64,000 nucleotides of DNA from Lachnospiraceae bacterium oral taxon 500 (GTDB lineage Bacteria; Bacillota; Clostridia; Lachnospirales; Vallitaleaceae). Location of the stretch: contig CP027241.1 of the NCBI GenBank assembly GCA_002999035.1, positions 1,615,001 to 1,679,000 of the forward strand. Direction: 5' to 3'. The position numbers and the translations under genes were made by a program. This document shows positions 1 to 64,000 of this stretch, piece after piece. Position 1 is the first letter of the stretch. The number at the start of each line of letters is the position of its first letter. A model generated the notes under the pieces. The model was not told where the DNA came from. It did not search any database and was given only the letters and a program-made list of their open reading frames with translations.

Positions 1-158
1 TTGACCGGCTTTCCTGCCATATCGCTTCCACCGGGAAACAGTACCACAGCCATGCAGCCACCATTTACAAGTGGGCGCAGGAGGACGCTGCCAAAGGCAA
101 GGCTGCCCCGAAACAGGGCATACCCGATTATTCATGCAAGGAGGGCGAGAGCTTATGA
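1..158 (+). CDS. Replisome organizer / RepA-like protein, C-terminal fragment
   Basis: An open frame enters from the left edge (codons in phase with position 3) and stops at the TGA at 156-158, overlapping the ATG of the next gene by four bases (ATGA). The readable tail includes TIYKWAQEDAAKGK and IPDYSCKEGESL. It resembles the C-terminal end of replication initiators (RepA/DUF6017 type) that precede DnaC-like loaders in CTn elements. Only about 51 residues are present, so the call rests on position plus this tail. The stop-start overlap suggests translational coupling with the loader. Confidence 0.6.
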   Translation, partial: DRLSCHIASTGKQYHSHAATIYKWAQEDAAKGKAAPKQGIPDYSCKEGESL

Positions 159-1009
159 AAAACGGAATTGAAGCTATGATTACGGACATTACAGCCACTA
201 CCGCCGAAGCGGAGGACTACACAGGCGAGGACGGGCTTTTATACTGCGGTAAGTGCCATACGCCCAAAGAAGCCTATTTTGCAGAGGGAAAGACTTGTTT
301 CGGGCGTGACCGCCACCCGGCAGAGTGCGACTGCCAGCGGGCAGCCCGTGAAAAGCAGCAAGCCGCCGAAAGCCGACAGAAGCACCTTGAAAAAGTGGAG
401 GACTTGAAACGCCGGGGCTTTACCGACCCTGCTATGCGGAACTGGACATTTGAGCATGACAACGGCAGAAACCCGCAGACCGAAACCGCCCGCTTTTATG
501 TGGAGAGCTGGGAAACCATGCAGGCTGAAAATATCGGCTACCTGTTTTGGGGCGGCGTGGGGACGGGAAAAAGCTACCTTGCCGCCTGTATCGCCAACGC
601 CCTTATGGAAAAAGAGGTTGCCGTCTGCATGACAAACTTTGCAACGATACTGGGTGACCTTGCCGCCAGCTTTGAGGGCAGGAACGAATATATTTCCCGC
701 CTTTGCAGCTACCCTCTGCTGATACTTGATGATTTCGGTATGGAGCGAGGAACAGAATACGGGCTGGAACAGGTTTACAGCGTGATTGACAGCCGTTACC
801 GAAGCGGCAAGCCGCTGATCGCCACGACCAACCTCACGCTGGAGGAATTGCAGCACCCGCAGGACACGCCCCACGCCCGTATCTATGACAGGCTGACTTC
901 CATGTGCGCCCCCGTCCGCTTCACGGGCAGCAACTTCCGAAAGGAAACCGCACAGGAAAAGCTGGAACGCTTAAAGCAACTGATGAAGCAGCGAAAGGAG
1001 AGCCTATGA
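155..1009 (+). CDS. DnaC-like ATP-binding helicase loader
   Basis: AAA+ ATPase of the DnaC/IstB type, expected to load a replicative helicase during element replication. The N-terminal part has a Cys-rich segment (YCGKCHTPKEAYF, later CDCQR) typical of ICE-borne loaders. Walker A is GGVGTGKSYLAA, Walker B is LLILDDFG, and a sensor-like TTNL follows. The start was placed at 155 because AAGGAGGG lies just upstream at about 138-145; an upstream in-frame ATG at 71 lies inside the preceding gene. The stop overlaps the next gene's ATG. A related loader occurs at 46843-47697 in ICE2, but this copy is GC-rich and belongs to the inserted element. Confidence 0.88.
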   Translation: MKNGIEAMITDITATTAEAEDYTGEDGLLYCGKCHTPKEAYFAEGKTCFGRDRHPAECDCQRAAREKQQAAESRQKHLEKVEDLKRRGFTDPAMRNWTFEHDNGRNPQTETARFYVESWETMQAENIGYLFWGGVGTGKSYLAACIANALMEKEVAVCMTNFATILGDLAASFEGRNEYISRLCSYPLLILDDFGMERGTEYGLEQVYSVIDSRYRSGKPLIATTNLTLEELQHPQDTPHARIYDRLTSMCAPVRFTGSNFRKETAQEKLERLKQLMKQRKESL

Positions 1010-1194
1010 CAGAAACGAAACAGACAAGCACCACCAAAACAGACCGCCGCCCGGACTGTGTGACGGAAATCCGCATGGGCAACTCCGTCCTTACCGTTTC
1101 CGGCTTCTTCAAGCAGGGCGCAACCGACACCGCAGCCGACAAGATGATGAAAGTGCTGGAAGCGGAAGCTGCTACACAAAAAACGGCGATTTGA
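1006..1194 (+). CDS. tnpW: Transposon-encoded TnpW-family protein
   Basis: A 62-residue protein containing RIGNSVLTVSGFF-type sequence (here RMGNSVLTVSGFF) and ending in a short helix (DTAADKMMKVLEAEA), the pattern of the TnpW family found beside TnpX-type recombinases. Its ATG overlaps the loader stop (ATGA), with GAAAGGAG just upstream, so it is probably translated from the same message. Biochemical function is unknown. A second TnpW-like protein sits at 25330-25509 in the other TnpX-type element of this window, which supports the family call. Confidence 0.75.
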   Translation: MTETKQTSTTKTDRRPDCVTEIRMGNSVLTVSGFFKQGATDTAADKMMKVLEAEAATQKTAI

Positions 1195-1214
1195 CCGACC
1201 ATAAAGAAGCAGAT

Positions 1215-1305
1215 TTGACGCTTTTGCCGCTATACAGACAGCCGCCCCATGTGGTACAATCAAGGTACGGAATAGTGGGGCTGGCTGTCGGAAACGGAGG
1301 ATTTT
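1215..1305 (+). promoter_or_regulatory. tnpX promoter inside an inverted repeat
   Basis: GACAGCCGCCCCA (1237-1249) is nearly the reverse complement of TGGGGCTGGCTGTC (1276-1289). An extended -10 box, TGG followed by TACAAT (1252-1260), lies in the loop, and GGAGG (1296-1300) precedes the recombinase ATG at 1306. This arrangement suggests an operator, or an RNA hairpin ahead of the ribosome-binding site, controlling recombinase expression. No good -35 is visible at 17 bp. No protein is known to bind here. Confidence 0.45.
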
Positions 1306-2916
1306 ATGTTAAGACAGACCAACCAACAACCAATTACCGCCCTTTACCCAAGACTATCCCATGAGGACGAGCTGCAAGGCGAAAGCAATTCCATTTCCAA
1401 TCAGAAGCGTATCCTTGAAACCTATGCAAAGCAGAACGGCTTTTCCAATCTGCGCTGGTACACGGACGACGGTTATTCTGGTGCGAACTTTCAAAGACCC
1501 GGTTTTCAAGCCATGCTTGCGGACATTGAAGCCGGAAAAGTCGGGACAGTTATCGTAAAGGATATGTCGAGGTTAGGGCGAAACTACCTGCAAGTGGGAA
1601 TGTACACGGAAATGATTTTCCCACAGAAAGGTGTCCGCTTCATCGCTATCAATGACGGAGTGGACAGCGCACAGGGCGACAATGACTTTGCCCCGCTGCG
1701 GAATATCTTTAACGAATGGCTGGTGAGAGATACGAGCAAGAAAATCAAAGCAGTAAAACGCTCAAAAGGCATGAATGGCAAGCCCATCACAAGCAAGCCT
1801 GTGTATGGCTACCTCATGGACGAGGATGAAAATTTCATTATTGACGAGGAAGCTGCACCCGTAGTCAAGCAGATATACAACCTCTGTCTTGCCGGGAATG
1901 GTCCGACCAAGATAGCCCGTATGCTCACAGAGCAGCAAATCCCCACGCCGGGAACGCTTGAATACCGCAGGACGGGCAGCACCCGCCGCTACCACCCCGG
2001 CTATGAGTGCAAGTGGGCGACCAATACCGTAGTGCATATCCTTGAAAACCGGGAATACACAGGCTGTCTGGTAAATTTCAAGACAGAAAAACTTTCTTAC
2101 AAAGTCAAGCACAGTGTAGAAAATCCCCCGGAAAAGCAAGTGATTTTCGAGAACCACCACGAGCCTATCATAGACACCCAAACATGGGAACGGGTGCAGG
2201 AGCTTCGCAAACAGCGCAAACGCCCAAACCGCTATGATGAAGTGGGTTTGTTCTCCGGCATACTGTTCTGTGCGGACTGCGGCAGCGTGATGTATCAGCA
2301 GCGATACCAGACGGACAAGCGCAAGCAGGACTGTTATATCTGCGGCAACTACAAGAAACGCACCCATGACTGTACGGCGCACTTTATCCGCACCGACCTC
2401 TTGACCGCTGGTGTACTCTCCAATCTGCGGAAAGTGACCAGCTATGCGGCAAAGCATGAAGCCCGGTTTATGAAACTCTTGATTGAGCAGAACGAGGACG
2501 GGGGCAAACGCAGGAACGCCGCCAAGAAAAAGGAACTGGAAGCCTCCGAGAAACGCATAGCCGAGTTATCCGCTATCTTCAAGCGGCTGTATGAGGACAG
2601 CGTGACCGGGCGCATATCAGACGAGCGTTTCACAGAGCTGTCGGCAGACTATGAAGCAGAGCAACGGGAGCTGAAAGAAAGAGCCGCTGCTATTCAAGCG
2701 GAGCTTTCCAAAGCACAGGAAGCCACCGTGAACGCAGAAAAGTTTATGAATGTTGTCCGGCGGCATACCAGCTTTGAAGAACTTACCCCTACTCTGCTGC
2801 GGGAGTTTGTAGAGAAAATCGTTGTGCATGAGTGCAGCTATGACGAGAACAAGACCCGCAGACAGGACATTGAGATTTATTATTCTTTTGTTGGCAAGGT
2901 GGACTTGCCCGAATAA
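1306..2916 (+). CDS. tnpX: Large serine recombinase (TnpX/TndX type)
   Basis: 536 residues. The N-terminal resolvase domain (about 10-160) has the nucleophile Ser18 in ALYPRLSHED, then SNSISNQKR and KDMSRLGRNYLQVG. A recombinase domain follows (about 170-290), then a zinc ribbon (CADCGSVMY and CYICGNYKK), a coiled coil (about 395-480) and a DUF4368-like C-terminus. It catalyses excision and insertion of the element at GA dinucleotides. It faces the right end of the element, about 90 bp from it. It is a homologue of, but clearly distinct from, the AT-rich recombinase at 15446-17257. Confidence 0.92.
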   Translation: MLRQTNQQPITALYPRLSHEDELQGESNSISNQKRILETYAKQNGFSNLRWYTDDGYSGANFQRPGFQAMLADIEAGKVGTVIVKDMSRLGRNYLQVGMYTEMIFPQKGVRFIAINDGVDSAQGDNDFAPLRNIFNEWLVRDTSKKIKAVKRSKGMNGKPITSKPVYGYLMDEDENFIIDEEAAPVVKQIYNLCLAGNGPTKIARMLTEQQIPTPGTLEYRRTGSTRRYHPGYECKWATNTVVHILENREYTGCLVNFKTEKLSYKVKHSVENPPEKQVIFENHHEPIIDTQTWERVQELRKQRKRPNRYDEVGLFSGILFCADCGSVMYQQRYQTDKRKQDCYICGNYKKRTHDCTAHFIRTDLLTAGVLSNLRKVTSYAAKHEARFMKLLIEQNEDGGKRRNAAKKKELEASEKRIAELSAIFKRLYEDSVTGRISDERFTELSADYEAEQRELKERAAAIQAELSKAQEATVNAEKFMNVVRRHTSFEELTPTLLREFVEKIVVHECSYDENKTRRQDIEIYYSFVGKVDLPE

Positions 2917-2924
2917 CCGCCCGA

Positions 2925-2973
2925 CCTATCCGACACAATGCGCAAGTGCCGGATAGGAACGGCAAAATTTTTT
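2925..2973 (+). terminator. Rho-independent terminator after tnpX
   Basis: CCTATCCG (2925-2932) pairs perfectly with CGGATAGG (2950-2957); AACGGCAAAA and a run of six T (2968-2973) follow. It lies between the recombinase stop and the element's right end, so it should insulate the interrupted ICE operon from tnpX transcription. Confidence 0.7.
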
Positions 2974-3006
2974 ACACTTCTATTACTTCTTTATCGCACA
3001 TCAGTA

Positions 3007-3099
3007 AAGAGTCAAGGCGTGAAGCAGCTCATGGCGGGAGGCGGTATCGTCCTTATCGGCTTAAAACTCATTCCGCTTCTTGCCAATGTACTAAAGTAG
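3007..3099 (+). pseudogene. Maff2-family membrane protein, 3' remnant
   Basis: The last 30 or so codons encode KSQGVKQLM, then AGGGIVLIGLK and LIPLLANVLK, matching the end of the intact 71-residue ICE2 protein at 51796-52011 almost residue for residue. The first half, with its first membrane helix, is missing and replaced by the GC-rich element at the Lys-Ser codons. TrbL follows 20 bp downstream, as in ICE2. Maff2 proteins are small VirB2-like membrane proteins of CTn transfer operons. The fragment has no start and should be inactive while the insertion is present. Confidence 0.85.
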
Positions 3100-3118
3100 G
3101 AAGAAAAGGAGCGATGAA

Positions 3119-3982
3119 ATGTTTGGGATATTCGACAAGATAGAAGAATTTTTCAAGGAGCTTCTACTGGGCGGTATCCAAGCAAACTTAGAGTCTATGT
3201 TTCTTGACATTAACAATCAGGTTGGGAAAGTGGCAGCAGATGTAGGACAGACACCGATGGGATGGAACGGAGAAGTATTTAACTTTATCAAGAGTATTAA
3301 CGACTCCGTTATCATTCCAATAGCAGGACTAATCATAACGGCAGTCCTTTGTATCGAGCTTATCAATATGGTCATGCAAAAGAACAATATGCACGATACG
3401 GACACCTTTGACTTTTTCAAATACATCATCAAGATGTGGGTTGCCGTATGGTTAGTATCCCATGCCTTTGAATTTTCGATGGCAGTCTTTGATGTGGCAC
3501 AAAGTATGGTAAACAAAGCGGCGGGGGTGATTAACACCTCTGCTGTTGTTTCCGGAGATCAAATTGTTCAGATGGTAGAAGCTTTAAAAGATAAGGGACT
3601 TGGAGAACTCATTATGATTCTCTTTGAAACCTCACTCATTAAGGTTGCCATACAGGGAATCTCCATTGTTATCATGCTCGTTGTATATGGAAGAATGTTT
3701 GAAATCTATGTTTACTCATCGGTTTCAGCCATACCGTTTGCGACAATGGGCAATAAAGAATGGGGACAGATCGGAACAAACTACATTAAAGGACTGTTTG
3801 CCCTTGGACTGCAAGGACTCTTTTTAATGGTTTGCCTTGGAATTTACGCAGTATTAGTTAAGACCATACAGATTACAGACATTCATACCAGTACCTTTAC
3901 GATACTTGGGTATGCGATTTTGTTGGGACTGATGATGTTAAAAAGCGGAACACTGGCAAAAAGTGTTCTCAATGCTCACTAA
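3119..3982 (+). CDS. TrbL/VirB6-like conjugation membrane protein
   Basis: 287 residues with several membrane segments (for example VIIPIAGLIITAVLCIELI at about 63-81, IIKMWVAVWLVSHAFEF at about 100-118, and two C-terminal hydrophobic stretches). It corresponds to the polytopic inner-membrane channel component of Gram-positive type IV secretion. The ICE2 homologue at 52011-52874 has the same length and many identical blocks (DTDTFDFFKYIIKMW, GLFALGLQG). An in-phase AAAGGAG (3105-3111) supports the start at 3119. Because the GC-rich element lies upstream, the original operon promoter is separated from this gene. Confidence 0.85.
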   Translation: MFGIFDKIEEFFKELLLGGIQANLESMFLDINNQVGKVAADVGQTPMGWNGEVFNFIKSINDSVIIPIAGLIITAVLCIELINMVMQKNNMHDTDTFDFFKYIIKMWVAVWLVSHAFEFSMAVFDVAQSMVNKAAGVINTSAVVSGDQIVQMVEALKDKGLGELIMILFETSLIKVAIQGISIVIMLVVYGRMFEIYVYSSVSAIPFATMGNKEWGQIGTNYIKGLFALGLQGLFLMVCLGIYAVLVKTIQITDIHTSTFTILGYAILLGLMMLKSGTLAKSVLNAH

Positions 3983-3998
3983 AAGAAAGGAAGATAGT

Positions 3999-4262
3999 AT
4001 GAAGAAAAGAAAAAAAATATGGAAAGCAGCCCTTCTTGTAACAGGCATTGCCTTTGTGATGGATAGCATAAAAAAACATAAGAAAATGAAAGAATTGAGC
4101 GAAAGAATCACAAGAATCGGACATTGCCACAATGATTTTTGTCTGATGCAGGGAAGAATCAATCAAAGCACAGATGAACAGCTTGCCAGTATTCAGGAAG
4201 AAATCGGCTCCGTATATGAACACATGGAGGAGCTGTCAAAGGAAAAAGAAGATGGGAGGTAA
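3999..4262 (+). CDS. Small membrane-anchored conjugation protein, unrecognised
   Basis: 87 residues. A basic N-terminus (MKKRKKIWK) is followed by one hydrophobic stretch (AALLVTGIAFV) and a charged, coiled-coil-like tail (QSTDEQLASIQEEIGSVYEHMEEL). AAAGGAAG lies just upstream of this ATG; an earlier in-frame ATG overlaps trbL and lacks a ribosome-binding site. The gene sits between trbL and prgI, as does a longer analogue (150 residues) at 52945-53397 in ICE2. Position suggests an accessory part of the mating channel; I do not recognise the family. Confidence 0.7.
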   Translation: MKKRKKIWKAALLVTGIAFVMDSIKKHKKMKELSERITRIGHCHNDFCLMQGRINQSTDEQLASIQEEIGSVYEHMEELSKEKEDGR

Positions 4263-4265
4263 GCT

Positions 4266-4655
4266 ATGGCGTATGTACCGATCCCGAAAGACTTAAAGAA
4301 AGTAAAAACGAAGGTCGCTTTTAACTTAACCAAAAGACAGCTAATCGGCTTTACTTTCGCAGGACTGGTAGGAATACCGGTCTATTTATTTATGAGAAAG
4401 TTTGTAGCAAATGATATAGCGATTCTATTTCTCATCGTGTCCACACTTCCCATTTTTTTCATTACACTGTTTGAAAAAGACGGACTGACCTTTGAAAAAT
4501 ATTTTAAGTATATTTATTTACACAAGTTTTACCAACCGCAAAAGCGTGTGAGAAAGGAGGTTTACCTTGAACAGCAAAAGAAAAATTCAGCAGATAAAGC
4601 TCACGCAAAACAAAAAGGCGTTAAGAAGGGAGAAACAGGAATTAAAGCAAGATAA
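4266..4655 (+). CDS. PrgI-family conjugation protein
   Basis: 129 residues starting MAYVPIPKDLKKVKTKVAFN, the hallmark of PrgI-type proteins (VirB3-like), with two hydrophobic helices (LIGFTFAGLVGIPVYLF and AILFLIVSTLPIFFITLF). PrgI partners the VirB4 ATPase in Gram-positive transfer systems. GGGAGG precedes the ATG by a few bases. The 3' 89 bp overlap the start of virB4 in another frame, an arrangement repeated at 53401-53811 in ICE2, consistent with coupled translation. Confidence 0.88.
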   Translation: MAYVPIPKDLKKVKTKVAFNLTKRQLIGFTFAGLVGIPVYLFMRKFVANDIAILFLIVSTLPIFFITLFEKDGLTFEKYFKYIYLHKFYQPQKRVRKEVYLEQQKKNSADKAHAKQKGVKKGETGIKAR

Positions 4656-7011
4656 AACAAAGATAAAAAAAGAGAAAGGCGGATTTTTAAGCCTTATCTT
4701 TAAGAAAGAGCCGAAACGCTATACCGTAGAAGATACCCTTCCCTATCTTAGACTCTTGAAAAACGGGATATGTCAGCTTGACGAAAAGCATTTCAGTAAG
4801 AGCATTGTCTTTGAGGATATTAACTATCAGCTTGCCTTAGAGGAAGATCGAGATTTGATTTTTAATCAGTTTGCCAACTTCTTAAATTCCTTTGATCCGA
4901 GTGTCGGGATTGAACTGTCATATATCAATCAGCTTGGAAGAAACGAAGAAATGCAGTCGGCAATTCAGATACCGGATAAAAAAGACGGCTTTGACGAGAT
5001 ACGCCTTGAGTTTCGAGAAATGCTAAAAAATCAGATTGTAAAGGGAAATAACGGGATTAGAAAATCAAAGTATATTACTTTTACTGTCGAAGCGGACAAT
5101 TTAGAGCAGGCAATCTCAAAACTGGAAAGACTGGAGATTGACATCTTATCGTCCCTAAAAAGTATGGGCGTGCGTGCAGAAAGCCTAAATGGAGAAGAAA
5201 GGCTGAAAATCCTTCACGATATATTAAATCCGGGCAAGACCTTTGAGTTTTCCTACAAAGACTTAAAGAAAAAAGAAAGCACCAAAAGCTACATTACTCC
5301 TAATGAATTTAACTTTACACCGAGTAGATACTTTAAGTTCGGGAAGTTTATCGGAGCGACAAGCCATTTTCAAATCCTTGCCAGTGAGCTTTCAGACCGT
5401 ATGCTTGCCGAGTTTTTGGATATTGATGATAACATCAATATTTCCTTTCATATTAAGGCAATCGAGCAGTCGGAAGCCATTAAGATGGTAAAGAGAAAAA
5501 ACACCGACATCGACAAAATGAGAATTGAGGAAAACAAAAAGGCGGTAAGAGCGGGTTATGATATGGACATTTTACCCTCAGACCTAATCACCTATGGTGA
5601 AGATGTGAAAAGCCTACTCAAAGACTTGCAGACAAGAGATGAGCGTATGTTTGTCGTAACCATTGTCTTTATGAACTTTGCAAGGACAGTACAGAAACTG
5701 GAAAACACCATTGCACAAATCAGCTCCATTGCCAATAAGCATAATTGCAAGATAAAAAGACTTGACCATGCACAGGAGCAAGGACTTATAAGCGTACTTC
5801 CTCTTGGAGTAAATAAGCTTGAGATTAACAGAGGACTAACTTCCTCATCAACAGCCGTCTTTATACCGTTTACCACAGAGGAGCTTTTTATCAATTCAAG
5901 CAACAGTCTTTACTACGGACTGAATGCACTAAGTCATAACCTAATTATGGCGGATCGAAAGAAACTCAAAAATCCAAATGGGTTAATCTTAGGAACTCCG
6001 GGCAGTGGTAAGTCATTCTCGGCAAAGCGTGAAATGGCAAATGCGATTTTGGTAACGGACGATGATGTCATCATCTGCGATCCGGAGGGCGAATATGGCA
6101 ACCTTGTGCGTCAGTTTAACGGAGAGGTCATTAAGGTTAGCAGTAAATCAAAAGACTACCTCAATCCCCTTGACATCAATATGAACTACGGCGATGGAGA
6201 CGCACCGCTGAAAGACAAGGCAAATTTTATCATGAGTATGCTTGAGCTTGTAGTAGGCGGTAGTGGTCTTACTGCAGAAGAAAAGTCGGTCATAGACAGG
6301 TGCTTACCTAAGATTTATGAAAAGTATTTTAACGAACCTGAACCGAAAAACATGCCTATCTTACAAGACCTATACGATATGTTAAAAAATCAGGAAGAAA
6401 AGGTCGGGAAAAAACTGGCAACGGAGATGGAGATTTATGTAACAGGCTCTCTTAATGTCTTTAACCATCAGTCCAATGTGGACTTAAATAAACAGCTCCT
6501 TTGTTTCGATATTAAGGAATTGGGATCGCAACTTAAAAAAATAGGTATGCTTGTGATTCAGGATCAGGTTTGGAATAAGGTATCCCAAAACAGAGGAAAC
6601 AAGGCAACAAGGTATTACATCGATGAGTTTCACCTACTTTTAAAAGAAGAACAGACCGCCTCCTACTCCGTTGAGATATGGAAACGATTCAGAAAATGGG
6701 GAGGAATTCCGACAGGCATTACGCAGAATGTCAAAGACCTACTGATGAGTAAGGAGATAGAAAACATCTTTGATAACACAGATTTTGTTTTAATGCTCAA
6801 TCAAGCAAGCGGAGATCGGGAAATTTTAGCAAGAAAACTGAAAATCTCCAAACCGCAGCTTAAATATGTTACCAATTCCAATGCGGGAGAAGGACTGTTA
6901 TTCTTTGGGAACACCATTGTTCCCTTTATTGACAAGTTCCCGAAAGATACCATTCTCTATCAGAAGATGACAACTAAATTATCCGACATGTCAGATAATT
7001 TAGTTTATTAG
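4567..7011 (+). CDS. VirB4-like conjugation ATPase
   Basis: 814 residues. Cytoplasmic ATPase powering the mating channel. Walker A is GTPGSGKSFSAKREM near residue 476 and Walker B is RYYIDEFHLLL near 682; a conserved QVWNKV lies before Walker B and GGIPTGITQN after it. The start is a TTG at 4567 behind a strong AGAAAGGAGG, inside prgI; ICE2 virB4 uses the same TTG arrangement. The 3' end is altered: the RIT element begins right after SDNLVY and its first bases supply TAG. Joining the flanks restores about seven further residues (TKPEEVR), so the ATPase core is intact and probably functional. Confidence 0.92.
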   Translation: MNSKRKIQQIKLTQNKKALRREKQELKQDKTKIKKEKGGFLSLIFKKEPKRYTVEDTLPYLRLLKNGICQLDEKHFSKSIVFEDINYQLALEEDRDLIFNQFANFLNSFDPSVGIELSYINQLGRNEEMQSAIQIPDKKDGFDEIRLEFREMLKNQIVKGNNGIRKSKYITFTVEADNLEQAISKLERLEIDILSSLKSMGVRAESLNGEERLKILHDILNPGKTFEFSYKDLKKKESTKSYITPNEFNFTPSRYFKFGKFIGATSHFQILASELSDRMLAEFLDIDDNINISFHIKAIEQSEAIKMVKRKNTDIDKMRIEENKKAVRAGYDMDILPSDLITYGEDVKSLLKDLQTRDERMFVVTIVFMNFARTVQKLENTIAQISSIANKHNCKIKRLDHAQEQGLISVLPLGVNKLEINRGLTSSSTAVFIPFTTEELFINSSNSLYYGLNALSHNLIMADRKKLKNPNGLILGTPGSGKSFSAKREMANAILVTDDDVIICDPEGEYGNLVRQFNGEVIKVSSKSKDYLNPLDINMNYGDGDAPLKDKANFIMSMLELVVGGSGLTAEEKSVIDRCLPKIYEKYFNEPEPKNMPILQDLYDMLKNQEEKVGKKLATEMEIYVTGSLNVFNHQSNVDLNKQLLCFDIKELGSQLKKIGMLVIQDQVWNKVSQNRGNKATRYYIDEFHLLLKEEQTASYSVEIWKRFRKWGGIPTGITQNVKDLLMSKEIENIFDNTDFVLMLNQASGDREILARKLKISKPQLKYVTNSNAGEGLLFFGNTIVPFIDKFPKDTILYQKMTTKLSDMSDNLVY

Positions 7012-7027
7012 GTAACTATTGTTATTA

Positions 7028-7074
7028 GAGAAGCCCATAAAACACTCCAATATGGAAGTGTTTTCGAGCTTCTC
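7028..7074. terminator. Strong two-stem hairpin at RIT right end (copy 1)
   Basis: GAGAAGC (7028-7034) pairs with GCTTCTC (7068-7074), and AAAACACT (7039-7046) pairs with AGTGTTTT (7057-7064), leaving a CCAATATGG-like centre. The flanks TTATT and AATAA extend the symmetry. It lies between the last recombinase gene and the element end, so it probably ends transcription from both directions; a recombination accessory site is an alternative. Confidence 0.6.
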
Positions 7075-7093
7075 ACCGAATAACGATACAGTA

Positions 7094-8137
7094 TTATTTC
7101 AGAAAATCAGGGATCTGATTATTATCCTTTAGAATCTCTGTATCGCTCGGATTATTTTGTGAAAACCATTTTTCGTTCCATTCTTCCAATGTACGATCAA
7201 CAGTCTGCTGAGAAATATCCAAGTAAATCTGAGTTGTTTGTATCGAAGAATGTCCTAAAATGTTTTTCACAATAGCTAATGGAACACCTGCTTCTATCAG
7301 ATGTGTTGCCGTTGTGTGTCTCATTACATGAGGGGTATACGGTCCATGAACAAACATCTCCGGATGTTCTGATTTGGCAAGAGTAACATATTTTGCAAAT
7401 ATGTCTTCAATTGCCGATACAGATAAATGTTCATTTCTTTGACTTGGAAAAACATGTCGTTCATAGTCGATGCTAATTTTCCTTGAGGCAACATATTTAT
7501 CCAAAAGTCTTGTTGCCTCAGATGTTATTTTTACACGGCGTGCCTTATCCCCTTTTCCAATAAGAGTAAGGATTGCATTCCCTTTTTCATCGTGTGCAAT
7601 ATCTCCAACAGTCAGGTCACAGATCTCTTGCGCTCGTGCTCCACTGGAATACATCACAGTAAAAAGAACTAGATCCCGCCACCCAAGTTTTTCAGACGGA
7701 TCCGGCAATGAAAATAGGATGCTCAATTCAGGACGTGTAAATGATGTTCGGCTTTTCCCTTTTACTTTGCGTAATGATTTCTTTGAAATTTTCTGCAAAC
7801 TGTTTTTGAAAACATATGCGGCCGTAAGATTCCTTCCCCCGGCATAGTCTGCAAATGAAGCAAGTGCTCCCATGCGCTGTTTCGCTGTTGTTCGGCTGTT
7901 ACCACGCTCTGTAATAAGCCAGTCGAAAAAATCGGTTAACAGTTCAAAGTTCAGAAATTCAAAGGTGATAGCTTCAAACTTTGTACCGGTATTATCTCTG
8001 ATATATTGAAATAGCAGTCGGAAGGCACATTTATACGAGGTCATTGTATTCGGACTTGCATTTACTGTATTTGGAAGATAGTTCGTAAAGAATCTTCCAA
8101 GTAGAGCGATAAATTCTTCTTCTGTTTTATTCTTCAT
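7094..8137 (-). CDS. Tyrosine recombinase, third of the RIT trio (copy 1)
   Basis: 347 residues. N-terminal SAM-like core-binding domain (about 1-120) and C-terminal catalytic domain with the full set of active-site motifs: Arg in YSSGARAQEICDL, HVMRHTTATHL, LGHSSIQTTQIYLDIS with the nucleophilic Tyr. Closest in style to XerD-type integrases. Its start overlaps the second recombinase by 11 bp, with GGAGGTG placed for internal initiation. RIT elements always carry three such genes in overlapping order; all three are presumed to act together on the element ends. Identical protein at 60924-61967. Confidence 0.9.
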   Translation of the reverse strand: MKNKTEEEFIALLGRFFTNYLPNTVNASPNTMTSYKCAFRLLFQYIRDNTGTKFEAITFEFLNFELLTDFFDWLITERGNSRTTAKQRMGALASFADYAGGRNLTAAYVFKNSLQKISKKSLRKVKGKSRTSFTRPELSILFSLPDPSEKLGWRDLVLFTVMYSSGARAQEICDLTVGDIAHDEKGNAILTLIGKGDKARRVKITSEATRLLDKYVASRKISIDYERHVFPSQRNEHLSVSAIEDIFAKYVTLAKSEHPEMFVHGPYTPHVMRHTTATHLIEAGVPLAIVKNILGHSSIQTTQIYLDISQQTVDRTLEEWNEKWFSQNNPSDTEILKDNNQIPDFLK

Positions 8138-9113
8138 AAGGCACCTCCACAGACGGAATCAAGCCTGATGAAAAAGTCTCAAAAGCATCCAGAGAATCCG
8201 AAACCTGCACACCGGAAAAACGCATGTATTTATCTGTATCAAGCAGACACTCATGCCCTAAATAGGTTGGCAACAAGAGATCATTCATATCAACAGATCT
8301 TCCCGCCGTTTCCAATTGCTTAATAGCTTTCAAAACAAAAAGATGACGAAAGCTATGCAGGCAGGCTCCACGCTTATTAGGAGATTTTTCCCGCTGATCA
8401 ATATTTGCAAGCTTCAATATTTCAGAGAACCAAGTAACAACTTGTCTGGTTGTATAGTGGGTGCCGGATTTCATTCCGGGAAAAAGATAGGCGTCCGGCT
8501 GTTCCATTATTCCGGTAACTACGCAATAATGGAACAGGATTTTATTCAGAGAATCATGAATCGGGATTAGACGTTCTTTAGAATTCTTTGTTTCTCTAAG
8601 AAATAAGGTTCTATTTTGGAAATCAATATCGCTTCTTTTAATGGCGACGGTTTCTCCGATTCTTGTTCCACACCCATATAGAATCCGCAGAATCATCGGT
8701 ACTTTAATGGTATGATACGGTCTTTTGTGACTTGTTTGTTTTAAGGGAAGACGATCGGCATAGTAGAAAATCTTCTGTATCTCTTCGTTAGAATAGATAT
8801 ACGGCATAAAATCTGATTTGACAGTGGGTACATCCGGAATGAAAGCTGTGTATCCAAGTGCGTTAAGAAAACGTGTAAACCCTCGAATTGTACCGACCTT
8901 GTTATAAATGGTTTTGCTTTTTCCGGTTAATGTAGCAATAAAATCGGTCAGAATTTCTTCCGTCAACTCTTTGTCTGTGACTTCGGCTTTTACAAGAAAT
9001 TCGTCTAGGTCATCCAAGACTTTTTCATCCGCATTTGCGGTGGATACAGATACAAAAGCATATCTGAGTCTTATATAATCTGCTATTTCAGAAGAAAGCA
9101 GGCTGTTAAGCAT
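8127..9113 (-). CDS. Tyrosine recombinase, second of the RIT trio (copy 1)
   Basis: 328 residues from the ATG at 9113, chosen over the ATG nine bases upstream because GAAAGGAG is then correctly spaced. Catalytic motifs are YGCGTRIGETVAI, LHSFRHLFVLKAI and YLGHECLLDTDKYMRFS, giving the R...HxxR...Y set. It overlaps the first recombinase by 8 bp and the third by 11 bp, which indicates a single translationally coupled operon. Identical to the protein at 59948-60934. Confidence 0.9.
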   Translation of the reverse strand: MLNSLLSSEIADYIRLRYAFVSVSTANADEKVLDDLDEFLVKAEVTDKELTEEILTDFIATLTGKSKTIYNKVGTIRGFTRFLNALGYTAFIPDVPTVKSDFMPYIYSNEEIQKIFYYADRLPLKQTSHKRPYHTIKVPMILRILYGCGTRIGETVAIKRSDIDFQNRTLFLRETKNSKERLIPIHDSLNKILFHYCVVTGIMEQPDAYLFPGMKSGTHYTTRQVVTWFSEILKLANIDQREKSPNKRGACLHSFRHLFVLKAIKQLETAGRSVDMNDLLLPTYLGHECLLDTDKYMRFSGVQVSDSLDAFETFSSGLIPSVEVPYEE

Positions 9114-10347
9114 TTGAATCATCTCCTTTCGGGTGGAGTTCTTTTAAAAATGTTCCACTTGGAGAAATGACTTCAAGTGGACAAAGACGCATGCTTTCTA
9201 TGTCCAGCCTTGCATAATGTTTGATAGCATGTTTCGTTCCGTGACCTAAAATACGACGAACAACCTCTGTAGGAACATGGTCATTTACCATGTTGCTTGC
9301 AATTGATGAACGGAATGCTCGACTGCCATGTCGTCGTCCGGATATTTCTATCCCTGATTTCTTGAAAAGTGTCCAAACTGCTGTATCAATAGCAAGATAA
9401 TTCAATGGTTTATATGGTATCTGTGATGTAATAAAAAGGGTTGGGGAATTCGTAAGATTGGCTCTGACAGAGAGAAGATAGTTCAAAATCGCCTCTTTTA
9501 CTTCGGGAAGCAATTCACTTTCCCATGGCTTATCTGTCTTTAATTGAACGAATTGGATTCGATTGTTTTCGAAATCGAAGTTATCCAAAGTAAGTGCCGC
9601 AATATCCCTTGAGCGAATGCCATATCTGGACATCAGTAACATAATGGCATAATTTCTGATTCCGGCCGGGGTAGAACGCTCGATAGACCTTTCTACAATT
9701 GCTATCTCATCGGGCGAATATACCGTAGGAAAAGGATTCTTTTTCTTACGATAAACAAACAGTTTATCATAGTTACGAGATACCATTCCTTGTTCATACA
9801 GAAAGCGCAGAAAAAGACGGATACGACACCAGTACTCATCGTATTTCAGAGCAAGAAATGCTTGCAGCACTTGCTCTCCTGTGAGCTTGGATAAATTCGG
9901 ACACCTGAGACCGGCAACATTTTCTAAGAATTTGCCACAAACAAGAAATTTGATATGAACAGTGGATGCTCTGTTGCCGGCTTTAAGACAATGATTCGCA
10001 TATTTGTTCAATACATCCATATATTCGCCTGGAATATCCGGAACATAGCATTTATTGCCCCATAAAGCTGCATCCCCATCCAATCCTTGCGATAAGCGAT
10101 TCAGCTTTCTTACAATTCCTTTTGCACGCTTTACTCGGGATTTACAAACATGAAGCTTATCGCTACAGTATTCGACCATTTGGTCACCAATTTCCGGAGA
10201 ATATTCTTCCAGCTTCATCACCTTCATATAAGAAGCAAACGCTTGAAGAACAAACTCCATATCTTTTGTAGTGGAATCACTGTAGGAAGCTTTCTTCATA
10301 AGTTCCCGCAAATGTAATTCCAACTTAAAATAATTTGATTGATTCAT
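9106..10347 (-). CDS. Tyrosine recombinase, first of the RIT trio (copy 1)
   Basis: 413 residues, the longest of the three. The N-terminal half (to about 210) is a helical DNA-binding region. The catalytic half shows RYGIRSRDIAAL, RRHGSRAFRSSIAS (an HxxR variant with His-Gly-Ser-Arg) and ILGHGTKHAIKHYARLD with the likely nucleophilic Tyr. Start ATG follows GGAGGATTTTTAA. First gene of the trio, nearest the promoter. Identical to 58714-59955. It could differ in DNA specificity from the other two. Confidence 0.9.
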   Translation of the reverse strand: MNQSNYFKLELHLRELMKKASYSDSTTKDMEFVLQAFASYMKVMKLEEYSPEIGDQMVEYCSDKLHVCKSRVKRAKGIVRKLNRLSQGLDGDAALWGNKCYVPDIPGEYMDVLNKYANHCLKAGNRASTVHIKFLVCGKFLENVAGLRCPNLSKLTGEQVLQAFLALKYDEYWCRIRLFLRFLYEQGMVSRNYDKLFVYRKKKNPFPTVYSPDEIAIVERSIERSTPAGIRNYAIMLLMSRYGIRSRDIAALTLDNFDFENNRIQFVQLKTDKPWESELLPEVKEAILNYLLSVRANLTNSPTLFITSQIPYKPLNYLAIDTAVWTLFKKSGIEISGRRHGSRAFRSSIASNMVNDHVPTEVVRRILGHGTKHAIKHYARLDIESMRLCPLEVISPSGTFLKELHPKGDDSNA

Positions 10348-10360
10348 TTAAAAATCCTCC

Positions 10361-10402
10361 TCTGTATATTTGTATCGGGTCGACACGATTTTATTATACA
10401 GA
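10361..10402 (-). promoter_or_regulatory. RIT operon promoter within an inverted repeat (copy 1)
   Basis: On the minus strand the -10 box TATAAT (10393-10398) lies in one arm of TCTGTATA/TATACAGA (arms 10395-10402 and 10361-10368), and the GGAGG ribosome site abuts the other arm. The inner ATCGTGTCGACCCGAT is also symmetric. This looks like an operator or hairpin linking promoter and ribosome site control; no clear -35 is seen. Confidence 0.4.
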
Positions 10403-10468
10403 AGAGTTCATATAGATAATTATTATTCAAGAAGTTTTTAAAAAATATAGTAAATATAAGGAGGAAAT

Positions 10469-10525
10469 ATGACTTACCGAATAACATTACTTGCCGAATA
10501 CACGAAACCGGAAGAAGTGAGGTGA
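10469..10525 (+). CDS. Short restart ORF rebuilding the virB4 tail
   Basis: AAGGAGG (about 10458-10464) is followed by ATG and 18 codons reading MTYRITLLAEYTKPEEVR, then TGA. The first part is RIT DNA reading outward; the last codons (TKPEEVR) are the displaced native 3' end of virB4 in its native frame. The TGA lies 6 bp before the GTG of the wall hydrolase gene. The ORF could let ribosomes re-enter after the insertion and keep the stop-start coupling to the downstream gene. Whether it is translated is not known. Confidence 0.4.
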   Translation: MTYRITLLAEYTKPEEVR

Positions 10526-10531
10526 TAGCTT

Positions 10532-12847
10532 GTGGAAAAGAAATTAAGGCGAGATTTTAAGGAAAGGCAGAAAATCAAAGAGGAAGCAAAACTGTTAGGG
10601 AAAGAATATATGGATGCGGATGAAGCCGGTAAATTAAAGCATGGCGATGATTACCGAGGGAAAATTATTCACGAGAAAGACCGATTTCAGGATAAGATCC
10701 ACGAAAAGGAAAGCAAAAGAAATTCCAAGAATGAGCTTTTGCAAGGAAGTCCTAAAAGAAAGGGAAAACAGCCTAAAAATGTTGTAAAAGACAAGGAAAC
10801 AGATACATTAAAAGAAGATACTAAATCCCCTCTTGTATCCGGCGATGAAAACAGTGCTTTTAATCCCTTTGCAAATGATGAAACCATAGCCGGTGAGATA
10901 GTTTCTGCATCAGAAGGCGTAAAAAAAGAGAAAGTTTTTCCTCAAAGGTCAAATGAAAATTCCTTTGAGAAACAAAAAGCCGAGCTTTTAAATAAAAGAA
11001 AAATGGCTGAAAAGGTCAGAAAAGACCTAAACTCAAAAGAAACATCTCAACAAAATGAAGAAGTCTATGATCCTTTAGGAAAAGACCTTGATAATGACGG
11101 GATCATCGACCGTTATGACAATGATTTTAGGGACAGCGACTATTTTGAATCGACTTATGATGTGGAAGATAATCTTCATACCAAAGAGGATATAACGGAA
11201 AGCTCTTCTAAAAAGCACAATGCTCAAAAGAAGCTGTATAAACGAAAAAACTACTCGGATAAGGTCTATACAAGGAAAAAGGAAGATAATCCCGCAGACG
11301 ATAAGACGGAAGGGAAAAAGTCTTCCAAAGAGATGATTCAGGGCAGAGAAAAGAAAAAGTCTGCAAAGGTATCCGTTCTGTCAGGCTTAGCAAAAGGAAG
11401 TGAAGCGGTAAGGGATTACTTATCCCATGGCAGCGATGAAAATCAGGGTGTGGAAACAGGAGAAAAGATTGCAGACGCAAATTCAAAATTACTTCATGGG
11501 ATAAAAAACTATGCCGATAAGAAAAAGGCTAAAAAAAGCTATAACCTAAGCAAAAAAGATTACAAGATACGAAAGCGTAAATCAAAATTGGAGTTTCGGG
11601 AAGCCAAAGAGGAATTAAAGAAAACAAAGGAATATAAGCAAGCAAAAGCCTTTAAGAAGTTTCAAAAGAAAAAGCAGATGAAATCCACTATTGGAAAACG
11701 AAATAAATCAAGGCTTAGAGATCGTATCAAAGAAAGTCTGATCGGAACACTGAAAAGCTCCAAAGAAATGCTGATACGAAAAGCAAAGGGACTTATGATG
11801 ATTGTCATAGGTCTTATTATTTTGGGGACTTTTATCATTCAATTTGCAGGCACCTCCATGACCGGAATGATAAACTCTACAAGCGGCGTATTAACTACAA
11901 CCTATCTTTCCGACCAAAATGTACTAAGTGAAATCAATCAGCAGTTTTCGGGATTGGAGGAAGGACTACAGGACGAGATAGATTCCGTAGAGGGAAATTA
12001 TCCCGGCTATGATGAATATCTCATAGAAAAAGAGGGAGAAATCGGACATAACACCCATGAGCTTTTATCCTATATCACTTCAAGATGTGGAGAAATTAAG
12101 GATTCAAAGGAAGTTCAAAGTATCATCCATGACCTTTTTACAAAGATGTATGATTTATCTTATCGGGAAGAAATTGAAATCCGATACAGGACAGTTACGG
12201 AAACATATACCGATGAAGATGGCAATGAGCATACCGAAAGTCATGAAGAAGCCTACGAATATAAGAAGCTCATAGTAACACTGAAGAAAAGGGAAATGGA
12301 CAGTATCGTAAGAGAAATCTTTGAAGAGTATCCCGATAATGTTCTTCACTATGAAGCCTTGCTTGCCTCTAAAGGAAATATGGAAACTGTCTTTGGAAGC
12401 GGAAACGGAAATTTATCGGAGATTGTAGACAATCCCGACTTTTCAAATCCGGGGATTGCCTTTGATGATGTAACGGTGAAGGCATTGTTTAACGAAGCGG
12501 AAAAGCATATCGGAAAGAGATATGTATTTGGGGCGAACGGGCCGAATAACTTCGACTGTTCGTCCTTTGTGTGTTGGAGCTTTACCCATTTGGGCGTAAA
12601 AAATATGCCAAGGACGACCGCTTGGGGAATTTACAAAACTTACTGCAATCCTGTATCTCCATCGGAAGCAAAGGCGGGAGATATAATCTTTTTCAAAAAC
12701 ACCTATAACAGTGGAAGTCCAATATCTCACGTTGGCATTTACGCAGGAAACGGAATGATGATACACGCCGGTGATCCGATTCGCTTTGTCAGTATCAATA
12801 CACCTTACTGGAGGGAGCATTTTTACGGCTTCGGCAGAGTAAAATAA
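10532..12847 (+). CDS. Conjugation-associated NlpC/P60 wall hydrolase
   Basis: 771 residues from a GTG behind AGGTGAT. A long, charged N-terminal region (1-410, rich in Lys/Glu) contains a calcium-loop-like motif [12 protein letters not shown] at about 186. One membrane helix (about 420-440, MMIVIGLIILGTFIIQF) follows, then an extracellular stalk and a C-terminal NlpC/P60 peptidase (about 657-771). Catalytic residues are visible: Cys676 in NFDCSSF, His733 in ISHVGIY, His745 in MIHAGD. It locally cuts peptidoglycan for the mating pore (Tn916 Orf14/CwlT role). The long cytoplasmic part is unusual for the enzyme and characteristic of this ICE family. A homologous start lies at 63080. Confidence 0.88.
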   Translation: MEKKLRRDFKERQKIKEEAKLLGKEYMDADEAGKLKHGDDYRGKIIHEKDRFQDKIHEKESKRNSKNELLQGSPKRKGKQPKNVVKDKETDTLKEDTKSPLVSGDENSAFNPFANDETIAGEIVSASEGVKKEKVFPQRSNENSFEKQKAELLNKRKMAEKVRKDLNSKETSQQNEEVYDPLGKDLDNDGIIDRYDNDFRDSDYFESTYDVEDNLHTKEDITESSSKKHNAQKKLYKRKNYSDKVYTRKKEDNPADDKTEGKKSSKEMIQGREKKKSAKVSVLSGLAKGSEAVRDYLSHGSDENQGVETGEKIADANSKLLHGIKNYADKKKAKKSYNLSKKDYKIRKRKSKLEFREAKEELKKTKEYKQAKAFKKFQKKKQMKSTIGKRNKSRLRDRIKESLIGTLKSSKEMLIRKAKGLMMIVIGLIILGTFIIQFAGTSMTGMINSTSGVLTTTYLSDQNVLSEINQQFSGLEEGLQDEIDSVEGNYPGYDEYLIEKEGEIGHNTHELLSYITSRCGEIKDSKEVQSIIHDLFTKMYDLSYREEIEIRYRTVTETYTDEDGNEHTESHEEAYEYKKLIVTLKKREMDSIVREIFEEYPDNVLHYEALLASKGNMETVFGSGNGNLSEIVDNPDFSNPGIAFDDVTVKALFNEAEKHIGKRYVFGANGPNNFDCSSFVCWSFTHLGVKNMPRTTAWGIYKTYCNPVSPSEAKAGDIIFFKNTYNSGSPISHVGIYAGNGMMIHAGDPIRFVSINTPYWREHFYGFGRVK

Positions 12848-12864
12848 AGAAAGGACGGTAAAAT

Positions 12865-13101
12865 GTGAAAAAAGAACTTACAGCAGTAAAAAACAGGATA
12901 AAGAAGTTAAAGGATAAAAAGGCTCTGATTGATGAAGAATTGGAGCCTTTATTGATTCGTGAAGAAGAACTTGAAAATGAGGAGATTATTGCCATTTGCA
13001 GGAAGAACAACATCACAATTACGGATTTAATGGCAAAGGCTAAAAAGGAACAAACGGAAATAAAAAAGGAGAAAAATCATGAGAACAGTTATGAAAAATA
13101 A
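12865..13101 (+). CDS. DUF4315 family protein
   Basis: 78 residues from a GTG behind AAAGGACGG. Almost entirely a charged coiled coil (VKNRIKKLKDKKALIDEELE) followed by AICRKNNITITDLMAKAKKE, as in DUF4315 proteins that sit between the NlpC/P60 protein and the DUF4366 protein in CTn elements. Its 3' end overlaps the next gene by 23 bp. Function unknown; the tail may be a small helix-turn-helix. Confidence 0.78.
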   Translation: MKKELTAVKNRIKKLKDKKALIDEELEPLLIREEELENEEIIAICRKNNITITDLMAKAKKEQTEIKKEKNHENSYEK

Positions 13102-13936
13102 GGTATTTACAAGGTTAATGACAGCATTACTTCTTGCTGTTATGGTCATTATGGCAACTTACCCATCGGTAGTCTATGCACAAGTTGATGAAAAAGAAGC
13201 AGCACAGGAAACACTAAAAGAAGAACCGAAAAAACCGGAAATTACAGTTATTAAAAAGGAAGAAGAAAAAGAAGTGCGTTATCCCAATAAATTGACTGCA
13301 AAAGAGCCGGAGAATTTAAAGCAAAAAATGGCTTCAAACGGAGAAACAACCAATACCAATAAAGGGATTCCGACCGAACCTACCAAATCAAGGGCAAGTG
13401 TTACAGAGAATGTAAATAATGCCAATCAGGAGTATCCCATTCATCATGGAGATAGTAGCGATAACAAAGAAACAGACAAATATTCAGCCGATGCAAGACA
13501 GTTTATTACCTTTCAGACGAAGAACGGTAAGACCTTTCACCTGATTATCAATCACGATGAACAGGGAGAAAATGTAATGCTCCTTACCGAAGTTTCCGAA
13601 GATGATTTACTAAATATGGTTGAAGCAAAGGAAAAACCGAAAGAAGTAGTTAAGGAAGAACCTGTAAAACAAGAGAAAACGGAAGAAGCAAAGTCTGAAA
13701 AAAAGGAAGAAAAAAGCAGCACCGGAACATATATCCTGCTTGCTCTTGTAACTTTGGGGGCATTGGGAGCGGGCTATTATTTTAAGGTGGCAAAAAAGAA
13801 AGAAGATAAGGAACTGGAAGCCTTCGAGGAAGATGATGATTTCTTCTCGGAAGCGGAAGGCAGTGAAGAAACGGAAAATGAAGAAGTTGAAAATCAGGAA
13901 CTGGAAGATGAAACAGAGGACAGCGAAGAAGATTAG
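13079..13936 (+). CDS. DUF4366 (CD1107-type) surface protein
   Basis: 285 residues. Signal peptide (about 1-34, LMTALLLAVMVIMATYPSVVYA), a Glu/Lys-rich extracellular region with a compact domain (about 140-185, QFITFQTKNGKTFHLIINHD), a C-terminal membrane helix (TYILLALVTLGALGAGYYF, about 220-238) and an acidic cytoplasmic tail. This matches DUF4366 proteins of CTn elements. AAAGGAG precedes the ATG. It is probably exported and anchored next to the mating apparatus; exact role unknown. Confidence 0.82.
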   Translation: MRTVMKNKVFTRLMTALLLAVMVIMATYPSVVYAQVDEKEAAQETLKEEPKKPEITVIKKEEEKEVRYPNKLTAKEPENLKQKMASNGETTNTNKGIPTEPTKSRASVTENVNNANQEYPIHHGDSSDNKETDKYSADARQFITFQTKNGKTFHLIINHDEQGENVMLLTEVSEDDLLNMVEAKEKPKEVVKEEPVKQEKTEEAKSEKKEEKSSTGTYILLALVTLGALGAGYYFKVAKKKEDKELEAFEEDDDFFSEAEGSEETENEEVENQELEDETEDSEED

Positions 13937-13969
13937 GAGTAAAAAAGATACTATTTGCTGTAAAACACA

Positions 13970-13998
13970 GGGCGAGAGAAAATCTTTCGCCCTCTTAT
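13970..13998 (+). terminator. Hairpin between the DUF4366 gene and topB
   Basis: GGGCGA (13970-13975) pairs with TCGCCC (13987-13992), followed by a short T-containing stretch (TCTTATAT). A weak terminator or attenuator ahead of topB; the U-tract is poor. Confidence 0.4.
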
Positions 13999-14021
13999 AT
14001 TGAAACAGGAGGAAAATATAC

Positions 14022-15416
14022 ATGGAACATAAACTTGTGATAGCAGAAAAACCGAGCGTAGCCATATCTATCGCAAAGGTTATCGGAGCGAAAAATAAAA
14101 AGGACGGATATTACGAGGGAAACGGCTATAAAGTATCATGGTGCGTTGGACACTTAATTCAGATGGCAAATCCCGATGCTTACGATGAAAAATATGCAAA
14201 ATGGAAGATTGATGACTTGCCGATTATTCCAAAAGAGTACAAATATGAAGTGGCAAAGGCAACAAAGAAGCAGTTTGCAGTCCTAAAAAAACTGATGAAT
14301 GATAAGGAGATTGATACTGTTATCAATGCCTGCGATGCAGGTCGTGAGGGAGAAGCAATCTTTAGACTTGTATATCTTCAGGCAAGCTGTAAAAAGAAAA
14401 TGAAAAGGCTTTGGATTTCCTCCATGGAAGATAGTGCTATTAAAGAGGGCTTTGATAATCTAAAAGACGGAAATGTTTATGATAATCTCTTTGAATCAGC
14501 ACAGGCAAGAGCCATTGCAGATTGGCTTGTTGGAATGAACATCAGCAGGCTATACTCTTGCCTATATAAGCAAAATTACAGTGTTGGGAGAGTTCAGACA
14601 CCTACCCTTTCCATGATTGTTAAAAGAGATGACGAGATAGCAAACTTTAAGAAAGAAAAATACTATACGGTAGAACTTGAACTTGACGGCTTTACTCTCT
14701 CGACAGAACGAATTGACAGCTTGGAAGTGGCGGAACAGCTTAAAAACTTACTCGAAAACAGAATAGAAATTGCGGATGTGGTACAGAAAGAAAAAGTTAC
14801 AAAACCTGACTTGCCATTTGATTTGACAACACTTCAAAGAGAGTGCAATAAGCATTTCGGATACTCAGCCAAACAGACACTTGATTATGCTCAAAGTCTT
14901 TATGAGAAAAAGCTTATCACCTATCCAAGAACAGACAGCAGATGTCTTACCGAAGATATGATTACAAGTACAGTCAATAATATACTGGGACAAAATGATT
15001 TTGATACAGAGCGTATCAAGGTAGTATTCAACTCTAAAAAAGTTACGGATCATCATGCGATTATTCCTACAGTAAGCTCACTGAGTGAAGATTTATCGGG
15101 TATTCCTGAGAGTGAAGCAAAGGTATATAGGCTTATTTCTAATAAGCTCCATGCAAGTGTGGGCTATCCTTTAGTGGAAAATACAACGAAGATTGTAGCT
15201 GAATTTGACGGCTTTCAATTTACGAGTACTGGTAAGGTTATTAAAGACGAGGGATTTACTAAGTATTTGAAAGAATATATGTCTAAGAAAAATGAGGAAC
15301 CTGTTTTGCCGGAGGTAAATGTGGGAGATGTCCTTGAAATAAAGGAGAAAGAGATTAAAGAAAAGTACACTCAAGCTCCGAAACACTTTACAGAGGTTAT
15401 ATTCTATGAAGTGTAG
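14022..15416 (+). pseudogene. topB: Topoisomerase III (type IA), N-terminal part, interrupted
   Basis: Toprim motifs VIAEKPSVA and DACDAGREGEAIFR-type (here NACDAGREGEAIFR), then the catalytic Tyr301 in ITYPRTDSR. Such enzymes relax or decatenate the element during transfer. The protein runs to Glu458 and then seven codons of foreign sequence (VIFYEV, stop). The missing C-terminus (DTLLKAMEIAGND onward) is at 25535-25876, across the 10.1-kb element; joining the two at GAG|GAC gives a 571-residue protein with no frame break. Inactive, or at best truncated, unless the element excises. Confidence 0.9.
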
Positions 15417-15445
15417 ATTAGAAAAATAAAAAGGGGGAAAAGTCA

Positions 15446-17257
15446 ATGGCTACAAACAAAAAGATAACTGCCCTCTACGAAAGACTTTCTCGTGATGATG
15501 AAATGGTAGGGGACAGTAATTCAATTATAAACCAAAAGAAAATGCTTGAAGATTATGCTAATAAAAATGGCTATACCAATATCTTGCATTTTACCGATGA
15601 CGGATATTCAGGAGGCTCATTTGAAAGACCGGCTTGGAAGAAACTCATTGAGGGAGTAGAAAATAACATCATAGATACTGTGATAGTTAAGGATATGAGT
15701 CGTGTCGGGCGTGATTATCTTCAGGTAGGCTTTTATACCGAAGTGATGTTTAGAGAAAAGGGAGTACACTTTATAGCTGTCGCAAATAGTGTTGATAGCA
15801 ATAAAACAGAAAGTGCCGAATTTGCTCCATTTCTAAATATTATGAATGAATGGTACATTAGAGATGCCAGTAAAAAGATAAAGAGTGTATTAAAGTCAAG
15901 AGGATTGGAGGGAGGACATCATACATCAAACCATGCTATATATGGCTATCGTAAAGATAAAGACAATCCAAGCAAATGGATTATTGATGAAGAAGCTGCT
16001 GAAGTAGTAAGACGCATATTTCAAATGAGTTTAGAGGGAAACGGTCCGTATCAAATAGCCAAGATTCTAACAGAAGAAAAGGTTGAAAGACCATCGTATT
16101 ATCTTGCTCAAAGAGGAATGGGAAACCATATATCTAACTATAACTCAACAGAGCCATATCTTTGGAGAGGAACAACTATAAGCAATATTCTAAGTAGACC
16201 TGAGTATATGGGACATACTGTGAACTTTCGTACCTACAAAGAGTCCTATAAAAGTCATAAAAGCAAGAAAACGTCCAAAGACGAATGGGTAATCTTTGAA
16301 AATACACAAGAAGCCATTATTGATGAAGAAACCTTTAATACAGTTCAAAAACTTAGAAAGACCATTAGAAGAACGGATAGCGTAGGCATAGCAAATCCAT
16401 TAACCGGACTTGTTTTTTGTGCAGATTGCGGAGCTAAAATGTATAATCATCGTGGAAAAGCAGGATTTAAGAGAGATTGGTTAGGGAGAAAAACAGATAA
16501 AAGGCGTCCTCTAAAAGATGAATATATTTGCTCAACCTATAACTTGGCAAGGGGAAATTTTGAAGAAAAATGCTCATCACACTATATCCGAAGTGAAGTT
16601 ATCAATAAATTAGTTTTAGATACCATAAGGGAAGTAAGCGAATATGTAAAATTGAATGAAGAAGAGTTTATTAAAAAAGTATATCGGGCATCAAAGGAGC
16701 AACAGGAAAAAACCTCAAAGCTATTAAAGAAAAGATTAGCAAAAGAAGAAAAAAGAATATCTGAAATAAATAGTTTAATCCGAAAGCTATATGAAGATAA
16801 TGTAAGCGGAAAACTCTCTAATAAGCATTTTGATATGATGTTAAAAGACTTTGAAACAGAACAGACGGCATTAGAAAAATCAATAGAGCAAACAAAAGAC
16901 ACATTAAGAGATTTTGAAGAAGACAGTATCAGAGCGGATAAGTTTATTGCACTTGTAAAGAAATATACTGACTTTAGCGAACTCACAACCCAAATGATCA
17001 ATGAATTTGTAGATAAAATATTGGTTCATGAGGGTAAGTGGGAAAACTATGAGAGAATACAGGAAGTTGAAATCTACCTAAATTTTATCGGTAAGTTTGA
17101 ACTACCACAGAAAGAAGCTAAAGAACTGACACAAGAAGAACTTGAGGAACTCGAAAAACTAAGGAAAAAGAGAGAAAAGAAGCGTGAGTACAATTATAGG
17201 TATATGAAAAAAGTAAAGGATAGAATTGAAGCAGAGGGAATATCAGGAAAGGTATAA
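15446..17257 (+). CDS. tnpX: Large serine recombinase (TnpX type) of the topB element
   Basis: 603 residues. Resolvase domain with Ser15 in ALYERLSRDDE (TnpX also uses Ser15), SNSIINQKK and KDMSRVGRDYLQVG; recombinase domain; zinc ribbon starting at CADCGAKMY; coiled coil (about 410-500); and a basic extension (LEKLRKKREKKREYNYRYMKK) not seen in the GC-rich recombinase at 1306. The gene starts 51 bp from the left end, leaving little room for its own promoter in the integrated state; a promoter can form across the circular joint with 25516-25521. Confidence 0.92.
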   Translation: MATNKKITALYERLSRDDEMVGDSNSIINQKKMLEDYANKNGYTNILHFTDDGYSGGSFERPAWKKLIEGVENNIIDTVIVKDMSRVGRDYLQVGFYTEVMFREKGVHFIAVANSVDSNKTESAEFAPFLNIMNEWYIRDASKKIKSVLKSRGLEGGHHTSNHAIYGYRKDKDNPSKWIIDEEAAEVVRRIFQMSLEGNGPYQIAKILTEEKVERPSYYLAQRGMGNHISNYNSTEPYLWRGTTISNILSRPEYMGHTVNFRTYKESYKSHKSKKTSKDEWVIFENTQEAIIDEETFNTVQKLRKTIRRTDSVGIANPLTGLVFCADCGAKMYNHRGKAGFKRDWLGRKTDKRRPLKDEYICSTYNLARGNFEEKCSSHYIRSEVINKLVLDTIREVSEYVKLNEEEFIKKVYRASKEQQEKTSKLLKKRLAKEEKRISEINSLIRKLYEDNVSGKLSNKHFDMMLKDFETEQTALEKSIEQTKDTLRDFEEDSIRADKFIALVKKYTDFSELTTQMINEFVDKILVHEGKWENYERIQEVEIYLNFIGKFELPQKEAKELTQEELEELEKLRKKREKKREYNYRYMKKVKDRIEAEGISGKV

Positions 17258-17342
17258 AGTAAGGAGAGAGAAAAAAACATGAAAAGCTAAAGAGTTTAAG
17301 AAAAGACTATGAAAAAGCATAAAATAACAAGATTAAAATCAA

Positions 17343-17371
17343 TTGACAATTTGTCAGTTTAGATGTATTAT
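17343..17371 (+). promoter_or_regulatory. tetR promoter with overlapping operator
   Basis: TTGACA (17343-17348), a 17-bp spacer, and TATTAT (17366-17371). A perfect inverted repeat TGACAA-T-TTGTCA (17344-17356) overlaps the -35 box. The same repeat, with a central A, occurs at 18094-18106 before the ABC genes, so it is probably the operator of the regulator encoded here. Confidence 0.75.
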
Positions 17372-17392
17372 ATAAATAATAGGAGGTATAAA

Positions 17393-18010
17393 ATGAGAGA
17401 TGTAAAAGAACCTGAAATACGACGTGCAGAGATTATGGATGCTGCAATGATACTCTTTATGGAGAAAGGATATACTAATACAACAACTCAGGATATAGTT
17501 GATAAAGTAAATATATCAAGAGGGTTGTTATATTATCACTTTAAGAATAAAGAGGATATCTTATATTGTCTTGTAGAACAATATTCAGATAGACTACTGA
17601 AAGATATTTATATTATTGCTTATGATGAAGATAAAACTGCCATAGAAAAAATCAGATCTTTTATAGATGTCACAATTATATCTTCGGAAAATATTTCAGC
17701 AGAGGGTATAGTGCTACAAAAAACTGTTGACCTTAAAGAAAATCAATATATGATAGATAAGTTATCTCATAAACTTGTCGAAAAACTAACAATATATTTT
17801 GAAAAGATTATAAATCAAGGAATAACAGAAAAAGTTTTTTCTGTAAAATATCCATTAGAAACAGCAGAATTTCTTATGACAGCTTATGTTTTTGTTTCAA
17901 ATAACATAAGTATAAGATATCTAAAGAAAGAACCTGTTAATAGTTACTTAAATGCATTTAAGGTAATGCTTGAACAAAGCTTAAATACGAAAAAGCTCTT
18001 TAGTAATTAA
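17393..18010 (+). CDS. TetR-family regulator
   Basis: 205 residues. The N-terminal helix-turn-helix (TTTQDIVDKVNISRGLLYYHFKNKEDIL, about residues 30-57) is classical TetR; the rest is a ligand-binding helical domain. The start was set at 17393 behind AGGAGG; an upstream in-frame ATG lies inside the promoter. It most likely represses its own gene and the ABC transporter through the two identical operators flanking the gene, with the transporter substrate as a plausible inducer (inference). Confidence 0.88.
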   Translation: MRDVKEPEIRRAEIMDAAMILFMEKGYTNTTTQDIVDKVNISRGLLYYHFKNKEDILYCLVEQYSDRLLKDIYIIAYDEDKTAIEKIRSFIDVTIISSENISAEGIVLQKTVDLKENQYMIDKLSHKLVEKLTIYFEKIINQGITEKVFSVKYPLETAEFLMTAYVFVSNNISIRYLKKEPVNSYLNAFKVMLEQSLNTKKLFSN

Positions 18011-18042
18011 AAAAAGAATAGAATGTTTACAAGGAGAATAAT

Positions 18043-18096
18043 ATGCCGATAGCTACTGCTAAACAAGTTATCGGTTTTATTTCAAGGAATAACTGA
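18043..18096 (+). CDS. Possible 17-residue leader peptide
   Basis: AAGGAG then ATG, reading MPIATAKQVIGFISRNN and stopping inside the second TetR operator, 25 bp before the ABC ATPase gene. The same DNA contains CCGATA (18046-18051) pairing with TATCGG (18069-18074) and TTTT, a weak terminator. Good ribosome site, but no homology is recognised; it may be a translated leader, or chance within the tetR terminator. Confidence 0.3.
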   Translation: MPIATAKQVIGFISRNN

Positions 18097-18106
18097 CAAA
18101 TTGTCA
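18094..18106. promoter_or_regulatory. Second TetR operator, before the ABC genes
   Basis: TGACAA-A-TTGTCA, the same 13-bp inverted repeat as at 17344-17356, placed just upstream of the ATPase ribosome-binding site (GGAGGTGG). Binding here would block entry of RNA polymerase into the transporter operon or act as a roadblock. Confidence 0.65.
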
Positions 18107-18121
18107 ATGGAGGTGGAAATT

Positions 18122-18850
18122 ATGTTAGAGATAAAGAATTTTAGTAAATTCTATGGGAACAAAAAGGCTGTTGAAAACTTATCCATTTCAGTACAGTCTG
18201 GAGATATTTATGGATTCATTGGTGCAAATGGAGCCGGAAAAACTACAACGATAAAAGCGGTAGTTGGAATTCATGATTTTGAGAATGGAAGTATAACGAT
18301 TGACGGGCATTCTATTAAAGAAGAGCCTGTTATTTGTAAGAAAATAATGGCATACATTCCGGATAATCCGGATTTATATGAACATCTGACAGGATTTCAG
18401 TACATCAATTTTATTGCAGATTTATTTGAAGTTTCTACTGAAATACGCAGAGAAAGAATTCAGAGATACGGCGATTTATTTGAAATGACGAAACATCTTT
18501 CGGGAATGATATCTTCGTATTCACATGGCATGAAGCAAAGAACGGCGATTATTTCTGCACTGGTGCATTCTCCAAAGTTACTAATTTTAGATGAACCTTT
18601 TGTTGGACTTGATCCGAAAGCAACTTTTCTACTAAAGAAAATAATGCACGAATGCGTATCAGATGGAGGAGCTATTTTCTTTTCAACACATGTATTGGAT
18701 GTTGCAGAAAAATTATGTAATAAAATTGCAATTATAAAAAATGGAAAGTTAATTGCGAGCGGAAATACAGAAGAAGTCAAAGGCAATAAATCTTTGGAAA
18801 CTTTTTTCATGGAGGTGCAGGATAATGAGCAAAATTTGGATACTAATTAG
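18122..18850 (+). CDS. ABC transporter ATP-binding protein
   Basis: 242 residues with Walker A GANGAGKTTT, Q-loop region, signature SYSHGMKQR (a variant of LSGGQ), Walker B LLILDEPFVGLD and the switch His in FFSTHVLD. This pattern is typical of ATPases paired with large separate permeases (BcrA/YtrB-like). Start set at the ATG behind GGAGGTGG rather than the TTG inside the operator. Overlaps the permease gene by 26 bp. Likely exports an antimicrobial or lipid-like substrate; this is inferred from family and TetR control. Confidence 0.88.
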   Translation: MLEIKNFSKFYGNKKAVENLSISVQSGDIYGFIGANGAGKTTTIKAVVGIHDFENGSITIDGHSIKEEPVICKKIMAYIPDNPDLYEHLTGFQYINFIADLFEVSTEIRRERIQRYGDLFEMTKHLSGMISSYSHGMKQRTAIISALVHSPKLLILDEPFVGLDPKATFLLKKIMHECVSDGGAIFFSTHVLDVAEKLCNKIAIIKNGKLIASGNTEEVKGNKSLETFFMEVQDNEQNLDTN

Positions 18851-20381
18851 AGCACAATTGATAAATTTCTTTCCGATCAACGAAATGAAAGAGCCGGGAA
18901 ATAAAAAACAAAGTTCAATTGTTATTGCAAGTTTTGGAATAATAACTCTTGCTATATTTTTCTTTGTTTATAATATCATAACAGCCAAAACATTGGTACA
19001 ACTGGGACAGCAGGAGTTGATACCGGCATATATGGTATCGGTATCAAGCTTTGCAATATTATTTTTGACAATATTTTATTCGAATGGGATTTTATTTGGC
19101 AGTCGTGATATGGAAAATCTTTTGTCATTGCCTGTAAAAAGTTCGGATATTATAAGCAGCAAGTTTATGTTTATGTATTTATTGAATTTTTTAATAGGAT
19201 TGATGTTTATGCTTCCGGGGGGAATTGTTTGGGTGTTAAACGGAAGTTTAAATGCATTACAGATTATATTGTATTTTACTTCCATAATTTTTGTTCCGTT
19301 GATACCTATGTGTATAGCAGCATGTATGGGAATCATTATTGTTGTTGCTTCATCTTTCTTTAAGAGAAAAAATGTTATTGCTTTAATTTTTTCATTTGCA
19401 ATGATAGGGATAATTGGATATATTGCAGTGTCAGCTATGAAATCAGGTAATGAAAATAGTATTGGGATTATGCTTTCTAAGCAAATTACCGGATTGTACC
19501 CGTTATCTAAGCTATTTATGGAATACTATAATTTTCCAATGTACATTGGAGTAGGATTATTTATTGTTCTTTCAATAGTATTTTTTTATATATTTGCCAA
19601 AGTGGTTTCATTGAAGTATGGGTTGCTTAATACTCTTGCTAAAACAACAACAAGATATTCTGACAACAAAAATTCGAATAATAGAAAATCAGTATTTTTT
19701 GCCCTATATAAAAAAGAAATGGGACGATTTCTAAATTCATATATGGCAGTATTGAATGCAGGTCTTGGTGTAATACTTTTATGTGTTTTCAGCATATTTC
19801 TTCTTTTTAATTCTTTACAACAAATAGGGGAATATTCGGGAATCGAAAATGTTAATGAATATCTTTCAAATTTTGCTCCGATGTGTATTGCTTCAATGTT
19901 TTTACTTAGTTGTCCGGCAGCATTTTCCATATCTTTAGAAGGTAAAAATGTTTGGATTTTGCAAAGTTCTCCTATTAGGGTAAAAACGATTTTAAATTCT
20001 AAGATTGCAGTAAATCTTACGCTTCATTTAATTGGATATATTGTTTCTGTGTTTATATTTTTGCTAAAGCTTGATATGGACATTATTCAAACCATCAGCT
20101 TAATAATTGTTCCTATTTGTTATTCCGTTTTTATAACAGTGATTGGAATTTCTTTGAATAAAAAATTTCCCAACTTTGAATGGGAAAGTGAGATGATGAT
20201 AGTAAAACAGAGTATGCCTGTTATTGTGTCTGCAATTATTGGAATGGCTGCGTTAGTTATACCAATTCTTCTCCATTGGTTTTTGCATTTTCCTATATTA
20301 TTAACATTGTTAGGAGTAGCATTTATTTTGCTTATTATTGCAGGTGGTGTTTATATAAAAACTTGTAAATTAAATTTTTAG
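18825..20381 (+). CDS. ABC transporter permease
   Basis: 518 residues, highly hydrophobic, with about twelve membrane segments in two halves separated by a soluble loop near residues 285-310 (ATTTRYSDNKNSN region follows a hydrophobic block). Start ATG lies 8 bp past GGAGGTG and inside the ATPase gene, indicating a coupled two-gene transporter. Resembles the large permeases of bacitracin or lantibiotic-type exporters in organisation, but no substrate can be read from sequence. Confidence 0.82.
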   Translation: MSKIWILIRAQLINFFPINEMKEPGNKKQSSIVIASFGIITLAIFFFVYNIITAKTLVQLGQQELIPAYMVSVSSFAILFLTIFYSNGILFGSRDMENLLSLPVKSSDIISSKFMFMYLLNFLIGLMFMLPGGIVWVLNGSLNALQIILYFTSIIFVPLIPMCIAACMGIIIVVASSFFKRKNVIALIFSFAMIGIIGYIAVSAMKSGNENSIGIMLSKQITGLYPLSKLFMEYYNFPMYIGVGLFIVLSIVFFYIFAKVVSLKYGLLNTLAKTTTRYSDNKNSNNRKSVFFALYKKEMGRFLNSYMAVLNAGLGVILLCVFSIFLLFNSLQQIGEYSGIENVNEYLSNFAPMCIASMFLLSCPAAFSISLEGKNVWILQSSPIRVKTILNSKIAVNLTLHLIGYIVSVFIFLLKLDMDIIQTISLIIVPICYSVFITVIGISLNKKFPNFEWESEMMIVKQSMPVIVSAIIGMAALVIPILLHWFLHFPILLTLLGVAFILLIIAGGVYIKTCKLNF

Positions 20382-20400
20382 TTTAAGGAGGCGATGTTCT

Positions 20401-20619
20401 ATGAAAAAAAGATTTTTAAAAGATGTATTGGTGTTGATAGGGATAATGTTTGTAATATTTATTGTTTGCATATTTCTCCCAGAGAAAATTCCTGTTCATT
20501 TCAATGCAAAAGGAATCCCCGATATGTTTGCTAATAAATATTATCTTCTATTTGCTGCGGTTATTCCATATTCTGCATATTGGAAATTCGTACGAGGAAG
20601 AAAAAATAAAAATAAATGA
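20401..20619 (+). CDS. Small DUF1648-like membrane protein
   Basis: 72 residues: one N-terminal helix (VLVLIGIMFVIFIVCIFLP), then the DUF1648 signature IPVHFNAKGIPD, then a second hydrophobic segment. AAGGAGG precedes the ATG. Its stop overlaps the ATG of the GntR gene (ATGA). Shorter than typical DUF1648/SdpI-related proteins, so it is either a minimal form or a truncation. Context suggests an accessory of the transporter and its second regulator. Confidence 0.7.
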   Translation: MKKRFLKDVLVLIGIMFVIFIVCIFLPEKIPVHFNAKGIPDMFANKYYLLFAAVIPYSAYWKFVRGRKNKNK

Positions 20620-20969
20620 ATGTATATCTATATTTGCAAATTGCTTCAGCGTTAAGAGTGTCTATTTTAAGAGGCGATTATATTACGGAACAACAGATGC
20701 CACCTATAAGGGCTTTAGCACAGAGGGAGGGATGTAATCCTGCAACAGTTCAAAAAGCTTTAAAAGTTCTTGAGAAACAGGGACTGATTGTTAGTCGTGG
20801 AAGTAAAGGATATTTTGTTATTGAAAGTGATCAGAAAATAATTGAGTTAAGAAATCAGGATTCGAATACACTAACAAAAATGTTGTTGGAAAAACTATAT
20901 GAGTTAGGATTTTCGGATACTGAGATAATCAAGATGTTTGAAGAATATGTTGCAACTAAAAATAAATGA
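20616..20969 (+). CDS. GntR-family regulator (YtrA type)
   Basis: 117 residues. The winged helix (about 1-75) has MPPIRALAQREGCNPATVQKAL and LEKQGLIVSRGSKGYFV; the short helical tail is typical of the YtrA subgroup that regulates ABC transporter operons. The overlap with the DUF1648 gene suggests a single operon ABC ATPase-permease-DUF1648-GntR controlled by both TetR (upstream) and this protein. Confidence 0.85.
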   Translation: MNVYLYLQIASALRVSILRGDYITEQQMPPIRALAQREGCNPATVQKALKVLEKQGLIVSRGSKGYFVIESDQKIIELRNQDSNTLTKMLLEKLYELGFSDTEIIKMFEEYVATKNK

Positions 20970-21261
20970 TTAACATGGAAAAACTAATCTAAGAAGGGAG
21001 AAAGATTTGATTTATATAAGTTTTATGGAGGGATAAATAATGGGAACATCAAATTCTGTTATTAGCATAAGATATATTTATCCTTTTTTATGTTTGTAAT
21101 TGCTTACACATAGCAATATCATTTTATCAAAACCAACAAAGTAGAAAATCATATAAAGTATTAGTTTTTAACCTAAGAGGACATTTTACGCCAAAGTGTA
21201 GAAGTCCTCCTTTTTTATTCTCAAAAAGCAAAATCAGAGAATAGAAAAGGAGGAATACTGG
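20970..21261. other. Gene-poor stretch with remnant ORF and terminator
   Basis: Contains a ribosome site (GGAGGG) and a 19-codon ORF at 21041 (MGTSNSVISIRYIYPFLCL) that looks like a decayed gene start. GAGGAC (21177-21182) pairs with GTCCTC (21204-21209) followed by six T: a rho-independent terminator for the upstream operon. Nothing else recognised. Confidence 0.5.
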
Positions 21262-21684
21262 GTGGATAAAGATAAAAGAGAATATTTCATTTATGTCAAA
21301 GGAAAAGCGGTTAAGGTAAGTGAAGAAGTATATAAAGCCTATTGGAAGATAACCGAGCATGAAAAATACCTTATCAAGAAAGATTGGAAAAACAATGTAA
21401 TACCGTTTTCAGCACTGGATTATGACGGACACTTTGTAGACAATATCATAGATGAAAGAGTAGACTTAGAAAAAATTGTAGAGGTCAAAATGCAGATTGA
21501 AGAATTAAACAAGGCGTTGGCAACACTCACAAAAAAAGAAAGAGAGCTGATAGAAGCCATTTTCTACAAAGAAGAAAGTCTAAGGTCGATTGGTAAAAAA
21601 GAAAAAGTAAGCTATCAAGCAATCGGAAAAAGGAGGGACAAGATTTTAGAAAAACTAAGAAAACTTTTAGAAGATAAATTCTAA
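21262..21684 (+). CDS. Sigma-70-like (Orf7-type) regulatory protein
   Basis: 140 residues from a GTG behind AAAAGGAGG. The C-terminal part (about 85-135, LTKKERELIEAIFYKEESLRS) with IGKKEKVSYQAIGKRRDKIL is a sigma region 4-like helix-turn-helix; the N-terminal part begins with YFIYVKGKAVKVSEEVYKAYW, as in Tn916 Orf7-like proteins and relatives. Likely a regulator of the mobilization and replication genes downstream. Confidence 0.75.
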   Translation: MDKDKREYFIYVKGKAVKVSEEVYKAYWKITEHEKYLIKKDWKNNVIPFSALDYDGHFVDNIIDERVDLEKIVEVKMQIEELNKALATLTKKERELIEAIFYKEESLRSIGKKEKVSYQAIGKRRDKILEKLRKLLEDKF

Positions 21685-21690
21685 AAAATG

Positions 21691-21736
21691 CTGAAAGGTT
21701 AAGTATCAAAGAAAGGTGCTTAGCCTTTCTTTGTTT
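21691..21736 (+). terminator. Hairpin after the sigma-like gene
   Basis: GAAAGGTTAAG (near 21693-21703) pairs with CTTAGCCTTTC (21719-21729), followed by T-rich TTTGTTTGG. Likely terminator or attenuator before the DUF3847 gene. Confidence 0.5.
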
Positions 21737-21770
21737 GGAACACAACAATATTGAAATGGAGGAATGAAAA

Positions 21771-22145
21771 ATGAAAGAGTTAGAAAATGTAATGAGCCAG
21801 TTGGAAAAAGAAACTAAGAAAAAAGAACAGGCGGAAAACAAAATCAAGCAACTAAGACAAAAGAAATCACAGCTAAAAAGAAAGGCGGACACGAAACGAA
21901 AAGTAGAAAAAGGAGGCGTGTTTGAGAAATTTGAAAAACAGATAACCGGAGTAGAAGAAAATACAGATAATGATTTAATCTATGCCTTTTTAGATTATGT
22001 ACTTTCTGATAATCGAAATAGAGAAAAGCTAAAAGAACTTACAGAAATTCATTTAAGAGAAAAAGAAATCTCATTAGAAGAAAATCCAAATCTTGAAGAA
22101 GAAAACACAAATGATAATTTTGAAGAACCGACTGATGAAGAATAA
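21771..22145 (+). CDS. DUF3847-like mobilization-associated protein
   Basis: 124 residues, N-terminal coiled coil with basic patch (ENKIKQLRQKKSQLKRKAD), then GVFEKFEKQ and an acidic C-terminus. DUF3847 proteins regularly precede MobA/MobL relaxase genes and may be relaxosome accessory proteins by position. TGGAGG precedes the ATG. A strong terminator follows. Confidence 0.65.
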   Translation: MKELENVMSQLEKETKKKEQAENKIKQLRQKKSQLKRKADTKRKVEKGGVFEKFEKQITGVEENTDNDLIYAFLDYVLSDNRNREKLKELTEIHLREKEISLEENPNLEEENTNDNFEEPTDEE

Positions 22146-22178
22146 GAAAAACAGAAAATGTATTAGGAATTGAGATGG

Positions 22179-22214
22179 AGCAAAGTGAGAAACATTTTAA
22201 CACTTTGCTTTTTT
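22179..22214 (+). terminator. Rho-independent terminator
   Basis: AGCAAAGTG (22179-22187) pairs perfectly with CACTTTGCT (22201-22209), followed by a run of T. Closes the DUF3847 transcript ahead of the oriT region. Confidence 0.8.
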
Positions 22215-22235
22215 GTGGATTTAAAAATCTACAAA

Positions 22236-22400
22236 AAGCAAAGTTCACAGGGGTCTAAGGGGGAGTAGCCCCCTTGAACAAATAAAAATGCTTTAGCGTT
22301 TTTGTTTCCTTAGCGGAGCGTATAGCTTTCCGCAGGAACGCAAAGCACCGAATGTAGTCGGTGTATCTTTGCGCCCTTTGAAAAAGGGAGTAAAGATACC
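22236..22400. other. oriT: Predicted oriT (MobQ-like) of the topB element
   Basis: CACCGA (22346-22351) pairs with TCGGTG (22358-22363) and is followed at once by TATCTTTGCGCCCT (22364-22377). MobQ/RSF1010-type origins have a hairpin followed by a nick region ending in TGCGCCCT, and the relaxase encoded just downstream is of the MobA/MobL (MobQ) family. Further hairpins (GGGGGAGTAGCCCCC near 22260) lie upstream. The nick position is inferred from the family. Confidence 0.65.
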
Positions 22401-22537
22401 TTTCAACATCAGGATATTAAAATATGAAAATTAAATAATGGATAAAGATAAGCAGATAGAAAATTATTAAAGAAAATCTATCTGCTTTTCTTATGCCCGA
22501 AAATACAAAAATCATAAATCAAAAGGAGCGAAAAAGA

Positions 22538-24181
22538 ATGGAAATCAAAAGTTTGCATACCCATGTAGATATTGTTACAAGGTCAAAGGGACATAGCGTA
22601 ATTGCAAAAGCTGCATATAATGCAAGAGATAAATTACAAGATGAATACTATGGAAAAACACATGACTATTCTAAAAAAGAAGACCTTGTATTTTCAAAAA
22701 TCTTTCTGCCGGAACATATCCCAAAAGAGTTTTCAAACAGAGAATACCTATGGAATAGTGTTGAAAAAATCGAAAAAAGTAAAAACTCACAACTTGCAAG
22801 AAATCTACTCTTTGAATTGCCAAGAGAATTAAATGAACAGAACAGAATAAAGTTAATCAGCGAATTTATAGAAGAAAACTTTACTTCGAAAGGTATGATA
22901 GCGGACTGTAATATTCATAATCCTATGGCAAGCGATCATGAAGAACAACCACACGCACATATCTTACTTACCCTAAGAGAAATGGATAGTGAGGGAAAAT
23001 GGAAACCGAAATGCAGAAAAGAATATATCCTTGATGAAGACGGAGAAAAGATAAAACTGAAAAGCGGAAACTATAAATCAAGAAAAGTAAACTTAAATGA
23101 TTGGAACGAACCTGACAAAGCAAAAGAGTGGAGAGAAAACTTTTCAAAAAAAGCAAACGAATATTTAGCAAGGAACAACATAGCTAAAAGGATAGATCCA
23201 CGCACCTTTGAAGAACAAGGCAGAGAAGAACTCCCGCAAATCCATTTAGGAACAAGCAGTTACCAAATGGAGAAAAAAGGCATACAGACAGAAAGAGGGA
23301 ACCAAAACAGAAAAATCATCGCCTTGAATTTAGAATTTAGAAAATTAAAAGAGGAGCTATCCAAACTTACAGCTTGGATAGGCTCGTTACTTGGAAGTCT
23401 GCAAGTAAAATATGATGAATACAAACAGGAGAAAAAAGAAGAATATGAGAACAAGGCGGAACTCTTTAATCTCTATGAGTACATCAGTATTTATTATGAC
23501 TTACAGGGAGAAAAAGCAAGAAAGCTAAACCCCTATGTAAGCAACAAAAAGATAGGTGCAGACTTAAGACGATTTTCAAAGGCAAGAATATATCTGAAAG
23601 ACAATAACCTTAAAACCATAGCAGACCTACAAGAAAAGATAAGCACATTACAATCCCAAAATAAGAAGATTAGTCAAGACATCAAAGTCAAAACCCAAAG
23701 AATAGAAACACTTCATCAGTGCCTTGTCTATGCAGACATCATCAAAGCAAACAGAAAGGTTTATGAGGAGTGGAAAGGTAAAACCTTTTTGTTCAAAGAT
23801 AGCTTCTACAATGTCCATCAAGAGGAAATCGACAAATACCAAAGAGCAAAAGGACGGATTGAAAAACTAAGCGGTGAAAGTGCCTTAAAGCCAAAGAGTT
23901 GGAAGAAAGAGATTGAAAGCCTTGAACAAGAGATAAAGAACTTAAACCGTCAATCTCAGCGAATAAAAGACGAATACGAGCAAATCAATCATATCAAGTA
24001 TGCCGTAAAAACCGTCAATGATGATTATGGAATAGACCTATCCATTGAGATTGATAAGGCAGTCAAGAGAGGAGAAAAACCGAGTGTCATTGCTCAGATT
24101 AAGAAGTACCAAGAGCAACAAGAAGCCTATGAAAAACGAAAGGAAAGGACAAAAGATTATTACAGGAATGAGGAAAGATGA
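22538..24181 (+). CDS. MobA/MobL (MobQ) relaxase
   Basis: 547 residues. The N-terminal relaxase domain (to about 230) contains the candidate catalytic Tyr27 in AAYNARDKL and the metal-binding HUH pair His139 and His141 in QPHAHILLTLR. The long C-terminal half is coiled coil and basic. It nicks oriT and pilots the strand through a helper channel such as that of ICE1 or ICE2. Start set at the second ATG because AAAAGGAGCG precedes it; the upstream ATG (22493) lacks a site. The oriT-like sequence lies immediately upstream. Confidence 0.9.
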   Translation: MEIKSLHTHVDIVTRSKGHSVIAKAAYNARDKLQDEYYGKTHDYSKKEDLVFSKIFLPEHIPKEFSNREYLWNSVEKIEKSKNSQLARNLLFELPRELNEQNRIKLISEFIEENFTSKGMIADCNIHNPMASDHEEQPHAHILLTLREMDSEGKWKPKCRKEYILDEDGEKIKLKSGNYKSRKVNLNDWNEPDKAKEWRENFSKKANEYLARNNIAKRIDPRTFEEQGREELPQIHLGTSSYQMEKKGIQTERGNQNRKIIALNLEFRKLKEELSKLTAWIGSLLGSLQVKYDEYKQEKKEEYENKAELFNLYEYISIYYDLQGEKARKLNPYVSNKKIGADLRRFSKARIYLKDNNLKTIADLQEKISTLQSQNKKISQDIKVKTQRIETLHQCLVYADIIKANRKVYEEWKGKTFLFKDSFYNVHQEEIDKYQRAKGRIEKLSGESALKPKSWKKEIESLEQEIKNLNRQSQRIKDEYEQINHIKYAVKTVNDDYGIDLSIEIDKAVKRGEKPSVIAQIKKYQEQQEAYEKRKERTKDYYRNEER

Positions 24182-24422
24182 AGTCCTGAAATGGGATACC
24201 ATTTAAGGGGGGTGAACAAATCGTTCACTCCTACAAGCAGACGCACTGTTTCAGTGAATAAGGTCTGTATACCCATTTTAGGAACGCAGATATAAAGCAG
24301 AGTCCTTGTTTTAGGGACTTGCACAAAAACGAAGGGTGTCGTAAATCACGACTTCCTTAAAGACTATGAGGGGAGTAATGATTTGTTACTCCCTTTTGCG
24401 TAAGAAAAGAAAGGAGAGAAAA
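24182..24422. other. Structured leader/origin-like region
   Basis: A gene-free stretch with several hairpins in a row: GTGAAC/GTTCAC, CACTG/CAGTG, GTCGT/ACGAC, and GGGAGTAA (24371-24378) with TTACTCCC (24386-24393) followed by TTTT. It precedes the replication protein gene, so a regulatory RNA leader or a replication origin is plausible; no iterons are evident. Confidence 0.35.
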
Positions 24423-25142
24423 ATGGCAGAAAGACGAATGTTTTCCAAGTCCGTTATCTGGTGCGATATGTTTTTAGAAATGCCTTTATCCTCACAGGCA
24501 CTTTATATGCACCTGAATATGAGTGCCGATGATGATGGATTTGTAGGCAATCCCAAAACAATCTTGAGAATGATAGGAGCAAGTGAAGATGATTTTAAGA
24601 TATTAGTTACCAAAGGCTTTGTGATTGTATTTGAGAGCGGAATTATTGTGATTACCCATTGGAAACGAAACAACTACATTCAGAAAGATAGGTACAAGGG
24701 GACAATCTATAAAGACGAAAAAAGCTATCTAAACATCAGTAACAACAATCTTTACGAGAAAACGGAGCGTATCTGTATCCAAAATGTATCCGATTTGGAT
24801 ACACAGGATAGGATAGGTAAGGATAGGTTAGATAAGGGTAGTATAGATAAGGGTAGAGGAGAAGAAGAAAGCCCCCCACCCCCAAACTCAAAAACCTACG
24901 GGGAATTTCATAATGTCAAATTAAGCGATGAAGAATATCAAAGACTAAAGGAAAAGTTAAAAAGCCACACAAACACAATGATTGAAAAACTGTCAAGATA
25001 TATCAAGAGTACAGGAAAGACATATCAAGACCACTATGTAACTATCCTTAATTGGTATGAACAGGATAAAGAAAAACTATCACAGAAAAAGACCGGCAAG
25101 ATTCCGACTATTGAAGATTATGACAAGGGAGAACATTTATAG
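24423..25142 (+). CDS. Replisome organizer-like replication protein
   Basis: 239 residues. The N-terminal domain (MFSKSVIWCDMFLEMPLSSQ) with ALYMHLNMSADDDGFV is the winged-helix start of phage/IME replisome organizers; a linker of repeated acidic/basic units (DRIGKDRLDKGSIDKG) and PPPP precedes a short C-terminal DnaD-like part. Start chosen at the ATG behind GAAAGGAGAG. Expected to initiate replication of the excised element. The linker DNA is simple-repeat-like (GATAGG/GATAAG units). Confidence 0.75.
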   Translation: MAERRMFSKSVIWCDMFLEMPLSSQALYMHLNMSADDDGFVGNPKTILRMIGASEDDFKILVTKGFVIVFESGIIVITHWKRNNYIQKDRYKGTIYKDEKSYLNISNNNLYEKTERICIQNVSDLDTQDRIGKDRLDKGSIDKGRGEEESPPPPNSKTYGEFHNVKLSDEEYQRLKEKLKSHTNTMIEKLSRYIKSTGKTYQDHYVTILNWYEQDKEKLSQKKTGKIPTIEDYDKGEHL

Positions 25143-25267
25143 TTATCCTATAAGGCGGTGTAAAGGCATTTTTAGAGCGTTAAGACTAAAAGAGGTATCA
25201 AAGTATACCTAAGATAAAAATTAAGCTTTAAAACTCGATTTATCCCTTAATCAAATAAAAATATTTA

Positions 25268-25308
25268 GAGTGATTAGAAAAATAAAAGTCTAATCGCTTT
25301 TTTTTATT
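25268..25308 (+). terminator. Terminator before tnpW
   Basis: GTGATTAGA pairs with TCTAATCGC (7 of 7 core pairs plus G-T), followed by eight T. The remaining gene-free DNA from 25143 shows nothing else. Confidence 0.65.
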
Positions 25309-25329
25309 GCAAGGAAAGGAGCAATGCAA

Positions 25330-25509
25330 ATGACAGATGTGAAAAGCAAAGCTGAAAATACATTCCATAAAAAGATTGGAAAAACAAATTATAAAGTTAC
25401 AGTACATTTCAGCGAAACAAGTAATGAAACAATTACAGATAAAATAAATAGGCTTATTCAAAAAGAATGTGAATATATGAGTTATAAAAAAGGCGAAGAA
25501 ATTTCTTAA
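25330..25509 (+). CDS. tnpW: TnpW-family protein of the topB element
   Basis: 59 residues: HKKIGKTNYKVTVHFSETS, then ETITDKINRLIQKEC, the TnpW pattern of a beta-strand pair followed by a helix. The second of two close ATGs was used because GGAG is then about 8 bp away. It is the last gene before the right end; a -35-like TTGACA lies just downstream of it, pointing outward. Confidence 0.7.
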   Translation: MTDVKSKAENTFHKKIGKTNYKVTVHFSETSNETITDKINRLIQKECEYMSYKKGEEIS

Positions 25510-25515
25510 ATACCC

Positions 25516-25535
25516 TTGACAAAAGCTATCAGAGG
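25516..25535 (+). promoter_or_regulatory. Right end with outward -35; half of a circular-joint promoter
   Basis: TTGACA (25516-25521) lies 12 bp from the GA end. In the circular form the left end follows, giving a 17-bp spacer and TATTCT (15400-15405), directly upstream of the recombinase gene. In the integrated state the bases at the -10 position (CACTTT, from topB) are poor. The circular joint of Tn4451 is known to create a promoter for tnpX, so this reading fits the family. Confidence 0.6.
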
Positions 25536-25876
25536 ACACACTTTTAAAGGCGATGGAGATAGCCGGAAATGACAGTTTAGACAAGAATGTGGAAGTCGAA
25601 CGAAAAGGACTGGGAACTCCTGCAACTCGTGCCGGAATCATAGAGAACTTGATCTACAAAGGCTTTATTGAAAGGGATAAGAAAAATTTGATTGCAACAC
25701 TGAAAGGAAAAAGTCTGATTGAGATTGTTGCAGATAACTTTAAATCAGCAGAAATGACGGCACAGTGGGAAATGGAGTTGTCTGATATAGCACAGGGCAA
25801 ATCTTCCAAAAAAGAGTTTTTAGAGGGTATAGAGGCGGAAATAAAAAATACTATAGCTAAGTATAAAGAGGTTTAG
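25532..25876 (+). pseudogene. topB: Topoisomerase III, C-terminal part, interrupted
   Basis: Continues the frame of the fragment at 14022 with DTLLKAMEIAGNDSLDK and contains GLGTPATRAGIIENL, a conserved type IA topoisomerase motif, then MTAQWEMELSDIAQGK. It has no ribosome site of its own at the first internal ATG (25553). It restores a complete enzyme when the 10.1-kb element is removed. Confidence 0.9.
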
Positions 25877-25879
25877 CCT

Positions 25880-26431
25880 ATGTTTGATACTTTAATGAAA
25901 CTTGATGAAAATAGAGAGATTTTAGATTTTTATGCAACTGATAAAAGAGCCATAGAAGAACTTTTAAATAGAGAAAAATTCAGAACAACAGTCTATGAGC
26001 CTGCGTGCGGACAAGGACATATTGGTAAGGTGCTTAAAGAATATGGATATAAAGTGAAAGCGACAGATATTTGTTACAGAGGTTATGGAGAAGAAAGAGA
26101 AGTAGATTTTTTCACAGTTAAAGAAAATACCTTAGACATAGTAACTAATCCGCCCTATTTTTGTGCTGACAAGTTTATAAAACACGCTCTTGAAATATCT
26201 AAATCAGGAACAAAAATAGCGATGCTTTTTCGTTTGGCATTTTTGGAAGGACAAAAAAGATATGAGATGTTTAAAAAATATCCGCCTGAAAGAGTATATG
26301 TATTTTCCAAAAGGCTTAATTGTGCTAAGAATGCTGAATTTGAGAAGTATAAAAGCAGTGCGATCGCTTTTGCATGGTTTGTATGGGAGGTGGGCTATAC
26401 AGGAATAACAGAGCTTAGGTGGATAAAATAA
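25880..26431 (+). CDS. Small N6-adenine-type DNA methyltransferase-like protein
   Basis: 183 residues. SAM-binding motif YEPACGQGHIGKVL and catalytic NPPYF, the order of gamma-type adenine methylases, with no obvious target-recognition domain. It begins three bases after the topB stop, so it is part of the ICE1 operon. Similar small methylases lie before the giant helicase in this ICE family; an anti-restriction role is inferred. Confidence 0.78.
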   Translation: MFDTLMKLDENREILDFYATDKRAIEELLNREKFRTTVYEPACGQGHIGKVLKEYGYKVKATDICYRGYGEEREVDFFTVKENTLDIVTNPPYFCADKFIKHALEISKSGTKIAMLFRLAFLEGQKRYEMFKKYPPERVYVFSKRLNCAKNAEFEKYKSSAIAFAWFVWEVGYTGITELRWIK

Positions 26432-26480
26432 TTTAGTTTAAATCCCTCGAAATCGGGGGAATTAGAAGAAGGAGGTAAAA

Positions 26481-29400
26481 ATGCGAATCAATGATTTTCA
26501 TAACATTTTGGAGCTTGTAAAACAGGATATTTTGCAAAGTGAAGCGGAATATTTAAAGCTCCTAAAGGTTGTCGGAAACAATCAACGATATGATTTTAGA
26601 AGTCAGTTAAGTATCTATGATAAAAATCCGGAAGCAGTGGCTTGTGCCAAGTTCGATTATTGGCGTGAACGCTTTCACCGAACTGTTATGCGAGGACAAA
26701 AAGGGATTCCGATTTTAGAGGACTACGGCACATACAAAAAGGTTGACTACATTTTTGATGTAAGTCAAACCGTTTCAAGGAACAGAGATGTTAATGAGGT
26801 CAATCTTTGGAAATTTGATAAAGAAGCTCATCAAGATGTCTTAAAGGAAATGATAGCAAGTGAAGGCTATGAAGAAAGCGAAAGTAACCTTGAAAATATC
26901 TTTTCTTTAAGCAGAATTTACGGTGATGAAAAGATAGACAGCCTGATGAATGAGCTTAGAATCGCCGATGAGGACAGCATATCCTTTGTCAAATTTGTAA
27001 GGGATTCCATCAGCTATGCGGTAGCTTCAAGATTTAAGATGGATTATCCGATGGATAAGGAGCTGTTAAGAGAAAATTTCAAAAGACTGGACAGCATATC
27101 CATTATGAGTCTTGGTGAAACCGTATCGGATATTAGCGGAAATATTATAGATACAACCATTCAAAAGAGCAAAGAGATAGAGCTTCAAAAAGGAGTTTTA
27201 AGAAGCAGAGAAGCAGGATATAATAAGATTAGAGAAGAAATTGAGAAAGGAGATAACCATGTACTTCGACGAGATGATCAGGAAAGAATTAGTGAAACAG
27301 AGCGAGTTCTCCGAAATGGAGAGTACGGACGAGATAGCAGGCAAAATCAGGGAGAATACACTGAACAGTTTGGAGGAACAGACGGAATTCATCGAGAAAT
27401 ATCCCAATCCGACCTACGCAGTGATGAGGCTGGATTATCTTTCACAGAGCGAGGAACAGAGCCGCTTCGAGATGTTAGTGGATCTATACAAGGAGAAGAA
27501 GCTGACAGAACACCTGATGGACATTCAGAAACAGGCGATAGCATTTATGAGAACAGAGAAGCCGAAACTGATGGAAGCTTGGAAAATAGAGAGCGAGGAA
27601 AGTCCTCAGTATGGAGCGATGATTTCAGCCCTGAAGGAAATGACCATCAAGGAAATCGTGGAAATCTAAAAGAAAATACCGAATCAGAGATAAGAGAAGC
27701 GGACGAGGCTTCTTTTTCTTTGCCTGAAAATGCTTATGGACAACTGATCCTGACTATTCCTCTTAGTCAAAAGGAAAAAGATGTGTTCTTGATCAACGGA
27801 GGAAATCATGATGGCGGCAGACTTCCTGTTATCGCCGAGTTTTCTAAAGGAAAAAGCAATGAAGAATTAGGAGAATACCTTAAAAACACTTTTCAAGGGG
27901 GAAACGGCTATATCATTGACGGAAATGAAATCTCAGCGTGGTATTCGGATAAGGGGATTCATTTTGCTTCCGGAACATCGGCAAGAGAGGATCATACGCA
28001 GGTTTTAAGTTGGAGTGATGCTGCAAGTAGGATAAATGAACTTCTTAATAGCGGAGAGTTTGCCACAAATGTGGAGCTGAAAGAAGCCTTAGACTATGAA
28101 AGAGATCGGATTTCAGAGTCCCTATGGTATCTCATTCACGATTTGAGTGAGGAAGGAAAAGAACAAGGCTTTTTTGAATTTCTCGAAAAGGGAGGTGGCT
28201 TTCCGGATGAAACAAAACGATTATCCGAGGCACTGAAAAATCCTGAATACCTAAAGGAAACAATCAAAGAATATGATAGATTTTTAGCAGGATACAAAGA
28301 AAACAGAGATATACTAAGGTTTCACTATCATAAGGTGGACAGCCTTTATCAGAAGTTACAGGAGCTTGCACTGCCAAGAAAAGAATATACTTCTAATCTT
28401 ATTGAACTTCCGATAGTGAATGCCTTTATTACGGAAGATGAAGTCCTTGCTACCCTTTCAAGGGGAAGCGGAATTGATAGAGGAAAAGAGCGAATTACAA
28501 AGTTTTTCAAAGAAAATCACACTTTACAGGAAAAAGCCAACTTTTTAAAAGATGAGTATGGAACAGGAGGAAGAAGCCATGCGGTATCAGGCTTGACAGG
28601 TAGTGGAGAATGGCACGATGCCAAAGGAATAAAACTGGAAAAGGATAATTGTAAAGATGTGTTTCTTACTTGGTCAAGCGTGGCAAAGCATATTGATGAG
28701 CTGCTTTCTAAAAATCTTTATCTTGAAGAAAAGACGGTAGAGGAAAAGAAAGCGGAAGATCAGAAACCAAGCTATTACTCGAAAGATAATCCCGAAAACC
28801 TGATGACTGAGGAAATGCTGAAAAGAGTACCGGAGCTTTATGCACAGGAAGATGTGGAGTTAGCGGATAAGGAAGTTCATGCAGCATATATCATTCCTTT
28901 CCGTTCTAACTGGACTTGGTATATGACAGAGTACGACAGAGAAAGCGGTGATGCTTTTGGTCTTGTTTTAGGGATTGAACCTGAATGGGGATATTTTAAC
29001 CTTGAAGAATTAAAGGAACTTAATGCTGAGAGGCTTATCTTGGAAGATTTTCCAAAGACTTTTCGAGAAATCAAAGATACCGAGCTTGTAAAACAGATGA
29101 GCGAGGAAGAAATAGACCGAGTATTTAACGGACAGCTTTCCTCAAAAGATAATCATAAGGAACAGGAAATTTTTTATCTTAGTGATAAAATGGGAATTTC
29201 CTTAGAAGAAGCCGAGGGTATTATCAACGATAGGAGCAGGTTGTCAGGGGTTAGTACAGAGAATACAAACAACAAAGATAATTTACTTGATGAAAAAAGT
29301 CCTGTTCAATCTACCCTATTTGACTACATTCAGCAAAAAGAAGAAGTAGAGCTGAATGAAAAAGAAGAAAGTCTTGCAGAACAATTTGCAGTGAAACAAG

Positions 29401-32400
29401 GTGATACCGTATATTTTGACCATGAAGCATATATCGCAAGGGATATTGAAAAAAATAAGGTAAATGGAAAACCGGAGGTATGGCTTTATCCGGCAAGAGA
29501 TGGGAATAGGCAAATTGCAATCGTACCGTTTATGGATAATGAGGATCTGTTAAGAAAGATAAGCCTTGAAAGACCGAGCTTTTTAGTTGGCGATGAAGTG
29601 AAATACAAGGATAAGGACTGTACTATCACACGCTTTGACAATATGGGAAACAACTTAAAGACGGTAACGGTTAAGGATAATACCGAATATCTTGGAGGCA
29701 TGATAACAGGCTCCGATGTCATTCCCTATCGTTTAGAAAGCGATCTTGATCGAATATTTGAAAATCTGACATACACGAAAGCTAAAGATACGATTCAAGA
29801 TATTGATGAAAAGGCAGAAAAACCTAAAATAGAAGCTCATAACTTTAAGATTACCGAAGAAATCCTCCCTGAAAAAATAACGCCAAGTGAAAGGTTAAAC
29901 CAAAACCTTGAAGCAATCTCCATGCTTAAACGAGTGGAGAGTGGACAAAGAGAGCTTGACAATACAGCTCAGGAAGTCTTGGTAAAATATGTCGGTTGGG
30001 GCGGATTATCTGAAGTATTTGATGAAGACAGAGGTGGTCAATGGAAAGAAGCAAGAGCATTCTTAAAAGAAAATCTATCGCCATCAGAATACGAAGCTGC
30101 TAAGGAATCAACCTTAACAGCTTTTTATACGCCTAAAACAGTCATTGACAGTATCTACTCTACCCTCTCAGGAATGGGTTTTAAGAGTGGTAATATCTTA
30201 GAGCCGTCAATGGGCATCGGAAACTTTATCGGCAATCTTCCTGATGAAATGAGTGAGTCAAAGTTTTATGGCGTGGAGATTGACAGTATAAGCGGTCGCA
30301 TTGGAAAACTCCTTTATCCGGAAAGTGATATACAGATTAAAGGATTTGAGGAAACTTCCTTTTCCAATAACTTCTTTGATGCGGTGATTGGAAACGTGCC
30401 GTTCGGAGAATACAGGCTCAATGACAGAGAGTACAACAAAAATAACTTTCTTATCCACGATTATTTCTTTGCAAAATCCATTGATAAGGTAAGAAATGGC
30501 GGTGTTATCGCCTTTATCACATCTTCAGGTACGATGGATAAAAAGGACGAAAGTGTTAGACGATACCTTGCAGCAAGAGCGGGGTTTTTAGGAGCAATCA
30601 GACTTCCGAACGATACTTTTAAGGGTGTTGCCGGAACAGAAGTAACCTCGGATATTATCTTCCTAAAGAAAAGGGACAGTATCAGAGAGCGTGAGGAGGA
30701 CTGGATACATCTATCTGAAGATGAAAATGGTCTGACATATAACAAATACTTTGTAGATCATCCTGAACAGGTACTCGGCACAATGCGTGAAGTATCAGGC
30801 AGATTTGGAAATACCCTTGCTTGTTTGCCAAAAGAAAATACAGACATAAAGGAACTTCTTACAAAAGCAAGCGAAGAAATTTCTAAAGATGCTAATTATG
30901 AAGAAATAGAGCTGCTTGATGATGAAATCACATCTATCCCTGCCACAGATGATGTCAAAAATTTTTCATATACTATCATTGATGACGAAGTGTATTACAG
31001 AGAAAATTCCCTTTTTGTAAAGAAAGAGATAATCGACAAAAATAAGGAAAAGATTAAGGACTATCTTGAACTGAATACTGCCCTTAAAGATGTTATCTAC
31101 AAGCAGAAAGAGGACTATTCCGATGACGAAGTGAAAAAAGCTCAGGAAAAGCTCAATGAAGTCTATGACGGTTTTTCAAAGAAACATGGCTTTGTAAATA
31201 ACCTTTCCAATACCAGAGCCTTGAAAGAGGACAGTAACTTCCCGCTTGTTTCCTCCATTGAAATCCTTGATGAAGAAGAAAACTTTAAGGCAAAGGGAGA
31301 TATTTTTTCAAAAAGAACAATAACAAAGGCAAAGACAATCGAACATGTAGATACTTCCCTTGAAGCCCTTGTCTTATCTATGTCTGAAAAAGGTTATGTG
31401 GACTTTGACTATATGGAAAGCTTGACAGGAAAAGAGCGACCTACTTTGATTGAGGAGCTTCGAGGAGAAATCTATCTAAATATCAGAGAGGAGCAAAACT
31501 TTTACAGACCGATATCCTTTAACTTGGAAGATGGGGATTTACCTTTCGCCTGTGCAAATGGCAGCAATTCATATAAGTATGGCTATGTTACAAAGGACGA
31601 ATACCTATCCGGAAATATCAGAGAAAAGATTACCATCGTAGACAGTTATCTTGCAAAGTTAAGACAGACGGAACGGGAACTACCTCATCTTGGCTATGCG
31701 GAAGATGGCAAAGAAAAAGAGCTGATAAGCTATGAGATGAACCGTTTGGAATATCAAAAAGCTGAACTTACCAAAGTATTACCGAAAGAGCTTGAAGCAA
31801 GTGAGATTAGTGTTCGTCTTGGTGCTACTTGGATACCGATGAAGGATATTGAAAAATTTATCTTTGAAACACTGAAAACTCCGGGTTATGCCAAATGGGA
31901 TATTAAGGTTAAATTTTCAAATCTTACAAGTGAATGGAATATTGAAGGAAAGAGCAGAGATAAGGGTAACGATCTTGCAGAAATGACCTATGGAACATCA
32001 AGGGTAAACGGATATAAGCTGATTGAAGATGCCTTAAACCTTAAAGAAACGAAAGTATTTGACCAGATTGAAAATCTGGATGGCTCGAAAAGTTCTGTAC
32101 TAAATAAAAAGGAAACTCTCCTTGCAGGACAAAAGCAGGAGCTTCTAAAAGAAGAATTTAAGAACTGGATATTTAGCGATCAGGAAAGAAGAAACAGACT
32201 CGTAAAACTGTATAATGAGCGTTTTAACTCTATCCGAAATCGTGAATATGACGGAAGTAATCTCTCTTTTGAAGGAATGAATACGGAAATCAAACTCAGA
32301 CCACACCAAAGAAATGCCATTGCACGAAGTTTGTATGGAGGAAATACCTTGCTTGCCCATGTGGTGGGAAGCGGAAAGACCTTTGAGATGGTCGCTTCCG

Positions 32401-35318
32401 CAATGGAAAGTAAAAGGCTTGGAATGTGCAGTAAATCTCTCTTTGTTGTACCGAATCACCTAACAGGACAGATTGGCAGAGAGTTTATGCAGCTTTATCC
32501 GTCAGCTAACATTATGGTGGCGGATAAAAAAGACTTTGAGCCGAAAAACAGAAAAAGATTTATCGGCAAAATTGCAACAGGCGAATATGATGCGGTTGTA
32601 ATCGGTCATACGCAATTTGAAAAAATCTCGATGTCAAAAGAATACCAAGAGAAGCATATTCAGGATCAGATTGATGAAATTTTGAACTATATTGAGGAAT
32701 ATAAGCACGACAGAAACCAAAATTTTACGGTTAAGCAACTTGAAAAGACCAAGAAAAAACTGGAAGCAAGGCTTGAGAAACTAAACGATGATTTTAAGAA
32801 AGACGATGTCATTACTTTCGAGGAACTTGGTGTAGATAAGCTTTTTGTGGACGAAGCACATGGATTTAAGAATTTGTATCTTCATACAAAAATGCGTAAT
32901 GTTGCAGGAATCGGGCAATCGGAAGCCTTTAAGTCCTCCGATATGTTTATGAAATGCAGATACATGGATGAGATGACAAACGGGAAAGGTATTGTCTTTG
33001 CCACAGGGACTCCTGTATCAAATTCCATGACAGAGCTTTATACTATGCAGCGTTATCTTCAGTATGAAAACCTAAAGAAAAATCACTTGGAGCATTTTGA
33101 TGCTTGGGCAAGTACCTTTGGAGAAACTCAGTCCGCCTTTGAACTTGCTCCTGAAGGAACAGGATACAGAGTGAAAACAAGATTTTCCAAGTTCTACAAT
33201 CTGCCTGAGCTGATGAGTATGTTTAAGGAAGTGGCTGACATTCAGACCGCAGATATGCTTAATCTTCCTACACCTGAAGCTAATTATGAAGTTATTAAGA
33301 CTGAGCCGTCTGAGGAACAAAAGGAAATTCTAAAGAGCCTTTCTGAAAGGGCAGATGATGTAAGAAATAAGGTTGTTGAGCCTGATGTTGATAATATGCT
33401 TAAAATTACCAACGATGGTAAAAAGCTTGCCTTAGATCAGCGTTTAATCAATCCCCTACTTCCTGATAATCCTGACAGCAAGGTGAATGTTTGCGTGAAA
33501 AATGTCTTTAGTATTTGGGATAAGACAAAAGATGATAGGTCAACACAGCTTCTATTTTCCGATATGTCCACACCGAAAGGCGATGGAGAGTTTAATATCT
33601 ATGATGATATTCGAGAAAAACTTGTAGCTATGGGCATACCGAAAGAAGAAATCGCCTTTATCCATGAAGCTAATTCAGATAAACAAAAAGATGAACTCTT
33701 TGCAAAGGTGCGAAAAGGAGATGTGAGGATATTACTCGGTTCAACACAGAAAATGGGAGCCGGTACAAATGTTCAAAACAAGCTGATTGCACTTCATGAT
33801 TTAGATGTCCCTTGGCGTCCAGCGGATTTAGAGCAGCGTGCGGGTAGAATTGTTCGTCAGGGAAATGAAAATAAGGAAGTGAATATCTATCGTTATGTAA
33901 CGGAAAATACCTTTGATGCCTATTTGTGGCAGACCATAGAGAATAAGCAGAAGTTCATTTCTCAGATTATGACAAGTAAAACACCTGTCAGAGTGGCAGA
34001 AGATGTGGACGAAAGTTCCCTTAATTATGCAGAGATTAAAGCACTTGCCACAGGTGATCCGAAGATTAAGGAAAAGATGGATTTGGACAATGAGGTTACG
34101 AAACTTAAAATGCTGGAAGCAAACTTCAAGTCCAATCGTTATAGATTAGAGGACAAGGTTGCTAAAAATTATCCGGAAGAAATCACAAGAACGGAAAAGC
34201 TGATTGAAGCTGTAAAGAAAGATATAGCTGATGTAGAGCCGCAAGGAGAAGGCGAAAATAAATTTACTTCCATTACCATTTTGGGAGAAAAGATTACTGA
34301 TAAGAAATTAGCAGGAGAAAAGCTCCTTGAAGCCATTTCTAAAGTAAAACTCAATGAAAGCAAAGTCATCGGTCAGTATCGAAATATGGATTTAGAGGTC
34401 AGTTACAACTTCTTTACCAATGAGCATAACTTCAGCTTAAACGGTGCTGCAAAGCATTCAGGAGAGCTTGGCACAAGTGCAGACGGAAATATCATAAGAT
34501 TGGATAATGCTCTTGAGAAAATGCCTGAGAAATTAAATAGACTTGAAGAAAAACTCATCAGCACCAAAGAACAGCTGGAAAATGCTAAAGAAGAACTTAA
34601 AAAGCCGTTTGAAAAGGCTGATGAGCTGAAAACTAAGGTATTAAGACTTGCGGAACTGAATAAACTGCTTGATATGGGAGAAGTGGAAGAAAAGAGAAAT
34701 GACAATCCTCTTGTGGAAGATGTAAAAAGAGCGATTATTGACTTCTGCAACAGAGAGTATGAAGAAAACCACAGCTATGATGAGTTTGACAAGTTATACC
34801 CTGACTTAAAGCATATCGGGATTGCCTATACCGATACACCGGATGAAAGGCATGGGATTCAGTACGAACTGAATTTAGAAGCTAAAACATGGACACAGTA
34901 TATTGATGATACTCCAATCAAAACAGAGAGCTTCGACTATGAAAACAAGGGAGAAAATGAAGCTCTAAAGAACATGAAAAATGAGATTGAGCTATCCTCT
35001 TTTGAAGATTTGATCTATGTGGATTCCGAAGATTTAAGAGCAGCAACGGGACTTGATATTGATGATGAGGGGAACTTCTACGATCCGCTTGCAAAAGACC
35101 TCGATAATGACGGTATCATCGACAGATATGACAATGATTTCAGGGACAGTGATTACTTTGAATCAACCTATGATGTGGAAGATAATCTTCATACAAAAGA
35201 AGAAACTGCTCAAAGAACAGATGACAAGCCTTCTATTTTAGGACAGATAAGAGCTTATCAAAGTGAAAGCAAAACGGAAGAAAAACAAACTACAAAAGAA
35301 CAGGAATATGCAAGATAA
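26481..35318 (+). CDS. Giant LtrC-like DNA methylase/SNF2-type helicase
   Basis: 2945 residues. N-terminal LtrC-like domain (about 1-130), a low-complexity Gly/Arg/Glu region (about 255-405), two related alpha/beta repeats (about 435-540 and 650-750), a DUF2958-like segment (about 785-865), an N6-methylase-like domain (about 1200-1380, [11 protein letters not shown] and GNVPFG in place of NPPY), and a superfamily 2 helicase (GSGKT near 1963, DEAH near 2123, RAGRIVRQG near 2453). A calcium-loop-like [12 protein letters not shown] lies near 2873. AAGGAGG precedes the ATG. It is probably a conjugal DNA-processing or restriction-evasion protein. The low-complexity region also encodes a separate protein in another frame. 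Confidence 0.88.
27259..27669 (+). CDS. Overprinted gene inside the helicase (TnpV-like)
   Basis: 136 residues in the +1 frame, wholly inside the helicase gene. AAAGGAG (27245-27251) is 7 bp from the ATG. The protein is helical, with [29 protein letters not shown] and a C-terminal [13 protein letters not shown], resembling TnpV-type small proteins (RxxYL, then KL..HL..I..QA). Codons in this frame favour G/C third positions and the overlapped helicase stretch is low complexity, as expected when the inner frame carries the constraint. I am confident that it is a gene and less so of the family. Confidence 0.6.
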
Positions 35319-35360
35319 GGGAGCGAACAGCTCCCTTTTACCATGAAAGGAGATAAAAAC

Positions 35361-36020
35361 ATGGATTACAAAACAATAAGGGATAGGATTGAAGATATGG
35401 CAAAGGATAACCACAAAGATTTTGTGAAGGCGGTTATCAGCATGGAAAAAGGCATCAATGATGAGAGTGCCTTGGATAAGCTTTATGATGCTTATATGGC
35501 AAATGATACCATCAATCTGCTTCATGAAGATTTCGACTATATGATTGAAGATTTAAGAGAACAGGGACAGATAAAAGACCTGCCCTATGTTCAGCAGGAG
35601 AAAGATGACCTTGTAAATATCGTCGGAAATGTTGTAGGAGAGGTCGATGTAATCGAAAGAGAAAATAAGAACGGAGAAGCCTTTAAGGTGGCAAATTTCT
35701 CTGTTGTGTCCAAAGATGATGCAGGAAACAAGGTCTATCATAATTGCTCCGCTTATGGAGAAAAGAGTGATATTCCAAAGGACTTTAAACAGGGAGATTT
35801 TGTGAAACTCTTTGGACAAATCAGAACTTCCGTTGATGATAACGGCAAGGAACATACTAACATCAGGATACTTTCTTCAAAACTGTTAAAGGCAAAAGAA
35901 CAGATGAAAGGACAGGAGGAAAAGAAAGAATCCGTCCTTGGAGCTATCAAGAAATATCAGGTGGAAGATAAGGAAAAGCCTAAAGTAAAGCAGGAATCGT
36001 CAAAAGAAGCAGAGAGATAA
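35361..36020 (+). CDS. SSB-like OB-fold protein
   Basis: 219 residues. An N-terminal helical part (about 1-85) is followed by an OB fold (LVNIVGNVVGEVDVIER, KVANFSVVSKDD, HNCSAYGEK, DFVKLFGQIRTS) like single-stranded DNA-binding proteins, then an acidic tail. AAAGGAG precedes the chosen ATG; an earlier ATG (35343) has no site. Probably coats transferred single strands; ICE2 has a simpler SSB at 51448. Confidence 0.8.
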   Translation: MDYKTIRDRIEDMAKDNHKDFVKAVISMEKGINDESALDKLYDAYMANDTINLLHEDFDYMIEDLREQGQIKDLPYVQQEKDDLVNIVGNVVGEVDVIERENKNGEAFKVANFSVVSKDDAGNKVYHNCSAYGEKSDIPKDFKQGDFVKLFGQIRTSVDDNGKEHTNIRILSSKLLKAKEQMKGQEEKKESVLGAIKKYQVEDKEKPKVKQESSKEAER

Positions 36021-36029
36021 ATTTATGGT

Positions 36030-36063
36030 CGGTGCGGTCTTCGGATTGCACCGGCTCTTTTTT
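36030..36063 (+). terminator. Terminator closing the ICE1 operon
   Basis: CGGTGC (36030-36035) pairs with GCACCG (36048-36053), followed by GCTC and six T. Lies between the plus-strand operon and the convergent relaxase gene. Confidence 0.75.
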
Positions 36064-36087
36064 GTTGCTCAAAAAAGGAGATAAAGA

Positions 36088-37419
36088 TTATCTCTCCATC
36101 TCCTTACCCATGTAAATTCCATAGTTTTTGCGTATCTTGTAAAGTTCGTCCATTGTGGATTTTGAGGAAGAATACTCTTTCATCAGGGTATTCTTTTTTT
36201 CTTGCAGATTATCAAGTCTTTCTAAAATATCTTTTGAATTTGGAAGTTTGGAATAAGACTTTTTAAGTTCAGAAAGAGCATTTTCATAGAGGGTAATCTG
36301 AGTTTTGTATTCTTCAAAGAATGCCTTATCAGATGGATTAGAACGATATTCTTTGTAGTATCCTCGATATTTTTTAACGGTATGGACTTGCTCCATCGTA
36401 GCGGATAACTGTTCCATTTCCTTATCAATGGATTTGATTTTATCTTGCAGATGTTGTCTTTCATCAGCGGTTTTTTGAATGTATTCGTCAAGCTGCTGAA
36501 CGGATTTAATCCCATGTTCTCTGATAAAGATAACGGATTCCGCCATCGTATTAAGATTATGTTTCGTTGCCCAGTATTCATAGCCTTTACTCTCTTTGAC
36601 TTTAGCATTGGTATTCATATCAATGATATTTCCGATGCGTTTTTTAACAGGAGGAGTCTTAATCATTTCCCTTTCTGCTATGCGTTCTTTTAATCGTTCT
36701 TCAGTATAATCTTCACCAATCGTCTTAGCTCTTGTAAATCTCGGTTTATCTTTCGGCTTAAAAGCGATGTGCTTGCCATGCTTTATTTCATAGCCAAGCT
36801 CAGCCATTTTCTTTAGAAATTCGTCCCAATCCTTAGACTGTTTTATCATGCGATCAATATCAAATTGTAACCTGCTTTTCCAAGAAGTACCTTTCTTTGC
36901 TTGCTCATTTTCATACCAAGACTTACCGTTCGTCCTATATTTTTTCTTAAAGCTTTCGTAGTGTTCATCAATGACGGAGAGGTTGTTTTCTTTGCATAGC
37001 TTATCACTCTGGTAACGGATCTTATGATAGCTTTTCTTGTTCGACTGATAGCATTTACCGGTAACCATATTTACATTATTGAAGATGATATGATTATGGA
37101 TATGCCCTTTATCTATGTGCGTCGATAACACAAACTCATACTCATCTTTGAGTATCTTTTTACATAATTCAAGACCGATTCGATGTGCCATTTCAGGCGT
37201 TGTTTCTCCCGGTAAAAAAGATTGAATCAGATGTCTTGCAAGGACAGTTCCCTTAGTTCCCGCCTCCCCTCTTGTCCTTAAAAACTGAGTATGAGCAGTT
37301 GACTGATGGCATTTATGCGTACTGACTAAAAGCTGTTCATCTGTTTTATCTCCATTAACAATATAGTCAATAGCAAGATGAAGGGTTGATTTTATAGGAT
37401 GTATTTTTGTAATCGCCAT
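36088..37419 (-). CDS. MobP-type relaxase of ICE1
   Basis: 443 residues. Relaxase domain with a likely nucleophilic Tyr near residue 19 (AIDYIVNG) and the metal-binding His101, His106, His108 and His110 in THIDKGHIHNHIIF, a HUH motif. The C-terminal half is coiled coil. It nicks the ICE1 oriT and covalently leads the strand to VirD4. Transcribed away from the plus-strand operon, as one unit with mobC. Confidence 0.9.
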   Translation of the reverse strand: MAITKIHPIKSTLHLAIDYIVNGDKTDEQLLVSTHKCHQSTAHTQFLRTRGEAGTKGTVLARHLIQSFLPGETTPEMAHRIGLELCKKILKDEYEFVLSTHIDKGHIHNHIIFNNVNMVTGKCYQSNKKSYHKIRYQSDKLCKENNLSVIDEHYESFKKKYRTNGKSWYENEQAKKGTSWKSRLQFDIDRMIKQSKDWDEFLKKMAELGYEIKHGKHIAFKPKDKPRFTRAKTIGEDYTEERLKERIAEREMIKTPPVKKRIGNIIDMNTNAKVKESKGYEYWATKHNLNTMAESVIFIREHGIKSVQQLDEYIQKTADERQHLQDKIKSIDKEMEQLSATMEQVHTVKKYRGYYKEYRSNPSDKAFFEEYKTQITLYENALSELKKSYSKLPNSKDILERLDNLQEKKNTLMKEYSSSKSTMDELYKIRKNYGIYMGKEMER

Positions 37420-37424
37420 AAATT

Positions 37425-37775
37425 TTAATCACCTCCGGAAGTCCTGTTTAGAAGCAAGGAATGAATTTGCCACAGTTCTTTTGAAAAATGTTCAATCTCT
37501 TGTTTCATATCGCCTATGTCCTCTTTGTAGATAACACCGGTCGAATTTACACGCTTTGCAATCTGATTGATGTTGTTTGTTGCGTTGGAAAGTAAGCCTT
37601 GTAAATCCCTAAAAGGCTCTAAATCTACCTGATAAATTTCCTTTTCCAAAACGCATTTGCGGATAAAGTGGCTCATATTTCTACACTTTGCAAGTTTCCT
37701 TTTCTCCTCAAAAAGAGCTTTTTCTTCTTTGGTCAACTTAATTTCAAGTCGTTCATTTCGTATTCTGTTTGCCAT
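37425..37775 (-). CDS. mobC: MobC-family relaxosome protein
   Basis: 116 residues. N-terminal ribbon-helix-helix-like start (IRNERLEIKLTKEEKALFEE) and the MobC tail with NINQIAKRVNSTG. MobC proteins bind oriT and help the relaxase open DNA. Five bases separate it from the relaxase gene; AGGAGG precedes its ATG. The hairpin-rich region directly upstream is the likely binding target. Confidence 0.85.
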   Translation of the reverse strand: MANRIRNERLEIKLTKEEKALFEEKRKLAKCRNMSHFIRKCVLEKEIYQVDLEPFRDLQGLLSNATNNINQIAKRVNSTGVIYKEDIGDMKQEIEHFSKELWQIHSLLLNRTSGGD

Positions 37776-37990
37776 AGATATTTCCTCCTTTGTATGATTT
37801 TCGGGGTATTAGGGTTCTCCCTAACAAGCTAAAAATTGATAAAAAAAGAAGCAGATCCCGAAGGGCTGCTTCATCAATTTTCCGTAAGTGTCCGTACACT
37901 TACTGTGCTTGCTCTTATACTAATAGTATAAGAACAGCGTTAAGCATAAATTAGATTCAATGATTTATTATAACATGGAAAAAGAGGTGT
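37776..37990. other. oriT: Candidate oriT region of ICE1
   Basis: Three hairpins in 100 bp upstream of mobC: AAAATTGAT plus GAAGCAG (37832-37854) pairing with CTGCTTC plus ATCAATTTT (37866-37881); GTAAGTGT (37884-37891) with ACACTTAC (37896-37903); TCTTATAC (37913-37920) with GTATAAGA (37926-37933). Inverted repeats before mobC-relaxase genes are typical of origins of transfer. The nick site is not recognised. Confidence 0.5.
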
Positions 37991-38052
37991 TGTCACATTT
38001 ATTGTTATTCTTTTAGAAAATGAAAAAATAATTATTTTTACTTGAAATGAAA

Positions 38053-38083
38053 TATAACAAGTGTTATAATATAACAAAGTTAT
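38053..38083. promoter_or_regulatory. Operator-like palindromes before the ECF-linked tetR
   Basis: TATAACA-AG-TGTTATA (38053-38068) and ATAAC-AAA-GTTAT (38071-38083) lie just upstream of the ribosome site AAAGGAGG. The second resembles the palindrome at 38770-38784 after the gene, so autoregulation by the TetR protein is likely. Confidence 0.5.
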
Positions 38084-38109
38084 TTTTGGAGAAAGGAGGT
38101 TGAAATAAG

Positions 38110-38748
38110 GTGGCAAATGGAGATTATGATTTAACTCATAAAAAGATATTGGAGAGTGGCAAGAAGATTTTTAAAGAGCAAGGATTTGAAAAAGCAAATT
38201 TAAGGGCTATATGCAAAGAAGCGGGTGTTACGACTGGTGCTTTTTATGGTCATTTTGAGGATAAAGAAAGTCTTTTTGCAGAATTAGTAGAACCTCTTAT
38301 AGCTGAAATTAAAAGATATTATGCTATGTATGAGAATAAGAGCTTTGATGCTTATAAAAAGGAAAAAAGAATAGGAAAAGAAACTATTCAAAAGATTTTG
38401 GAGTCAAAAGCACAGGGCACGATTGATACAGTTTTGCATTTTTTTGAAAACAAAGATGTGTTTGAACTTTTAGTATTTGGATCTTATGGAACTAAATATA
38501 GCAGTTTTTTAGATGAACTTATAGAAATTGAAGATAAAAATCATTTTAAAATATTAAGTATGATTTATGGTGCAAATCATGTTAATGACAGAATAACAAA
38601 CAGAGGTATTCATTTGCTTAATCATGCGTATTTTTATGCCTTGTCTGAGATTGCTGTACATTCTGAAGATAAAGAAGAAGTAAGACAAAACGCAATTCTA
38701 ATTTCAAACTTTTTTAATGAAGGATGGGGGAAAATACGAGGATTATAA
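38110..38748 (+). CDS. TetR-family regulator of the ECF operon
   Basis: 212 residues from a GTG behind AAAGGAGG. N-terminal helix-turn-helix (LRAICKEAGVTTGAFYGHF, about 33-52) and a long helical ligand domain. Flanked by AT-rich palindromes on both sides and followed by transporter genes in the same direction, so it most likely controls them and itself. Confidence 0.87.
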   Translation: MANGDYDLTHKKILESGKKIFKEQGFEKANLRAICKEAGVTTGAFYGHFEDKESLFAELVEPLIAEIKRYYAMYENKSFDAYKKEKRIGKETIQKILESKAQGTIDTVLHFFENKDVFELLVFGSYGTKYSSFLDELIEIEDKNHFKILSMIYGANHVNDRITNRGIHLLNHAYFYALSEIAVHSEDKEEVRQNAILISNFFNEGWGKIRGL

Positions 38749-38769
38749 AAAAGTTTTTTTTACACTAAA

Positions 38770-38784
38770 AATAACTAAGTTATT
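38770..38784. promoter_or_regulatory. Operator-like palindrome before the ECF genes
   Basis: AATAACT-A-AGTTATT, a perfect 7-bp inverted repeat in the 143-bp gap between tetR and the S-component gene. The half site GTTATTTTT is shared with 38079-38087. Confidence 0.5.
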
Positions 38785-38891
38785 TTTAAGTTCAATAAGA
38801 CTATATTTTTTCTTTCAAAAATAAAATTAAGAATATTATTTCTGGAGGATAAACAGAAAAATATTAAATAAAAAACTAAGGAGGAAGTATC

Positions 38892-39488
38892 ATGAATTTA
38901 AAAGGTATTGTAAAGATAGCAGTATTCTCTGTTATTGGATTTGTTTTGACGATGGGATTGGGATTTTTGACAGGATCATTTGGTATGATTCCAAGTTTGT
39001 ATTTGTCATCTGCATTGCCAACAATCATTGTTGCACCCGTTTTTGTAATTATGTGCAAGCAGGTTGGACAGAGAGGAACTGCTTTTTCATACTTTCTGTT
39101 GCTGGGGGTATTCTATGCTCTCATGGGAATGTGGCCCGTAATTGTTGTTTGTGCTATTGCAGGAATTTTGGCGGAATTTGTAATTGGTAAAAAAGAGAAC
39201 TATACAAGCAAAAATATGAAAGTTGGAATTGCTTTTGGAACAGGTATGTTTATCTATTCCTTACATGCTATGTATTTTGCTTTTGTATTTGGTGTCGAAG
39301 GACTTACAAAGCAATTTCCAAAGATGTTTACAACCGATTACGCAACATTCCTTTACAATTTTTACACACCTAAAAATATCTTGATTTGTTTATTGATTGC
39401 AATTGTGGCTTCAGTTATAGGTGCTTATTTTGGAACATATATTTACAACAAATTTTTTAGCGATAGGAAGAAAAAAAGTGTTTTGTAA
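38892..39488 (+). CDS. ECF transporter S component (MptD/Trep_Strep type)
   Basis: 198 residues with about five to six membrane helices, beginning NLKGIVKIAVFSVIGFVLTM and including GMIPSLYLSSALPTIIVAPVF, the MptD-type substrate-binding family. It captures a small, unknown substrate and docks with EcfT/EcfA encoded next. AAGGAGG precedes the ATG. Confidence 0.8.
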   Translation: MNLKGIVKIAVFSVIGFVLTMGLGFLTGSFGMIPSLYLSSALPTIIVAPVFVIMCKQVGQRGTAFSYFLLLGVFYALMGMWPVIVVCAIAGILAEFVIGKKENYTSKNMKVGIAFGTGMFIYSLHAMYFAFVFGVEGLTKQFPKMFTTDYATFLYNFYTPKNILICLLIAIVASVIGAYFGTYIYNKFFSDRKKKSVL

Positions 39489-40191
39489 AAATGATAAAAA
39501 GAATATAAATCAATACCAACTATCAGATAAAATCAACCCACTTACTATAGTTGGGTTGATTTTATTCTTTTCGGTGGTTTTAACAGTGGGCGAACAATTA
39601 CACTACCTCATTTCACTTGTTTTTGTTTTAGTGTTACTACTATTATTCTCTCCTAAAAAAGCATTTAGAATGATATGCTCATTGATCATAGTATGGGGAA
39701 TTGTTCATTTACTAAAACCTTATTTAGGAAATGTTTTGATTGGTTCCATATATATGATGCTACTTATAGTATTGAAATTTTCGCCGCTTTTCATTTTGGG
39801 GAGAGTCTTATCTTCATATAGTTCATCTCATCTCATGGCGGCATTTAGAAAAGTTGGTATAGATGGTGGAATAGGTATAGGAATTACAGTGTTTTTTCGC
39901 TTTATTCCAGAAATTTCTATTCGAATGAAAGAAATAAACAACGGCATGAAAATTAGAGGATTCAGAGCAAGTATATTTAAACCACTGAAGACATTTGAAT
40001 TATATTTTGTTCCGCTTATGTATAAGTGCATAGATATAAGTGATACTTTGACTTGTTCAATCATATCAAAAGGTATTGAGTATGACGGTAAAAAAACAAG
40101 TTTTCATGAAGTGAAAATCACATTGATTGATATTGCAATGCTGATGGGTGGAATAGCTTTAGTGGGGGTGAGTGCATGGAAAATATTTTAG
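39478..40191 (+). CDS. ECF transporter T component (CbiQ-like)
   Basis: 237 residues from the GTG at 39478, chosen because AGGAAG is correctly spaced and the longer frame start at 39421 lies deep in the S gene. Hydrophobic N-terminal helices, then GIGITVFFRFIPEISIRMKE and NGMKIRGFR, the coupling motifs of CbiQ/EcfT. Overlaps its neighbours on both sides (11 and 16 bp), indicating one operon. Confidence 0.85.
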   Translation: MFCKNDKKNINQYQLSDKINPLTIVGLILFFSVVLTVGEQLHYLISLVFVLVLLLLFSPKKAFRMICSLIIVWGIVHLLKPYLGNVLIGSIYMMLLIVLKFSPLFILGRVLSSYSSSHLMAAFRKVGIDGGIGIGITVFFRFIPEISIRMKEINNGMKIRGFRASIFKPLKTFELYFVPLMYKCIDISDTLTCSIISKGIEYDGKKTSFHEVKITLIDIAMLMGGIALVGVSAWKIF

Positions 40192-41645
40192 AAGCAGAAA
40201 TACGAGCTTTTTCTTATGGAGAAGATTTAATACTAAAAGATTTAAAACTATCTGTGAAAAAAGGCGAAATCGTTGTTTTGACAGGACTTTCAGGTTGTGG
40301 CAAAACCACGCTTTTAAGGCTTTTGAATGGGTTGATACCATCCTTTTATGATGGTTGTCTAAACGGCGAAATCAAGTTATTAGGAAAGGATATAACTCTA
40401 TATAAAAAAGGAGAACTTGCAAAATATATAGGGAATGTATTCCAAAACCCTAAAGATCAATTTTTCTGTGATGTGGTTGAAGATGAAATTGCTTTAGTGG
40501 GTGAAAATTTAGGGTTAGAGAAAAAAATCTTAAGAGAAAAAGTTGACGAAGCAATGCAGTTACTTGAAATAGAGTATCTAAGAAAAAAGTCTATCTTCGA
40601 GTTATCCGGAGGTGAAAGACAAAAAGTAGCAATAGCAGGAACTCTTATTTATGACACAGACATTATCTTTTTTGATGAACCATCAAGCAGTTTGGATTAT
40701 AACAGTATAAGGAAATTTACGGAGATCCTTATTAATTTAAAAGCATTAGGAAAGACAATCATTATAGCCGAACATAGACTTTACTACTTAAAAGATATGT
40801 TTAGTAGATTAGTCTATATCAAAGATGGAACAATACAAGATGTTTTTCAAAATGGACAGCTTAATAATGAAAAATGTAGAGAACTTGAATTGAGGACATT
40901 TAATGAAAAGGAGCTTGTGTCAGAAATGGAGCATATTGATACTGAAATCTGTATCAAAGTCAATAAAGCTAATATTCATCAAGGCAAAAGACTTTTGATA
41001 AAAGATTTGACTTTTGATATTAAAGAAAAAGAAATCATGGGAATCATCGGCTCTAATGGAATTGGGAAAACGACATTGGGGAAAGCGTTGTGCGGACTTT
41101 CTGAAAAATATTTAGATGTCAGCTATGGGCAGAAACAAAGAGAAAGGCTTAAAAATTCATATTGCGTGTTACAAGATGTAGATGCTCAGATTTTTTTAGA
41201 CACAGTAGAAAATGAATTGATATTTTGTAAAGATAAAAACTCGGAAAGTGATTTAGAAAAAATACGAGAATATCTAAAAGATACAGACCTGTGGCATAAA
41301 AAAACCAATCATCCGCAGAAATTATCCGGTGGACAAAAACAACGATTGGCGATTATTACTTCGTTTTTATCTGGTCGTAAACTGATAATTTTGGATGAAC
41401 CAACATCAGGTCTTGATTATAAAAGTATGAAAATTATGTCCGATTTAATGACAGAAAAAGCAAAGGAGATTCCAATTATAATAATTACTCATGACTTAGA
41501 GTTGTTATTTAAAACCTGTAATTCCGTCTTAATGCTCGGCGATAAGGATTATAAAAAAATATCTGTAAAGGGAAATGAAGCGTTAATCATGGATTTTATG
41601 GATAAAAAAGGAAATTTATTGAAGGAGAAAAACTATGTTAAATAA
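40176..41645 (+). CDS. Fused double ECF ATPase (EcfA-EcfA')
   Basis: 489 residues holding two ATP-binding cassettes. First half: Walker A GLSGCGKTT, signature LSGGERQKVAIAG, Walker B IIFFDEPSSSLD. Second half: Walker A GSNGIGKTT, signature LSGGQKQRLAI, Walker B LIILDEPTSGLD. Energises the S and T components. Overlaps ecfT and the next ABC exporter gene (11 bp). Confidence 0.9.
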   Translation: MENILEAEIRAFSYGEDLILKDLKLSVKKGEIVVLTGLSGCGKTTLLRLLNGLIPSFYDGCLNGEIKLLGKDITLYKKGELAKYIGNVFQNPKDQFFCDVVEDEIALVGENLGLEKKILREKVDEAMQLLEIEYLRKKSIFELSGGERQKVAIAGTLIYDTDIIFFDEPSSSLDYNSIRKFTEILINLKALGKTIIIAEHRLYYLKDMFSRLVYIKDGTIQDVFQNGQLNNEKCRELELRTFNEKELVSEMEHIDTEICIKVNKANIHQGKRLLIKDLTFDIKEKEIMGIIGSNGIGKTTLGKALCGLSEKYLDVSYGQKQRERLKNSYCVLQDVDAQIFLDTVENELIFCKDKNSESDLEKIREYLKDTDLWHKKTNHPQKLSGGQKQRLAIITSFLSGRKLIILDEPTSGLDYKSMKIMSDLMTEKAKEIPIIIITHDLELLFKTCNSVLMLGDKDYKKISVKGNEALIMDFMDKKGNLLKEKNYVK

Positions 41646-42810
41646 GGTTTTTGAATATGCAGGTTCGCATAAAAAATCAATTCACTTAGCAAGTTTTATT
41701 ATGCTTATTAGTGTAATTATGGGTGTGCTACCCTTTCTATTTGCATATCAGATTATCAATCCACTTATTTTAGGTGAGCAATTAGAATTTGAAAGACTTG
41801 CTATTTTATTGATCAGTATTTTAGTTTGTTTAGTGTTGCAAGCTGTCTTAGGAGGTTTAGGTCTTAATGTATCCCATAAAGCAGCATACAACACGCTACT
41901 TGGACTTCGAACATCCTTACAGAAAAAAATGGAAAATCTACCATTGGGTGTTGTTGAAGAAAAAGGGACTGGTACAATCAAAAAAATGTTCGTGGATGAT
42001 ATTGGCAGTTTAGAAGTGCTTTTAGCTCATTCACTTCCTGAAGGAATAGCGAACCTAATTGTACCTATTATGGTTTATATTTCAATGTTTTTTATTGACT
42101 GGAGATTAGCGTTAATGTCATTAGCTTCTATTCCGATTAGCATTCTTGCAATGATGATTATGTACTCTGTAGGTATGAAGCAAATGGGACCATATTATAT
42201 GGCAAGTGGAAAAATGAACAATACCATTATTGAGTATGTAAATGGTATGGAAGTTGTAAAAGTATTTAATAAGCAAACAGAGTCTTATGAACGTCTTTCT
42301 AAAGATATCAGCAGTTATAGAGATTATGCACTCGCTTGGTATAAGACGGCATGGCCATGGATGGCGTTATATAGTGCCTTACTTCCATGCACGATTATTT
42401 TAACATTGCCTCTTGGTGGTTACTTTGTGTATATGGGCTATGCAAGTCTTTCTAACTTAATATTAGTGTTATGTCTTTCTTTAAGTATAGGATTGCCACT
42501 CTTGAAAGCTCTCGGATTTTTACCAACTATGCCGCAGTTAAATTATAAGATTTCTGCTTTAGAACAAGCCTTAAATATGGCTCCTTTAAAGCAGGGAGAA
42601 AATGATTTTAAGGGAACAGGACAGACTATTTTATATGATAATGTTACCTTTGGCTATCAGCTAAACAAGATGGGAGAAAATGGACAGCCCGAAACCTATA
42701 TTAAGAATGTTATTCATAATGTAAGTTTTACGGCAAGAGCTGGTGAAAAGACAGCGATTGTCGGTGAATCAGGTTCAGGAGATAATGATATAATGATGAT
42801 AGTGCAATAA
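41635..42810 (+). pseudogene. ABC exporter (MsbA-type), truncated at Walker A
   Basis: 391 residues: a six-helix membrane domain (about 15-300) and the beginning of the nucleotide-binding domain, ending AIVGESGSG followed by unrelated DNDIMMIVQ and stop. The Lys-Ser/Thr of Walker A and the whole rest of the ATPase are missing, so the protein cannot hydrolyse ATP. The break near 42780 coincides with the start of ICE2 DNA; deletion or insertion of ICE2 is the likely cause. In related cargo operons a full exporter, usually followed by a partner, is expected. Confidence 0.85.
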
Positions 42811-42858
42811 ATCCAAGAAAAATCAATGGTTAAAGGCTTCCACAAAACTTTTAAACTT

Positions 42859-42888
42859 GATGATGGATTGAGACTATCATCTTTTTTT
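42859..42888 (+). terminator. Terminator before parA
   Basis: GATGAT (42859-42864) pairs with ATCATC (42876-42881), followed by seven T. The rest of the gap between the broken exporter and parA shows nothing recognisable. Confidence 0.6.
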
Positions 42889-42955
42889 ATACTTAAAATC
42901 ATATAAAAGTATATCACAAAATGAAATCTCTGTATAGAGAAGAAAGGGGCGTTCT

Positions 42956-43729
42956 ATGGCACAAGTTATAACTATAGCTAATCGAAAAGGCGGAGTCGGT
43001 AAAACAACCACAACTCTAAACCTTGCCTGCTCGCTAAGAGAACTGGGTAAAAAAATATTAGTAATTGACCTTGATCCGCAAGCTAATCTTACAAGATGTT
43101 TTGATGTGGGAAATTCAGAAAACATAAAAACAGTAGGACATTTGCTGACAGCTGAATTAGAAGAGGAAAGTTATTCAGTAGAGGAATATATCCTATCTTA
43201 TGATGAAATGGATATTATCCCCTCAAGCATTTTCTTATCAGCCGTTGAAACACAAATGAGGTCAGAAACAGGGAGCGAAAGAATATTATCAGAAATTATC
43301 AATCAGATAAGAGAGCATTACGACTATATCCTTATAGATACATCTCCATCACTTAATATTCTAAACATCAATGCCCTTTGTGCATCAGACAGTGTGCTTA
43401 TCACAGCCGATACCGGAGTTTTTGCAGTAGTAGGAATTGGTGAACTCTTAAAAACCGTTCAGAAAATTAAAAAGAGAGTGAATCCGAAACTGAAAGTGCA
43501 GGGGATTTTACTAACCATGTGCGATAACAGAACAAATCTTTCAAAACTCCTTACTCAGCAGGTAGAAGAAATGTACCAAGGAAAGATAGCGGTATTTAAA
43601 ACCAAAATACCCAAAACGGTCAAAGTGGGAGAAGCCATATACAGCGGACAAAGCATAAAAAAATATGCAAAAGGCAGCAGTGTAGATATTGCATACGACA
43701 ATCTGGCAAAGGAGATCTGCTATGAGTAA
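42956..43729 (+). CDS. parA: ParA-type partition ATPase
   Basis: 257 residues with the deviant Walker A KGGVGKTT near the N-terminus, VIDLDPQANLT, and DYILIDTSPSLN (Walker B). It drives segregation of the excised, replicating element together with ParB. AAGGGGCG precedes the ATG. Overlaps parB by 8 bp. A Soj/ParA protein at the beginning of the operon is typical for this ICE type. Confidence 0.92.
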   Translation: MAQVITIANRKGGVGKTTTTLNLACSLRELGKKILVIDLDPQANLTRCFDVGNSENIKTVGHLLTAELEEESYSVEEYILSYDEMDIIPSSIFLSAVETQMRSETGSERILSEIINQIREHYDYILIDTSPSLNILNINALCASDSVLITADTGVFAVVGIGELLKTVQKIKKRVNPKLKVQGILLTMCDNRTNLSKLLTQQVEEMYQGKIAVFKTKIPKTVKVGEAIYSGQSIKKYAKGSSVDIAYDNLAKEICYE

Positions 43730-44690
43730 AAAACTTGTAAAAAGAGAAATAACCGATGCCGTAGATTTTTTACTTGATGATACAGGCACCTTGGAACAGG
43801 GAGATATACAGAATATAGAAATCAATCTACTTGAAAACTACCACGACCATCCATTTACCCTATACACAGGCAAGAGATTAGACGATATGGTGGAAAGTAT
43901 CAAAGAAAATGGGATACTTAATCCAATCATTGTTCTAAAAAAAGAGGATGGAGCTTATGAAATACTTTCTGGACATAACAGAGTAAATGCAGCCAGACTT
44001 GTGAATCTAAAAACTGTTCCTTGTATTATTAAAGAAAATCTTTCCGAAGAACAAACCTATACCTATGTGATTGAAACCAACCTTATGCAGCGTTCTTTCT
44101 CCGACTTGCTGCCGACAGAAAAAGCCTTTGTTCTTAAAATGCGATATGAAAAAATAGCAAGTCAGGGAAAGAGAAATGATTTGCAAAAAGATATAAACAA
44201 TTTAGAGCAGGGTATCATAGAAAAAGAAAGCAAGGAAGAAGATAAGACAGACAGCAGAAAAGTACTTGGAAAAGAATACAATCTTTCAGGTGCATCTATT
44301 GCAAGGTATCTTAGATTAAATGAATTGTCAGACTCTTGGAAAAAAGAGATTGATAATGAAAAAATAGGACTGACAATGGCAGTAGACTTATCCTATCTTT
44401 CAAAAGAAATACAGGAATATCTGTATCAGCAGAGCGAAGAACTGGAACTAACCTTAAAACCAAGCGACACCAAAGCACTTCATCTGATGAACCGACAGGA
44501 AGAGCTAAATCAAGAGATGGTTACAGCATATTTGTTGAACTTGAAAAAACCGAAGATAAAAGAGTATCAGAATATCAAGCTGTCTCGGAGTGTATACAAA
44601 AAATTCTTTCATGATGAAACAAAAGAAGATGTGGAGGAAATCATAGAAAAAGCACTAGAAATATATTTTAAAGGGTATACCGACAAGTGA
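43722..44690 (+). CDS. parB: ParB-type partition protein
   Basis: 322 residues from the ATG behind AAAGGAG. ParB/Srx domain with NPIIVLKKEDGAYEILSGHN and RVNAARLVNLKTVPC, then ETNLMQRSFSDLLPTEKA and a helix-turn-helix (LSGASIARYLRLNEL). The C-terminal part resembles plasmid ParB proteins. It probably binds a parS-like site not identified here. Coupled to parA. Confidence 0.9.
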   Translation: MSKKLVKREITDAVDFLLDDTGTLEQGDIQNIEINLLENYHDHPFTLYTGKRLDDMVESIKENGILNPIIVLKKEDGAYEILSGHNRVNAARLVNLKTVPCIIKENLSEEQTYTYVIETNLMQRSFSDLLPTEKAFVLKMRYEKIASQGKRNDLQKDINNLEQGIIEKESKEEDKTDSRKVLGKEYNLSGASIARYLRLNELSDSWKKEIDNEKIGLTMAVDLSYLSKEIQEYLYQQSEELELTLKPSDTKALHLMNRQEELNQEMVTAYLLNLKKPKIKEYQNIKLSRSVYKKFFHDETKEDVEEIIEKALEIYFKGYTDK

Positions 44691-44691
44691 A

Positions 44692-44720
44692 AAGACAAAA
44701 TTATAAATTTAGGGTATAAT
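44692..44720 (+). promoter_or_regulatory. Promoter of the BRO/DinD-like gene
   Basis: AAGACA (44692-44697), 17-bp spacer, TATAAT (44715-44720). The ribosome site AGGCAGGTG lies before the ATG at 44786. Confidence 0.5.
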
Positions 44721-44785
44721 ATAAAACAATACACAAGAGAAAAGGCTGTTTAACAAACTAATATATAAAAGAGGCAGGTGTCATA

Positions 44786-45664
44786 ATGGACGAAATAAAA
44801 CTATATGAAAATAAAGAGATACGCTCCGTTTGGGACGAAGAAAAAGAAGAATGGTATTTTTCAGTAGTAGATGTAGTATCGGTACTGACAGAAAGTAAAG
44901 ATCCACAAGTATACTGGAGAGTACTGAAAAAGAGATTAAAAGATGAAGGCAACGAAACCGTTACAAATTGTAACGCTTTGAAAATGAAAGCAGCAGATGG
45001 GAAAATGCGTCTAACTGATGTGGCGGATATGCAGGGAATTTTCCGTATTATCCAGTCCATTCCATCACCAAAGGCAGAACCTTTCAAATTATGGCTTGCG
45101 GAAGTAGGAAAAGAGCGAATTGATGAAATCATCGATCCGGAACTTACGATTGACAGAGCCTTAGAAACCTATTTGAAGAAAGGGTACAGTCGCGAATGGA
45201 TTAACCAACGCCTTCAAGCAATCCAAGTGAGAAAAGAGCTAACCGATGCTTGGGATGATCATGGGATTGAAAAAGGAATTGAATATGCAATACTAACCGA
45301 TGAAATTACAAAAGCATGGTCAGGCATGACAACAAGAGGATATAAAAATCTGAAAGGTTTGAAAAAAGAAAATCTAAGAGATAATATGACCACTCTTGAA
45401 ATTGTTCTAAATATGCTTGCAGAAGCTACAACAACAGAGCTTACAAAAACCACCAACCCACAGGGTTTGGAAGAAAATAAGAAAGTTGCAAAAAGAGGAG
45501 GCAGTATAGCAGGAAACACAAGGAAAGAAATTGAGAAAGAAACCGGGAAACCTGTAATTACCTCAAAAAATGCAGTAGATTTATCAAGACTGATTGAAGA
45601 TGTGGTCAAAGAACCTTTCAATAAAAAACAAGATAAAAAAGACGATACCGATAAGGAAAAATAG
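44786..45664 (+). CDS. BRO/DinD-like regulatory protein
   Basis: 292 residues. BRO-N-like start (IRSVWDEEKEEWYFSVVDVV, then VLTESKDPQVYWRVLKKRL) followed by a DinD-like centre (LWLAEVGKERIDEIIDPE, GYSREWINQRLQAIQVRK, LTDAWDDHG) and a basic tail. Such proteins are phage antirepressors or DNA-damage-linked regulators. A role in derepressing the element is plausible from family and position; it has its own promoter and terminator. Confidence 0.78.
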   Translation: MDEIKLYENKEIRSVWDEEKEEWYFSVVDVVSVLTESKDPQVYWRVLKKRLKDEGNETVTNCNALKMKAADGKMRLTDVADMQGIFRIIQSIPSPKAEPFKLWLAEVGKERIDEIIDPELTIDRALETYLKKGYSREWINQRLQAIQVRKELTDAWDDHGIEKGIEYAILTDEITKAWSGMTTRGYKNLKGLKKENLRDNMTTLEIVLNMLAEATTTELTKTTNPQGLEENKKVAKRGGSIAGNTRKEIEKETGKPVITSKNAVDLSRLIEDVVKEPFNKKQDKKDDTDKEK

Positions 45665-45696
45665 ATAAAAATAAAAGATAAAGAATTCATTTATCA

Positions 45697-45730
45697 AGAG
45701 ATAGCAAAGAAAAACAGCTATCTCTTTTTT
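45697..45730 (+). terminator. Rho-independent terminator
   Basis: AGAGATAGC (45697-45705) pairs with GCTATCTCT (45717-45725), followed by a run of T. Confidence 0.8.
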
Positions 45731-45761
45731 GATGCTTAAAACATAGGAGGAGGTAGAGAGC

Positions 45762-46751
45762 ATGGATATAAAATTTAACTACTATTACGGAAAAGAAGCG
45801 GAAAACTTCTCTTTTTTTCGTATTCCCAAGCTGTTATTTACAGATCCCATATTTACAAAACTGAGTAGTGATGCCAAAGTGCTATACGGGATTTTACTTG
45901 ACCGAATGAACCTGTCCATGAAAAATAACTGGATTGATGAAGAAAACAAGGTATATATCATCTTTACCATAGAAGAGATTGCAGAAATTATGTGTTGTGC
46001 CACCCAGAAAGCGACAAAGATACTTCAGGAATTGGATGATAAAAAAGGGATAGGACTTATTGAAAAGAAAAGATTGGGACTTGGCAAACCCAACATACTC
46101 TATGTGAAGAACTTTATCATTCAGGAAACAAATGAGCAGGAAAATTCTGTGCAGGATAAAATCACCAATCAGGAATTATGGAAATCACAATTTAAGAATG
46201 ATGAAAATCACAATTCAGGAAATGTGAATTTCACAAAACAAGAATTGTTAAAATCACAATGTAATAAGACTAATATAAATAAGACTGAATATAGTGATAC
46301 TGAATATAATAACACCTCCCCCATATCCCCCTCAAAAGAAAATAAAAAAGAGGATATGGAAGTAGAGGAAATAACAAAAATACTCAAACAAAATATTAAC
46401 TACACTTTTCTTGTGGAAGAACAATTAAAAGACAAAGAAAAAATTGACCTTATCGTAAACTTAATGGCAGAGGCAATTCAAAGTAAGACAGACATAAGAA
46501 TCAATCAGAAGATGACAGCGTATGAAACCGTAAAAGAACAGTTTTTATCACTACAAAAAGAACATATCAGCTATGTTCTGCTTGTTCTTGATGAAAACAA
46601 GAGAAAAATTACAAACCTGAGAGCCTATTTGTTATCCCTGCTATATAATGCACCCATCAATATCTTAGGGATGACAGCATATCAAGAGACAGATGATGCT
46701 GATTACAGCAAAGATAAAGAAATATGGCAGGAGCTTTTCAATGCCACGTAG
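45762..46751 (+). CDS. RepA-like replication initiator
   Basis: 329 residues. N-terminal winged helix (FFRIPKLLFTDPIFTKLS, then SDAKVLYGILLDRM, TIEEIAEIMCCATQKATKIL), the RepA_N pattern, and a C-terminal DUF6017-like domain (about 215-329). The linker encodes NKTNINKTEYSDTEYNNTS-like runs, and its DNA contains repeated AAATCACAAT near 46187-46260, possibly origin repeats. GGAGGAGGTAGAG precedes the ATG. Initiates element replication with the loader downstream. Confidence 0.85.
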   Translation: MDIKFNYYYGKEAENFSFFRIPKLLFTDPIFTKLSSDAKVLYGILLDRMNLSMKNNWIDEENKVYIIFTIEEIAEIMCCATQKATKILQELDDKKGIGLIEKKRLGLGKPNILYVKNFIIQETNEQENSVQDKITNQELWKSQFKNDENHNSGNVNFTKQELLKSQCNKTNINKTEYSDTEYNNTSPISPSKENKKEDMEVEEITKILKQNINYTFLVEEQLKDKEKIDLIVNLMAEAIQSKTDIRINQKMTAYETVKEQFLSLQKEHISYVLLVLDENKRKITNLRAYLLSLLYNAPINILGMTAYQETDDADYSKDKEIWQELFNAT

Positions 46752-46842
46752 TAGTTACACATAGCAGTTAAAGATGATGATAGGAAATATGTTTAAGGTT
46801 TAGGAAAATTAAATGAAACTATAAAGATTACGGAGGAATCAT

Positions 46843-47697
46843 ATGGATAATACGGAAAACATCTTCGGGAGAGTATTTGAACGTTTGCAAAAAGATATTT
46901 TAAACGAAAAGAACGGAGATTATGTCAATGAGAATGACGGACTTGTTTATTGTGGAGTATGTCATAGTCCCAAACAGCAAATCAGTAATATAGGTGGAGG
47001 TTTAAGGAAAATACCTAAAAACTGTATTTGCAGAGAAAAAGAATTGGAGAAGGAAAGACAGCATTGGAAAGAACTGGAGCATCAAAGTATCCTGTCGGAT
47101 TTAAGAAAACAGGCATTTGAAGATAAGCTGTTGCAAAATCAAACCTTTGAAGCGGAAGATGGCAGCTTAGAGCATAGAAAAATCGGAGAAAACTATGTGA
47201 AAAAATTTGAAGAAATGGAAAAGGAAAATATAGGCTTACTCCTTACAGGACCTGTGGGAACCGGAAAAACCTATTTGGCATCGGCAATAGCAAATGCCCT
47301 AATTGAAAAAGAAATTTCCGTTAAAATGACCAACTTTGCCACCATTCTAAACGATATGATGAATTTGGACATCAACAAAAATAAGTATATTGAAAAGCTT
47401 AATAAACATAGACTTCTTATCATTGATGATTTCGGAATGGAAAGAGATACCCCTTTTGCCACAGAGCATATCTTTAATATCATTGACAGCAGATACAGAG
47501 CAAATAAACCGATAATTTTGACTACGAATCTTAGTGCAAAGCAGCTTACAAGCCCCAATAATCTAAAAGAACAGAGAATTTATTCAAGGCTTCTTGAAAT
47601 GGCAACACCCATTCTTTTTACAGGAGAAAACAGAAGAATATCAAAGATGAAAGAAAAAGCACGAAAGGTAAACACAATACTCATGGAAAGCAGGTGA
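46843..47697 (+). CDS. DnaC-like helicase loader of ICE2
   Basis: 284 residues. Cys-rich N-terminus (YCGVCHSPKQQ, CICREKE), Walker A GPVGTGKTYLAS, Walker B LLIIDDFGMERD, TTNLSAKQL. Equivalent in layout to the GC-rich loader at 155-1009. ACGGAGG precedes the ATG. Together with RepA it forms the replication module typical of CTn elements. Confidence 0.9.
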   Translation: MDNTENIFGRVFERLQKDILNEKNGDYVNENDGLVYCGVCHSPKQQISNIGGGLRKIPKNCICREKELEKERQHWKELEHQSILSDLRKQAFEDKLLQNQTFEAEDGSLEHRKIGENYVKKFEEMEKENIGLLLTGPVGTGKTYLASAIANALIEKEISVKMTNFATILNDMMNLDINKNKYIEKLNKHRLLIIDDFGMERDTPFATEHIFNIIDSRYRANKPIILTTNLSAKQLTSPNNLKEQRIYSRLLEMATPILFTGENRRISKMKEKARKVNTILMESR

Positions 47698-47701
47698 TAT
47701 A

Positions 47702-48187
47702 TTGATCAATGAAGAAGTTACAAGGCAAGTAATTGCAGTAAAGAAAAAAGCACTTCATCTAACGGCAAGAGAAGTAATAAAACTGATGAAAATGATACTT
47801 AACAAGGCGGAAAAAGAGAAAAACGGATTGAAGGATTTCATCGGCAAGCAAAAGCCAACTACGGTAAAAGATTTAGTAAAAAAGGGAAAAGTTGAAACCT
47901 TAGAGTTAAATGATGTGGACTTAAAGAACTTAAAAAGAGACTTAAATAAAAATGGAGTGAAATTCAGTATTAAAAAAGATTTGACAACAGGAAACAATAT
48001 TATCTTTTTTCAGGCAAAAGATGAAAAGGTAATGGAACAGGCATTTAAAGAAGCAGTAGCAAAATTTGCAGGAAAGAATAAGAAAAGAGAATCTGTAATA
48101 GACAAGCTAAATCACTTTAAAGAGAAAGTGAAAAATACACCTCAAAAAGATAAAATCAAAGAAAAACATAAGGAGCAGAGTTTGTAG
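47702..48187 (+). CDS. PcfB-family (DUF3801) protein
   Basis: 161 residues from a TTG behind AGGTGAT. Contains KKKALHLTAREVIKLMKMIL and a central alpha/beta part ending NGVKFSIKKDL, then a basic tail. PcfB proteins sit beside VirD4 coupling proteins and are relaxosome or adaptor factors in Gram-positive transfer. The coupling protein follows at once. Confidence 0.8.
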   Translation: MINEEVTRQVIAVKKKALHLTAREVIKLMKMILNKAEKEKNGLKDFIGKQKPTTVKDLVKKGKVETLELNDVDLKNLKRDLNKNGVKFSIKKDLTTGNNIIFFQAKDEKVMEQAFKEAVAKFAGKNKKRESVIDKLNHFKEKVKNTPQKDKIKEKHKEQSL

Positions 48188-48193
48188 GAAGGA

Positions 48194-50002
48194 GTGGTAA
48201 AGACGAAGATTGTAAAAGAAATACTAAAAGATATAAAAAATATATTTCACATAAGAGATAAGAAAAAGTTTGTAATTAAAAACTTTCCTTATCTCTTTTT
48301 CTTTTATCTGGCGAATATATTTTCAAGGCATATAAACAGTTATGTAGGTAGTGATTATGTAGATAAGATGATAGTAGCTTTATCTGATATAGGAACACTG
48401 TCTTATCTGCCATCATTTCATATAGATGACTTATTTGCAGGTATTTGTTTTTCAGCAGTTATTTGGCTTATTGTTTATCAAAAAAAGAAAAATGCAAAGA
48501 AATTTCGCCAAGGAGTAGAATACGGTTCGGCAAGATGGGGAGGTCCGAAAGACATCGAACCGTACTTGGATGAAAGGTTTGATAATAATATCTTACTGAC
48601 CAATACGGAACGATTGACTATGAATTCAAGACCGAAAAATCCTAAATTTGCCCGTAATAAAAATGTGCTTGTAGTAGGAGGATCCGGAAGTGGAAAGACC
48701 CGATTTTTCTTAAAACCCAATTTAATGCAAATGCACTCATCCTATGTTGTAACCGATCCGAAAGGCACCGTTCTTGTCGAATGCGGAAAGATGCTTGAGA
48801 AAAACGGATATGATATTAAGGTGCTAAACACCATCAATTTCAAAAAATCCATGCACTACAATCCCTTTGCATATTTAAGGAGTGAGAAAGACATATTAAA
48901 ACTGGTACAGACGATTATGGCAAATACAAAGGGGGAAGGAGAAAAGGCTACGGAGGATTTTTGGAGTAAAGCGGAACGCCTGTATTATACGGCACTTATC
49001 GGATACCTTTACTATGAAGCACCGCAGGAAGAACAAAACTTTGAAAGTCTGCTTGCCTTTATTGATGCAAGTGAAGTCAGGGAAGAAGATGAAAATTTCA
49101 AAAATGCGGTAGACTATATCTTTGATGCACTGGAAAAAGAAAAGCCGAATCATTTTGCAGTCAAACAATATAAAAAGTATAAACTGGCTGCCGGAAAAAC
49201 GGCGAAAAGTATATTGATTAGTTGTGGTGCAAGACTTGCAGCATTTGACATTGAAGAACTTAAAAACCTTATGGAATATGATGAAATGGGCTTGGATACC
49301 ATAGGAGATAAAAAGACAGCCCTTTTTATTATCATATCAGACACTGATGATACCTTTAACTTTGTGGTAGCAATGATGTATACCCAGCTTTTTAATCTTT
49401 TATGTGATAAGGCAGATGATGTATATGGCGGTAGACTCCCTGTTCATGTGAGGTGCCTGCTTGATGAGTTCAGCAACATCGGGCAGATACCCAAGTTTGA
49501 AAAACTCATTGCCACCATTCGTTCCAGAGAAATATCGGCAAGCATTATCTTGCAAGCAAAATCACAACTAAAAGCCATATATAAAGACCATGCCGACACC
49601 ATTCTGGGCAATTGTGATAGTGAGCTGTTTTTAGGAGGAAAGGAAGGAACAACAATAAAGGAACTTTCAGAAAACTTAGGGAAGGAAACCATAGACCTTT
49701 ACAATACAAGTGAAACACGCTCCAATCAAAAATCTTTCGGACTAAACTATCAAAAACTTGGGAAGGAACTCATGAGCAGGGATGAACTGAAAGTAATGGA
49801 CGGTGGAAAGTGCATCTTGGAAATAAGGGGAGCAAGACCTTTTTACTCCGATAAATTTGATATTACCAAGCATAAGAATTACAAACTGCTTTCCGATTAC
49901 AATAAGAAAAATGCCTTTGATATAGAAAAATATCTAAAGAGAAAAGATAAAGTTAAGCTAAAAGAAAATATGCAAGTAACAGTGGTTGATATGGATGTAT
50001 AA
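48194..50002 (+). CDS. VirD4/TraG-like coupling protein
   Basis: 602 residues. Two N-terminal membrane segments (YLFFFYLANIF and FAGICFSAVIWLIVY), VEYGSARWGGPKDIE, Walker A VVGGSGSGKTRFF, Walker B HVRCLLDEFSNIGQIP, and a C-terminal EIRGARPFYSDKFD. It docks the relaxase-DNA complex to the channel. The GTG at 48194 lies within the ribosome-site-like AGGAAGGAGTGG, so the real start may be a nearby non-standard codon such as ATT at 48209. ICE1's equivalent lies outside the window. Confidence 0.92.
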   Translation: MVKTKIVKEILKDIKNIFHIRDKKKFVIKNFPYLFFFYLANIFSRHINSYVGSDYVDKMIVALSDIGTLSYLPSFHIDDLFAGICFSAVIWLIVYQKKKNAKKFRQGVEYGSARWGGPKDIEPYLDERFDNNILLTNTERLTMNSRPKNPKFARNKNVLVVGGSGSGKTRFFLKPNLMQMHSSYVVTDPKGTVLVECGKMLEKNGYDIKVLNTINFKKSMHYNPFAYLRSEKDILKLVQTIMANTKGEGEKATEDFWSKAERLYYTALIGYLYYEAPQEEQNFESLLAFIDASEVREEDENFKNAVDYIFDALEKEKPNHFAVKQYKKYKLAAGKTAKSILISCGARLAAFDIEELKNLMEYDEMGLDTIGDKKTALFIIISDTDDTFNFVVAMMYTQLFNLLCDKADDVYGGRLPVHVRCLLDEFSNIGQIPKFEKLIATIRSREISASIILQAKSQLKAIYKDHADTILGNCDSELFLGGKEGTTIKELSENLGKETIDLYNTSETRSNQKSFGLNYQKLGKELMSRDELKVMDGGKCILEIRGARPFYSDKFDITKHKNYKLLSDYNKKNAFDIEKYLKRKDKVKLKENMQVTVVDMDV

Positions 50003-50014
50003 GAATTTAAGGCG

Positions 50015-50039
50015 ACCTTTGTTCAAAATGAGCAGAAGT
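50015..50039. repeat. 25-bp palindrome, copy A
   Basis: ACCTTTGTTCA-AAA-TGAGCAGAAGT, 12 bp after the coupling-protein stop. One of four related imperfect palindromes in ICE2 (others at 50161, 51308 and 52878). Three mismatches between arms. Confidence 0.8.
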
Positions 50040-50133
50040 GCCTATCGAATTAAACTTTGTAAAGGAATATTAAAAAATGACTGAGCCTAAAAAATAGAAA
50101 GATGAATTGAAAAAATAAAGGAGAAATAATTCA

Positions 50134-50187
50134 ATGAAAGAAAAAGGAAGAAGCCCGCCAACTTTTGTTCATAATGAACAGAAGTAA
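50134..50187 (+). CDS. Possible 17-residue peptide containing palindrome copy B
   Basis: AAAGGAG then ATG, reading MKEKGRSPPTFVHNEQK. The last eight codons are the palindrome itself. It has a passable ribosome site, but no homology is recognised; it could be chance. The remainder of the gap from 50003 to 50248 holds palindromes A and B and no other gene. Confidence 0.25.
   Translation: MKEKGRSPPTFVHNEQK
50161..50185. repeat. 25-bp palindrome, copy B
   Basis: ACTTTTGTTCA-TAA-TGAACAGAAGT, arms differing at a single position. The most symmetrical copy. Located between the coupling protein and methyltransferase genes. Confidence 0.85.
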
Positions 50188-50248
50188 GACGGATAAAAAT
50201 ATGAAGTAAATATAGGAAATTATAAAAATAGAAAAGAGGTGATGTAAG

Positions 50249-51328
50249 GTAAAAGAAATAACACTTGGAAGCTTATTTGACGGAATCGGAGTATTTCCTT
50301 TAGCGGCAAGAAAAGTAGGGATAAAGACAGTATGGGCAAGCGAAATTGATAAAAATGCAATCTCTATATCAAAGAGGCATTTTCCTGATGTAGAGCATTT
50401 AGGGGACATCACAAAATTAAAGGCAAGAGATATAAAGCCGGTGGATATTATTACATTCGGCTCTCCTTGTCAAAATTTTTCAAAAGCAGGAGATTTAACA
50501 GGACTTAGTGGAGAAAAATCATCTCTTTTTTATCATGCAATAAGAATTATTAAAGAGATGAGGAGGTTTACAAATGGCAAGTATCCAACTTTCGCTATTT
50601 GGGAGAACGTCATGGGAGCTTTTGTATCAGGAAATAGGTTGGATTTTAGAGCCGTCCTCGAATCCTTCAGCAGCACCTGCCTTCCAATGCCTGAGTCTAA
50701 ATGGGCAAATGCAGGAGTGGTGCGAGGGAGGGAATTTGAACTTTCTTGGAGAGTCTTGGATGCCCAATATTTCGGAGAGCCTAAGCTCCTTCAAAGAAGA
50801 AAGAGAATATTTATTGTCTGTGATTTTGGAGGATTCCGTTCCCACAAAATACTATATAAGCCCGAAAACCTGTTCAAAAATTCTAAGATTATCAGAAAAC
50901 TCGAAGATAAGAATACCCGATCCAATCGAAGGTATTCTGATAAAGCAGGGAGGCAAATACCAAACGTCAGACCCTTTCAAGATAGAAAAATGCGAGGAGG
51001 AGCAAAAAGAAAAAATAAAACCCTTTTTAGAAACAGCTTCGTGAAGCCAAATGAACCTTTTCCAACCCTATTAGCATCCAATCCTACAATGTTTGCGTAC
51101 TGGAAAAATGGAAAAGAAGAGGAGGGATTTATCAGGTATTTAACACCGGTAGAATGCGAAAGGCTGATGGGACTGCCGGATAACTACACAAAGTACGGAG
51201 CGGATGGGAATATCATACTTGACAGTGCAAGGTATAAGGCACTGGGAAATGCGATAGCACTGCCCTGTGTAGAGTATATTATGGCAGGAATAAAAGAAGA
51301 ATTTCTAACCTCTGCTCAAAATGAATAG
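50249..51328 (+). CDS. C5-cytosine DNA methyltransferase
   Basis: About 359 residues with all main motifs: I (FDGIGVFPLAARKVG), IV with catalytic Cys74 (GSPCQNFS), VI (WENVMGAF), VIII (QRRKRIFIV) and IX-X (LTPVECERLMGLPDNY, YKALGNAIALPC). The conserved motif I begins before any ATG, GTG or TTG: after the in-frame stop at 50240 only GTA (50249) and ATA (50258) are possible near AGAGGTGATG. The first standard start (50441) would delete motif I. So it uses a non-standard start or has a damaged one. It probably protects the element from restriction. The stop lies inside palindrome C. Confidence 0.82.
   Translation, partial: VKEITLGSLFDGIGVFPLAARKVGIKTVWASEIDKNAISISKRHFPDVEHLGDITKLKARDIKPVDIITFGSPCQNFSKAGDLTGLSGEKSSLFYHAIRIIKEMRRFTNGKYPTFAIWENVMGAFVSGNRLDFRAVLESFSSTCLPMPESKWANAGVVRGREFELSWRVLDAQYFGEPKLLQRRKRIFIVCDFGGFRSHKILYKPENLFKNSKIIRKLEDKNTRSNRRYSDKAGRQIPNVRPFQDRKMRGGAKRKNKTLFRNSFVKPNEPFPTLLASNPTMFAYWKNGKEEEGFIRYLTPVECERLMGLPDNYTKYGADGNIILDSARYKALGNAIALPCVEYIMAGIKEEFLTSAQNE
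50574..51044 (+). CDS. Overprinted gene inside the C5 methyltransferase
   Basis: 156 residues in the +1 frame. AGGAGG (50561-50566) is 7 bp from its ATG. It begins MASIQLSLFGRTSWELL and contains LPTKYYLSP-like KYYISPKTCSKILRLSE and GESWMPNISESLSS. Proteins with SLFG near the start and KYYLSPKACxGILRRA near the end are, from memory, common beside or within phage and ICE methyltransferase genes, so this frame is probably expressed. Its region corresponds to the variable target-recognition part of the methyltransferase. Function unknown. Confidence 0.6.
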   Translation: MASIQLSLFGRTSWELLYQEIGWILEPSSNPSAAPAFQCLSLNGQMQEWCEGGNLNFLGESWMPNISESLSSFKEEREYLLSVILEDSVPTKYYISPKTCSKILRLSENSKIRIPDPIEGILIKQGGKYQTSDPFKIEKCEEEQKEKIKPFLETAS

Positions 51329-51332
51329 AAGT
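51308..51332. repeat. 25-bp palindrome, copy C
   Basis: ACCTCTGCTCA-AAA-TGAATAGAAGT, spanning the methyltransferase stop codon (TAG is part of the right arm). Three mismatches between arms. Confidence 0.75.
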
Positions 51333-51375
51333 TGGAATGAACAAAGGATAAAATTGAATATGAAAAAATATAGAC

Positions 51376-51415
51376 AAGACCATAACAAAGTAAAACGTTG
51401 TGGTCTTTTTTTTAT
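51376..51415 (+). terminator. Rho-independent terminator
   Basis: AAGACCATAAC (51376-51386) pairs with GTTGTGGTCTT (51397-51407), followed by a run of T. Separates the methyltransferase from the ssb-transfer operon. Confidence 0.8.
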
Positions 51416-51447
51416 GGAATCAAAAGAAATGAAAATGGAGGAAAGAG

Positions 51448-51792
51448 ATGCAAAAAGAAATGCTGAATATTAACGGAAACCTGATAGGTGATGTAGAAAT
51501 CAAAACCATTTTAGGAAAAGATGGGGAAGTTTCAGTTGCAAACTTTACACTTTTTAGAAAGATGGGAAAGACAGGAGAAAAAAAGAAAGAATATATCAAC
51601 TGTAATGTCTACGGTGAAAAGACGCAGCTTGTGAAAGACTTTGAAAAAGGCGATTTTATCCATGTCTACGGATATTACAAAGAGGTTCAAAAAGCGGATA
51701 AGACATACAGGAATTTTATTGTAAAGCATGTCAACAAAATTGATAAAGAAATGGAAAATAAAAAAGAACAGGAAGAAAATGAGGAGGAATAA
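51448..51792 (+). CDS. Single-stranded DNA-binding protein
   Basis: 114 residues, an OB fold typical of SSB: LNINGNLIGDVEIKTI, VANFTLFRK, YINCNVYGEK, KGDFIHVYGYYKEV. No acidic tip of the SSB-Ct type, only an acidic tail. TGGAGG precedes the ATG. The first gene of the Maff2-TrbL-PrgI-VirB4 run. Confidence 0.85.
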   Translation: MQKEMLNINGNLIGDVEIKTILGKDGEVSVANFTLFRKMGKTGEKKKEYINCNVYGEKTQLVKDFEKGDFIHVYGYYKEVQKADKTYRNFIVKHVNKIDKEMENKKEQEENEEE

Positions 51793-51795
51793 GTT

Positions 51796-52011
51796 ATGGA
51801 TTTTTTTGTACAGGCGGTAAATATATTAAAGATACTCGTTACGGCAATCGGAGCAGGACTTGGTGCATGGGGAATTGTTAATCTGCTTGAAGGATACGGC
51901 TCGGATAATCCCGGAGCCAAATCACAGGGTATAAAGCAGCTTATGAGCGGTGGAGGAATTGTTTTAATAGGGCTAAAACTTATTCCGCTACTTGCTAATG
52001 TCTTGAAATAA
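51796..52011 (+). CDS. Maff2-family (VirB2-like) membrane protein
   Basis: 71 residues with two hydrophobic helices (ILKILVTAIGAGLGAWGIV and GIVLIGLKLIPLLANVL) around DNPGAKSQGIKQLM. Intact counterpart of the ICE1 remnant at 3007-3099. Size and topology resemble VirB2 pilin-like subunits. Its stop overlaps the trbL ATG (TAATG), and GAGGAGG precedes its own start. Confidence 0.85.
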   Translation: MDFFVQAVNILKILVTAIGAGLGAWGIVNLLEGYGSDNPGAKSQGIKQLMSGGGIVLIGLKLIPLLANVLK

Positions 52012-52874
52012 TGTTTGATTTATTTGAAAAGATACATGAGTTTTTCAAGAATATTATGATTGATATTATTAAAGATAATCTTTCTGCAATGCTTGTAGAT
52101 ATTAACGACAAAGTAGGAACCGTTGCAGGAGAAGTGGGAAAGACCCCGAGTTCTTGGAACTCGGAGGTCTTTGCCTTCATCAAATCAATCAATACCAATG
52201 TTGTTTTGCCCATAGCAGCCATAATTCTAACCGCAATACTTTGTATAGAGTTAATTCAAGTTGTGCTTAGGAAAAATTCCATGCAAGACACGGATACCTT
52301 TGAATTTTTTAAATACATTATCAAAATGTGGATTGCCGTATGGCTTGTTTCTCACGCTTTTGAATTTTCTATGGCAGTCTTTGATGCCTCACAGGTCATG
52401 ATAGGAAAGGCGGCAGGTGTTGTGGGAAGCAGTGCAAATATTACGCCGGGTAATTTTGATGCTATGGTCGATGCCCTAAAAACAAAGGAACTTGGAACAC
52501 TCATCGGGATTGCACTTGAGACGGGATTGGTTAAATTTTCTTTAATGATTCTGTCAGTTTTAATCACTGTAATCCTATATGGAAGAATGATTGAAATATA
52601 TGTCTATTGCTCCATTTGTGCAATACCGTTTGCTACAATGGGAAACAGGGACTGGTCAAGTATCGGAACAAACTATATTAAAAGTCTGTTTGCCCTTGGG
52701 CTTCAGGGATTTTTCATCCTAATCTTTTTTGGAATCTATGCAGTTTTAGTAAAAACCGTAAACTTTACGGATATTCATGCAAGTATTTTACAAGTGCTTG
52801 CATATGGACTGATTCTTGGAGTTATGATGATGAAATCCGGAAGTATCGCAAAGGCAATCTTAAACAGCCATTAG
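52011..52874 (+). CDS. TrbL/VirB6-like conjugation membrane protein of ICE2
   Basis: 287 residues, same length as the ICE1 protein at 3119-3982, with conserved DTDTFEFFKYIIKMW, VSHAFEFSMAVFDASQ, AIPFATMGNRDWSSIGTNYIK. Several membrane helices. Translationally coupled to Maff2. Palindrome D follows four bases after its stop. Confidence 0.87.
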   Translation: MFDLFEKIHEFFKNIMIDIIKDNLSAMLVDINDKVGTVAGEVGKTPSSWNSEVFAFIKSINTNVVLPIAAIILTAILCIELIQVVLRKNSMQDTDTFEFFKYIIKMWIAVWLVSHAFEFSMAVFDASQVMIGKAAGVVGSSANITPGNFDAMVDALKTKELGTLIGIALETGLVKFSLMILSVLITVILYGRMIEIYVYCSICAIPFATMGNRDWSSIGTNYIKSLFALGLQGFFILIFFGIYAVLVKTVNFTDIHASILQVLAYGLILGVMMMKSGSIAKAILNSH

Positions 52875-52877
52875 AAA

Positions 52878-52902
52878 ACTTTTGTTCATAATGAGCAGAA
52901 GT
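52878..52902. repeat. 25-bp palindrome, copy D
   Basis: ACTTTTGTTCA-TAA-TGAGCAGAAGT, between trbL and the next gene. Two mismatches, both compatible with G-U pairing in RNA. Confidence 0.85.
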
Positions 52903-52944
52903 TGATGAAATAATCCAAGCAAAAAAATATACAAGGAGGCAGTT

Positions 52945-53397
52945 ATGAAAAATATCAACAAGAAAACAGGAATATTTTTAGGAGTTGCAACGGTAATCTC
53001 ACTTGCCTTTGCAGTGGCAAGAGTGGCAGGAATGATAAAAGTGAAAAGCAAAAAGCAGGACAGATTTTGCGAATTTGAAGAAGATGATATGGAAACGGAC
53101 GATGATATTCAGTTTTGGAAAGAAGAATATCTTAAAGAGGAAGAAAAACAGCAGGAATTTAGAGAACTGTCAATTACGGCATTAGAGGCTCTTTTCAAAG
53201 AAGTTCTTTTCATTAGTGAAACGGTAAAGAATGTGGAGGAAGAAGTAAAAAAACAAAGCGAATATAAAGGACTGTTAGAAGAATTGGAGAGAGGGAAAGA
53301 GGAAATCATCTCACTTTGGGAGCATTTAGAAGCACTTTCCAATATGAGAGAAGAAAACATAATAGAAAAAGATAGTATAGAAAAAGATAGGAGATAA
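52945..53397 (+). CDS. Membrane-anchored coiled-coil protein, unrecognised
   Basis: 150 residues. One N-terminal helix (TGIFLGVATVISLAFAVARVAG), an acidic patch (FEEDDMETDDD) and a coiled coil (about 65-140). AGGAGG precedes the ATG. Occupies the same place between trbL and prgI as the shorter ICE1 protein at 3999-4262 and may be its diverged counterpart. Function unknown; the family is not recognised. Confidence 0.7.
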   Translation: MKNINKKTGIFLGVATVISLAFAVARVAGMIKVKSKKQDRFCEFEEDDMETDDDIQFWKEEYLKEEEKQQEFRELSITALEALFKEVLFISETVKNVEEEVKKQSEYKGLLEELERGKEEIISLWEHLEALSNMREENIIEKDSIEKDRR

Positions 53398-53400
53398 GCG

Positions 53401-53811
53401 ATGGCATATGTAAAAATACCAAAGGATCTGACAAAAGTAAAAACTAAAGTAGCCCTGAATATGACAAAAAGGCAGCTGATTGGATTTAGCATAGCGGGGC
53501 TTATCGGTTTTCCTGTATATATGCTTTGTAAAAATTATCTGAGTACGGATATTTCTATGATTGTAATGAGTATAGTAGTCTTACCTGTTCTTTTTGCAAC
53601 GCTTTATGAAAAGGACAATTTACCCTTTGAAAAACATTTGGCATATATCTTGAAGTTTCATAACAGTAAAAAGATTAGGCTATACAAAGCAAAAAGTATT
53701 TATCATACCAAGAGAACAAAAAAGCAGGATGCAGGAAGTAAAAATAAGGCAAACGGAAGGAGGAAAAAAATTGAACAAAGACAAAAGAAAAAAACAGGAA
53801 CAACGAATTAA
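53401..53811 (+). CDS. PrgI-family conjugation protein of ICE2
   Basis: 136 residues, starting MAYVKIPKDLTKVKTKVALN with two hydrophobic helices, homologous to the ICE1 protein at 4266. The basic tail overlaps the virB4 start. Partner of VirB4 in the channel. Confidence 0.88.
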   Translation: MAYVKIPKDLTKVKTKVALNMTKRQLIGFSIAGLIGFPVYMLCKNYLSTDISMIVMSIVVLPVLFATLYEKDNLPFEKHLAYILKFHNSKKIRLYKAKSIYHTKRTKKQDAGSKNKANGRRKKIEQRQKKKTGTTN

Positions 53812-55330
53812 AAAAGAAGAGTTGGAGCTTAGGAAAAATAAAAAAGAGTTATCGGAACTTAAAAAATCAGGAAAGAAAAAAATAAAGTCTAAAACAAATG
53901 GGAAATCATCAAGGAAAAACGGGTGGTTTCCTTTTTTTATGAAAGAGGAGAAAAAGGAAACCGTACAAGATACCATTCCCTATAAGCGAATGTTAAAGGA
54001 CGGAATTTGCCAGATTGAAAAGAATAAATTTAATAAAACCATTCGATTTTTGGATATCAACTATCGCTTAATGGAAGAAGCAGATCAAGAAAGTATTTTC
54101 TCGGAATTTTCTTCTTTTCTAAATTTCTTTAATTCCTCTGTGGAAGTGGAATTCAGTTATGTCAACAGTATCGGTGAAAATGACGAAATAAGTAAACTGA
54201 TTGACATTAAAGAAAATATAGATGATTTTAACGAAATTAGAAATGAATACAGACAAATGCTCTTAAACCAAAGCTCTAAAGGAAATAACGGACTGTCCAA
54301 GAGTATGTACCTTACCTTTACCATAGAGGCGGAGGACTTAAAGCAGGCAAAGAGCAGACTTGAGAGAATGGAAATGGATGTGTTAAATAACTTTAAGCAG
54401 ATGGGAGTAAAAGCCTATGTACTTGATGGTGAGGAGCGTTTAAAAGTTATTCATGATATTTTAAATCCCAACGATAAACTTGTTTTTTCCTTTGAAGATT
54501 TAAAATACAGTGGACTGACGACGAAAGAATATATTGTTCCTCCGTCTTTTAATTTTTCCAAACCGACCTATTTTAAAAGTGGAGAAGTCTTTGCTGAAGT
54601 GAATTTCTTACAGCTTTTAGCATCAGATATTAAAGATGAGATGTTATCGGAGTTTTTGGCATTGGAAGAAAATATGGTTGTTACCTTTCATATCAAAGCC
54701 ATTGATCAGATGGAAGCGATTAAAAATGTAAAAAGAAAAATAACGGATTTAGACAAGATGAAGCTTGAGGAAAATAAGAAAGCCATACGTGCAGGCTATG
54801 ATATCGACATCTTGCCGAGCGACCTTGTAACTTATGGGACAGAAGCAAAGAACCTGCTATCAGAACTACAAAATCATGATGAAAAGATGTTTTTGGTAAC
54901 CATTCTCTTTATGAATATGAGTAAAAGTAAGGGGAAACTGGACAATACGGTATTTACCTTAAAATCTATTGCAAACAGACATAATTGCAGTTTGAAAAAC
55001 CTAAATTACAGACAAGAACAGGGACTTGTTGCAAGTTTGCCGCTTGGAATCAATGAAGTGGAGATAGAACGAGGACTTACCACAAGTGCAGCCGCTATCT
55101 TTATACCATTTACAACGGAAGAACTCTTTATCAAGGGAGAAAGTCTATACTATGGTTTAAATGCACTAAGCAGAAATATTATTATGGCAGACCGTAAAAA
55201 GTTAAAAAATCCGAATGGACTTATCTTAGGTACACCGGGTTCCGGTAAATCCTTTGCAGCGAAGAGGGAGATTACCAATGCGTTTTTGATTACCGATGAT
55301 GATATTATCATCGCAGATCCGGAAGCCGAG
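53771..55330 (+). CDS. VirB4-like ATPase of ICE2, exon 1
   Basis: 520 codons from a TTG behind GGAAGGAGG, nested in prgI as in ICE1. It ends with the Walker A region (GTPGSGKSFAAKREI near residue 487) and ADPEAE, homologous to CDPEGE in ICE1 VirB4. Here the group II intron begins with GTGCG. Unspliced, the frame ends seven codons into the intron (VRHEVA, stop), giving an ATPase without Walker B. Splicing to 57646 restores the frame precisely. Confidence 0.9.
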
Positions 55331-55886
55331 GTGCGACACGAAGTTGCATAATGAATTGCTGTAATAAACAGATACTCTATCCATTTGGAGTAATCCTACC
55401 ATAGACCGCTTAACTGGTAACGGTTTCGTTGGTGAGCCTATGGGACAATACAGAAAATCTGACAGCCTAAGTTGGACGTACTGTTAGGATAAGAGTGCTA
55501 TGGTGAACGTAAAGTGATTCATCGTAAGAGTCGTTACAGGGAATAAGTGAAATAAGGCTGATACACTTACACCAAAATGGTGCAGAGGTGGTTGTTGGAA
55601 CTTTCTGCTTCGAACAACAAATGGACAAAAATCCTCTCGGCTCAAAGATGGCACCTAAGGCATTCATAATTATTCATTATGTAGAACGTGGTAAGCCCTA
55701 TATGTTCCTTTTATAACAAAAGGTATGAAACTCGTAAGAGTAACAAAAGACATAGAGGGTAGGGGAAAAGATAAAAAGCGAAAGGTACTGCCGTAATGGC
55801 GGTGCATAGGGGTTCAAAATTTGCCCTGACTCGAAAGAGTGCAGACTTATCTTAGGTATTTTATGACAAGAAATGGAGGTAAACCT

Positions 55887-57563
55887 ATGAAAGGTAATAA
55901 TTCAACGACAGCGAAAGCTGAGAGATTGCCAAACAACAAAGAGCTTTCATATCAATGGAAAACTATTGACTGGAAGAAAGCTGAAAAAGAAGTGAATAGG
56001 CTACAAGTCAGGATTGTCAAGGCAACAATGGAAAAGAACTATTTCACAGTAAAAAGACTTCAATATTTACTGACACATTCATTTTATGCGAAAGCTATTG
56101 CCGTAAGACGTGTAACAACGAATAAGGGCAAGAAAACAGCGGGAGTAGATAAACAATTGTGGACTACACCTGCAATGAAAATGAAAGCATTGCTTTCATT
56201 AACGGATAAAGGCTATAAAGCCAAACCATTAAGACGTGTCTATATCGATAAGAAAAACAAGAAAAAGAAACGCCCTCTTGGTATTCCAACAATGTATGAT
56301 AGAGCAATGCAAGCATTATATGCACTTGCGTTAGAACCGGTGGCAGAAGCAACTGCTGATACTAAATCATTCGGATTTAGAAAAAGTAGATGCTGTCAAG
56401 ATGCTTGCGAGTGGATTTTTCACGCACTGTCAAGGGAAACAAGCCCTAAATGGATACTTGAAGGCGATATAAAAGGCTGTTTTGATAACATAAGCCACGA
56501 CTGGCTTATTGAAAATATTCCTATGGATAAGTCAATATTAAAACAGTTTTTAAAGGCTGGATTTATTTTTAAAGGGGAACTATTTCCTACAGAAGATGGA
56601 ACGCCACAAGGTGGAGTAATTTCTCCAATCTTAGCAAATATGGCACTCGATGGAATGCAAAAAGTCTTATCTGACAAATTTCACACAAATAGGTTAGGAA
56701 AAATAGACCTAAGATTAAAAAATGTTCATAAAGTGAACTTAGTAAGATACGCTGATGATTTTATTGTTACAGCAGCAACTAAGGAAATCGCAGAAGAAGC
56801 AAAAGAACTAATTAAGAATTTCTTAACTGAAAGAGGATTAGAATTATCAGAAGAAAAAACTATTATTACACATATTGATGATGGATTTGATATGCTTGGT
56901 TGGAATTTCCGTAAATATAAGGGAAAACTAATTGTAAAGCCATCAAAGAAATCTATTCAAACAGTTGTAAGGAGTTTATCTGATACAATACTAAGACGAG
57001 GAAAAGCGTGGAATCAAGATGTGTTAATTATGAAGTTAAATCAACAAATCAGAGGGTGGACAAATTACCATCAATCAGTATGTGCAAGCGAAGCATTTGC
57101 TCACTTAGACTATATACTGTATGAATTACTATGGAGATGGGCAAAAAGAAGACACCCTAAGAAAGGCAAATGGTGGATATCTACAAGATATTGGCATAGA
57201 AAAGGAAGTCGTAACTGGGTTTTCAGTACGGACAAACACGAGCTTATACGAGTAGACCATACACCAATAGTAAGACACACAAAAATCAAACTTTCAGCCA
57301 ATCCATACCTTGATACAGAATATTTTACAGAACGAAAATTTAATCAAGGAATGAAACGTCTTTCGGGTCGTTTTAAAATAATATGGAGAAATCAAAAAGG
57401 CTGTTGTTATCACTGTGGAATGCCACTTGAGGTTGCGGAAAATAGAGAGATATTCTTTAAAGTTCCAAAAGCTGATGGTGGAAAAGAGGAAGTGACAAAC
57501 ATGGCGTATGTACATGCTGATTGTCAACGAATATACATTGAAAGCCGCTCGAAAGAGTTATAA
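55887..57563 (+). CDS. ltrA: Group II intron reverse transcriptase/maturase (LtrA-like)
   Basis: 558 residues from the ATG behind TGGAGGT. Reverse transcriptase domain (about 50-330) with RPLGIPTMYDRAMQALY, GDIKGCFDNISHDWL, GTPQGGVISPILANMALD and the catalytic LVRYADDFIV; then the maturase X domain, a basic DNA-binding part and a C-terminal HNH-type endonuclease (CCYHCGMPLEV...AYVHADCQR). All features of a mobile, splicing-competent protein are present. It assists splicing and reinsertion of the intron. Confidence 0.93.
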   Translation: MKGNNSTTAKAERLPNNKELSYQWKTIDWKKAEKEVNRLQVRIVKATMEKNYFTVKRLQYLLTHSFYAKAIAVRRVTTNKGKKTAGVDKQLWTTPAMKMKALLSLTDKGYKAKPLRRVYIDKKNKKKKRPLGIPTMYDRAMQALYALALEPVAEATADTKSFGFRKSRCCQDACEWIFHALSRETSPKWILEGDIKGCFDNISHDWLIENIPMDKSILKQFLKAGFIFKGELFPTEDGTPQGGVISPILANMALDGMQKVLSDKFHTNRLGKIDLRLKNVHKVNLVRYADDFIVTAATKEIAEEAKELIKNFLTERGLELSEEKTIITHIDDGFDMLGWNFRKYKGKLIVKPSKKSIQTVVRSLSDTILRRGKAWNQDVLIMKLNQQIRGWTNYHQSVCASEAFAHLDYILYELLWRWAKRRHPKKGKWWISTRYWHRKGSRNWVFSTDKHELIRVDHTPIVRHTKIKLSANPYLDTEYFTERKFNQGMKRLSGRFKIIWRNQKGCCYHCGMPLEVAENREIFFKVPKADGGKEEVTNMAYVHADCQRIYIESRSKEL

Positions 57564-57570
57564 AATGCTT

Positions 57571-57645
57571 GAGCCGTATGAGGGGAAACTCTCACGTACG
57601 GTTCTTAGAGGAGAAGGCGGTAGTAATACCGCTGACTCACTCGAC
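57571..57645 (+). ncRNA. Group II intron domains V and VI
   Basis: Domain V starts GAGCCGTATG and ends CACGTACGGTTC (57571-57604, 34 nt), with the catalytic hairpin around GGGGAAACTC. Domain VI follows (GGCGGTAG...TACCGCT with a candidate branch A in the TCA after it), ending CTCGAC. This catalytic core looks intact. Confidence 0.85.
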
Positions 57646-58587
57646 TACGCACCACTGGTAGAAGCTCTAAAAGGTCAGGTTGTTAGAATTTCTCCGACAA
57701 GTAAAGACTATGTTAATCCGCTTGATATTAACATAGATTATGCTGATGAAGATAATCCGCTATCCTTAAAATCGGATTTTGTTCTTTCGCTTTTTGAATT
57801 GGTAGTTGGAGAAAAGAAATTAAGTGCAGAAGAAATCTCTGTCATAGACCGTTGCTTGCCGATTTTATACAAAGCCTATTTTGAAAATCCTGTGCCGGAG
57901 AATATGCCTATTTTAGAAGATTTATATAACCTTCTTCAAAAACAGGAAGAAACAGTAGGAAAGAAACTTGCAGTAGAAATGGAGATTTATGTAAAGGGAA
58001 GTTTAAATGTATTTAACCACAGAACGAATGTAGACACTAATAACAGAGTGGTTTGCTATGACATCAAGGAACTGGGAAAACAGCTTAAAAAAATCGGAAT
58101 GTTAATTATACAAGATCAGGTTTGGAATAGAGTTACTGTCAACAGGGCAAGTAAAAAAACAACAAGATATTTTGTTGATGAATTTCATTTGCTCTTAAAA
58201 GAACCGCAAACCGCCAATTATTCCATTGAAATTTGGAAGCGATTTAGAAAATGGGGAGGTATGCCGACTGGACTTACCCAAAACATAAAGGATCTGCTTG
58301 CAAGTCCGGAGATTGAAAATATCTTTGACAATACCGACTTTATTTTAATGCTTAATCAGGCAGGAACGGATCGAGATATTTTAGCTAAAAAACTGAATAT
58401 CTCCAAACACCAGCTTTCCTATGTAACCAATAGCAATGAGGGAGAAGGACTTATCTTTTATGGAAATACGATTGTTCCTTTTATCGATCAGTTTCCGAAA
58501 AATACAAAGCTGTACTCCCTAATAACAACGAAATTATCTGACATGTCGGATAATTTAGTGTATTCGGCAAGTAATGTTATTCGGTAA
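57646..58587 (+). CDS. VirB4-like ATPase of ICE2, exon 2
   Basis: Begins YAPLVEALKGQVVRISP, aligning with EYGNLVRQFNGEVIKVS of ICE1 VirB4, and includes Walker B RYFVDEFHLLL and GGMPTGLTQN. It ends DMSDNLVY followed by SASNVIR from the RIT element instead of the native TKPEEVKKAGE, which is found in frame after the RIT. Exons 1 and 2 together give an 833-residue protein that keeps all ATPase motifs. Confidence 0.9.
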   Translation, partial: YAPLVEALKGQVVRISPTSKDYVNPLDINIDYADEDNPLSLKSDFVLSLFELVVGEKKLSAEEISVIDRCLPILYKAYFENPVPENMPILEDLYNLLQKQEETVGKKLAVEMEIYVKGSLNVFNHRTNVDTNNRVVCYDIKELGKQLKKIGMLIIQDQVWNRVTVNRASKKTTRYFVDEFHLLLKEPQTANYSIEIWKRFRKWGGMPTGLTQNIKDLLASPEIENIFDNTDFILMLNQAGTDRDILAKKLNISKHQLSYVTNSNEGEGLIFYGNTIVPFIDQFPKNTKLYSLITTKLSDMSDNLVYSASNVIR

Positions 58588-58658
58588 GTCATATTTCCTC
58601 CTTATATTTACTATATTTTTTAAAAACTTCTTGAATAATAATTATCTATATGAACTCT

Positions 58659-58700
58659 TCTGTATAATAAAATCGTGTCGACCCGATACAAATATACAGA
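58659..58700 (+). promoter_or_regulatory. RIT operon promoter within an inverted repeat (copy 2)
   Basis: TCTGTATA (58659-58666) pairs with TATACAGA (58693-58700), with the -10 box TATAAT at 58663-58668 and GGAGG directly after the right arm. The mirror image of 10361-10402. Confidence 0.4.
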
Positions 58701-58713
58701 GGAGGATTTTTAA

Positions 58714-59955
58714 ATGAATCAATCAAATTATTTTAAGTTGGAATTACATTTGCGGGAACTTATGAAGAAAGCTTCCTACAGTGATTCCACTACAAAAGAT
58801 ATGGAGTTTGTTCTTCAAGCGTTTGCTTCTTATATGAAGGTGATGAAGCTGGAAGAATATTCTCCGGAAATTGGTGACCAAATGGTCGAATACTGTAGCG
58901 ATAAGCTTCATGTTTGTAAATCCCGAGTAAAGCGTGCAAAAGGAATTGTAAGAAAGCTGAATCGCTTATCGCAAGGATTGGATGGGGATGCAGCTTTATG
59001 GGGCAATAAATGCTATGTTCCGGATATTCCAGGCGAATATATGGATGTATTGAACAAATATGCGAATCATTGTCTTAAAGCCGGCAACAGAGCATCCACT
59101 GTTCATATCAAATTTCTTGTTTGTGGCAAATTCTTAGAAAATGTTGCCGGTCTCAGGTGTCCGAATTTATCCAAGCTCACAGGAGAGCAAGTGCTGCAAG
59201 CATTTCTTGCTCTGAAATACGATGAGTACTGGTGTCGTATCCGTCTTTTTCTGCGCTTTCTGTATGAACAAGGAATGGTATCTCGTAACTATGATAAACT
59301 GTTTGTTTATCGTAAGAAAAAGAATCCTTTTCCTACGGTATATTCGCCCGATGAGATAGCAATTGTAGAAAGGTCTATCGAGCGTTCTACCCCGGCCGGA
59401 ATCAGAAATTATGCCATTATGTTACTGATGTCCAGATATGGCATTCGCTCAAGGGATATTGCGGCACTTACTTTGGATAACTTCGATTTCGAAAACAATC
59501 GAATCCAATTCGTTCAATTAAAGACAGATAAGCCATGGGAAAGTGAATTGCTTCCCGAAGTAAAAGAGGCGATTTTGAACTATCTTCTCTCTGTCAGAGC
59601 CAATCTTACGAATTCCCCAACCCTTTTTATTACATCACAGATACCATATAAACCATTGAATTATCTTGCTATTGATACAGCAGTTTGGACACTTTTCAAG
59701 AAATCAGGGATAGAAATATCCGGACGACGACATGGCAGTCGAGCATTCCGTTCATCAATTGCAAGCAACATGGTAAATGACCATGTTCCTACAGAGGTTG
59801 TTCGTCGTATTTTAGGTCACGGAACGAAACATGCTATCAAACATTATGCAAGGCTGGACATAGAAAGCATGCGTCTTTGTCCACTTGAAGTCATTTCTCC
59901 AAGTGGAACATTTTTAAAAGAACTCCACCCGAAAGGAGATGATTCAAATGCTTAA
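58714..59955 (+). CDS. Tyrosine recombinase, first of the RIT trio (copy 2)
   Basis: Same 413-residue protein as at 9106-10347: catalytic RYGIRSRDIAAL, RRHGSRAFR and LGHGTKHAIKHYARLD. GAGGAGG precedes the ATG. Here transcription of the trio runs with the ICE2 operon, so read-through from virB4 could add to its expression, unlike copy 1, which is antisense to its operon. Confidence 0.9.
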   Translation: MNQSNYFKLELHLRELMKKASYSDSTTKDMEFVLQAFASYMKVMKLEEYSPEIGDQMVEYCSDKLHVCKSRVKRAKGIVRKLNRLSQGLDGDAALWGNKCYVPDIPGEYMDVLNKYANHCLKAGNRASTVHIKFLVCGKFLENVAGLRCPNLSKLTGEQVLQAFLALKYDEYWCRIRLFLRFLYEQGMVSRNYDKLFVYRKKKNPFPTVYSPDEIAIVERSIERSTPAGIRNYAIMLLMSRYGIRSRDIAALTLDNFDFENNRIQFVQLKTDKPWESELLPEVKEAILNYLLSVRANLTNSPTLFITSQIPYKPLNYLAIDTAVWTLFKKSGIEISGRRHGSRAFRSSIASNMVNDHVPTEVVRRILGHGTKHAIKHYARLDIESMRLCPLEVISPSGTFLKELHPKGDDSNA

Positions 59956-60934
59956 CAGCCTGCTTTCTTCTGAAATAGCAGATTATATAAGACTCAGATA
60001 TGCTTTTGTATCTGTATCCACCGCAAATGCGGATGAAAAAGTCTTGGATGACCTAGACGAATTTCTTGTAAAAGCCGAAGTCACAGACAAAGAGTTGACG
60101 GAAGAAATTCTGACCGATTTTATTGCTACATTAACCGGAAAAAGCAAAACCATTTATAACAAGGTCGGTACAATTCGAGGGTTTACACGTTTTCTTAACG
60201 CACTTGGATACACAGCTTTCATTCCGGATGTACCCACTGTCAAATCAGATTTTATGCCGTATATCTATTCTAACGAAGAGATACAGAAGATTTTCTACTA
60301 TGCCGATCGTCTTCCCTTAAAACAAACAAGTCACAAAAGACCGTATCATACCATTAAAGTACCGATGATTCTGCGGATTCTATATGGGTGTGGAACAAGA
60401 ATCGGAGAAACCGTCGCCATTAAAAGAAGCGATATTGATTTCCAAAATAGAACCTTATTTCTTAGAGAAACAAAGAATTCTAAAGAACGTCTAATCCCGA
60501 TTCATGATTCTCTGAATAAAATCCTGTTCCATTATTGCGTAGTTACCGGAATAATGGAACAGCCGGACGCCTATCTTTTTCCCGGAATGAAATCCGGCAC
60601 CCACTATACAACCAGACAAGTTGTTACTTGGTTCTCTGAAATATTGAAGCTTGCAAATATTGATCAGCGGGAAAAATCTCCTAATAAGCGTGGAGCCTGC
60701 CTGCATAGCTTTCGTCATCTTTTTGTTTTGAAAGCTATTAAGCAATTGGAAACGGCGGGAAGATCTGTTGATATGAATGATCTCTTGTTGCCAACCTATT
60801 TAGGGCATGAGTGTCTGCTTGATACAGATAAATACATGCGTTTTTCCGGTGTGCAGGTTTCGGATTCTCTGGATGCTTTTGAGACTTTTTCATCAGGCTT
60901 GATTCCGTCTGTGGAGGTGCCTTATGAAGAATAA
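59948..60934 (+). CDS. Tyrosine recombinase, second of the RIT trio (copy 2)
   Basis: 328 residues, same as 8127-9113, from the second of two close ATGs for correct spacing to GAAAGGAG. Motifs YGCGTRIGETVAI, LHSFRHLFV and YLGHECLLDTDKYMRFS are all intact. It overlaps both neighbours. Confidence 0.9.
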   Translation: MLNSLLSSEIADYIRLRYAFVSVSTANADEKVLDDLDEFLVKAEVTDKELTEEILTDFIATLTGKSKTIYNKVGTIRGFTRFLNALGYTAFIPDVPTVKSDFMPYIYSNEEIQKIFYYADRLPLKQTSHKRPYHTIKVPMILRILYGCGTRIGETVAIKRSDIDFQNRTLFLRETKNSKERLIPIHDSLNKILFHYCVVTGIMEQPDAYLFPGMKSGTHYTTRQVVTWFSEILKLANIDQREKSPNKRGACLHSFRHLFVLKAIKQLETAGRSVDMNDLLLPTYLGHECLLDTDKYMRFSGVQVSDSLDAFETFSSGLIPSVEVPYEE

Positions 60935-61967
60935 AACAGAAGAAGAATTTATCGCTCTACTTGGAAGATTCTTTACGAACTATCTTCCAAATACAGTAAA
61001 TGCAAGTCCGAATACAATGACCTCGTATAAATGTGCCTTCCGACTGCTATTTCAATATATCAGAGATAATACCGGTACAAAGTTTGAAGCTATCACCTTT
61101 GAATTTCTGAACTTTGAACTGTTAACCGATTTTTTCGACTGGCTTATTACAGAGCGTGGTAACAGCCGAACAACAGCGAAACAGCGCATGGGAGCACTTG
61201 CTTCATTTGCAGACTATGCCGGGGGAAGGAATCTTACGGCCGCATATGTTTTCAAAAACAGTTTGCAGAAAATTTCAAAGAAATCATTACGCAAAGTAAA
61301 AGGGAAAAGCCGAACATCATTTACACGTCCTGAATTGAGCATCCTATTTTCATTGCCGGATCCGTCTGAAAAACTTGGGTGGCGGGATCTAGTTCTTTTT
61401 ACTGTGATGTATTCCAGTGGAGCACGAGCGCAAGAGATCTGTGACCTGACTGTTGGAGATATTGCACACGATGAAAAAGGGAATGCAATCCTTACTCTTA
61501 TTGGAAAAGGGGATAAGGCACGCCGTGTAAAAATAACATCTGAGGCAACAAGACTTTTGGATAAATATGTTGCCTCAAGGAAAATTAGCATCGACTATGA
61601 ACGACATGTTTTTCCAAGTCAAAGAAATGAACATTTATCTGTATCGGCAATTGAAGACATATTTGCAAAATATGTTACTCTTGCCAAATCAGAACATCCG
61701 GAGATGTTTGTTCATGGACCGTATACCCCTCATGTAATGAGACACACAACGGCAACACATCTGATAGAAGCAGGTGTTCCATTAGCTATTGTGAAAAACA
61801 TTTTAGGACATTCTTCGATACAAACAACTCAGATTTACTTGGATATTTCTCAGCAGACTGTTGATCGTACATTGGAAGAATGGAACGAAAAATGGTTTTC
61901 ACAAAATAATCCGAGCGATACAGAGATTCTAAAGGATAATAATCAGATCCCTGATTTTCTGAAATAA
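60924..61967 (+). CDS. Tyrosine recombinase, third of the RIT trio (copy 2)
   Basis: 347 residues, same as 7094-8137, with YSSGARAQEICDL, HVMRHTTATHL and LGHSSIQTTQIYLDIS. GGAGGTG precedes the ATG inside the second gene. All catalytic residues are intact, so this copy should be active. Confidence 0.9.
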   Translation: MKNKTEEEFIALLGRFFTNYLPNTVNASPNTMTSYKCAFRLLFQYIRDNTGTKFEAITFEFLNFELLTDFFDWLITERGNSRTTAKQRMGALASFADYAGGRNLTAAYVFKNSLQKISKKSLRKVKGKSRTSFTRPELSILFSLPDPSEKLGWRDLVLFTVMYSSGARAQEICDLTVGDIAHDEKGNAILTLIGKGDKARRVKITSEATRLLDKYVASRKISIDYERHVFPSQRNEHLSVSAIEDIFAKYVTLAKSEHPEMFVHGPYTPHVMRHTTATHLIEAGVPLAIVKNILGHSSIQTTQIYLDISQQTVDRTLEEWNEKWFSQNNPSDTEILKDNNQIPDFLK

Positions 61968-61986
61968 TACTGTATCGTTATTCGGT

Positions 61987-62033
61987 GAGAAGCTCGAAAA
62001 CACTTCCATATTGGAGTGTTTTATGGGCTTCTC
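61987..62033. terminator. Strong two-stem hairpin at RIT right end (copy 2)
   Basis: GAGAAGC and GCTTCTC outer stem, AAAACACT and AGTGTTTT inner stem, as at 7028-7074. It ends the recombinase transcript just inside the element end and would also reduce read-through to the downstream ICE2 genes. Confidence 0.6.
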
Positions 62034-62094
62034 TAATAACAATAGTTACCTAATAAACTAAACCTGAAGAAGTAAAAAAGGCAGGTGAATAGGG

Positions 62095-63108
62095 ATGAGC
62101 GTGGACAGAAGTAAAGAGGCATTTCTAAAAGAAAATGAAAATAGAATTATTTGTGGGGATGCACTTGAAACATTAAAGAATTTTCCGGATGAAAGTATAA
62201 ATTGCTCAATTACATCACCCCCGTATTATGGGCTTAGGGATTACCATAAAAAAGAGCAAATCGGAAGAGAAAAAACGGTAGAAGAATACCTCGACAGGCT
62301 AATAAATGTATTTAGAGAGGTAAGAAGAGTATTAAAAAAAGACGGCACTTGCTTTATTGTGATTGGGGACTCTTATGCAGGAACAAGCAGTAAGAAAGAA
62401 CAAAGAGATCCTAAATATCCAAAGGGAAGAAACGGGCAAAATCCCTCGATTACACAAAAGGTGTTAGGATACAAGTCAAAGGATTTAATGGGAATACCTT
62501 GGAGATTGGCTTTTGCTTTAAGAGAGGACGGATGGTATCTTCGCTCGGATATTATCTGGCATAAGGAAAATGCCATGCCGGAGGCTTGCAAGGATAGACC
62601 TACTCGTTCTTATGAACATATCTTTTTACTTTCCAAATCGCCAAGATACTACTATGACTATGATTCTTTAGCAGAGCCGATGAAAGAAGTCAGTAAAAAA
62701 AGATATGTAAGAGGAAGAAGTAAGGAAAATAAGTATCTAAACGAAAATTCCGGAGCAAAGATACAAAAAATCAATGAAGCAAGAGGATATGGGCAGTACA
62801 AAGGAGATAATATCCCTCAGTTTCGCAACAAAAGGGATATTTGGACCATCAATACCACCTCTTTTAGGGGAAATCACTATGCAGCCTTTCCTCCAAAATT
62901 GGCTGAGATTTGTATGATTGCAGGTTGCCCGAAAGGTGGGATAATCCTTGATCCTTTTATTGGAAGTGGAACAGTTGGACTTATAGCACTGCTTCATAAT
63001 CGAAAGTATATCGGAATTGAATTAAATGAGGAATATGTAAATCTTACAAAGAAAAGAATTGAAACGGAGGTGAAAAAACTTGGCAAAGAAAAGGAAGATA
63101 CAGTATAG
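62095..63108 (+). CDS. Site-specific DNA methyltransferase (beta class, N4C/N6A)
   Basis: 337 residues. Catalytic SPPY motif early (TSPPYYGLRDYH), then a target-recognition middle, then the SAM-binding DPFIGSGTVGLIAL near the C-terminus: the order of beta-class methyltransferases of the DpnA type. No restriction partner is visible, so protection of transferred DNA is the likely role. It lies between virB4 and the wall hydrolase gene, a place empty in ICE1. GCAGGTGAATAGGG precedes the ATG; this includes the displaced virB4 stop. Confidence 0.85.
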   Translation: MSVDRSKEAFLKENENRIICGDALETLKNFPDESINCSITSPPYYGLRDYHKKEQIGREKTVEEYLDRLINVFREVRRVLKKDGTCFIVIGDSYAGTSSKKEQRDPKYPKGRNGQNPSITQKVLGYKSKDLMGIPWRLAFALREDGWYLRSDIIWHKENAMPEACKDRPTRSYEHIFLLSKSPRYYYDYDSLAEPMKEVSKKRYVRGRSKENKYLNENSGAKIQKINEARGYGQYKGDNIPQFRNKRDIWTINTTSFRGNHYAAFPPKLAEICMIAGCPKGGIILDPFIGSGTVGLIALLHNRKYIGIELNEEYVNLTKKRIETEVKKLGKEKEDTV

Positions 63109-64000
63109 AAATAACAGGGCAAAATCATTAAATCAAGAAAAGCAGCCTTTGCAGGTTCAAACTCAGGATAATTATAAAGCAGAATATCTCAAAAATCAGA
63201 ATGAAACTTTTCACTTATCCGATAAGGGAGATATAAAGCAAAATCAGTCTGTCTTTCAAGCCGAAAAACGTAGAAAAAAGATGCAAAAGCAGATCAATAA
63301 ATTTCATAAGCAAGAAAAAGAGGTTTATGATCTATTGTCTAAAGATATGGATAATGATGGCGTAATAGACAGGTACGATGTGGATTTTAGGGATAGTAAA
63401 GTATCGTATCGAACTCTTGCAGATGATGAAAAGTACGATAACAGGCAAAATGATAAGGAAAAAAATTATGATGAATATGTAAAAAATCCAAAACTCAAGA
63501 ATAAGAGATATAAAAATTATGCAAAAGATACCTTTTTAAAAGAAAGTCCAAAATCGGAAAAGCAGAAGAAATATGTGAGGAGTAATTTTGAGGATAAGGA
63601 GTTTACAAGAAATAAGGATACAAAAAAGAATTCCGCTCAGGATGGAAAGGATAAAAGAAAAACTACAAAAACGACGGATAAAAACATATCACAAAAAAAG
63701 GCAAGGAAATTTGAAAATAAGGAAAAGAAAATATCTAAGTTACGCAAAAAAAAGCAAAAACAAGAGCAGAAACTAAAAAATAATGGACTTGACGGAAAAA
63801 CGCAAAGTGCTAAAAGTGCAGTGATAGCAACGGGGATGGTAAATCGGTATTTGGAAAGTGGAAAAGAGGATAATGCCGCAGTTGCGGCTGCTTATAAGGT
63901 TACAGATCAAGTCGAAAATATTTCAAGGAAAATATATCATTCTGGAAAAAAGAAAAATTTAAAAAGGCAAAAAAAGATAACAAAATTAGGTAAAAGGATT
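63080..64000 (+). CDS. N-terminal part of an NlpC/P60-type transfer protein (runs off window)
   Basis: Starts at a TTG 9 bp after GGAGGTG, inside the methyltransferase gene, and stays open to the window edge (307 codons). The sequence is Lys/Glu/Asn-rich with a calcium-loop-like DMDNDGVIDRYDVDFRDS near residue 90, as in the ICE1 hydrolase at 10532, and a matching position after virB4. The membrane helix and peptidase domain should lie beyond the window. The call depends on this parallel. Confidence 0.7.
   Translation, partial: MAKKRKIQYRNNRAKSLNQEKQPLQVQTQDNYKAEYLKNQNETFHLSDKGDIKQNQSVFQAEKRRKKMQKQINKFHKQEKEVYDLLSKDMDNDGVIDRYDVDFRDSKVSYRTLADDEKYDNRQNDKEKNYDEYVKNPKLKNKRYKNYAKDTFLKESPKSEKQKKYVRSNFEDKEFTRNKDTKKNSAQDGKDKRKTTKTTDKNISQKKARKFENKEKKISKLRKKKQKQEQKLKNNGLDGKTQSAKSAVIATGMVNRYLESGKEDNAAVAAAYKVTDQVENISRKIYHSGKKKNLKRQKKITKLGKRI

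Follow-up and report, generated by a model that had tools for sequence, protein, structure and literature searches.

The window, a stretch of 64,000 nucleotides from the 3.2-Mb genome of Lachnospiraceae bacterium oral taxon 500 (contig CP027241.1, positions 1,615,001 to 1,679,000), looks like part of an integrated conjugative or mobilizable element, in which a MobA/MobL-type relaxase gene (22493-24181) accompanies a giant helicase gene. The latter, located at 26481..35318 on the forward strand, encodes a methylase-helicase of 2945 aa with matches to the Pfam families Eco57I, Helicase_C and ResIII and to a DarB-like antirestriction family of PHROG (E=0), and its product is ordered as an N-terminal domain, a disordered linker, an Eco57I-like methylase and a SNF2/DEAD helicase. 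Upstream of it, a 107-aa ORF at 25553-25876 matches only the C-terminal part of a topoisomerase domain (PF01131 positions 333-410) and, judged by this match, looks like the remnant of a topoisomerase III gene.

Within the helicase gene, the +1 frame of the same strand harbors a second ORF, which runs from an ATG at 27259 to a TAA ending at 27669, encodes a protein of 136 aa (P0001) and lies wholly inside the 2945-aa ORF, as had been claimed from the letters of the DNA alone (hereafter the sequence-only reading). That reading had also placed a ribosome site before the ORF, and the Shine-Dalgarno (SD) motif AAGGAG is indeed found at 27247..27252 on the forward strand, 6 nt 5' of the ATG; the gene start it gave, 27245, takes in this ribosome site, the coding start being the ATG at 27259. 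An alternative TTG start at 27241 was judged less likely. Frame conservation, substitution patterns, profile searches and an AlphaFold2 (AF2) model, set out below, point to a nested tnpV-family gene at 27259..27669 (forward strand) with a predicted all-helical product.

The host frame over the nested ORF (residues 260-397, 27258..27671 on the forward strand) is rich in Gly, Arg, Asp, Glu and Ser and contains 19% hydrophobic residues versus 37% in the remaining helicase, so that the described overlap with a low-complexity stretch of the host is borne out. In the AF2 model of the host fragment, the N-terminal domain (residues 1-258, 26481..27254, forward strand) is folded save for two loops, with pLDDT mostly 70-97 and low-confidence segments at residues 55-74 and 93-111, and everything from residue 259 to the fragment end at 423 has a pLDDT of ~30. 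The nested protein was modelled with seven helices, a pLDDT of 89 and a pTM of 0.82, in keeping with the helical, well-behaved product that had been foreseen. Across 92 unique nested pairs, the mean hydrophobic content was 41% in the inner frame and 20% in the host frame.

The length of the nested ORF was considered as evidence for a gene and dropped. The longest stop-free run in the +1 frame of the helicase comprises 155 codons, and synonymous-codon shuffles equal it in 7.7% of cases (P = 0.08), while the specific nested stretch remains open in 5.3% of synonymous redraws. As the length is not significant alone, the case rests on conservation. These shuffles are what speaks for a chance ORF, in which the low-complexity composition of the host would simply leave the +1 frame open without any protein product; such an origin has next to no probability given that frame, start, SD and inner-frame amino acids are all conserved, that the product has TnpV homologues including stand-alone ones, and that the substitution pattern described below already refutes it.

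A homologue search with one genome per species retrieved 45 loci, all of which (45/45) preserve the inner frame, with protein identities of 63-94%. The upstream SD is present in the loci of this set whose start is not masked by N, two of the 45 (L017 and L043) having runs of N at the start. A reverse search was carried out with the helicase domains as query and no TnpV in the query, and a TnpV-profile-positive ORF was found in the +1 frame of the linker in 74/76 distinct helicases, always in the same relative frame, in a set whose N-domain identities fall as low as the high twenties (in percent). Both frames thus stay open across relatives, in the 45 loci and in 74 of the 76 helicases, as dual coding demands. 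The two exceptions, L150 and L141, lack the Gly/Arg/Asp/Glu linker altogether, their N-domain continuing via a short, different segment; these linkers were read by eye because linker lengths measured automatically by domain profiles were noisy, each profile having several match places. The sequence-only reading had held that homologous helicases with a +1 frame broken by stops would speak against it, and none with a merely stop-broken frame occurs among the 76, the two without the ORF being also without the whole linker. In addition, the linker motif GRLPDSRP, common in these helicases, is the out-of-frame reading of YLIPDLTLP in TnpV.

Which of the two frames is constrained was addressed by the divergence at each codon position in 44 aligned copies. 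Upstream of the overlap, divergence at host positions 1/2/3 was 0.106/0.074/0.307, and downstream it was 0.161/0.133/0.338, the usual wobble pattern, while within the overlap it was 0.212/0.099/0.077, indicating that the fast position there is inner position 3 rather than host position 3. The comparison of synonymous and non-synonymous change in both frames, which had been proposed as a check, drew on 31 independent close pairs from several clades, in which isolated changes were classified. It gave 276 changes that leave the inner protein as it is but alter the host, versus 67 that alter the inner protein and are silent in the host (binomial p about 5e-42), besides 14 silent in both frames and 114 silent in neither. 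The ratios of observed changes to the site expectation were 2.73 for inner-silent, 0.53 for host-silent, 3.33 for both-silent and 0.48 for neither. Rough dN/dS values were ~0.16 in the inner frame and ~0.82 in the host linker, the latter being calibrated on just 14 doubly silent changes. Identity of the inner protein exceeded that of the host in all identity bins above 10%.

Purifying selection is therefore detected in the nested frame by both codon-position divergence and substitution classes, and the view that the selective constraint sits in the inner frame is supported by these sequence comparisons and by the predicted structures, which agree with the proposal of overprinting with inner-frame constraint. 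The same counts bear on whether the inner frame might be a relic, once a real tnpV gene and now open solely through constraint on the host linker. The divergence of the P0001 branch from canonical TnpV, with 23-27% identity to the copies in L143 and L120, would fit such a relic; recent changes in close relatives nevertheless spare the inner protein and alter the host freely (276 versus 67), which makes this history highly unlikely.

The resemblance to TnpV that had been suggested holds as remote homology through profiles and intermediates, but P0001 alone does not reach the Pfam gathering score. The proposed profile search gave a match of P0001 to Pfam TnpV (PF14198) of 18.6 bits (E=0.0019), below the gathering score of 27 bits. 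TnpV profiles built without P0001-like rows score P0001 at 15-21 bits, the best of 2000 shuffles reaching 10-12, and the same profiles score the intermediates L116, L120 and L122 at 23-79 bits. Strongly matching intermediates share 47% and 27% identity with P0001, linking it to Pfam-positive TnpV, and profile-profile comparison (hhalign) of the P0001 side with TnpV yielded E = 8.7e-5, yet a probability of just 60%. Moreover, P0001 shares its genomic slot with Pfam-positive nested TnpV, in the same linker and the same +1 frame. Its profile matches and intermediates place P0001 in the TnpV family, as a divergent member with remote homology.

A second, diverged giant helicase (L143) is located ~46 kb downstream in the same genome and outside the window, at about 1,686,585-1,696,734 of the contig. 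It carries its own nested tnpV at the equivalent position and in the same +1 frame, and the product of this ORF passes the TnpV cut-off (59.8 versus 27 bits). The spacing of the two giant helicases suggests two related elements close together. A further protein on the same contig, encoded at about 1,740,656 (L144), differs in architecture; its similarity to the helicase is to the first part of the N-terminal domain, and it has no nested tnpV.

The start of the nested ORF was fixed by alignment in the window's own group. Of the 92 nested starts, 77% are preceded by a perfect 6/6 SD at proper spacing, where the corresponding rate among the 3438 other ATGs of these regions was 0.6%; the former figure is inflated because starts in distant loci were partly picked by SD strength. 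An in-frame stop occurs within 30 codons upstream of the nested start in 85/92 cases (within 5 codons in 46/92), at a median of 6 codons. Programmed frameshifting, by which the inner ORF would be made as a part of the helicase instead of by internal initiation, could draw on the window itself, where the inner frame is open for 19 more codons 5' of the ATG; with a strong SD before the nested ATG and an in-frame stop a few codons upstream in most relatives, it is very improbable. Internal initiation is hence the natural reading, and the nested 136-aa protein is probably made.

Taken together, a genuine dual-coding locus, in which the helicase gene contains a nested tnpV-family gene, is the favored reading of the sequence comparisons and structure models, with a probability of roughly 0.93. 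The helicase mRNA would be translated in its own frame to give the giant methylase-helicase, while ribosomes would also initiate at the internal SD and ATG (27247-27261) to give a separate helical TnpV-family protein of 136 aa. Over the shared DNA, the helicase frame would supply a flexible linker between the N-terminal domain and the rest of the protein, which explains why this frame tolerates almost any residues. Production of TnpV would in this way be coupled with that of the helicase via one transcript. The nesting is a characteristic of this helicase family in mobile elements of Bacillota and not peculiar to the element in the window.

The PF14198 survey of 259 genomes revealed 56 loci. 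In 29 of them tnpV lies within a long ORF, always in the same relative frame; the other 27, of which 3 are broken and one is cut by a contig end, are not nested in this way. L092, counted at first as stand-alone, runs to the contig end and is probably nested. Stand-alone tnpV homologues exist in this survey, so the absence of homologues encoded alone, which had been named as a finding that would count against the gene, does not apply. In L006, L014, L024 and L044 the nested ORF is intact, but the helicase frame stops far short of full length somewhat downstream; these may be interrupted helicase copies retaining tnpV, since snf2 has been reported as a hot spot of integration.

How the arrangement arose is a separate matter. 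In the most likely history, a tnpV gene would have ended up within the helicase gene, the read-through in the other frame becoming the linker. Such an engulfment, which stands at about even odds, would explain the joint presence or absence of linker and nested gene. A broader proposal, to which we give somewhat less than an even chance, is an obligate gene-within-gene helicase family, in which tnpV was engulfed early, the linker is only the out-of-frame reading of tnpV, and TnpV is co-produced and needed for transfer or excision. The reverse direction rivals the engulfment history alone and leaves dual coding untouched: the nested state would be ancestral, and stand-alone tnpV genes would be escapes from decayed helicases. 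Nested forms dominate and are found on either side of the midpoint root of the TnpV tree, which covers nested and stand-alone copies and requires at least 6 changes of state, and some helicase frames terminate soon after an intact nested ORF. On the other hand, two relatives lack both linker and tnpV, and stand-alone tnpV adjoins recombinases in unrelated small elements, leaving an ancestral nested state plausible at a little under even odds. An attempt to read a rooted history from the trees was dropped, as the nested/stand-alone tree and the N-domain tree, in which the tnpV-less L150 sits on a long branch with unsure placement, do not fix the direction.

With regard to function, stand-alone tnpV genes adjoin serine recombinase genes in small elements such as Streptococcus phage phiNJ3 and a Campylobacter plasmid. 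In Campylobacter coli pCOS502 (L207), the stand-alone tnpV at 2597-2941 shares 4 nt with the end of the serine recombinase gene, a hint that tnpV and the recombinase may be functionally linked. For TnpV of Tn4451, a role in excision was postulated from homology with lambda Xis, according to the passage on it in PMC3158075. A search of the PDB and viral structures with the model of the nested protein returned no match at E<0.001, and a sequence search of the PDB with the nested protein gave chance matches only. The predicted all-helical fold and the lack of a PDB match at E<0.001 do not support a Xis fold for the P0001 branch, the modelled protein being that of the window and not canonical TnpV. 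The neighborhood of stand-alone tnpV genes and serine recombinases suggests that TnpV, made from the helicase transcript, could assist the element in excision or transfer as an accessory factor, a role that we put forward tentatively and regard as possible rather than probable.

The sequence-only reading had expected annotation software to discard the nested gene. In plasmid records for which the gene table is incomplete, the Anaerococcus and S. suis helicases lack an annotation of the nested gene, which is the usual omission, whereas records of Monoglobus and Cohnella list the nested TnpV and omit the overlying helicase; L137 and L140 are two annotated plasmid records with this reverse omission. 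In this widespread class of mobile elements, annotation thus overlooks a gene that is conserved. Long, fully nested gene pairs on the same strand of bacterial DNA are often doubted and rarely proven ancient. The pair described here is conserved in many Bacillota families, combining a strongly constrained short inner gene with a nearly free segment of a long gene. The nesting would account for the puzzling low-complexity linker of the giant helicases and offers a clean system for studying how overprinting starts and what role TnpV plays.

No account of tnpV nested in a helicase gene was found in the literature search, which was confined to open-licence papers. The host gene resembles the SNF2/methylase giant helicases of Bacillota ICEs (DarB-like, PHROG 10089; "snf2" of the ICESa2603 family) in domain content and ICE context. 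The passages on snf2 of streptococcal elements in PMC12942858 and PMC9815147 treat it as a gene and integration hot spot, and these passages mention no gene within it. The nested product is connected by profile chains with the TnpV family (PF14198; tnpV of Tn4451/Tn4453), small proteins of mobile elements, from which the P0001 branch differs in its acidic helical N-terminus. Furthermore, tnpV has been described as an ordinary stand-alone gene, for example in Tn4451 and Tn6104-6106 (PMC3158075), whereas here it lies wholly within the helicase gene. Overprinting of p22 and p19 in tombusviruses (PMC11044054) likewise yields two proteins in different frames from one stretch of nucleic acid. Different from the viral pair, the present one belongs to bacterial mobile elements and has been conserved in many families of Bacillota; its constrained frame is the short inner one, and the segment of the long gene serves as filler.
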